A DNA stretch of 33,011 bases from Flavobacteriales bacterium (GTDB taxonomy: Bacteria > Bacteroidota > Bacteroidia > Flavobacteriales > Flavobacteriaceae). The position numbers and the translations under genes were made by a program. The stretch spans positions 1 through 33,011 of the forward strand of contig JAMOMQ010000101.1 of the NCBI GenBank assembly GCA_027066995.1, in the 5' to 3' direction. Shown piece after piece: positions 1-33,011 of the stretch (its first letter is position 1; every line of letters begins with the position of its first letter). The notes below the pieces were generated by a model. The model ran no database searches. It saw nothing but the letters and a program-made list of their open reading frames with translations, and had not been told where the DNA came from.

Positions 1-464
1 ATCGGGTGTTCGATGAGAAATGCATGATTTTTCACATAAAAGCTTAAAATTACTTACACTTGTAAAACGCGTAAATTTAATATTTCTGCTGCTCGGAAGC
101 ACAACATCTTTTCAACTTGTTCATTTTAAAGTATCTATATACATCTGCAATTCACAAATTAAAAATCTATTGCACTTCCGAGCTTTTCAGCAAGCCTTAA
201 ATACAACACTGGTGTTCAATAAAGGAAAGTTCAGTGCTAAATTGTTTGAGATTGCCACGTCATTCGTTCCTCATTCCTCGCAATGACAGGAACAAAATGT
301 TTGAGATTGCTTCTTCCTCGTTCCTCGTCATCGCAATGACATTATTGAAATTATGCATTTTAAGTCAGCCTTGTTAAGCGGGTTTTATATAGGAAATATA
401 ATTAATTTTCACTAATTAGCATAAGTTTGTTATGTCAGCCTTATATATTATTTTAAGTGAAAAA
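1..464. other. Non-coding left flank with dispersed repeats
   Basis: No convincing gene is visible in this stretch. An 88-codon open frame at 20-286 ends inside a repeat copy and resembles no family I know. The stretch holds two copies of an intergenic repeat (243-341) and a 9-bp inverted repeat, GCTCGGAAG at 91-99 and its complement at 175-183. The 9-mer GTCAGCCTT occurs at 364-372 and again at 433-441. The far end lies just downstream of the minus-strand SDR gene, and no clear terminator hairpin is seen for it. Confidence 0.6.
243..341. repeat. Two copies of a GTCATTGCGA...GCAATCTC intergenic repeat
   Basis: Copy 1 covers 243-288 and copy 2 covers 298-341, in direct orientation. Read on the minus strand, both begin TGTCATTGCGA and end GCAATCTCAAACA. 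Their middles differ and are built of GAGGAA/GACGAGG-like short units. From memory, similar GTCATTGCGAGG...GCAATCTC elements occur between genes in many unrelated bacteria. Nothing here shows how they spread, and there is no transposase nearby. Confidence 0.7.
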
Positions 465-1205
465 TTACTTTTTATTAAATACCGTAGCACTGGCTTGTGC
501 TGTTGGTAAGATTAAGATGTCTGCAATATTGACATGTGGCGGCCGTGTGGCCATATATGTGATAGCATCGGCAATATCATCGGCTTTTAAAGGTTGGTAA
601 CCGGCATACACTTTTTGATTGGCGTCGGGGTCTTTTAGTCTGACGATAGAAAATTCGGTTTCAACAGCGCCGGGCGATACACTGCCCACTTTGATGCCAT
701 AGGGATTAAAATCGATACGCATTGCCTTGGTCAAAGCTTCTACCGCGTGTTTGGTGGCACAATAAACGGCGCCTTTACCGTAAGCTTCTTTGCCCGCAAT
801 GGAGCTGACATTGATAATTTGTCCTTGTTGTCGTTGCACCATTTGTTTGGCAATTATTTTAGTAATATATAACAAACCTTTAATGTTGGTGTCTATCATT
901 TGTTCCCAATCGTCTATCAAATTTTCGTGAAGTGGTTCCAATCCTGCTGCCAGTCCGGCATTGTTGATTAATAAGTCTATTTGTGACCATTCTTTTGGCA
1001 AATTTTTTATAGCCTCATACACCTGAATTTGATCTCTTATATCAAAATTGAGTGCCAAGCAGTCTGTTAATTGATTGCAAAGACTTTGCAGACGATCTTG
1101 ACGCCTGCCGGTAATAATGACTCTAAAACCCTTGTTTGACAAGGCAATGGCGGTAGCTTTACCTATACCAGAAGTAGCACCTGTGATTAAAGCTGTTTTT
1201 TTCAT
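465..1205 (-). CDS. SDR-family NAD(P)-dependent oxidoreductase (YdfG-like)
   Basis: This is a classical short-chain dehydrogenase of 246 residues, the usual length. The Rossmann motif TGATSGIG lies at residues 8-15. Arg34-Arg35 after the second strand suggests a preference for NADPH. NNAG is at 81-84, and the active-site set is Asn107, Ser135, Tyr148 and Lys152 (YxxxK), followed by SPG at 177-179. The overall pattern resembles the YdfG group, which reduces or oxidises small 3-hydroxy acids such as serine or 3-hydroxypropionate; the substrate here is not known. It is a cytoplasmic enzyme. It has its own promoter candidate (1222-1229) and is separated from the upstream DUF4136 gene by a terminator, so it is probably transcribed alone. 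The start was chosen because the glycine motif sits at the normal distance from this Met. Confidence 0.93.
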   Translation of the reverse strand: MKKTALITGATSGIGKATAIALSNKGFRVIITGRRQDRLQSLCNQLTDCLALNFDIRDQIQVYEAIKNLPKEWSQIDLLINNAGLAAGLEPLHENLIDDWEQMIDTNIKGLLYITKIIAKQMVQRQQGQIINVSSIAGKEAYGKGAVYCATKHAVEALTKAMRIDFNPYGIKVGSVSPGAVETEFSIVRLKDPDANQKVYAGYQPLKADDIADAITYMATRPPHVNIADILILPTAQASATVFNKK

Positions 1206-1221
1206 TTGATTAAAATTTTAC

Positions 1222-1229
1222 CAAATTTA
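1222..1229 (-). promoter_or_regulatory. Bacteroidota -7 element for the SDR gene
   Basis: On the minus strand this reads TAAATTTG, an exact match to TAnnTTTG. Sixteen bases separate it from the ATG. No clear -33 TTTG is visible, and the upstream bases are the T-run of the preceding terminator. Confidence 0.5.
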
Positions 1230-1256
1230 AAAAAAACAGCTCTAAAAAGAACTGTT
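1226..1256 (-). terminator. Intrinsic terminator after the DUF4136 gene
   Basis: On the minus strand the arms are AACAGTTCT (1256-1248) and AGAGCTGTT (1243-1235), a 9-bp stem with one U-G wobble. The loop is four U and a run of six T follows (1234-1229). It lies 56 bp past the DUF4136 stop and runs straight into the SDR promoter. Confidence 0.75.
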
Positions 1257-1311
1257 ATTTTTCTTAAATGATTCTTAAATTAAAAAACCGGAAATCGTTA
1301 TTAGAAAGAAA

Positions 1312-1797
1312 TTATTTTTTGGGCGGAAAATGTTCCAAGAGTTTGTAAATGGCTTTTTTGAGTTGTTTATAATCATTTCCAGATAAATTGATATACCGGC
1401 TTCCCGACCAAATGACTTTCTTTTGTTTTAGGTCAACAATATCGATAAATAAAGTGCCTTCTTTAGATTTTTCGACAAAAGCTCTCGAATAAAAAGGGGA
1501 ATAATAGCGGGGATAAACATCGATCCTGTCGTGTAAATCGGTAAAAATATTTACAATTAAATCGGGATGTGAATATTTGGTAAAACCCTTATCCAATAAA
1601 GCCTCGGAAATAGTTTTGACAACAAAACGTTTTTTCTTGGCAGGTAATCTTAAATGATCCAAGCCTTTTTTATAAAAAGCAAATGTATGGTAGCGACTAA
1701 AATCGATTGTCTTATCATAATCTATTTTAGTGGAGGAACAAGCGGAAAGAAAACCGGTTAAAAAGAGGGTCAATAATAGTTTGTTTATTAATTTCAT
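1312..1797 (-). CDS. DUF4136-type lipoprotein
   Basis: This is a predicted lipoprotein of 161 residues. The start chosen is the internal Met at 1797, because it gives a normal lipoprotein signal: Lys-rich start, hydrophobic stretch and lipobox LSAC with Cys20. A Met nine codons upstream (1824) only adds an unrelated extension. The mature part has the DUF4136 pattern: a Y-D-KTIDFSRYHTFAF segment near the N-terminus, a middle stretch KGF..Y..PDLIVNIFTDL, and a later F-I-D-I-V-D-L-K-KKVIWSG strand pair. Family members are small envelope lipoproteins of unknown function in Bacteroidota and Proteobacteria. Its start is 45 bp after the methyltransferase stop, so it is probably the last gene of the dnaA operon. 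Confidence 0.85.
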   Translation of the reverse strand: MKLINKLLLTLFLTGFLSACSSTKIDYDKTIDFSRYHTFAFYKKGLDHLRLPAKKKRFVVKTISEALLDKGFTKYSHPDLIVNIFTDLHDRIDVYPRYYSPFYSRAFVEKSKEGTLFIDIVDLKQKKVIWSGSRYINLSGNDYKQLKKAIYKLLEHFPPKK

Positions 1798-1842
1798 AGC
1801 ACTGATTTTTAGATACAAATGCAAAAATCATTCCAATAAAAC

Positions 1843-2550
1843 CTATGCTTGAAAAATAAAAACAGTGGGTCTTTTATGTAAATCTATTTTTTGTTTTTTC
1901 CAATCTTTGACAGCTAATGTTCTAATAAATTCCGTTGGCAGTGTTAGGTCGCAAGCTATACAAAGTCGTGTAGCGGGATTAAGAAATTTAATCAAACTTT
2001 GAAAAAGTTTTTGATTGCGGTAAGGTGTTTCAATACAAATCTTGCTACATTCATTTTTAAGTGACAGTTGTTCCAGTTGTTTTATCTTTCTTTTCAATTC
2101 GTGACCATCTTTGGGCAGGTAGCCTTCAAAAGAAAATTTTTGTCCGTTGAGACCGGATGCCATCAATGCCAACATTAACGAGGAAGGACCAACCAAAGGT
2201 TTTACATTTACTTGATGTTTATGTGCCAATTGCACCACCAAATTGCCGGGATCGGCTACGGCGGGCAGGCCGGCTTCAGATAACAAGCCTATGTCTTGTC
2301 CTTGTAATAAGGGTTTTATATATGTATCCAAATGTCGGGTTTTATCATGTTTATCCAATTGAAAAACAATTAATTCCGATTGTTTTTTGTCTGGACAAAT
2401 TTCTTTAATAAACCGGCGCGCCGTTTTTTCGTTTTCGACTATAAAAATTTGTAATTGTTGTATTACCTTTTTAATTATGCCCGGCATAATTTCATCTAAA
2501 GAGGCCGGGCCCAAGGGGGCAGGTATTAAAAATAGATTTCCGGTTTTCAA
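1843..2550 (-). CDS. RsmI-like SAM-dependent methyltransferase
   Basis: This is a tetrapyrrole-methylase-fold enzyme of 235 residues, clearly related to RsmI, which 2'-O-methylates C1402 of 16S rRNA. Visible motifs are LIPAPLG (8-14), GLLSEAGLPAVADPG (88-102), GPSS (121-124), FEGYLPK (141-147) and IETPYRN (173-179), in the family order. It is shorter than typical RsmI (about 280 residues) and lacks most of the C-terminal part. Bacteroidota often carry such a short paralogue, so the exact rRNA target is an inference. The start is TTG: no ATG precedes the LIPAPLG motif in frame. The TTG overlaps the TGA of the phosphatase gene (TTGA), pointing to translational coupling. Confidence 0.85.
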   Translation of the reverse strand: MKTGNLFLIPAPLGPASLDEIMPGIIKKVIQQLQIFIVENEKTARRFIKEICPDKKQSELIVFQLDKHDKTRHLDTYIKPLLQGQDIGLLSEAGLPAVADPGNLVVQLAHKHQVNVKPLVGPSSLMLALMASGLNGQKFSFEGYLPKDGHELKRKIKQLEQLSLKNECSKICIETPYRNQKLFQSLIKFLNPATRLCIACDLTLPTEFIRTLAVKDWKKQKIDLHKRPTVFIFQA

Positions 2551-3014
2551 TTTTGGTATTTTTTTGCAATGGCATCAGTGGCTTTATCTAGCATATCATA
2601 AACCAACATGGCGGCATTTTTGCCTTTTTGATATGAATCGGGGACTTCTAAATTCTCGCCGGGAAATATTTCGTTTAAAATTAAATCTACTTTTTTCAAA
2701 TCGGAATCATTACGGCCAAAATCTTTTATTAAATCCCAATTATAATGATCCATAATGTAGATTTTATCAAACCGGTCAAAATCTGAAGTTGTAAAGGCGC
2801 GGGCGCGTAAGCCGGATATATCCAAACCATGTTGGGCTGCTATATCTATGGAAGAGTCACAAGGTGGTTCGCTTATATGATAACTGCTCAAGCCGGCAGA
2901 ATCGACCTCAACTTTGTCCGAATCAACTTTTTTACGCAATAGCGCTTCTGCCAAGGGTGAACGGCAAATGTTACCCAGGCAAACCATTAAAATACGTGTG
3001 GGTTGTTCTTTCAT
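2547..3014 (-). CDS. Low-molecular-weight protein-tyrosine phosphatase
   Basis: This cytoplasmic phosphatase of 155 residues is full length for the family. The P-loop CLGNICRS gives catalytic Cys12 and phosphate-binding Arg18 (C-x5-R), and the general acid is Asp126 in VPDSY. Bacterial members dephosphorylate tyrosine on proteins such as BY-kinases involved in polysaccharide export, though some act on small molecules; no such kinase is in this window. It starts 43 bp after the dnaA stop with no promoter motif between, and it overlaps the methyltransferase start by 4 bp. The order dnaA, phosphatase, methyltransferase is one I recall from other Flavobacteriia. Confidence 0.95.
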   Translation of the reverse strand: MKEQPTRILMVCLGNICRSPLAEALLRKKVDSDKVEVDSAGLSSYHISEPPCDSSIDIAAQHGLDISGLRARAFTTSDFDRFDKIYIMDHYNWDLIKDFGRNDSDLKKVDLILNEIFPGENLEVPDSYQKGKNAAMLVYDMLDKATDAIAKKYQN

Positions 3015-3057
3015 TGATGTTTATAATTTTATACTCGGAATTAATAATGCGGACAGC

Positions 3058-4479
3058 TTATAATGAAAATTTGATTTCCAAGTCCTTGTAAAATTTGTTA
3101 AAATCTTTATCCACTTTTTTTAGTCCGTCTATGGTTTTGCAGGCGTGCAACACCGTTGCATGATTACGGTTACCGATATTTTTTCCAATCTCGGCATAAG
3201 GTTTATTGGTTATTTTTTTGGCAAAATACATGGCAAATTGACGGGCTTGCACAATTTCTCTTTTACGCGATTTGGATTGGATATCGGCAACATCAATATT
3301 GAAATATTTGGCCACAACCTCTTTTATCATGTTGATAGAATAGATTTTTTTGGTCTGCTTGACATAATTTTGGATAATTTCTTTGGTCAATTCCAAATTG
3401 ATTTCGCGGTGGTCAAATGATGCATGCGCAATCAAAGAAATTATAATGCCTTCCAATTCGCGGATATTGGTTTTGATGCTTTGAGCAATAAATTCAATAA
3501 CGTTTTCGGGCAATTTTACACCGTCTGCATATAATTTATTGAGTATGATTTTTTTTCGGGTTTCATAATCGGGTTTTTGCAATTCGGCTGACAAGCCCCA
3601 TTTAAACCTGGATAACAATCGTTGTTCAATATCTTGCATATCCACCGGTGTTTTGTCGGCGGTTAATACAATTTGCTTTTTGTTTTGGTGCAAATGGTTA
3701 AAAATATGAAAAAAGACGTCCTGGGTGCCGGGTTTGCCCGATAAAAATTGGATGTCATCAACAATCAGCACATCAATCATTTGATAAAAATGAATAAAAT
3801 CATTGCGATTATTGCGTTGTGTGGCTGTGGTATATTGTTGTATAAATTTTTCGGTTGATACATATAAAACCGTTTTGTCAGGGAACCGGCTTTTGACTTC
3901 AACACCAATAGCATTGGCCAGATGGGTTTTGCCCAATCCGACATCGCCATATACCAATAAGGGGTTAAATGAAGTGCCACCGGGTTTTTTTGATACGGCC
4001 ATAGCAGCATTTCTGGCTAAACGGTTAGAATTACCTTCTACAAAATTATCAAATGTATAATGCGGGTTGAGTTGTGAATCTATATGTATTTTCTTTATCC
4101 CGGGAAAAGCAAAGGGGTTTTTGATCTCAGGTACAAAATTTTTGGTGGTTTTGCGATTGACCGTTTCAACTTTTGGTCGGTTGGAACTGGGCAAATCCAT
4201 CAAATGCGATCCGTTTTGAACGGGATCTGCGCTCATTTTAATGCTGTAAATCAATTTGGCATCAGGGCCTATATATTTATTTAAAGCTATTTTTAAGAGT
4301 TGTAAATAGTGCTCTTCAATCCATTCGTAATAAAACTTGCTGGGCACTTGAATTTTTAAAATATTCTCTTTAAAATCAACAGGCACCAACGGCTTGAACC
4401 AAGTTTCATAAGCCACATCATCAATATTATCTTTGATGAAGGCAAGACATTTTTCCCAAATGCTAAGTGCTTGATTCAT
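3058..4479 (-). CDS. dnaA: Chromosomal replication initiator DnaA
   Basis: DnaA is the AAA+ ATPase that binds DnaA boxes and opens the chromosomal origin. The protein is 473 residues, normal for the family. Domain I occupies about residues 1-80 (W-x-K-CLAFIKDNI, TWFKPL), with a short linker to about 130. The AAA+ domain III has Walker A GDVGLGKT (178-185), Walker B LIVDDIQ (238-244) and the arginine-finger segment RLLSRF (287-292). Domain IV carries the DnaA signature, NKPYAEIGK followed by NRNHATVLHAC, at about 425-447. The gene diverges from the thioesterase gene across a 206-bp A+T-rich spacer. I found no TTATCCACA-type box there, so the origin is probably elsewhere. Confidence 0.98.
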   Translation of the reverse strand: MNQALSIWEKCLAFIKDNIDDVAYETWFKPLVPVDFKENILKIQVPSKFYYEWIEEHYLQLLKIALNKYIGPDAKLIYSIKMSADPVQNGSHLMDLPSSNRPKVETVNRKTTKNFVPEIKNPFAFPGIKKIHIDSQLNPHYTFDNFVEGNSNRLARNAAMAVSKKPGGTSFNPLLVYGDVGLGKTHLANAIGVEVKSRFPDKTVLYVSTEKFIQQYTTATQRNNRNDFIHFYQMIDVLIVDDIQFLSGKPGTQDVFFHIFNHLHQNKKQIVLTADKTPVDMQDIEQRLLSRFKWGLSAELQKPDYETRKKIILNKLYADGVKLPENVIEFIAQSIKTNIRELEGIIISLIAHASFDHREINLELTKEIIQNYVKQTKKIYSINMIKEVVAKYFNIDVADIQSKSRKREIVQARQFAMYFAKKITNKPYAEIGKNIGNRNHATVLHACKTIDGLKKVDKDFNKFYKDLEIKFSL

Positions 4480-4648
4480 AGTTAGTTATTAGGTTAACAG
4501 CAAAAAAAAATAAATTTTCTTTCTTTTTTGTAAGTGCAAATTTGGGACAAAAATTCCGATTAAAAAAATTTTTTTTGCTTGTTTTTAAATAAAATTTTAA
4601 CTATTATTTATGTCGCAATAAAACAGCTTTTTTTAAAAAAAATAATCA

Positions 4649-4656
4649 TACATTTG
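4649..4656 (+). promoter_or_regulatory. Bacteroidota -7 element for the thioesterase-pdxJ operon
   Basis: TACATTTG matches TAnnTTTG exactly, 29 bp before the first ATG of the thioesterase gene. A -33 TTTG is not evident. The remaining dnaA-thioesterase spacer (4480-4648) is A/T runs with no DnaA boxes. Confidence 0.5.
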
Positions 4657-4685
4657 TCGTATATTATTAAAGATAATGTAAAGAA

Positions 4686-5096
4686 ATGGATATGTCAAAA
4701 ATATACGAATTAAAATTTAAAACCAGGTATGCCGAAACCGACCAAATGGGTTATATTCACCATAGTATATATGCTCAGTATTACGAAATGGGACGTATTG
4801 AGTTGATGAATAAAATAGGAATTTCGTACAAACAAATGGAAAAAGACGGTTATATTTTGCCGGTTTATACCTTATTTACCAAATATTTTAAGCCCTTGAC
4901 CTTTGATGAGCTTATAACTTTAAAAACTTATGTCAAATATCTTAAGGGTGTTCGGTTGGCTTTTGGTTATGAAATATTTAATGAATCCGGTCAAAAAACA
5001 ACTGAAGGAGAAGTGGTTTTAGTTTTTGCCGGAGCCGACGGTAAACCCATCAGACCGCCACAAAAATTTGTTGATAAAATAAAAAGTTTGTTATAA
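4686..5096 (+). CDS. Acyl-CoA thioesterase, YbgC/4HBT hot-dog family
   Basis: A small hot-dog-fold thioesterase of 136 residues, or 134 if the ATG at 4692 is used; both are in frame and I cannot decide between them. The N-terminal signature YAETDQMGYIHHSIY (residues 15-29) contains the catalytic Asp19 followed by M-G and the usual aromatic/histidine helix, then YYEMGRIEL. The family hydrolyses acyl-CoA thioesters in the cytoplasm, and YbgC proteins are often linked to envelope lipid handling. It sits 22 bp upstream of pdxJ and is divergent from dnaA. Confidence 0.9.
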   Translation: MDMSKIYELKFKTRYAETDQMGYIHHSIYAQYYEMGRIELMNKIGISYKQMEKDGYILPVYTLFTKYFKPLTFDELITLKTYVKYLKGVRLAFGYEIFNESGQKTTEGEVVLVFAGADGKPIRPPQKFVDKIKSLL

Positions 5097-5118
5097 ATAT
5101 TACAATAAAACAAGGTTT

Positions 5119-5838
5119 ATGAAAACAAAATTAAGTGTAAATATAAATAAAATAGCCACTCTGCGTAATGCCAGAGGGGGTAATTATCCGGATGTGATAG
5201 AATTTGCCCGGTTAGCACAAGACTATGGCGCCGATGGTATTACAATACATCCGCGTCCCGATGAGCGCCATATCAGATATGCCGATGCCAAAGCTTTAAG
5301 ATCTGTTGTTTACACCGAGTTTAATATTGAAGGCAATCCTATTCCTAAATTTATTGATTTGGTGCTGTCTGTCAAACCGGAACAGGTTACACTGGTGCCC
5401 GATGATCCTAACCAGTTGACATCAGATCATGGATGGGATACCATTAAACATAAAGACTATTTAATAGATGTTATCAGTGAATTTAAAAATAATGGCATTA
5501 GAACTTCCATTTTTGTAGATCCGGATTTAAAAATGGTTGAAGGTGCTTTGGCTACGGGCACTGACAGGATTGAATTATACACCGAATCTTATGCTTCCGA
5601 ATATGCCAAAGGACATAAAGACATTGTGAAACGTTTTGCTGAAAGCGCAAAATTGGCACATGAGCTTGGTTTAGGTATCAATGCAGGTCACGATTTAAAT
5701 TTAGATAATATCCGTTTTTTTAAAGAAAATGTGCCTTATTTGGATGAGGTGTCTATAGGGCATGCCTTAGTGGTGGAATCTTTAATTTACGGTATGCAAA
5801 ATGTCATTGGCATGTATCAGAATAAGTTAAAAGACTAA
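5119..5838 (+). CDS. pdxJ: Pyridoxine 5'-phosphate synthase PdxJ
   Basis: PdxJ condenses 1-deoxyxylulose 5-phosphate with 3-amino-2-oxopropyl phosphate to form pyridoxine 5'-phosphate, the ring-closing step of DXP-dependent vitamin B6 synthesis. The protein is a single TIM barrel of 239 residues, as expected. Visible signatures are SVNINKIATLRNARGG at the N-terminus, IHPRPDERHI with His44, Arg46 and His51, Glu71, and NAGHDLNLDN with His191, which matches the second catalytic His of the E. coli enzyme. It lies between the thioesterase gene (22-bp gap) and the alpha/beta hydrolase gene (8-bp gap), so the three are likely one operon. Confidence 0.97.
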   Translation: MKTKLSVNINKIATLRNARGGNYPDVIEFARLAQDYGADGITIHPRPDERHIRYADAKALRSVVYTEFNIEGNPIPKFIDLVLSVKPEQVTLVPDDPNQLTSDHGWDTIKHKDYLIDVISEFKNNGIRTSIFVDPDLKMVEGALATGTDRIELYTESYASEYAKGHKDIVKRFAESAKLAHELGLGINAGHDLNLDNIRFFKENVPYLDEVSIGHALVVESLIYGMQNVIGMYQNKLKD

Positions 5839-5846
5839 CAGGGACT

Positions 5847-6617
5847 ATGTTATTGCATTCTAAAATTATTGGCAAAGGCTATCCGCTACTTATTTTGCAT
5901 GGTTTATTGGGTATGGGGGACAATTGGATCAGTCTGGCGCGCCGGTATGGACAGGAAGGCTTTGAAGTTCATTTGATTGATTTGAGAAATCATGGTAAAA
6001 GTTTTCATAGTGACGAAATGACCTATGAGGCTATGAGTGATGATTTATTATATTATATTCAACATTATAATTTGAAAGACATTAATTTAATGGGGCATTC
6101 TATGGGAGGTAAGGCGGCTATGAATTTTGTATTGACTTTTCAGGATTTGACAAAGCGATTGGTAGTGGTCGACATTGCTCCAAAATATTACCCTCCCCAT
6201 CATCATTTTATTTTTAAAGCCATAGAACAACTTGATTTAAATCAAATAGAAAACCGGAAAGAAGCCGAATCAATTCTTTTGCAAACAATTGATTCAAAAC
6301 CTATTGTGCAATTTATTTTAAAGAATTTAACTCGCCGACAAGACAAAGGTTTTGCTTGGAAACCAAATGTTGAGGTTTTAAAACAGTCTTTAGATGATTT
6401 GGGTGCATCACTGCCTCCATTGTCAGTGGCTTCTATTCCGGCTCTTTTTGTTAAAGGTGCCCGGTCACCTTACATTATAAAAGATGATTACCCAATAATT
6501 AAAGCTCATTTTCCAAATAGTGAAATTGTTAGTATTCCTAATAGCGGCCATTGGGTTCATAGCCAATCGCCAGATGTCTTTTTTAATAAAACCTTGTCTT
6601 TTTTAACAAAAGCTTAA
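5847..6617 (+). CDS. Alpha/beta hydrolase, YbfF-like esterase
   Basis: This cytoplasmic alpha/beta hydrolase has 256 residues. The oxyanion-hole motif LHGLLGMGDNW is at about 17-27. The nucleophile is Ser85 in GHSMGG, followed by Asp109 in VVVDIAP and His235 in SGHWVH, the triad layout of E. coli YbfF. YbfF acts on short acyl esters and acyl-CoA in vitro; the natural substrate is unknown. It begins 8 bp after the pdxJ stop and is probably cotranscribed. A 124-bp spacer with a promoter candidate separates it from the porin gene. Confidence 0.9.
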   Translation: MLLHSKIIGKGYPLLILHGLLGMGDNWISLARRYGQEGFEVHLIDLRNHGKSFHSDEMTYEAMSDDLLYYIQHYNLKDINLMGHSMGGKAAMNFVLTFQDLTKRLVVVDIAPKYYPPHHHFIFKAIEQLDLNQIENRKEAESILLQTIDSKPIVQFILKNLTRRQDKGFAWKPNVEVLKQSLDDLGASLPPLSVASIPALFVKGARSPYIIKDDYPIIKAHFPNSEIVSIPNSGHWVHSQSPDVFFNKTLSFLTKA

Positions 6618-6683
6618 AAAAAGTTTTTTATAATGTAATATATATAATGTATTGGACATTTGAATAAAAATTGAGAGAAATCC

Positions 6684-6714
6684 TTGCATAAAATCCTTTT
6701 TTAACTTACTTTTA
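6684..6714 (+). promoter_or_regulatory. Probable promoter of the FadL-like/SGNH pair
   Basis: TTG at 6684-6686, a 20-bp spacer, then TACTTTTA at 6707-6714, one mismatch from TAnnTTTG. It ends 27 bp before the ATG. Confidence 0.4.
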
Positions 6715-6741
6715 TAAAAATTTAAATTAAACTTAACTACT

Positions 6742-7983
6742 ATGAAAAAAATATTAATTGTTTTAGCATTTCTATCCTTTGGCAGCAGCTATGCCGGGGG
6801 GTACCGGGTAGCTTTGCAAGGTCAACGTATGCTCGGGATGGCACATGCCGGTCTGTCGGTTTTTAAAAACGCCGAAACCGCTTTTTTTAATCCGGCGGGT
6901 ATTGCTTTTTTAGATAAAAAGCTTTCTGTTTCCTTTGGTGTCAGTGGCATTATGTCTCATGTAAAATTTCAAAACGAATATTACAATTGGGCATATGAAA
7001 CCGATAATCCTATAGGAACTCCGTTTTATTTGAATGTAGCTTATCAAACTTCCGATAATGTTAGTTTGGGGTTGGCTATTTACACACCATTTGGCAGTTC
7101 CAGTGTTTGGAATGACTGGGTTGGGTCGGATATTGTTAACGATATTTCCATGAAAGTATTTTATATTCAACCTTCTTTAACTTATAAATTTTCGGAGATG
7201 TTAAGTATGTCGGCATCACTGATTATGGCTTATGGAGAAGTGAGTTATAATAAAAATATAAACCGCTATTTGGCTGATGAACAAGGTAATAAGACAAATG
7301 TGCAATTAGAATCGGGAATGACCGGTGCAGCAGGTTATGCTTTGAGTATGGCGTTTAAACCCTCAAAAAATGTTTCATTTGGAATTAATTACCGGTCAAA
7401 AGTAATTATTGATGCCAAATACGGCAAAGCAGAATTTAATAATGTGCCGGCCTTTTTGTCTGATAAACTAAAAACAACTGCTTTTTCTGCCGAATTGCCC
7501 ATGCCGGCTGAATTAGGTGTTGGTATGTCGGTAAAACCTATTGATAAACTCTTATTGGCTTTTGATTACAATTATACTTATTGGAGTGTTTATAAGGAAT
7601 TGCGAATCAATTTTAAAAATGATTTGCCCACCAGTGTTTCCGCCAAAAATTACAAAAACACTTCTACAATGAGATTTGGTGCCGAATATCAAGTTAATGA
7701 CAAAATTTTTGTAAGAGCCGGTTACTACTATGATGAGTCGCCCTTGACAAAAGACCACTTTTCACCCGAAACGCCTAGTTTAGATTCTAACAACTATACC
7801 TTTGGTTTAGGATATCAAATGAAAAAATGGGCGATTGATTTCTCGTTATTATATGTAGACGGCAAAGAACGCACCGATTATACTTATGTGAACGGCGAAG
7901 GCCCCAGTGCTCACAGATTTGGTGGTACATACGTTAGTAATGCCATTATTCCTGGTATTGGTTTTACATATTCCATTAATTAA
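6742..7983 (+). CDS. OmpP1/FadL/TodX-family outer-membrane transporter
   Basis: A predicted outer-membrane beta-barrel of 413 residues that would let hydrophobic compounds such as fatty acids cross the outer membrane. The signal peptide runs to Ala18 (SSYA, then GGYRV). The mature N-terminus has the family hallmarks: GGYRVALQGQRMLGMAHAG and ETAFFNPAG (NPAG at 50-53), which form the plug region. The rest alternates aromatic-rich strands and polar turns and ends in a strand with GIGFTYSIN, typical of barrel insertion signals. It is followed after 15 bp by the SGNH lipoprotein, a pairing I recall as common in Bacteroidota. The transported substrate is not indicated. Confidence 0.95.
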   Translation: MKKILIVLAFLSFGSSYAGGYRVALQGQRMLGMAHAGLSVFKNAETAFFNPAGIAFLDKKLSVSFGVSGIMSHVKFQNEYYNWAYETDNPIGTPFYLNVAYQTSDNVSLGLAIYTPFGSSSVWNDWVGSDIVNDISMKVFYIQPSLTYKFSEMLSMSASLIMAYGEVSYNKNINRYLADEQGNKTNVQLESGMTGAAGYALSMAFKPSKNVSFGINYRSKVIIDAKYGKAEFNNVPAFLSDKLKTTAFSAELPMPAELGVGMSVKPIDKLLLAFDYNYTYWSVYKELRINFKNDLPTSVSAKNYKNTSTMRFGAEYQVNDKIFVRAGYYYDESPLTKDHFSPETPSLDSNNYTFGLGYQMKKWAIDFSLLYVDGKERTDYTYVNGEGPSAHRFGGTYVSNAIIPGIGFTYSIN

Positions 7984-7998
7984 TAAAACAAATTTATC

Positions 7999-9516
7999 AT
8001 GAAAAAAATATTATATATACTTACAGGTTTATTATTAGCTTCGAGTTTTGTGGCTTGTGAACCCGAATTTAGCAAGCCCTTAAGCGACGACCTCTATACC
8101 AGTGGTGACGCTGATTTTAGCAAATATGTGGCTGTCGGAAATTCCTTAACAGCCGGTTATACTAATGGTACTTTATACAAAAGCGGTCAGGAAAATTCTT
8201 TCCCGGCTATTTTGGCAGAACAAATGAAATTGGCCGGAGGCGGAGAATTTACACAACCGTATTATGAAGATGACTCCAAAGATATTGGTGGTATGGTATT
8301 TAACGGATCAACTGTTATTTTAGATCCCAAGTTAATTATCAACTTATCGGCCGGAGCGCCCGAACGAATCAATGAAACACCGACAGTTGATGTAATGCAA
8401 GTACATCCCGGCCCTTACAACAATATGGGAGTTCCCGGTGCTAAAATATTTCATTTGGTAGCCCCGGGATATGGCAATTTGGCTAATTTGCCTTTACAAA
8501 AGGCCAATCCTTATTTCATACGTATGGCTTCTGCACCCGATAAAACGATAGTAGAAGACGTGTTGGCACAACAACCTACCTTTTTTACTTTTTGGATAGG
8601 TGGCAATGATGTTTTATGGTATGCTACAAGTGGTGGTGTCGGTGTTGATCAAAACGAAACCGGTAATTTGGATCCTTCAACATACGGTCCTAATGATATC
8701 ACCAATGTCAATGTATTTGCTGCCATATATTCACAAATAGTAGATGCGCTTACAGCCAATGGCGCCAAAGGTGTATTGGCGACTGTTCCCGATGTGGCTT
8801 CATTGCCTTATTTTACAACCATACCTTATAATCCTATTCCAATAGAAGACCAAGCACAAGCTGATGCGCTTAATGCCGCTTATGCTAACTATAATGGTGG
8901 TATTCAGCAAGCTTTGGCAGGAGGTCTTATTACACCGGATGAAGCTGATGCCAGAACTATTAACTTTCAATTGGGAGCCAATGCGCTGGTTATGACCGAT
9001 GAGTATTTAACCGATTTAAGTAATCTGGGATTACCATCTATTAGACAAGCTACTGCTGATGATTTGGTGATTTTGCCTGCCAAATCTGTAATTGGTGTTG
9101 CTCCGGATCCTAATAATCCTCAATTAATTAACGGTATAACCATACCACTTGGTGATGAATGGATTTTATCTGCTCATGAAGTTGGACAAGTCAGAACAGC
9201 TACAGCCGGATTTAATCAAACTATAAACACTATTGCCGCCATTAAAGATTTGCCGGTGGCAGATATGGCTGCATTGATGGAAGATATGAAAAGCGGATTG
9301 GTCATTGAAGACGGTTCTATGTATACCGCCGACTATTTTAACGGAACCAATTTGGACAATTTAACTTTCAGTCTGGATGGTGTGCATCCTACCAGCCGTG
9401 GTTATGCTATTATTGCTAACAAATTTATTGATGTGATAGAGCAAAAATACGGTGCCAAACTACCCAAAGTAGTGCCGGCACAGTATCCCACATTTGATAT
9501 TTTACCAAGTAATTAA
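7999..9516 (+). CDS. SGNH/GDSL hydrolase-family lipoprotein
   Basis: A 505-residue lipoprotein with lipobox FVAC (Cys20). The SGNH blocks are in order: VGNSLTAGY with nucleophile Ser49, GVPGAK for block II, WIGGND with Asn203, and DGVHPTSRGY with Asp460 and His463. GNS replaces the classical GDS, a common variation. Enzymes of this fold cleave esters of lipids or acylated polysaccharides. The lipid anchor and the upstream FadL-like barrel suggest it works at the outer membrane, perhaps releasing fatty acids for import; that link is inference. A terminator lies 23 bp downstream. The insertion between blocks III and V is long (about 255 residues) and of unknown role. Confidence 0.93.
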   Translation: MKKILYILTGLLLASSFVACEPEFSKPLSDDLYTSGDADFSKYVAVGNSLTAGYTNGTLYKSGQENSFPAILAEQMKLAGGGEFTQPYYEDDSKDIGGMVFNGSTVILDPKLIINLSAGAPERINETPTVDVMQVHPGPYNNMGVPGAKIFHLVAPGYGNLANLPLQKANPYFIRMASAPDKTIVEDVLAQQPTFFTFWIGGNDVLWYATSGGVGVDQNETGNLDPSTYGPNDITNVNVFAAIYSQIVDALTANGAKGVLATVPDVASLPYFTTIPYNPIPIEDQAQADALNAAYANYNGGIQQALAGGLITPDEADARTINFQLGANALVMTDEYLTDLSNLGLPSIRQATADDLVILPAKSVIGVAPDPNNPQLINGITIPLGDEWILSAHEVGQVRTATAGFNQTINTIAAIKDLPVADMAALMEDMKSGLVIEDGSMYTADYFNGTNLDNLTFSLDGVHPTSRGYAIIANKFIDVIEQKYGAKLPKVVPAQYPTFDILPSN

Positions 9517-9531
9517 CCAACCAACTCAATT

Positions 9532-9585
9532 ATGAATAAAAGGCTGCTTCATTTTTTGAAGCAGCCTTTTAATACTAAAATATAA
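9532..9585 (+). other. 17-codon micro-ORF overlapping the terminator
   Basis: An ATG 15 bp after the SGNH gene stop opens a frame MNKRLLHFLKQPF... of 17 codons whose DNA is mainly the terminator hairpin. The bases before it (9513-9541) match 15153-15182 almost exactly, including the ATG. It is listed because of that shared leader, not because translation is demonstrated. Confidence 0.2.
9540..9570. terminator. Bidirectional intrinsic terminator
   Basis: An 11-bp perfect stem, AAGGCTGCTTC (9540-9550) with GAAGCAGCCTT (9558-9568), and a 7-base loop, with T runs leaving on both strands. It lies between the convergent SGNH gene (plus) and DUF6702 gene (minus) and can end both transcripts. Confidence 0.9.
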
Positions 9586-9616
9586 ATCAATTTGGTATAA
9601 ATTTTCATTTTGCTTG

Positions 9617-10093
9617 TTATTTTAATATGTAATGAGCTACAGGATCTTGCTTTATTAAAATATAGCTTTTTTTATCTTTTTGGTAAAAAAAGTGAACAAT
9701 ATTTCTTTGTTCGTCATACAAATCTTGTAAAATGGTGTTTTTAACGGCAATTTCTTTAACAGACTCCGGTAAGTCGGCTTGCAGTAAGATAACCAAAAAT
9801 TCATTTTCGGTCGTGGTACCTATAAATTTATAATACACCGGTTTATTGTCAATCCAAATGACAAAATGCGACTTTAGATAATCTCCCAATAAAACCTTAA
9901 TTTGTTTATCTGTTAAAGCTGTTTTAATATGATAAGAATCCTTTAAAACATTTTCAATATCATCGGGAAAAGTTCTGATAATTATTTCCAATTGTTGATT
10001 TTTAATATATATTTCGGTCACGCTGACATAATATTTATGCCAAGCAAAAGCCGTTAAGCCGATAAAAATGACTGTATAAAAAAGCTTTTTCAT
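9617..10093 (-). CDS. DUF6702-family protein
   Basis: A protein of 158 residues from the ATG at 10093. The frame is open for 78 more codons upstream, but that part overlaps the divergent lipoprotein gene and is not protein-like. The N-terminus is a signal peptide or single membrane segment (MKKLFYTVIFIGLTAFA). The mature part begins HKYYVSVTEIYI, followed by a strand LEIIIRTFPDDIENVL, which is the DUF6702 signature as I know it. The family is a small envelope protein of unknown function, usual in Flavobacteriia. It diverges from the Asp-box lipoprotein gene with only 25 bp between start codons. Confidence 0.8.
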   Translation of the reverse strand: MKKLFYTVIFIGLTAFAWHKYYVSVTEIYIKNQQLEIIIRTFPDDIENVLKDSYHIKTALTDKQIKVLLGDYLKSHFVIWIDNKPVYYKFIGTTTENEFLVILLQADLPESVKEIAVKNTILQDLYDEQRNIVHFFYQKDKKSYILIKQDPVAHYILK

Positions 10094-10100
10094 ATCTTTG
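10093..10100 (+). promoter_or_regulatory. -7 element for the Asp-box lipoprotein gene
   Basis: TATCTTTG matches TAnnTTTG and ends 18 bp before the ATG at 10119. Its first base is also the first base of the divergent DUF6702 start codon, so any -33 contact must lie within that coding sequence. Confidence 0.45.
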
Positions 10101-10118
10101 ATATTAAAATTTACAATA

Positions 10119-11468
10119 ATGACAAACCGGTTAATACTTTTCAGTCTGTTTTTGTTGATGTTGGCATGTAAAACGACACAAAAACCAGTCCAAACAAAAA
10201 AAATAAAAACATGGCAACCGCCATTAAGTATTTCGCAATCAAAAGTAGTAACTATTTTAGACAATCCCAATCCTTTTTCCGGCTTATCCGAACCAAGTAT
10301 TTGTATCAATAAAACCGATACCGCCAATTTTGTGGCCGGTAGTATTTATCACAATGTGCACATCACAAATGACGGTGGACAAACTTGGCATACCAAAGCC
10401 TTAAAATCTAAATATGGCGTATTTGGCGACCCATGTTTGGCTTCCGACAGTTTTGGCAATATTTATTATTTACATTTGGCCATACCAGGTAATAACAGAA
10501 ATAGCCCCGAGTTTTTGAGCAGTATTGTCATTCAAAAATCTACCGATAAAGGTGAAACATGGAATGATGGAGTTGCCATAGGCTATAACAAAGCGCATGA
10601 TCAAGATAAACATTGGATTGGTATTCATCCCCTAACGGGCGAACTGGCAGTTACCTGGACGGAATTTGATAAATATGATAGCCGTAAACCCGAAGACAAG
10701 TCACGTATATTGTTTTCTAAATCCACCGATTTTGGTCAAACATGGACCAATCCCATCAAAATAAATCAATATGACGGCGATTGTTTGGATGATGACAATA
10801 CAACCGAAGGCGCTGTGCCGGTTTTTGATAAACAAGGCAATATTTATGTTGCTTGGGCTTACAATAATAAAATTTGGTTTGACAAAAGCACCGATGGCGG
10901 TAAAACATGGTTGGATAAAGATATTATAGTTGCCAATCAGCCTCAAGGGTGGAATTATACCATTCCGGGTGTATTTAGAGCCAATGGTATGCCGGTGCTC
11001 GATATTGACAATAGTAACAGTCCGTATAGCGGCACCCTGTATATTAACTGGTCGGATCAACGCAACGGCACAGACAATACCGATATTTTTATCAGTAAAA
11101 GCACTGACGGCGGATTGACTTGGTCGGCACCCAAACGCGTCAACCAAGATCAAACCAAAACACATCAATATTTGACTTGGATGAAAATAGATCCGGCAAC
11201 CGGCTTTATATACATTATATATTATGACCGCAGCCGGTATACGGATAACCAAACCGATGTCAGCCTGTCATACAGTACCGATGGAGGCCAGAGTTTTAAA
11301 CATTTGATTATTTCTGATAAACCTTTCGTGCCCAATAAATTTATTTTTGCAGGTGATTATAATAACATAGACGCCTACCAAGGTATTGTAACACCTATTT
11401 GGACAGATATTACCAATCATACATTGAGTATCAAAACCAAAACCCTGCATTTAAAATCGGTTAAATAG
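10119..11468 (+). CDS. Lipoprotein with six Asp-box (BNR) repeats, sialidase fold
   Basis: A 449-residue predicted surface lipoprotein. The start is the ATG at 10119, which gives the lipobox MLAC (Cys17); a TTG seven codons earlier is open but lies on the -7 element. Six Asp boxes (S/T-x-D-x-G-x-T-W type) occur near residues 83, 141, 202, 257, 328 and 386, spaced 55-71 residues apart, as in a six-bladed beta-propeller. This fold is shared by sialidases, other glycan hydrolases and carbohydrate-binding proteins. I did not find a secure arginine triad, so sialidase activity is not claimed. It is alone in its transcript and no sialic-acid genes are nearby. Confidence 0.82.
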   Translation: MTNRLILFSLFLLMLACKTTQKPVQTKKIKTWQPPLSISQSKVVTILDNPNPFSGLSEPSICINKTDTANFVAGSIYHNVHITNDGGQTWHTKALKSKYGVFGDPCLASDSFGNIYYLHLAIPGNNRNSPEFLSSIVIQKSTDKGETWNDGVAIGYNKAHDQDKHWIGIHPLTGELAVTWTEFDKYDSRKPEDKSRILFSKSTDFGQTWTNPIKINQYDGDCLDDDNTTEGAVPVFDKQGNIYVAWAYNNKIWFDKSTDGGKTWLDKDIIVANQPQGWNYTIPGVFRANGMPVLDIDNSNSPYSGTLYINWSDQRNGTDNTDIFISKSTDGGLTWSAPKRVNQDQTKTHQYLTWMKIDPATGFIYIIYYDRSRYTDNQTDVSLSYSTDGGQSFKHLIISDKPFVPNKFIFAGDYNNIDAYQGIVTPIWTDITNHTLSIKTKTLHLKSVK

Positions 11469-11473
11469 TATAC

Positions 11474-11525
11474 AATCATAATATTTTTTTATTTGTTAAA
11501 TAGCCGTATAAGGCATATTATGATT
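11474..11525. promoter_or_regulatory. 11-bp inverted repeat upstream of hisS
   Basis: AATCATAATAT at 11474-11484 and its exact complement at 11515-11525, with a 30-bp centre that itself holds GCC...GGC (11503-11514). It sits between the Asp-box gene stop and the hisS -7 element. It could be a weak terminator for the upstream gene or an operator; it lacks a T run directly after the stem. Confidence 0.35.
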
Positions 11526-11539
11526 TAATGGAAAAAACT

Positions 11540-11547
11540 TACCTTTG
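11540..11547 (+). promoter_or_regulatory. -7 element of hisS
   Basis: TACCTTTG matches TAnnTTTG. It lies 16 bp before the ATG at 11564 and inside the longer open frame that begins at 11528, which argues that the upstream ATG is not the start. Confidence 0.6.
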
Positions 11548-11563
11548 CAAAAAAATAAATGCA

Positions 11564-12931
11564 ATGGCACAAAAACCCGGTATACCCAAAGGCACCAGAG
11601 ACTTTTCGGCTGAACAAATAGCCAAACGAAATTATATTATAGACACCATAAAAAATCAATTTGAACTATTTGGTTTTGCGCCTATTGAGACCCCGTCGTT
11701 TGAAAACTATCAAACCTTAATGGGAAAATACGGTGAAGAAGGAGACCGTTTAATCTTTAAAATATTAAATTCCGGTGATTTTCTTAAAAAAGTAGATGAT
11801 CAGCTTTTAACCGGCAGGGAAATTGGAAAAATAACTCCCAAAATATCTGAAAAAGCTTTGCGTTATGACTTAACCGTGCCCTTTGCCCGTTATGTGGTGC
11901 AACACCAAAATGATTTGACATTTCCATTTAAGCGGTATCAAATACAACCTGTATGGCGTGCCGACCGGCCGCAAAAAGGACGTTTTAGAGAGTTTTATCA
12001 ATGTGATGCCGATGTAGTCGGTAGTAATTCTTTATGGCAAGATGTGGAATTTGCCCTGCTCTATGATGCAGTATTTAGCCGTTTAAAAGTGCCGGTCAGT
12101 ATTAAAATAAATAACCGTAAAATTTTATCGGGCTTGGCCGATTTGTTAACAGAAAAAGATAAATTTACCGAGTTTATTGTTGCTTTGGACAAACTGGATA
12201 AAATAGGTAAGGAAGGGGTTGTCAACGAAATGATAAACAAAGGTATTTCACAACAATCTATCAATAACATATTACCTATATTTGACTTTACCGGTACAAA
12301 TAAAGAAAAAATAGCACTTTTAAGAAACTTGTTAAAGAACTCTGAAGAAGGACAAAAAGGTTTGGACGAGTTGTCATTTGTCATTGATAATATTAATAAA
12401 TTGGGCACTCAAACGGCCGAAATAGAGTTTGATATTACCTTAGCTCGCGGATTAAATTACTACACCGGAAGCATTTATGAAGTCAGTGCCAAAGGTGTGC
12501 AAATGGGCTCTATCGGAGGTGGCGGTCGCTATGATGACCTAACCGGCATTTTCGGATTAAAAAACATGAGTGGTATTGGTATTTCTTTTGGTTTGGATCG
12601 CATTTATTTGGTCATGGAAGAACTGGGATTGTTACAAGAAGTGCCTGTGCCCAAACCGGATATTTTATTTATCAATTTTGGCGAAAAAGAAGCTTTGTAT
12701 AGTCTGCAAGCAGTTCAAACATTGAGAAAAAACGGTGTTAAAGCCGAACTGTATCCTGACAATGCCAAGATGAAAAAACAAATGACCTATGCCCATAAAA
12801 GAAATATTCCTTTTGTAGCTATGGCAGGCACAAACGAAATGGAACAGCAGGTTTTTACCTTAAAGAATATGCAATCCGGAGAACAAAAACCGGTCTCAAC
12901 CGAAGAGATGTTTCAGCTTTTAAGCCGGTAA
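11564..12931 (+). CDS. hisS: Histidyl-tRNA synthetase
   Basis: HisRS attaches histidine to tRNA-His in the cytoplasm. The chosen ATG gives 455 residues beginning MAQKPGIPKGTRDF, the canonical HisRS N-terminus. The frame extends 12 codons upstream (11528), but that part contains the promoter. Class II landmarks are RYDLTVPFARYV (from Arg100), FREFYQCDADVVGS, the histidine-specific ARGLNYYTGS (Arg295) and GGGGRYDDLTG (motif 3 region). The C-terminal anticodon-binding domain begins near VPVPKPDILF and ends with EEMFQLLSR. Its stop is 3 bp from the stop of the convergent Tex-like gene. Confidence 0.97.
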   Translation: MAQKPGIPKGTRDFSAEQIAKRNYIIDTIKNQFELFGFAPIETPSFENYQTLMGKYGEEGDRLIFKILNSGDFLKKVDDQLLTGREIGKITPKISEKALRYDLTVPFARYVVQHQNDLTFPFKRYQIQPVWRADRPQKGRFREFYQCDADVVGSNSLWQDVEFALLYDAVFSRLKVPVSIKINNRKILSGLADLLTEKDKFTEFIVALDKLDKIGKEGVVNEMINKGISQQSINNILPIFDFTGTNKEKIALLRNLLKNSEEGQKGLDELSFVIDNINKLGTQTAEIEFDITLARGLNYYTGSIYEVSAKGVQMGSIGGGGRYDDLTGIFGLKNMSGIGISFGLDRIYLVMEELGLLQEVPVPKPDILFINFGEKEALYSLQAVQTLRKNGVKAELYPDNAKMKKQMTYAHKRNIPFVAMAGTNEMEQQVFTLKNMQSGEQKPVSTEEMFQLLSR

Positions 12932-12934
12932 ATT

Positions 12935-15055
12935 CTATACTAAAGATAAGCCGATGCGTTTTCGGTCAATATCTACGCTAATTACTTTGACTTGTACCTG
13001 CTGATTGAGTTTGACAATATCTGCAGGATTGCTGACAAAAGAGTCGGACATATTTGAAATATGCACCAAACCGCTTTCTTTAATGCCGATATTGACAAAG
13101 CAACCAAAATTGGTAATATTATTAACAATCCCCGGATAGGTTTGCCCGATTTTTACATCCTCAATACTTTGTAAAGCATCGCTAAATGAAAATACGCGAA
13201 CTTGCTCCCTGATATCCAGGCCGGGCTTTTGCAGTTCGTTTATAATATCCTTTAAAGTCGGCAGTCCGGTTGTGTTTGTTACAAACTTTTGTAAATCAAT
13301 TTTTTGTAATAAATACTTGTTACCAACCAATTGTTGCAACGGTACCTGTAAACTTTGTGCCATTTGCTTGACAATATCATATGATTCGGGATGAACGGCA
13401 GAATTATCTAAGGGATTATCACCATCTTTGATTCTTAAAAATCCGGCGCTTTGTTCAAATGCTTTTTGTCCTAATCCCTTGACTTTAAGAAAATCATGAC
13501 GGGTTTTAAACGGGCCGTTATTCTGCCGGTAGTTTACAATATTTTCTGCTAATTTGTCTCCGATACCTGATACATATTTCAGTAAATATTTACCGGCTGT
13601 ATTAACATTAACGCCGACAAGATTAACGACACTTTCTACAACCGTATCCAATTCTTCTTTAAGCATTTTTTGGTTTACGTCATGTTGATATTGTCCAACT
13701 CCGATAGATTTAGGTTCTATTTTAACCAGTTCGGCTAAAGGGTCTTGTAAACGCCGTCCGATGGAAACGGCTCCTCGCACTGTAATATCCTGATCGGGGA
13801 ATTCTTCACGTGCAACATCTGAAGCCGAATATATAGAGGCGCCGGCCTCGTTGACTATAAAAACAGGAATTTCTCTTGAAAAGTCAATGGATTTGACAAA
13901 AGCTTCCGTTTCACGTGAAGCTGTTCCATTACCGATAGCAATGGCCTGTATGTTATATTTAGATATGAGAGATTGCAAAGTTTCGGTAGCCTTTTGAGTT
14001 TGATTATGCGGAGCATGCGGATAAATAGTGTCAAAGTGTAACAATTCGCCTTGCGGACTTAAACATACCGTTTTACACCCCGTTCTAAATCCCGGATCTA
14101 AGGCCAGCACACTTTTGGCGCCCAGCGGTGGCGCCAGTAATAATTGCCGGAGGTTTTCGGCAAAAACGCCAATGGCTGTTTTGTCGGCTTTTTCTTTATA
14201 TTTGTTACGTGTTTCGGTGCTGATAGCCGGAGCCAAGAGCCTTTTATAAGCATCTGCTATTGCCAACTGTATTTGCTGTGCCGTATTGCGCCGGTTGTAA
14301 ATGTATTTATCGTTGAGTTTTTCCAAAATTTCAATTTCCGGCACTTCTAATTTAATGCGTACAAAACCTTCTTTTTCCGCCCTAAGAATAGCCAATAACC
14401 GGTGTGACGGTATCCGGTTTAAGGTTTCCGACCAATCAAAATAATCCAAATATTTTTGAGCTTTATTTTCTGTAGCTTTGTTTTTAATAACTTTTGATTT
14501 AATAAGAGCATGTCGGTCATAAAAACGTCGCAAATAATTGCGTACCCAAACATTTTCACTTACCCATTCGGCAATGATAAACCGGGCGCCCTCCAATGCT
14601 TTTTGCACATCAGGAACATGCTTATTTACAAACCTTTGCGCTTCTTGTTCTATGACACCGGTGCGTTGTGCCATAATTATTTTGGCTAATGGTTCTAACC
14701 CTAGTTCTCGTGCTGTTGTTGCTTTGGTTTTTCGTTTCTTTTTATAAGGCAAGTATAAGTCTTCGAGTTGTACCGCATCATAAGTATTTTGTATTTTTTC
14801 TTGTAATTCGGGGGTTAATACAGCTTGTTCCTCCAATGTTTTTATAATACTTTGTTTGCGTTTTTCCAGTTCGTCATATTGTTTTTTCAATTTTTGAATT
14901 TGGTATAATACAACTTCATCCAAGTTGCCGGTTAATTCTTTGCGATAGCGTGCTATAAAAGGGATTGTGGCATCGGCATTGAGTAATTGTAAAACATTCT
15001 TAATATTATTTATTGGAATTTGAGTGTGATATTGTATAAATTGTGCTATTGTCAT
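12935..15055 (-). CDS. Tex-like RNA-binding protein with S1 domain
   Basis: A 706-residue Tex-family protein, a nucleic-acid-binding factor related to eukaryotic Spt6 and linked to transcription and RNA turnover. In order: an N-terminal helical region with ATIPFIARYRKELTGNLDE (about 29-47) and LEDLYLPYKKKRKTKA (about 98-113), a YqgF/RNase H-like domain starting VLALDPGFRTGCK (316-328), then NEAGASIYSAS (402-412) and IGVGQYQHDV (451-460), helix-hairpin-helix motifs (about 490-540) and a C-terminal S1 domain (about 637-706). Length and order fit the family, a little shorter than the E. coli protein. It converges end-to-end with hisS. Confidence 0.95.
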   Translation of the reverse strand: MTIAQFIQYHTQIPINNIKNVLQLLNADATIPFIARYRKELTGNLDEVVLYQIQKLKKQYDELEKRKQSIIKTLEEQAVLTPELQEKIQNTYDAVQLEDLYLPYKKKRKTKATTARELGLEPLAKIIMAQRTGVIEQEAQRFVNKHVPDVQKALEGARFIIAEWVSENVWVRNYLRRFYDRHALIKSKVIKNKATENKAQKYLDYFDWSETLNRIPSHRLLAILRAEKEGFVRIKLEVPEIEILEKLNDKYIYNRRNTAQQIQLAIADAYKRLLAPAISTETRNKYKEKADKTAIGVFAENLRQLLLAPPLGAKSVLALDPGFRTGCKTVCLSPQGELLHFDTIYPHAPHNQTQKATETLQSLISKYNIQAIAIGNGTASRETEAFVKSIDFSREIPVFIVNEAGASIYSASDVAREEFPDQDITVRGAVSIGRRLQDPLAELVKIEPKSIGVGQYQHDVNQKMLKEELDTVVESVVNLVGVNVNTAGKYLLKYVSGIGDKLAENIVNYRQNNGPFKTRHDFLKVKGLGQKAFEQSAGFLRIKDGDNPLDNSAVHPESYDIVKQMAQSLQVPLQQLVGNKYLLQKIDLQKFVTNTTGLPTLKDIINELQKPGLDIREQVRVFSFSDALQSIEDVKIGQTYPGIVNNITNFGCFVNIGIKESGLVHISNMSDSFVSNPADIVKLNQQVQVKVISVDIDRKRIGLSLV

Positions 15056-15124
15056 AACATTGTTTTAAAAATACAATATTACAAAAAGAAGTCAAATATT
15101 TTGTATTGGTATCAAAAAGAAAGA

Positions 15125-15144
15125 CCGCTGTAAATTTACAGCGG
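15125..15144. repeat. 20-bp perfect palindrome
   Basis: CCGCTGTAAA is followed directly by its complement TTTACAGCGG. It has no T run after it on the plus strand (CCCTTCCC follows), so it is a poor terminator. It lies 70 bp upstream of the Tex-like start and 29 bp upstream of the ATG at 15173. A protein-binding site or a leader hairpin is possible. Confidence 0.6.
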
Positions 15145-15152
15145 CCCTTCCC

Positions 15153-15238
15153 TTAACCAAAATAACTCAACTATGAAAAAAAATCTCACATTTTTATTAC
15201 AACAAAACCCGTGCCAAAACTTTATGTTTGTTATTTGA
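15153..15238 (+). other. Leader-like motif with a 21-codon frame
   Basis: The motif TTAACCAA...AACTCAACTATGAA leads into an ATG at 15173 and a frame beginning MKKNLTFLLQQNP that stops at 15236-15238. About 25 of 30 bases agree with 9513-9541, which also ends in an ATG frame. The Lys-rich hydrophobic start resembles a truncated signal peptide. It may be a gene remnant, a leader peptide or a dispersed motif. Confidence 0.3.
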
Positions 15239-15543
15239 AATTGTGATGTGCTAATAAATTTTAACAAAATTTACCGTTTTTTTAACATTTGCAGGTTTTT
15301 TTTGTTTAAAATTTCAGATTGAAATATCTAATATGTTATTGTATTAAGATGGGACTATTTTGTATGTCGTTTTGGTATAAGATAAGTCTTTATGATCTCT
15401 TTATTACTTGTTTGTTATTTGAAAATAATGGAATGCTTTAAACTTCACGGAATATTTTTAGAGTTGATTATGTCATCTTAAGTATTACATTTATTTTGTC
15501 AATAAGTTTTTTTAAAAAAGGAAATTTAAGCTCATAAAAACTG

Positions 15544-15551
15544 TAATTTTG
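15544..15551 (+). promoter_or_regulatory. -7 element of the helicase gene
   Basis: TAATTTTG matches TAnnTTTG and ends only 5 bp before the ATG at 15557. Transcription from it would start at or within a few bases of the start codon. Confidence 0.5.
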
Positions 15552-15556
15552 CACCT

Positions 15557-17887
15557 ATGAGTGGACAAAATTTTTTACAAGAATTAAACGATGCCCAACG
15601 TGCGCCCGTAATGCATAAAGACGGACCTTTAATGGTTATTGCCGGTGCAGGTTCGGGTAAAACCAGGGTGCTGACTTATCGTATTGCTTATTTAATGCAA
15701 CAAGAGGTTGATCCTTTTAATATTTTATCTTTAACTTTTACCAATAAAGCAGCCCGCGAAATGAAAGAACGGATTGCAAAAATTGTAGGAGAGAGCGAAG
15801 CCAAAAATATTTGGATGGGCACATTCCACTCTATTTTTGCACGTATTTTGCGTTCGGAAGCTGATAAATTGGGTTATCCTCGTGATTTTACCATTTACGA
15901 TTCGGCAGATAGCCTGCAACTCATTAAACAAGTTATCAAAGACCTAAATCTTGATTCGGATATTTATAAGCCCAAACAAATACAAAGCCGGATATCAAAA
16001 TTTAAAAATAACCTTATTACCGTCAAAGCTTATTTTAATAATCCCGAATTGATGGAAGCCGATTATTATGCCAAGCGACCGGAGATGGGTAATATTTACC
16101 AACGTTATGTCGATCGTTGTTTTAGAGCAGGTGCTATGGATTTTGACGACTTATTACTTAAAACCAATGAACTACTAACGCGGTTCCCCGATGTGTTAGC
16201 CAAATACCAACAGCGTTTTCAATATATTTTGGTTGATGAGTATCAAGATACCAATCACTCACAATATTTGATTGTCAAAGCTTTGTCTAACAGACATCAT
16301 AATTTGTGTGTTGTGGGTGATGATGCACAAAGTATTTATAGTTTTCGTGGTGCCAATATCCAAAATATTTTTAATTTTCAACGCGATTATCCCGAAGCCG
16401 AAGTGTATAAATTGGAACAAAACTATCGTTCTACAAAAAATATTGTAGGAGCGGCTAACAGCTTGATTGAAAAAAATAAAGATCGTTTGCCCAAAGTGGT
16501 TTGGACCGGTAACGAAGAAGGTGAAAAAATAAAAGTCATACGCACATATACAGATACCGAAGAAGGGCGTTTTGTGGCTTCGGATATTTTTGAACATCAA
16601 ATGCGATTGCAATTGCAACCACAAGATTTTGCCATTTTATATCGCACCAATTCGCAATCGCGGGCTATGGAAGACGCTTTACGAAAAAAAGGCATTCCTT
16701 TTCGTATATACGGCGGTTTGTCTTTTTACCAACGTAAAGAAATTAAAGATATACTGGCTTACCTGCGTTTGGTTATCAACCCTAAAGATGACGAAGCTTT
16801 AAGACGTGTTATTAATTTTCCGGCACGGGGTATTGGAGCTACTACTATGGATAAACTGTTATTGGCTGCCGATCAATATAAAGTAGCTTTGTTTGATATA
16901 GTGGAAAATGTTCATAAAATCAACATCAACCTAAACCAAGGCACCAAGAGAAAATTGGCTGATTTTGCTCTAAAAATTAAAAGTTTTCAAGCTTTGGCCA
17001 AAGAAAAAGATGCTTTTGAACTGACGGATTATATTATTAAAAATACAGGATTATTGCAAGAGTATCGTAAAGATATTACACCGGAAGGTATAAGCCGTGT
17101 AGAAAATATTCAAGAATTGATGAATGCCATTCAAGATTTTATAGATGCCCAAAAGGAAGAGCCTGATGCAGATATCAGCCTGACTTCTTATTTACAAGAC
17201 GTGGCTTTGTTTACCGATTTGGACAAAAAAGACGATGACCCCAATAAAGTTACTCTGATGACTGTGCATATGGCCAAAGGTTTAGAATTTCCATACATAT
17301 ATATAGTAGGTATGGAAGAGGACTTATTTCCATCGGGAATGTCAGTTAATACACGAGCGGAATTGGAAGAAGAACGCCGTTTGTTTTACGTAGCTTTAAC
17401 ACGTGCCGAAAAAAAAGTTACTATTAGTTTTGCCGAATCGCGTTACCGTTGGGGTAAACTTAATTATACAGAACCCAGCCGGTTTATATCCGAAATAGAT
17501 GATAAATATTTGGAATTTAATTATAAACCCGGCGATTTATCAGGCAACCCGTTCTTAGATGCCGACCTTTTTGATTCTAATGACCATAATGTTTCTAAGA
17601 GCAAAAATTTAAAACCAAAGAAATATCAAGCCAACAAAATATCTGCCGTAAAGAAAAATCCAAATCCCATGCCTAAAAATCTTAAAAAAATCTCAGATTT
17701 GGGCGCAGGAAGCAGTGTGGAAAATGTTGTGGTTAAAATAGGAGATACAGTTGAACATAGCCGTTTTGGTAAAGGTTTGGTTATAGACTTGGAAGGCAAA
17801 GGTTCTAATAAAAAAGCCATTATTAAATTTGATGCCGGGGGTGAAAAAAAATTATTATTAAAATTTGCCAAGTTGAATATTTTGTAA
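15557..17887 (+). CDS. UvrD/PcrA/Rep-type ATP-dependent DNA helicase
   Basis: A superfamily 1A helicase of 776 residues that would unwind DNA 3' to 5' in repair and at stalled forks. The Q-motif LNDAQRAPV is at 10-18, Walker A AGAGSGKT has Lys35, and motif II VDEYQDTN is at 226-233. GDDAQSIYSFRGA (motif III), QNYRST (motif IV), VTLMTVHMAKGLEFP (motif V) and LFYVALTRAEK (motif VI) follow. The C-terminal 50 residues (VKIGDTVEHSRFGKG...) match the PcrA/UvrD Tudor-like domain that contacts RNA polymerase. The sequence does not separate PcrA from UvrD naming. The ATG sits 5 bp after the promoter element. Confidence 0.96.
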   Translation: MSGQNFLQELNDAQRAPVMHKDGPLMVIAGAGSGKTRVLTYRIAYLMQQEVDPFNILSLTFTNKAAREMKERIAKIVGESEAKNIWMGTFHSIFARILRSEADKLGYPRDFTIYDSADSLQLIKQVIKDLNLDSDIYKPKQIQSRISKFKNNLITVKAYFNNPELMEADYYAKRPEMGNIYQRYVDRCFRAGAMDFDDLLLKTNELLTRFPDVLAKYQQRFQYILVDEYQDTNHSQYLIVKALSNRHHNLCVVGDDAQSIYSFRGANIQNIFNFQRDYPEAEVYKLEQNYRSTKNIVGAANSLIEKNKDRLPKVVWTGNEEGEKIKVIRTYTDTEEGRFVASDIFEHQMRLQLQPQDFAILYRTNSQSRAMEDALRKKGIPFRIYGGLSFYQRKEIKDILAYLRLVINPKDDEALRRVINFPARGIGATTMDKLLLAADQYKVALFDIVENVHKININLNQGTKRKLADFALKIKSFQALAKEKDAFELTDYIIKNTGLLQEYRKDITPEGISRVENIQELMNAIQDFIDAQKEEPDADISLTSYLQDVALFTDLDKKDDDPNKVTLMTVHMAKGLEFPYIYIVGMEEDLFPSGMSVNTRAELEEERRLFYVALTRAEKKVTISFAESRYRWGKLNYTEPSRFISEIDDKYLEFNYKPGDLSGNPFLDADLFDSNDHNVSKSKNLKPKKYQANKISAVKKNPNPMPKNLKKISDLGAGSSVENVVVKIGDTVEHSRFGKGLVIDLEGKGSNKKAIIKFDAGGEKKLLLKFAKLNIL

Positions 17888-17932
17888 ATGCTAATTATTT
17901 AACAAAATATTTTTTATTTCTCAAAAATAGGT

Positions 17933-17940
17933 TATTTTTG
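17933..17940 (+). promoter_or_regulatory. -7 element of cinA
   Basis: TATTTTTG matches TAnnTTTG, 74 bp before the chosen ATG at 18015. The nearer ATG at 17958 is 17 bp away, so the promoter alone does not decide the start; protein similarity does. Confidence 0.4.
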
Positions 17941-18014
17941 CAGCTGTTTATTATTAAATGTTAAGAATTTGTGCTAAAAAAATAATTCAATTTAACTTTA
18001 AAACAATCCTGTTG

Positions 18015-19241
18015 ATGACTGCAGAAATTATAAATATAGGGGATGAAATATTAATCGGGCAAATAAACAATACCAATGCCCAATGGTTGGCGCAGCAATT
18101 GCAAAAACTGGGTATTGAAACTACCAAAATGACTGTTGTATCAGATCGCCCCGAAGCTATTAAAACGGCTTTGAAAAATACTGATGCAGATATTGTAATT
18201 GTTACCGGTGGTTTAGGCCCTACTTTAGACGATTTGACCAAACAAACCATAAGCGAATTTTTTGATGATCAACTTGTTTTTCATCCTGAAATAGAAAATC
18301 ACATCAAAAAAATGTTTGCCAAAATGAATTATCCTTATACGGATAACAATAAAGGGCAAGCTTATTTGCCTGCCAAGGCACAGATATTATGGAACCGTTA
18401 CGGGACTGCACCGGGAATGTGGATTGAAAAAGACCAACGGGTTTATGTCTTTTTGCCCGGCGTGCCATTTGAAATGAAACAAATTTTTACCGAAGAGGTA
18501 TTGCCCAAAATCAAAAAAATGTTTGATTTGCCGTATCTATATCATAAAACCGTTACGGTATTTGGGATAGGTGAAAGTTTATTGGCTGACAGAATTAAAG
18601 ATTGGGAGAAAGCTTTGCCAAAAAATATTAAATTGGCCTATTTGCCACATCCCGGTAGAATCAGGTTGCGTTTATCATCAAAAGGAGCTGACATCAATAA
18701 ACTCAAACAAGATATTGATATACAAATACAAAAGTTAAAAACCTATATACCGGATTTAAGCATTTCCGAGCAAGTGGAAGATTTGGCGCTGGCAGTGCAC
18801 CGGCAATTAACAGAAAAGCAAAAAACGATTGCCTTTGCAGAAAGTTGCACCGGCGGATTGTTGGTTAGTAATTTGGCTCAAATACCCGGCGCCTCGAAGT
18901 TTTTAATGGGAGCTATTGTTGCATATAATACTAAAATTAAGATTGATGTACTCAAAGTGGATCAAAAACTGATTGAAAAGTATTCTGTTGTAGACGAAAC
19001 TGTAGCCAAGGCCATGGCCGAGCATGTCAGGCAAATGATGCATGCCGATTTTGCTATTGCAACTACCGGAAATGCAGGCCCAACCAAAGGTGATAGTGAT
19101 GCCGAAGTGGGCACTTGTATTATTGCAATTGCTGATAAAAACCGGACGGAAGCCTATCGTTTTCAATTTGGGCAACCCCGCGAAAAGGCTGTAAAACGTG
19201 CAGTTTCTAAGGCTTATGAACTCCTATTAAAAAAACTGTGA
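18015..19241 (+). CDS. cinA: CinA-family protein (COG1058 plus NMN amidohydrolase-like domain)
   Basis: A two-domain CinA of 408 residues. The start at 18015 gives MTAEIINIGDEILIGQ, the canonical CinA N-terminus; the 19 extra codons from 17958 are not family-like. The N-terminal MoCF-like domain has IVTGGLGPTLDD (62-73) and FLPGVPFEM, and the family there has ADP-ribose pyrophosphatase activity. The C-terminal domain starts near AESCTGGL (Ser277, Cys278, Thr279, Gly280, Gly281) and includes ATTGNAGPTKGD; such domains deamidate nicotinamide mononucleotide in pyridine nucleotide salvage. Family members often read GxAGP with Ser-Gly at the position where this protein has T-G-N-A-G-P. It follows the helicase gene by 127 bp. 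Confidence 0.94.
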   Translation: MTAEIINIGDEILIGQINNTNAQWLAQQLQKLGIETTKMTVVSDRPEAIKTALKNTDADIVIVTGGLGPTLDDLTKQTISEFFDDQLVFHPEIENHIKKMFAKMNYPYTDNNKGQAYLPAKAQILWNRYGTAPGMWIEKDQRVYVFLPGVPFEMKQIFTEEVLPKIKKMFDLPYLYHKTVTVFGIGESLLADRIKDWEKALPKNIKLAYLPHPGRIRLRLSSKGADINKLKQDIDIQIQKLKTYIPDLSISEQVEDLALAVHRQLTEKQKTIAFAESCTGGLLVSNLAQIPGASKFLMGAIVAYNTKIKIDVLKVDQKLIEKYSVVDETVAKAMAEHVRQMMHADFAIATTGNAGPTKGDSDAEVGTCIIAIADKNRTEAYRFQFGQPREKAVKRAVSKAYELLLKKL

Positions 19242-19247
19242 TTTTTT

Positions 19248-19278
19248 TTTGGACGTATCAATAAAAAGTTTATTTTTG
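19248..19278 (+). promoter_or_regulatory. Full -33/-7 promoter of the giant surface protein gene
   Basis: TTTG at 19248-19251, a 19-bp spacer, then TATTTTTG at 19271-19278. This is the best match in the window to the Bacteroidota -33 TTTG / -7 TAnnTTTG promoter. It begins 7 bp after the cinA stop and would give an untranslated leader of roughly 85 bases. Confidence 0.65.
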
Positions 19279-19368
19279 AATAAGCAAACAAACTAACTGA
19301 ATATCTGATAATTATGTTATTTAAGTTTTTAAGTAACCAAATTGTTATTCAATTACAAACACAAGTAT

Positions 19369-22300
19369 ATGAAACATAGTTACATTTTTTTAATTTTTCT
19401 TTATTTTTCTTCGATAACTGGTTTTGCAAATTTATTTGTGCCGCCACCGGTTGACGATACTGCAACCACACCGGTTAATACCCAATTACAAGTGGCTGCT
19501 CCCGGTGTTTTGTCCAATGACGATATTAATGGCAATACGGGTTCAGATTTATCTATATCTCGTTTTACCATAAACGGTACAAACTATCCTCCCGGTCAGC
19601 CTGTTAATATACCCGGAGTCGGTACTTTTGTGATGAATGCCGACGGCAGTTACACTTTTACACCGGATAGTGGTTATACAGGCTCTTTTGATGTGACTTA
19701 TACGGCAACTGACGGGAGTTCTTCTGCTACGGCTGTTTTACATATTACAGTTGGCAATGCCAATAATAATGCACCTGCGCCTCAAGACGATTCCGTTACT
19801 ATTTTTGAAAATACAACACTTAATCAAAATGCCCCCGGTTTATTAAATAATGACTCCGACCCTGATGGAGACCCTTTAACAATTGTTTCTTTTGTTGTAA
19901 ACGGTAATACTTATTCTGCCGGAACAACCGTGCACCTGGCTGAGGGGGATTTGACTATTAATGCCGATGGTAGTTATACCTTTGTGCCTGCAAACGGATA
20001 TACCGGTAATTTGCCAACGGTAACCTATACTGTTAGTGATGGTCAAGATACCGCCACAGCACATTTATATATTACCGTTAGACCCAATGATGCTCCAAAT
20101 GCCAATGACGATTCTTATACCACACTTATTGATACAACCATTAATGAAAATGCTCCGGGCTTATTAGGAAATGATTCCGATCCCGATGGTGACCCTATTA
20201 ATATTATTTCCATTTCAATAGGGGGTAATACCTATTCGCCCGGTCAAACCATAAATTTACCGGAAGGAAATTTGACCATTTATGCCGATGGAAGTTTTAC
20301 CTTTGTACCGGCAAACGGATATACCGGTACAGTTCCGACAGTTACATATACCATTTCTGACGGGGCTGAAATTGACACTGCCAATTTGACGATAATAGTT
20401 CGAGATAATCAACCGCCAACTTTGCAAGACGATGAAGCTATAACCACTGAAGGTGTTACCATTAATGCCGGTGCCCCCGGTGTTTTGGGAAATGATTCCG
20501 ATCCCGACGGTGATCCTTTAACGGTGGTTTCTTTTACGGTTGACGGTAACACTTACTCAGCAGGACAAACGGCTCATTTGGCAGAAGGCGATTTAACTCT
20601 AAACGCTGACGGTAGTTATACATTTGTGCCTGCATCAGGTTATGTAGGACTTGTGCCAACCGTCACTTATACGGCCAGTGATGGTTTTGATACAGGCACT
20701 GCAGAATTGAATATTATTGTTGATTATGTCAATACGGACCCCGAAATATATATAAGTAGTTGTAACCAAGGTTATACCGCTTCGGGATATTACAAAATTT
20801 ATTATGATGTTTATGTCTTTAACCATAGTTATGCTTATGGTGCACAAAATCTGCAAATAACTAACGATTTAAATGCCATATTCGGTTATCATTGTATTGT
20901 AGATATTGATAGAATGTGGCTGGATTCCGGAAATACATTAGCCGGAAGTACTGATCCTGCCATGTATAATGCCAGTTCTTGGGATACCAACGAGTATGAT
21001 GAAAGTGATCCCAGTCCGGGACGTGACGGTATTTTTAATGCTGCTGCTGTTGCAAACAATACTTTATACCCCCGTCAGTATATAACATTTGGGGTTTGTA
21101 TATTAGTAGATCCCAATTGTGCCGGTGGTGCCGGTACAGGATCCGGTAATGGTGTAACTTTTGATAATGTCTTTGATTTGACATCATCTATCGGTAATTC
21201 TACAGAACACTTGTCAATAAGTGATTTTCACACTTCACAAACCACAGTAGCCGGCGGTATTCATGTGCCGGTAGATACGCCACCTATTAATGCAGACGGA
21301 ACTTATGATTTTGATTTGGTTGTAACTTTGACAAATGACGGTTCTAATACAGCCAACAATGTGCAATTTTTCTTGCCATTATATGAATTTACGGCCAACG
21401 GTATACCTATAAACTCGCAAGTCATCACTCAAACCGGTGGTCCCGGGCTTGCAACCAATGCCTCGTATGACGGAGGCGATACAACCGGTACCAATACAGG
21501 TATTTTGGCCAATAACCAAAGTTTGGCTGCCGGACAAACCGTAACTTTTAATATACATTACAATGTAGGGCCTACTTCTTTTAACGGTTACTTAGGTTTT
21601 CATGCCCCTAATCCCAGTATGACGCAAGGTAATGCAGACGTTATCCTCCCCGGTGGCGGTGGTTTGGAAAATCCGGGACAACAATCTTATGTCATTTGGT
21701 CCGATGCATTAGGTAATCATTTAGACCGGTATTATGTATTAGATAATATTACGGATATTCCTTCGTCCGAATCACAATGTACTTGTGATACTAATGGTAT
21801 TACATTGAATTATAATATTCAGTTAAGCGTAGATAAAAGTATTGTCAGTGATGTGCCGGCTGCCAGCAATTTACGTGGTAACCGTGATATCACATTCCAA
21901 ATTACCGTTACTAATAGAAGCAGTTCCAATGTTCAACTTGAAAACCCCACTTTAAGAGATAACTTAGCTGCTATCTGTGATGCCAGCCATATTATACAAG
22001 TGGGCGCTCCGGTAGTTACTGCATCTACGGCTACAGCTACACCCAATATCAATCCGGGTTTTAACGGTATATCCGACACCCATATTTTTGATGATGCGTC
22101 AGGAATTTTACAACCAGGTGAAAGTGTAACGGTACAATTTACAGTAGAATTTGACGATCCTTGTTTTGGTATTAATTATGCCGCTTTTTCTGGCAATGAT
22201 CCGTCAGGACAAAATCCCAACACCCGGTGGGACGGTGTAGAAGTATTGGTTTATCCCGATTTTGATAATGATCACCTGCCTGACAATGTTGATATAGATG

Positions 22301-25300
22301 ACGATAATGATGCAATTTTGGATGTTGATGAAGCTTGCCCCGGATTGGCCGGAGAGTATTATGGCACCAACTATTGGGTTTATAATGTTTTTTCAGCTTT
22401 AAGAAGAGTTTACAATAATACTCCTAAAGCTACTTTTATTGCTACCAGTACTAACTTTAACAACGGTAGTGGTTCTCTGGGTTATTGGACCCACCTACAG
22501 CAATTTTTAGGAGCAGACGCCTCTAGTTTGGATAACGACCCGGACAACAATCGTCGTGGTATTATTTTGTTAAAAGGTTATGTGTATATGCAAGCGGGTA
22601 ATCATAATTTCCGCGTATATGCCGATGATGGCTATCGTATTAAAGTGAATGGAAATATCGTTGCGATAAAAAATCATAATGGTAGCGCTACTACCATAAC
22701 CCATAACTCATTTAATATTCCTCAAACCGGTTATTATCCTATTGAAATTTTGTATTGGGATGCCGGTGGTTCTTACCGTTTTAAAGTAGAAGAGAGACGA
22801 TTGGGTGATGCTTATCACTATTTGGATGACACCAATACATTGCGCGATTGTGATATGGATCAAGACGGGCAAACCAATAATGTTGATTTGGATACGGACA
22901 ATGACGGTTTGACAGATATTTTTGAAGCAGGTGGAACCGATGTTGATCACGATGGACAAGTAGATTATCCGACTTCAGGAGATCCAACAAGTATGAATGA
23001 TGCCGATAATGACGGATTGGACGATGCTTATGACCTAAACCAAGGAGGTACGCCAATACCTAATACAGATTCTGACGGTGATGGTCACCCCGATTTTAGG
23101 GATATTGATAGTGATAACGATGGTATAGTCGATTATATTGAAGCCCAAACTACCTTTGGTCCAATATTATTATCTGGTACTGATGCAGATCATGATGGTA
23201 TTGACGATGCATATGATATTGATGACCTTTTACAATTAGGCATAGGCGGGTTAAATGGAACCTATATAGTTCCAATCAATACCGATGGTGTTGACCAGCC
23301 CGATTATTTGGATGATAACAGTGATAATGATGCAGATTCCGATTATGTTGAAGCTTGGGATGTTAATAATGACACCGTAGCCGATACCAATTATTCAGGA
23401 ATAGATGATGATAATGACGGCTTGGATGATGCCTTTGATACCAATCCTTCATTAGCAGATCCGACTAACGGCAATCAAACGGCATATTACTTCCCCGACA
23501 ATGATACTCCCGGCGGCGATAGAGATTGGCGTGAACAAGCTGCCAAATTGGAAGTTACAAAAGATGACGGTTACCCTTATACACCGCAAGATTTAATAGT
23601 AGGTGACGTGATAACCTATCAAATTCATGTTCATAATACCGGAACAGTACCTTTAAACAATATCAATGTTACCGATGCCAATGCCAATATTGTCAGTGGC
23701 AACCCCATTTCAACCATTGATGCGTATGATACGGTAACACTTATAGCTACACATACGGTAACACAAGCAGATATAGATGCAGGACAAATAGCCAATTCGG
23801 CTACGGCTACCACTACTTATGATGGCGATACCGTTACAGACATTTCAGATGATACAGATCCGGATTCGCCGGCTAATGATGATGACCCGACCATAACATT
23901 TGTTGCCCAGCATCCTGAAATTACAATAACCAAAGATGATCAAATGCCGTATTTGCCACAAAATATTACTTTGGGTCAAGTTATAACTTATCAAATTGTA
24001 GTTAGAAATACAGGTAATGTGACGGTCACCAACATTGTGGTAACCGATGCTAATGCTCAAATACAAGGCAATCCGGTAATTGCTTCATTAGCTCCTAACG
24101 AAACAGCCGTATTGACAGCAACCCATACAGTAACGCAAGCCGAATTGGATGCCGGTTATATTAGTAATCAAGCTGTGGGAACTTTTACTTATGACGGCAC
24201 TGTTTATGATGATGCATCGGACGATTTAGATCCAAGTTCACCTGCCGGTGACGATGATCCTACCATTACCCATATTTTGCAAAGTCCGGCTTTAACCGTT
24301 ACAAAAAATGATCAGTTGCCTTATACCCCACAAAATTTAGTGGTGGGTGATGTTATCACTTATGAAATTTTGGTTACAAATGATGGTAATGTGACTCTAC
24401 CTTTGGTTAATATTACCGATGACAATGGTGTTTTTGTCAGTGGTAATCCCATTACCAATTTGGCACCCGGTGCTACCGGCCGTGTTATAGTGCAACATAC
24501 TGTAACACAAGCGGATTTAGATGCCGGCCAAATCAGTAATTCCGCTGTAGCCTCTACCGATTTTAACGGATCTACTTATTCCGATACATCAGATGATACT
24601 GATCCCGATTCACCGGCAGGAGACAATGATCCCACTATAACCCATTTGGTGCAAAACCCAAGTATTGAAGTAACTAAAGATGATAATTTTGTCTATTTGC
24701 CTCAAAATCTTAATGTTGGTGATGTTATTAATTATGATATAGTAGTTACCAACAATGGTAATGTCAGTTTGCATAATATCAGTGTATCCGACGATAATGC
24801 CACTTTTAGCGGTAGTCCTTCTATTAGTGATTTACCGGTTGGTGCTTCTGCCACTATTACCGCAACACATACTATCACTTATGAGGATATAGATGCCGGT
24901 CAAGTTATAAACTCTGCAGTCGGAACGGTTAATTTCGGGACACAAACCGTATCAGATGTATCCGATGATACCGATCCCGGATCTCCCGGAGGCCCGGATG
25001 ATCCGACTATTACGTATATTCAACAAATTCCGGAATTAACGGTTACTAAAGATGATAACTATCCGGATACTCCGCAAAACTTAGTTGTAGGAGATGTGAT
25101 TACTTATACCATAACCGTTACAAATACCGGCAATGTAACACTTCAAAATATAACAGTAACCGATCCTATAGGAACAGTGGTGTCAGGCAGTCCCATTGCT
25201 ACATTAGCACAAGGACAATCTGCTATAGTTATTGCCAATTATACCATTACGCAGGATGACATTAATAACGGGCAGGTAAGTAACACAGCTATTGCTACTA

Positions 25301-28300
25301 CTGTTTATAATGGTAATACCATTCAAGATTTATCTGATGATACCGATACATCTTCCGGCCCCGGAGATGACGATCCTACCATTACTTATATAGCTCAAAA
25401 TGTAGAACTGACTGTAACTAAAGATGATAACCTCCCGTATAGTCCCCAAAATTTAGCCGTTGGTGATGTTATCACCTACAATATTACCGTAACCAATACA
25501 GGTAATGTAGATTTGCACAGTATTGTGGTAACAGACAGTAATGCCAATATACAAGGAAGCAATACCATTCCTATTTTACATGTCAATGAATCTGTAAATA
25601 TTACAGCAACACATACTATTACACAAGCGGAGCTTGACAATGGACAAGTTATCAACCAAGCTGTTGCCACTGTTATTTATAACGGTGTTAGTATCAGTGA
25701 TTTGTCTGATGATACCGATTTGTCTTCTCCTTCCGGAAACGACGATCCAACTATTACTTCTTTGGTTCGTAATCCCGCATTGGAAGTAACCAAAGATGAC
25801 CAATTGCCATATACGCCTCAAAACTTATCGGTTGGTGATATTATTACTTATCATATTTATGTGCGTAATACAGGTAATATGACTTTGCAAAATATTACGG
25901 TTTCCGATGCAAACGCTTCTATTGTCAGTGGTAATCCAATATTAAACTTAGCACCCGGTGCCACTGCTATGGTTGTCGCCGAACACAGTGTAACCCAAGC
26001 TGATATTGATGCCGGACAAGTGAGTAACTCTGCTGTTGCATCGGTAGATTTTAACGGACACAATTACTCTGACACTTCCGATGATACCGATGCGGGATCG
26101 CCGGCAGGTGATGATGACCCGACCATCACATTTATAATACAAACACCCGGTTTTGTGGTAACCAAAGATGATCAATTGGCATATATACCTCAAAACTTAG
26201 CCGTTGGAGATACAATTCACTATAATATTTATGTTACCAATACGGGCAATGTGACCTTAAATAACGTGATTATTAATGACAATAATGCAAGTTTTACCGG
26301 AAGTAATGTTATCAATACGCTTAATGTCAATGCTACCGAAGTTATACAAGCCACTCATGTGGTAACTTTGGCCGATATTGATGCCGGACAAGTCAGCAAT
26401 AGTGCTACAGGTACAGTAACCTATCATAATGTGGATTATACCGATGTGTCTGATGATACCGACCCAAATGCACCGGCTAACGATGATGATCCTACAATTA
26501 CGTTTATTGCACAACATCCCGAGATTACCATAACCAAAGATGATCAATTAGATTATTCGGCTCACAATTTAGCTCCGGGCGATATAATAGCTTACGAAAT
26601 TATAGTTACCAATACCGGTAATGTTACTTTGGGTAATATTGATGTAACCGATGCTAATGCCAATATTACCTCAGGCTTACCAATTACAAGCTTAGCTCCG
26701 GGTAATTCGGCAACTATTACTGCAACACATACTGTGACACAAACGGAAATTGATAATGGTCAAGTTATCAATCAAGCTGTTGGCACTACCACTTATAACG
26801 GAAGTAATATTTCCGACTTATCCGATGATACCGATCCTTTATCACCGGGAGGCGAAGATGATCCTACGATAACGTATATCGGACAAAATGCAGCTTTAGA
26901 AGTAACCAAAGATGATCAACTGCCGTATACACCTCAAAATTTTGTGGTGGGTGATGTAATAACTTATCTTATAACCATAAAAAATATCGGTAATATAAAT
27001 CTGTATAATATTCATGTCAATGATAATAATGCTACTATTCAGGGGAGCAATTTAATTTCCAGTTTGGCACCGGGTGAAACCACTACGGTTACAGCAACCC
27101 ACAGCATTACACAAGCCGAAATTGATGCAGGACAAGTTATAAATACTGCAGTGGCTACCGTTACCATTGGTGGTATACAATATACCGATTTGTCAGATGA
27201 CACTGATATAAGTTCGCCTAACGGTGATAATGATCCGACTATTACTCATATAGCCCAAAATCCGGAAATGGAAGTAACCAAAGATGATCATTTACCATAT
27301 ACGGCGCAAAACTTACAAGTAGGTGATGTTATCAATTACACTATTAAAGTTACCAATACCGGTAATGTTACGCTGCCGGTAATAAATATGACAGATAATA
27401 ATGCCAGTATTACCAGCGGTACTCCTATTCAAAATTTGGCTCCCGGTAGCACGGCTACTGTCACAGCTACACACACAGTAACTCAAGCGGATATCAATGC
27501 CGGTCAAATTGTAAATTCTGCTACAGCATCGGCACCATTCAACGGTCTGACATATACCGATGATTCAGATGATACTGACCCCGGATCGCCACAAGCAGGA
27601 CAAGATGATCCGACTATTACTCATATCGTTCAAAATCCCGGCATGGAAATTTTTAAAGATGACGGATACACATATTTACCGCAGAATTTAGCGGTAGGTG
27701 ACGTCATTACCTATAATATTACCGTTAGCAATACCGGTAATGTCGATTTGCATAATATCATTTTAACCGATACCAATGCTCAAATTCAAGGTTTGAATAT
27801 GATACCCAACTTAGGTGTGGGGCAAACACAAAGTTTTACGGCTACCCATGCCGTTACTCAGGATGATATCAATACCGGCTTTGTAAGCAATTCTGCTGTC
27901 GGAACTTGTAACTTTAACGGACAAGTGGTTTCTGATACTTCGGATGATACGGATGTCAGTTCACCAGGTGGAAATGATGATCCGACTATCACTCATATAG
28001 TCCGTGCGCCTTCATTGGTTGTTTTAAAAGATGATAATTATGATTATGTACCTCAAGATTTGCATGTAGGTGATGTCATTACTTATCAAATAACGGTTGT
28101 AAACAACGGTAATGTTACTTTGGATAATGTTGTTGTTACCGATAGCAATGCCAATATAGTATCCGGAACCCCCATTGCAACCTTAGATCCCGGAAGTTCT
28201 GCCAATGTTATTGCCAATCATTTGGTAACTCAAGCCGATATTGATGCCGGCCAAGTAATCAATTCCGCTACGGCGACAACTGATTTTAACGGCACGGCAG

Positions 28301-31300
28301 TAACTGATCTGTCAGATGATGCGGATCCTTTATCACCTGCTGGTCCTGATGATAATACCATTACTTTTATCACACAAAATGCAGAGTTGACTGTTACCAA
28401 AAATGACGGTATGGATTACTCCGAACAACACCTCAATGTTGGTGATGTTATAACTTATACCATTGTAGTTACCAATTCCGGAAATGTAACGCTATCAAAC
28501 ATTATCGTAACCGATCCTAATGCCCAAATTCAAGGTAGCAATATAATCAACACTTTGGCTCCGGGCGAAATAGCAACATTAACAGCAACTCATGTCATTA
28601 CTCAAAATGAAATGAATGCCGGTATTATTTATAATCAAGCGACTGCTCAAGTTAATTATAACGCCACAACTATATCTGATCTGTCAGATGATACGGATTT
28701 ATCTTCTCCTTCGGGCGAAGACGATCCTACCATCACACATTTATTCAGGTATGCGGGGATAGAAGTAACCAAAGATGATCAATTACCCTATGCCCCTCAA
28801 AATTTGCATGTAGGTGATATCATAAACTATCATATAAATGTGACCAATACCGGTAATGTTACGCTTAATTTGGTAAATGTATCTGACAATAATGCCAATA
28901 TCATCAGTGGTAATCCCATTGTAGATATTCAACCCGGTGCTACTATGATAGTTACGGCACAACATACGGTTACACAAGCAGATATTGACGCCGGTCAGAT
29001 TGTTAATTCTGCAACTGCCCAGACCTCGTTTAACGGTCAAAATTATGTTGATATTTCCGATGATACCGATCCTGATTCACCCAATGGTGTTGATGATCCG
29101 ACCATCACCCATATTGTCCAAACACCACAATTTGAAATTACCAAAGATGACGGCTTGCCGTATGTCGATCAAAATATTCAAGTAGGCGATGTCATTCAAT
29201 ATCTTATCAATATAACCAATACCGGAAATGTTACATTACATAATATAGATATGAGTGATGACAATGCCAATATTATAGGCAGTCATATTATAACCGACTT
29301 GGATCCCGGACAAACAGTCAGCATCAATGCCACTCATAATGTGACTCAAGCCGATATTGATGCAGGTATAATCAGTAATCAAGCTGCCGGCACTTGTCTG
29401 TTTGACGGACAAGACATTAACGATTTGTCTGATGATGCCGATATAAATGCACCACCGGGGGCGGACGATCCTACCTTAACACATATCAACAGACATCCGG
29501 AATTAACCGTAACCAAAGATGATAATTTGCCTTATATACCTCAAAACTTGGGAGTGGGTGATGTAATTGTTTACAATATCACGGTTACCAATACCGGTAA
29601 TGTCACCTTGACCAATATAGATGTAACAGATGCTAATGCAGTCATTGCTTCCGGCAACAATATAGGAAGTCTCGATCCGGGTGAAGCGGTTTCCATTTCA
29701 GCTACCCATACTATTACCCAAGCCGATTTAGATGCCGGCATGGTTAGCAATTCAGCTGTGGCCACAACCACATTTGACGGGCAAACCGTTATGGATACTT
29801 CGGATGATACTGATCCGGATTCGCCGTCAGGTCAAGATGATCCGACTATTACCATGTTGATACAAACGGCAGAACTTACGGTTACCAAAGATGACCAACT
29901 GCCTTATACAGATCAAACTTTAGCAGTAGGTGATGATATTAATTATATTATTACCGTAACCAACACCGGTAATGTAACTTTGCAAAATATTGTTGTTTCT
30001 GATAACAATGCTAATATTACCGGAAACAGTCTTATTACCGATTTGGCACCGGGCGAATTTGTTAACATTAATGCGGTTCACCAGGTAACTCAGGCCGATA
30101 TAGATGCAGGTGAAGTAATCAATTCGGCTTTAGCTACCGTGCAATATGCAGGTAATACCGTAAGCGATTTATCAGATGACCTCGATAGCGGTGCTCCGCT
30201 TGGTGATGATGATCCGACAATTACGCATATTAAACAACTGCCGGCTATAGAAGTTACCAAAGATGATCAACTGGCTTATACACCTCAAAATATGTCAGTT
30301 GGCGATGTTATTCAATATCAAATTATTGTAAAAAATACCGGTAATGTCACCTTCCCGTTGGTCAATGTTAGCGATAATAATGCCAGTATTGTAAGTGGTA
30401 ATCCGGTTACAAATTTGGTTCCCGGCAATACCGCTACAATTATAGCAACACATACAATTACACAAATTGATTTGGATTTAGGTTTTGTAAGTAACGTAGC
30501 TACGGTTACTGCTGATTTTAATCATCAAACTTATCATGATTTGTCCGATGATACCGACCCTGATTCTCCGGCCGGCCCCGATGATCCTACCATTACGCAT
30601 TTGGTTCAGAATCCGGTATTAACTTTGACCAAAGATGATTTGTTGCCTTATACCAATCAAAATTTGGCTGTAGGAGATGTGATTCATTATAATATTTATG
30701 TATCTAATGAAGGAAATGTCAGCTTGACCAACATAGTGGTAACAGATGACAATGCTACGATAACAGGTAGTAATGCAATCGCTGTTTTACCAGTAGGGCA
30801 AACTGCTACTATACAAGCAACTCATATTGTGACTCAGGCTGATATAGATGCCGGTTTTGTTAGTAATTCGGCAACCGGAACAACAATTTTTAACAATACG
30901 GATATTTCCGATATCAGTGATGATACAGATCCGTTTGCGCCTCCCGGTTTAGATGACCCTACGATTACACATATCAATCAGAATCCGAGTATTGTAGTGA
31001 CTAAGGATGATCAAAAAGATTATACGCCGCAAAATTTAGCTGTAGGTGATGTCATTACTTATAATATTTATGTTACTAATACAGGTAATGTAACACTGAA
31101 TGATATCAATCTTACCGATAACAATGCTCAAATTGTATCTGGTAATCCCATTGGCACATTGCCTCCCGGGTATACCGAAACCGTGGTTGCTACGCATGTA
31201 GTTACCCAAGCTGATATTGATGCCGGAAAAGTCATCAATAGTGCCACAGCAGTAACTTTCTTTAACAACAATAGTATAACTGATATATCCGATGACACGG

Positions 31301-33011
31301 ATATAGCTTCACCCTCCGGTAGTGATGATCCTACGGTTACTTTTATACTACAACGTCCTGAAGTAACTGTTTTAAAAGATGATCAATTAGATTATTCGCC
31401 TCAAAATTTACAGGTTGGTGATGTAATTAATTATCAAATCATAGTCAAAAATACCGGTAATGTCAGTTTGCAAAACATTAAAATTACAGACAATAATGCT
31501 TTATTAAGTAATAACGGACATGAATTTATAATACCGGCTTTGGATATCAACGAAGTTTATACTATTTCCGCGACGCATACCGTTACCCAAGCAGATATTA
31601 ATGCCGGTCAATATATCAATGCGGCACAAGCCAGTTTGCAATACAATGGTAATGATGTATCCGACTGGTCCGACGATGTTGATTTATTATCGCCGGCCGG
31701 CCCCGATGACCCTACCGTAACACATATATTGCAAACACCGGCTATGACGGTTACCAAAGATGACCAATTGCCGTATAGCCCTCAAAATTTACAAGTAGGA
31801 GATGTGGTTACTTATCGTATTGTTGTTAAAAATACCGGAAATGTAATTTTAGATTTAATTACCATAACGGACAACAATGCCAATATTATTAGTGGTAATC
31901 CCATTACCAATTTATATCCCGGACAACAAAGTATTGTAATGGCAGAGCACACTATTACCCAAGCCGACATTGATGCCGGTCAAATTACCAATCAAGCTAT
32001 TGCATCTACCATATTTAACGGACTGACTTATTTAGAATTGTCTGACGATCCCGATCCGGATGCTCCCTCAGGTGACCACGATGCTACGATTACTACTATT
32101 GCTCAAAATCCTAGTATCTCTATTACCAAAGATGATCAAATGCCGTATACCGCTCAAGTTTTAAATGTTAATGATGTCATCACATATAACATTGTAGTGA
32201 CTAATGATGGTAATGTCAGTTTAAATCATATAGAGATAACCGATGCAAACGCCACTATTCAAGGCAGTCCTATCATTCCGTCATTATTGCCCGGCGAATC
32301 ACATACCATTATTGCAACCCATACGGTAACGCAATTAGATATAGACACCGGTCATATTATCAATCAAGCCGAAGGTATTTGTAGTTTCAACAATGCCGAT
32401 GTTACGGATTTATCCGATGATACGGATATCAACTCACCTATTGGTGATGACGACCCTACGATAACAACTATAATTCAAAATCCTGTTATTACCGTCTTTA
32501 AAGACGATCAATTGGATTATTCCGACCAAAATTTAGTGGTAGGTGATGTGATTCATTATCAAATTACGGTGCATAATGATGGCAATACAACTTTGCACGA
32601 TATTCAAATAACCGATCAAAATGCCGATATTATTTCGGGTAATCCAATTTTGGTATTAAATCCGGGAGACACTGCTACTGTTTTAGCAGAGCATACCGTT
32701 ACCCAAGCCGATATTGATGCCGGACAAATCAGCAATTCGGCTTTGGCAGAAACTTTGTTTGGTAATACGGTAGTTTCCGACTTATCAGATGATACCGACC
32801 CTAATGCACCTTTAGGATTGGATGACCCGACTATTACACATATTGTAAGGACCCCCGGATTGACAGTTACCAAGGACGACCGTTTAGATATGGTGCCTCA
32901 AGATTTGTCAGTGGGAGATGTAATTGATTATCAAATTATAGTCACTAACTCGGGTAATGTTACCTTGTATAACATCACGGTAACTGACGACAATGCCCAG
33001 TTTACGGGTTC
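19369..33011 (+). CDS. Giant secreted cadherin-like/PA14/DUF7507-repeat surface protein, 3' end cut
   Basis: One frame stays open to the window edge: at least 4,547 residues with no stop. An in-frame TAA at 19330 makes ATG 19369 the first start. It opens with a signal peptide (about residues 1-20, ITGFA). Four cadherin-like repeats follow (about 28-453), then a region with most of the cysteines (about 460-960), a short DxDxD run (about 964-990), a PA14 domain (about 995-1140), more DxDxDG repeats (about 1160-1365) and the Ig-like array from residue 1395 onward. Similar architectures in Bacteroidota are exported by type IX secretion and act as adhesins or filaments; the sorting domain would be past the window. 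Function is inferred from architecture only. Codon use and base composition look like the neighbours, so recent transfer is not indicated. Confidence 0.95.
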   Translation, partial: MKHSYIFLIFLYFSSITGFANLFVPPPVDDTATTPVNTQLQVAAPGVLSNDDINGNTGSDLSISRFTINGTNYPPGQPVNIPGVGTFVMNADGSYTFTPDSGYTGSFDVTYTATDGSSSATAVLHITVGNANNNAPAPQDDSVTIFENTTLNQNAPGLLNNDSDPDGDPLTIVSFVVNGNTYSAGTTVHLAEGDLTINADGSYTFVPANGYTGNLPTVTYTVSDGQDTATAHLYITVRPNDAPNANDDSYTTLIDTTINENAPGLLGNDSDPDGDPINIISISIGGNTYSPGQTINLPEGNLTIYADGSFTFVPANGYTGTVPTVTYTISDGAEIDTANLTIIVRDNQPPTLQDDEAITTEGVTINAGAPGVLGNDSDPDGDPLTVVSFTVDGNTYSAGQTAHLAEGDLTLNADGSYTFVPASGYVGLVPTVTYTASDGFDTGTAELNIIVDYVNTDPEIYISSCNQGYTASGYYKIYYDVYVFNHSYAYGAQNLQITNDLNAIFGYHCIVDIDRMWLDSGNTLAGSTDPAMYNASSWDTNEYDESDPSPGRDGIFNAAAVANNTLYPRQYITFGVCILVDPNCAGGAGTGSGNGVTFDNVFDLTSSIGNSTEHLSISDFHTSQTTVAGGIHVPVDTPPINADGTYDFDLVVTLTNDGSNTANNVQFFLPLYEFTANGIPINSQVITQTGGPGLATNASYDGGDTTGTNTGILANNQSLAAGQTVTFNIHYNVGPTSFNGYLGFHAPNPSMTQGNADVILPGGGGLENPGQQSYVIWSDALGNHLDRYYVLDNITDIPSSESQCTCDTNGITLNYNIQLSVDKSIVSDVPAASNLRGNRDITFQITVTNRSSSNVQLENPTLRDNLAAICDASHIIQVGAPVVTASTATATPNINPGFNGISDTHIFDDASGILQPGESVTVQFTVEFDDPCFGINYAAFSGNDPSGQNPNTRWDGVEVLVYPDFDNDHLPDNVDIDDDNDAILDVDEACPGLAGEYYGTNYWVYNVFSALRRVYNNTPKATFIATSTNFNNGSGSLGYWTHLQQFLGADASSLDNDPDNNRRGIILLKGYVYMQAGNHNFRVYADDGYRIKVNGNIVAIKNHNGSATTITHNSFNIPQTGYYPIEILYWDAGGSYRFKVEERRLGDAYHYLDDTNTLRDCDMDQDGQTNNVDLDTDNDGLTDIFEAGGTDVDHDGQVDYPTSGDPTSMNDADNDGLDDAYDLNQGGTPIPNTDSDGDGHPDFRDIDSDNDGIVDYIEAQTTFGPILLSGTDADHDGIDDAYDIDDLLQLGIGGLNGTYIVPINTDGVDQPDYLDDNSDNDADSDYVEAWDVNNDTVADTNYSGIDDDNDGLDDAFDTNPSLADPTNGNQTAYYFPDNDTPGGDRDWREQAAKLEVTKDDGYPYTPQDLIVGDVITYQIHVHNTGTVPLNNINVTDANANIVSGNPISTIDAYDTVTLIATHTVTQADIDAGQIANSATATTTYDGDTVTDISDDTDPDSPANDDDPTITFVAQHPEITITKDDQMPYLPQNITLGQVITYQIVVRNTGNVTVTNIVVTDANAQIQGNPVIASLAPNETAVLTATHTVTQAELDAGYISNQAVGTFTYDGTVYDDASDDLDPSSPAGDDDPTITHILQSPALTVTKNDQLPYTPQNLVVGDVITYEILVTNDGNVTLPLVNITDDNGVFVSGNPITNLAPGATGRVIVQHTVTQADLDAGQISNSAVASTDFNGSTYSDTSDDTDPDSPAGDNDPTITHLVQNPSIEVTKDDNFVYLPQNLNVGDVINYDIVVTNNGNVSLHNISVSDDNATFSGSPSISDLPVGASATITATHTITYEDIDAGQVINSAVGTVNFGTQTVSDVSDDTDPGSPGGPDDPTITYIQQIPELTVTKDDNYPDTPQNLVVGDVITYTITVTNTGNVTLQNITVTDPIGTVVSGSPIATLAQGQSAIVIANYTITQDDINNGQVSNTAIATTVYNGNTIQDLSDDTDTSSGPGDDDPTITYIAQNVELTVTKDDNLPYSPQNLAVGDVITYNITVTNTGNVDLHSIVVTDSNANIQGSNTIPILHVNESVNITATHTITQAELDNGQVINQAVATVIYNGVSISDLSDDTDLSSPSGNDDPTITSLVRNPALEVTKDDQLPYTPQNLSVGDIITYHIYVRNTGNMTLQNITVSDANASIVSGNPILNLAPGATAMVVAEHSVTQADIDAGQVSNSAVASVDFNGHNYSDTSDDTDAGSPAGDDDPTITFIIQTPGFVVTKDDQLAYIPQNLAVGDTIHYNIYVTNTGNVTLNNVIINDNNASFTGSNVINTLNVNATEVIQATHVVTLADIDAGQVSNSATGTVTYHNVDYTDVSDDTDPNAPANDDDPTITFIAQHPEITITKDDQLDYSAHNLAPGDIIAYEIIVTNTGNVTLGNIDVTDANANITSGLPITSLAPGNSATITATHTVTQTEIDNGQVINQAVGTTTYNGSNISDLSDDTDPLSPGGEDDPTITYIGQNAALEVTKDDQLPYTPQNFVVGDVITYLITIKNIGNINLYNIHVNDNNATIQGSNLISSLAPGETTTVTATHSITQAEIDAGQVINTAVATVTIGGIQYTDLSDDTDISSPNGDNDPTITHIAQNPEMEVTKDDHLPYTAQNLQVGDVINYTIKVTNTGNVTLPVINMTDNNASITSGTPIQNLAPGSTATVTATHTVTQADINAGQIVNSATASAPFNGLTYTDDSDDTDPGSPQAGQDDPTITHIVQNPGMEIFKDDGYTYLPQNLAVGDVITYNITVSNTGNVDLHNIILTDTNAQIQGLNMIPNLGVGQTQSFTATHAVTQDDINTGFVSNSAVGTCNFNGQVVSDTSDDTDVSSPGGNDDPTITHIVRAPSLVVLKDDNYDYVPQDLHVGDVITYQITVVNNGNVTLDNVVVTDSNANIVSGTPIATLDPGSSANVIANHLVTQADIDAGQVINSATATTDFNGTAVTDLSDDADPLSPAGPDDNTITFITQNAELTVTKNDGMDYSEQHLNVGDVITYTIVVTNSGNVTLSNIIVTDPNAQIQGSNIINTLAPGEIATLTATHVITQNEMNAGIIYNQATAQVNYNATTISDLSDDTDLSSPSGEDDPTITHLFRYAGIEVTKDDQLPYAPQNLHVGDIINYHINVTNTGNVTLNLVNVSDNNANIISGNPIVDIQPGATMIVTAQHTVTQADIDAGQIVNSATAQTSFNGQNYVDISDDTDPDSPNGVDDPTITHIVQTPQFEITKDDGLPYVDQNIQVGDVIQYLINITNTGNVTLHNIDMSDDNANIIGSHIITDLDPGQTVSINATHNVTQADIDAGIISNQAAGTCLFDGQDINDLSDDADINAPPGADDPTLTHINRHPELTVTKDDNLPYIPQNLGVGDVIVYNITVTNTGNVTLTNIDVTDANAVIASGNNIGSLDPGEAVSISATHTITQADLDAGMVSNSAVATTTFDGQTVMDTSDDTDPDSPSGQDDPTITMLIQTAELTVTKDDQLPYTDQTLAVGDDINYIITVTNTGNVTLQNIVVSDNNANITGNSLITDLAPGEFVNINAVHQVTQADIDAGEVINSALATVQYAGNTVSDLSDDLDSGAPLGDDDPTITHIKQLPAIEVTKDDQLAYTPQNMSVGDVIQYQIIVKNTGNVTFPLVNVSDNNASIVSGNPVTNLVPGNTATIIATHTITQIDLDLGFVSNVATVTADFNHQTYHDLSDDTDPDSPAGPDDPTITHLVQNPVLTLTKDDLLPYTNQNLAVGDVIHYNIYVSNEGNVSLTNIVVTDDNATITGSNAIAVLPVGQTATIQATHIVTQADIDAGFVSNSATGTTIFNNTDISDISDDTDPFAPPGLDDPTITHINQNPSIVVTKDDQKDYTPQNLAVGDVITYNIYVTNTGNVTLNDINLTDNNAQIVSGNPIGTLPPGYTETVVATHVVTQADIDAGKVINSATAVTFFNNNSITDISDDTDIASPSGSDDPTVTFILQRPEVTVLKDDQLDYSPQNLQVGDVINYQIIVKNTGNVSLQNIKITDNNALLSNNGHEFIIPALDINEVYTISATHTVTQADINAGQYINAAQASLQYNGNDVSDWSDDVDLLSPAGPDDPTVTHILQTPAMTVTKDDQLPYSPQNLQVGDVVTYRIVVKNTGNVILDLITITDNNANIISGNPITNLYPGQQSIVMAEHTITQADIDAGQITNQAIASTIFNGLTYLELSDDPDPDAPSGDHDATITTIAQNPSISITKDDQMPYTAQVLNVNDVITYNIVVTNDGNVSLNHIEITDANATIQGSPIIPSLLPGESHTIIATHTVTQLDIDTGHIINQAEGICSFNNADVTDLSDDTDINSPIGDDDPTITTIIQNPVITVFKDDQLDYSDQNLVVGDVIHYQITVHNDGNTTLHDIQITDQNADIISGNPILVLNPGDTATVLAEHTVTQADIDAGQISNSALAETLFGNTVVSDLSDDTDPNAPLGLDDPTITHIVRTPGLTVTKDDRLDMVPQDLSVGDVIDYQIIVTNSGNVTLYNITVTDDNAQFTG
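19450..20727 (+). repeat. Four cadherin-like (tandem-95/VCBS-type) repeats
   Basis: Four copies of about 100 residues, at roughly residues 28-128, 137-235, 241-344 and 350-453. The shared pattern is APGxLxNDSDPDGDPLTI, then NG-TYS-G, then LTINADGSYTFVPANGY, then TVTYTxSDG and a closing ThxI-V strand. Copy 1 is the most divergent (NDDINGNTGSD for the Ca-type loop). The NDSDPDGDP loop is a probable Ca-binding site. Such repeats form extended rods in bacterial adhesins. Confidence 0.88.
22258..23470 (+). other. Ca-binding DxDxDG repeats interrupted by a PA14 domain
   Basis: Thrombospondin-3-like Asp-rich repeats appear first at about 22258-22335 (DIDDDNDAILDVDEAC), stop for the PA14 domain, then resume at about 22846 (DMDQDGQ, DTDNDGLTD, DADNDGLDD, DSDGDGHPD, DSDNDGIVD, DADHDGIDD, DDDNDGLDD). 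Cys990 and Cys1161 lie immediately before and after the PA14 domain and could pair. These loops normally bind calcium and stiffen the chain. Confidence 0.85.
22351..22788 (+). other. PA14 domain within the giant protein
   Basis: Residues about 995-1140 have the PA14 layout: GEYYGTNYW at the start, a central RRGIILLKGYVYMQAGNHNF segment ending in RVYADDGYRIKVNG (the A-D-D-G carbohydrate/Ca loop), and TGYYPIEILYWDAGGSYRF at the end. PA14 domains in adhesins such as yeast flocculins bind glycans through the Asp-Asp loop, which is intact here. This is the likely ligand-binding head of the protein; the ligand is unknown. Confidence 0.82.
23551..33011 (+). repeat. Array of 26 Ig-like DUF11/DUF7507-type repeats (last partial)
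   Basis: Repeats begin near 23551, 23921, 24292, 24661, 25036, 25402, 25780, 26150, 26521, 26890, 27262, 27640, 28010, 28381, 28755, 29125, 29496, 29870, 30241, 30612, 30983, 31357, 31741, 32110, 32482 and 32852. The spacing is 366-384 bp, about 124 residues. Each reads VTKDDxxPYTPQNL, VGDVITYxIxVTNTGNVTL, VTDxNA, TATHTVTQADIDAGQ, NSA, then SDDTDPDSP and DDPTITH. The acidic SDDTD...DDP segment is a probable Ca site at each junction. Repeat 22 carries a short insertion in its central loop. The array continues past the window. Odd and even copies differ in a fixed way (see findings). Confidence 0.93.

Follow-up and report, generated by a model that had tools for sequence, protein, structure and literature searches.

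Period-four order in the DUF7507 domain array of a putative giant adhesin from a Flavobacteriales bacterium

Introduction

The question raised by this locus is which unit repeats in a long array of tandem domains, the single domain, a pair or something longer, and how the order of the domains has been kept. We analysed a window of 33,011 nucleotides, the entire contig JAMOMQ010000101.1 (C101) of a Flavobacteriales bacterium (GCA_027066995.1, a 2.34 Mb assembly in 187 contigs). A preliminary description of the window had noted that a glycine in one loop shifts by one residue between odd and even repeats, and proposed that the real unit was therefore a dimer, pointing either to growth by duplication of pairs or to two faces that must alternate along the rod. 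Here we show that the loop alternation is real, and that a period of four domains is present in the array outside the loop.

Results

Organisation of the gene and its array

The reading frame at 19342-33009 on the plus strand (first ATG at 19369) is open and reaches the 3' end of the contig, which cuts the gene inside repeat 26. The rest of the gene lies on contig G000:C102 and ends with a stop at L008:2415. The repeat piece on C102 matched best with repeat 26 of an orthologous array (0.67), and is followed by repeats 27, 28 and 29, two longer DUF11-like domains, a type IX secretion system (T9SS) type B C-terminal domain and a PorP/SprF gene. C101 and C102 joined give 29 DUF7507/CLIPPER_2 repeats in the gene; the two longer DUF11-like domains, which close each of the four arrays compared here, are excluded from all repeat counts. 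The window holds 25 full repeats of 124 aa, with repeats 11 and 22 having 125 and 127 aa, and a partial 26th (23545-33009). The first repeat starts at 23545 rather than at 23551 as first described, and a pair of repeats measures 744 bp rather than about 742 bp. The array was not picked up by Tandem Repeats Finder; the divergence between copies is presumably too great.

The whole protein runs from a signal-like start through four cadherin-like domains, the PA14 region, Asp-rich repeats, 29 DUF7507 and two DUF11-like domains to the type B C-terminal domain (Table 1). The sequence at its N-terminal start is signal-peptide-like. The PA14 domain (PF07691) scored 30.7 and 29.2 bits, and 30.1 bits in an ortholog (cut-off 24). 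The Asp-rich stretch resembles thrombospondin type 3 / calcium-binding repeats.

Table 1. Features of the window
Feature	Position	Strand	Basis or remark
Giant adhesin gene (putative), 5' part	19369..33009	+	frame from 19342 open at 3' end; continues and ends on G000:C102
N-terminal part, four Big_9 / cadherin-like domains	19369..20736	+	PF17963 162.3 bits, 4 stretches
Conserved tip region, PA14 domain at its end (about 22573-22773)	20737..22845	+	three orthologs 76-86% identical
Asp-rich D-x-D-x-D-G repeats	22846..23544	+	read from translation
DUF7507 (CLIPPER_2) array, repeats 1-25 full, 26 cut	23545..33009	+	PF24346 260.4 bits in repeats 1-4
Tetramer 1, repeats 1-4	23545..25032	+	repeat split, period-4 signal
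Tetramer 2, repeats 5-8	25033..26520	+	structure model made of this tetramer, mean pLDDT 94.3
Tetramer 3, repeats 9-12	26521..28011	+	repeat split
Tetramer 4, repeats 13-16	28012..29499	+	repeat split
Tetramer 5, repeats 17-20	29500..30987	+	repeat split
Tetramer 6, repeats 21-24	30988..32484	+	repeat 22 with 3-residue insertion, absent from its L039 ortholog
Tetramer 7, start (repeat 25 and part of 26)	32485..33009	+	remainder on C102
Alternating element of repeat 1, hairpin residues 48-58, directly after Asp44 of the predicted isopeptide triad	23686..23718	+	

Orthologs and paralogs

Three orthologous arrays were compared with that of the window gene (w): array o of the complete ortholog L039 (JALWTX010000006.1; 5356 aa, 29 repeats), and arrays d and e of genomes G154 and G157, with 33 repeats each, that is, one in-phase tetramer more. 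All 29 repeats of L039 matched best with the repeat of the same number in the window gene, with a mean identity of 77% as against 55% off the diagonal (repeat 26 compared by its first piece). A search of 13 genomes of the genus gave matches in nine, four of them with an array that is complete or nearly so (split by the contig gap in the window's own genome); G156 contained the 3' end, and the remaining genomes fragments, paralogs or no match. Of the two loci given by a scan of genome contigs, one was the ortholog L039 and the other, L040, a distant relative too short for a period test. In a genus paralog (G128:C3), and less clearly in another (G151), the first repeat is odd-like and the second even-like; thus, the pair may be an older module.

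The correspondence with d and e places the change in copy number within the array. Repeats 1-19 and the last five were in register in every comparison and repeat 20 in 7 of 8 directions, whereas the stretch between them comprises eight repeats in d and e versus four in the window gene. Best matches were mixed across the block of repeats 21-28, so that the extra tetramer could have its breakpoint at any point between about repeat 18 and repeat 25. In both d and e, no two tetramers resemble each other more than 6 and 7 do (0.64 and 0.66, against means of 0.585 and 0.577), which suggests that one tetramer was gained in the d/e lineage or lost on the other side. The copy number thus changed by a whole unit and in phase, in the one event seen.

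Domain family, isopeptide triad and structure model

DUF7507 (PF24346) was detected with 260.4 bits in repeats 1-4 and 310.5 bits in the C102 part (cut-off 27). According to the accessible text of PMC12617251, DUF7507 has been renamed CLIPPER_2 and is predicted to form an isopeptide bond through the triad Lys72-Asp112-Asn152. All 124 repeats of the four arrays carry a Lys6-Asp44-Asn84 triad (repeat 26 being read from both its pieces), with a spacing of +38/+78, as compared to +40/+80 in that published example. An isopeptide bond through these residues is accordingly predicted to lock each repeat.

The model of a single domain (pLDDT 95.2), examined for the CnaA-like beta-sandwich of the CLIPPER family, is mostly beta with one short helix. 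In a fold search of the PDB with it, no match had an E value of 0.001 or lower; the solved CLIPPER structure 9ifr was a weak match at rank 32 (E 0.016, TM 0.46). The best E value in a PDB sequence search was 0.77. A fold search with the tetramer returned generic multi-domain matches of low TM (ciliary central-apparatus proteins, protocadherins, integrins). In the model of tetramer 2 (repeats 5-8; pTM 0.68), the alternating element is a hairpin immediately after Asp44. In the two odd repeats its first strand spans residues 48-51 and its second strand begins at residue 55. In the two even repeats the second strand begins at residue 54, and the first covers 48-50 in repeat 6 and just two residues, 48-49, in repeat 8. 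The model agrees with the earlier claim that the turn slides by one residue while the length of the repeat is kept.

Odd/even alternation of the loop

The loop glycine is at residue 52 in odd repeats (O) and at residue 51 in even repeats (E). The alternating element is present in every repeat at a spacing of 372 bp, save for small indels in repeats 11 and 22. In the window, all 13 odd repeats and 12 of the 13 even ones fit (partial repeat 26 included), the only exception being repeat 22 with its 3-residue insertion. For the whole gene the register reads OEOEOEOEOEOEOEOEOEOEO-OEOEB-O, where B denotes both glycines and the dash neither; all 15 odd repeats fit, repeat 27 with both glycines, as do 12 of 14 even ones, repeats 22 and 28 having neither. 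Pro54 of the odd repeats, with Asn in repeat 17, was also found as described, though the T-D-x-N-A motif given for all repeats differs in repeats 3 and 5. The quoted chance of 1 in C(26,13), about 1 in 10 million, is correct as arithmetic for a position that was, as admitted then, chosen after looking. In 4000 shuffles of the order of repeats 1-25, the excess of same-parity over different-parity identity gave z = 9.2, and z = 4.7 without the loop columns.

The alternation extends beyond the window: it continues in repeats 27 and 29 (repeat 28 being without the glycine) and is present in the three orthologous arrays. When the four arrays were pooled, 60 of the 64 odd loops had the expected glycine (counting as a fit repeat 27 of the window gene, which has both), as did 54 of the 60 even loops. 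The opposite register was seen in odd repeats d01 and d03 and in even repeat e04, and by column also in even repeat 32 of d and e, where the loop is irregular. The loop glycine is lost in d17, e17 and repeat 28 of both the window gene and L039. Because of these flips and losses, the alternation is a strong old pattern and not an absolute rule. The idea of two faces that must alternate is weakened by the repeats that carry the other register, and a function in the alternation as such is possible but weakened likewise.

A period of four outside the loop

Identity between repeats 1-25, calculated without the loop columns, was 0.568, 0.570, 0.568 and 0.600 at lags 1, 2, 3 and 4, respectively, and peaks were obtained, together with lag 4, at lags 8, 12 and 16 (0.601, 0.594 and 0.588). 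Identity in the ortholog arrays peaked likewise at lags 4, 8 and 12. As identity without the loop is no higher at lag 2 than at lag 1, parity explains the loop but not the remaining domain. The comparison that the preliminary description had proposed as its own check, repeat n being closer to n+2 than to n+1, thus failed outside the loop, which is half of what it had named as contradicting the dimer. The loop alternation stands, but the dimer as the real unit is not supported, since the identity profile follows four. Growth by blocks of several domains is supported, and the difference in copy number between orthologs is exactly four.

Repeats were assigned to four classes by their number modulo 4, and the assignment was compared with shuffled orders after removal of the loop. 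This gave z = 6.7 for the window gene (repeats 1-25) and z = 8.0 for ortholog o, and the modulo-4 signal persisted within parity (p = 0.00025 or less). Both the lag profile and the window rows of the class test omit repeats 26-29 of the window gene. Order shuffles gave no signal for periods 3, 5 and 7. Period 6 was weak and appeared only with the loop columns included, and period 8 was positive, as expected of a multiple of 4. The contrast between classes is small, with a same-class identity of 0.57-0.65 versus 0.54-0.56 to other classes over all columns, and the four-domain units of the window array are not far more alike than the monomers inside them, unlike what a super-repeat would lead one to expect.

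The classes differ in sharpness. Outside the loop class 3 is sharp (0.651 within, 0.569 to others), class 1 is weakly set apart (0.579 within, 0.572 to others, 0.589 to class 3), and classes 2 and 0 are not close to each other (0.541). Due to this unevenness, a description that singles out each fourth repeat fits almost as well as one with four distinct classes. Residue 39 is Leu or Val in place of Asn in repeats 3, 11, 15, 19, 23 and 27, that is, in six of the seven members of class 3. Gly88 is found in 7/7 of class 0, and also in repeats 2 and 9, and is less regular in the orthologs; Val60 is found in 5/7 of class 0.

In a tree of 57 repeats, odd and even repeats were separated by one bipartition (support 98/94), and the four classes needed 5 changes, the minimum being 3 and the mean of shuffled labels 32.0. 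Without the loop, all four classes needed 6 changes (shuffled mean 32.1). Classes 3 and 0 took one change each in that tree with modest support (80/90 and 32/75), classes 1 and 2 were scattered (5 and 4 changes), and parity took 5. When array e was added to the loop-free tree, class 3 needed 1 change, class 0 needed 2, class 1 needed 3, class 2 needed 5 and parity 4. The trees omit both parts of repeat 26, w26 and the piece on C102, and the tree with array e omits array d. The four arrays share ancestry, so that their period-4 signals are not independent proofs. On these data the dimer interpretation is partly supported: the deeper unit is one of four domains (about 1488 bp), with the odd/even loop as one layer of it.

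Silent sites and age of the array

Silent-site identity was 0.31-0.38 at every lag and showed no trend by lag. At fourfold silent sites, repeats within the array agreed at 0.35, orthologous repeats at 0.37 and non-orthologous repeats at 0.33, as compared to 0.285-0.295 expected from codon usage. Since orthologous repeats are still above non-orthologous ones, saturation is near but not complete. Recent duplication or gene conversion was rejected, because silent identity is independent of lag and the orthologous repeats match one to one. One-to-one orthology together with near-saturated silent sites points to an old amplification.

Other arrays of the same type

As controls we took 19 non-orthologous DUF7507-type arrays of at least 8 consecutive repeats, drawn from good hits and thus not a random sample: 15 in a first batch, to which one frame (L055) contributed two blocks, and 4 in a second, these being the testable arrays out of 15 stretches. 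An ortholog copy, L042, was excluded. In 13 of the 19, neighbours were most alike and identity fell with distance, as expected of local, younger duplication. Five were flat or mixed (L036, L043, both L055 blocks and L110), L110 with a weak hint of period 5 (p 0.033). One array, L108, from another family of the class and on a contig that starts inside the array, showed a clear four-domain unit: identity was 0.71 at lag 4, 0.66 at lag 8 and about 0.42 at the others, its units being far more alike than the monomers inside them. Signals at modulo 4 in L036 (p 0.065) and modulo 3 in L047 (p 0.031) were read as noise.

Type IX secretion

The C-terminal sorting domain is of type B (PF13585, CHU_C, 84.9 bits, cut-off 27; TIGR04131, 51.7 bits, cut-off 35). 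A PorP/SprF gene lies directly downstream (L008:2421-3335; PF11751, 281.7 bits), and a 303-aa frame of like sequence follows the ortholog gene in L039. The genome was searched for SprA, GldJ and GldK, and all were found over cut-off (2570, 768.5 and 544.8 bits, respectively). In the part of PMC12635249 available, the twin-cysteine C-tail of SprF is needed for gliding-track attachment and not for carrier function; the tail of the SprF-like protein has one Cys in L008 (RCRPVKYF) and likewise one in L039, and the twin-cysteine motif was found in neither. These features suggest that the protein is a T9SS type B giant adhesin with the repeats as its stalk. By analogy with SprB and SprF (PMC12635249, available part), the C-terminus would be held at the outer membrane, with the PA14 end as the distal one; the N-terminal part would then be the far end, provided that the C-terminus is the anchor. 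If each Ig-type domain measures about 4 nm, the value applied to titin in the available text of PMC7427331, the length of arrays with 29-33 domains would be roughly 115-130 nm.

Discussion

We consider it likely that the array records an old amplification of a four-domain block, kept in phase in the stalk of a T9SS type B adhesin of 29 DUF7507 domains with predicted isopeptide bonds. A pair of one odd-type and one even-type domain may have come first and the four-domain block after it. The block would have been amplified to about 29-33 domains before the four genomes compared here split, and all copies would have diverged afterwards with the phase kept, a whole block being the sole copy-number change seen since. 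The loop difference would be the most visible layer of the four-domain unit, a hairpin turn after Asp44 that is shifted by a single residue, the residue lost on one strand being regained on the other. The phase probably persists mainly since out-of-phase recombination or slippage is rare and changes of the turn are costly, rather than through a function of each face.

Growth by duplication of A-B pairs, with the pair as the only unit that repeats, agrees with the clean split of the loop by parity, the single odd/even bipartition of the full tree, the closeness of classes 1 and 3 outside the loop and the odd-like-then-even-like start of the paralogs. However, lag 2 is no better than lag 1 outside the loop, lag 4 beats lag 2 among repeats of the same parity, classes 2 and 0 are not close, and the copy number changed by four. 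The dimer as the last amplification unit was rejected on the lag profile, the modulo-4 shuffles and the loop-free tree, and a purely pairwise history appears improbable. It would be more improbable by far that the loop simply tolerates two turn positions and that the strict alternation arose by chance or convergence. Register flips in the orthologs, and short paralogs that contain both turn types, are what one would expect from such tolerance, but it is contradicted by the repeat-order shuffles, by the loop counts in the window and in the four arrays, and by a period-4 signal that is wider than the loop. An assembly artefact, in which the array was collapsed or shuffled, might be suspected in 187 contigs, one of whose ends breaks the gene within repeat 26; nevertheless, the diverged repeats stand in identical order in three other assemblies, in single open frames of 5356-5872 aa, and mis-joining is unlikely because the repeats differ at about 45% of residues. 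We give this explanation practically no credence.

Another alternative, which we hold to be rather unlikely, is that the four domain types differ because a four-domain rod period (twist, lateral packing or a partner at every fourth domain) is in use and that selection holds the phase, as in titin and nebulin. The phase has indeed survived while the repeats diverged to about 57% identity and silent sites came close to saturation, and a second, separate four-domain unit exists in another family (L108). Class-specific positions are better conserved between orthologs than their variability predicts (residual +0.097 for arrays w and o, 0 of 10000 draws as high; +0.035 for d and e, p 0.009), in a test that is partly circular because a persisting class signal was the ground for choosing the positions. 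Against this, the raw ortholog identity of these positions, 0.772, equals the average over all positions, 0.770, and the flips in d01, d03, e04 and repeat 32 of d and e, as well as the glycine losses in d17, e17 and repeat 28, have been tolerated. In its full form, where four domain types with slid turns and class-specific residues set a fixed rod period for side-by-side packing or for a partner at every fourth domain, selection keeping the phase, we find this reading slightly harder still to credit. If true, it would make the array a bacterial counterpart of the titin and nebulin super-repeats in a covalently locked fibre.

Under the old-amplification reading that we prefer, the array grew by fours and turnover then stopped, order and phase being kept while silent sites became nearly saturated. 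It thereby lends itself to asking whether constraints other than length and stiffness act on the order of domains in the stalk of a bacterial adhesin, the prediction being that indels of four domains would be tolerated and others would not. It also illustrates that a striking local motif can mask a longer true period.

The open-licence literature, as far as listings and the openings of abstracts go, gave no report of a four-domain unit in such an adhesin stalk and no paper on alternating tandem repeats in adhesins; DUF7507 itself was found in one paper. With the CLIPPER_2 proteins in the accessible text of PMC12617251 the array shares the domain family, tandem arrays in surface proteins and a Lys-Asp-Asn triad at close spacing. 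DUF11 and DUF7507 often alternate in tandem there, whereas here all 29 domains are DUF7507, with two turn registers within one family on top of a four-domain unit, and that text mentions no such unit. With the SprB-type T9SS type B adhesins (PMC12635249, available part) it has in common the type B C-terminal domain, the PorP/SprF gene directly downstream and SprA, GldJ and GldK in the genome; the SprF tail differs in having one Cys. Titin and nebulin, as presented in the accessible parts of PMC7427331 and PMC1553488, are likewise built of tandem small domains with a higher-order unit; unlike them, the present array is bacterial, has a unit of four and units far less alike, and has no known filament of matching period. 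In nebulin the step of growth was seven domains, which shows as a peak when similarity is plotted against distance (PMC1553488, accessible part). The same process of multi-domain duplication is proposed here from essentially the same autocorrelation test, joined in our case by one-to-one orthology and near-saturated silent sites, hence an old amplification.

Related repeat arrays and short frames

The two short frames, L102 (G154:C74) and L103 (G157:C135), in the genomes that also carry 33-repeat orthologs of the adhesin, each have an even-type repeat followed by a class-3-type repeat. Only the end part of the first, even-type repeat is present in L102, and the frame closes with a different C-terminal domain, which we take to resemble a type A T9SS signal. 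Together, L102 and L103 suggest that the identity of the repeat classes is older than the array, or that it was copied out of the array.

A separate higher-order repeat with a unit of four domains was observed in the first ~6 kb of L108 (G349:C43), a DUF7507/DUF11-type array whose host belongs to another family within the same class; the domains of the unit are spaced at about 117/127/147/133 aa. L110 (G345:C20) gave a weak sign of a five-domain period: identity rises from 0.41-0.45 at lags 1-4 to 0.50 at lag 5 (p 0.033). In L098 (G159:C164), of the same genus as the window, the array domains scored high and low in turn against a model of the adhesin's repeat (86, 39, 114, 48, 107, 40 ... for successive domains), which is consistent with the tandem DUF7507/DUF11 alternation described in PMC12617251.

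Other features of the window and of the SprF-like protein

Since dnaA lies inside the window, a replication origin may be close by. The remaining genes named by Pfam were ordinary, for example those for histidyl-tRNA synthetase, PdxJ, a FadL-type outer-membrane protein, UvrD helicase, CinA and Tex. The insertion in repeat 22 is likely to be a recent change in the window's lineage.

Positions of individual features
Feature	Position	Strand	Remark
dnaA	window 3058-4479	-	Pfam
Repeat 22	window 31360-31740		3-residue insertion; repeat of the complete ortholog (L039) without insertion
Tail of SprF-like protein	L008:3300-3335; L039:21270-21311		one cysteine

RCRPVKYF forms the C-terminal end of the SprF-like protein in L008, the locus with the 3' end of the adhesin gene, and in L039. 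SprF of F. johnsoniae has a tail with twin cysteines, according to PMC12635249, whereas the SprF-like protein of both loci has a single tail cysteine.
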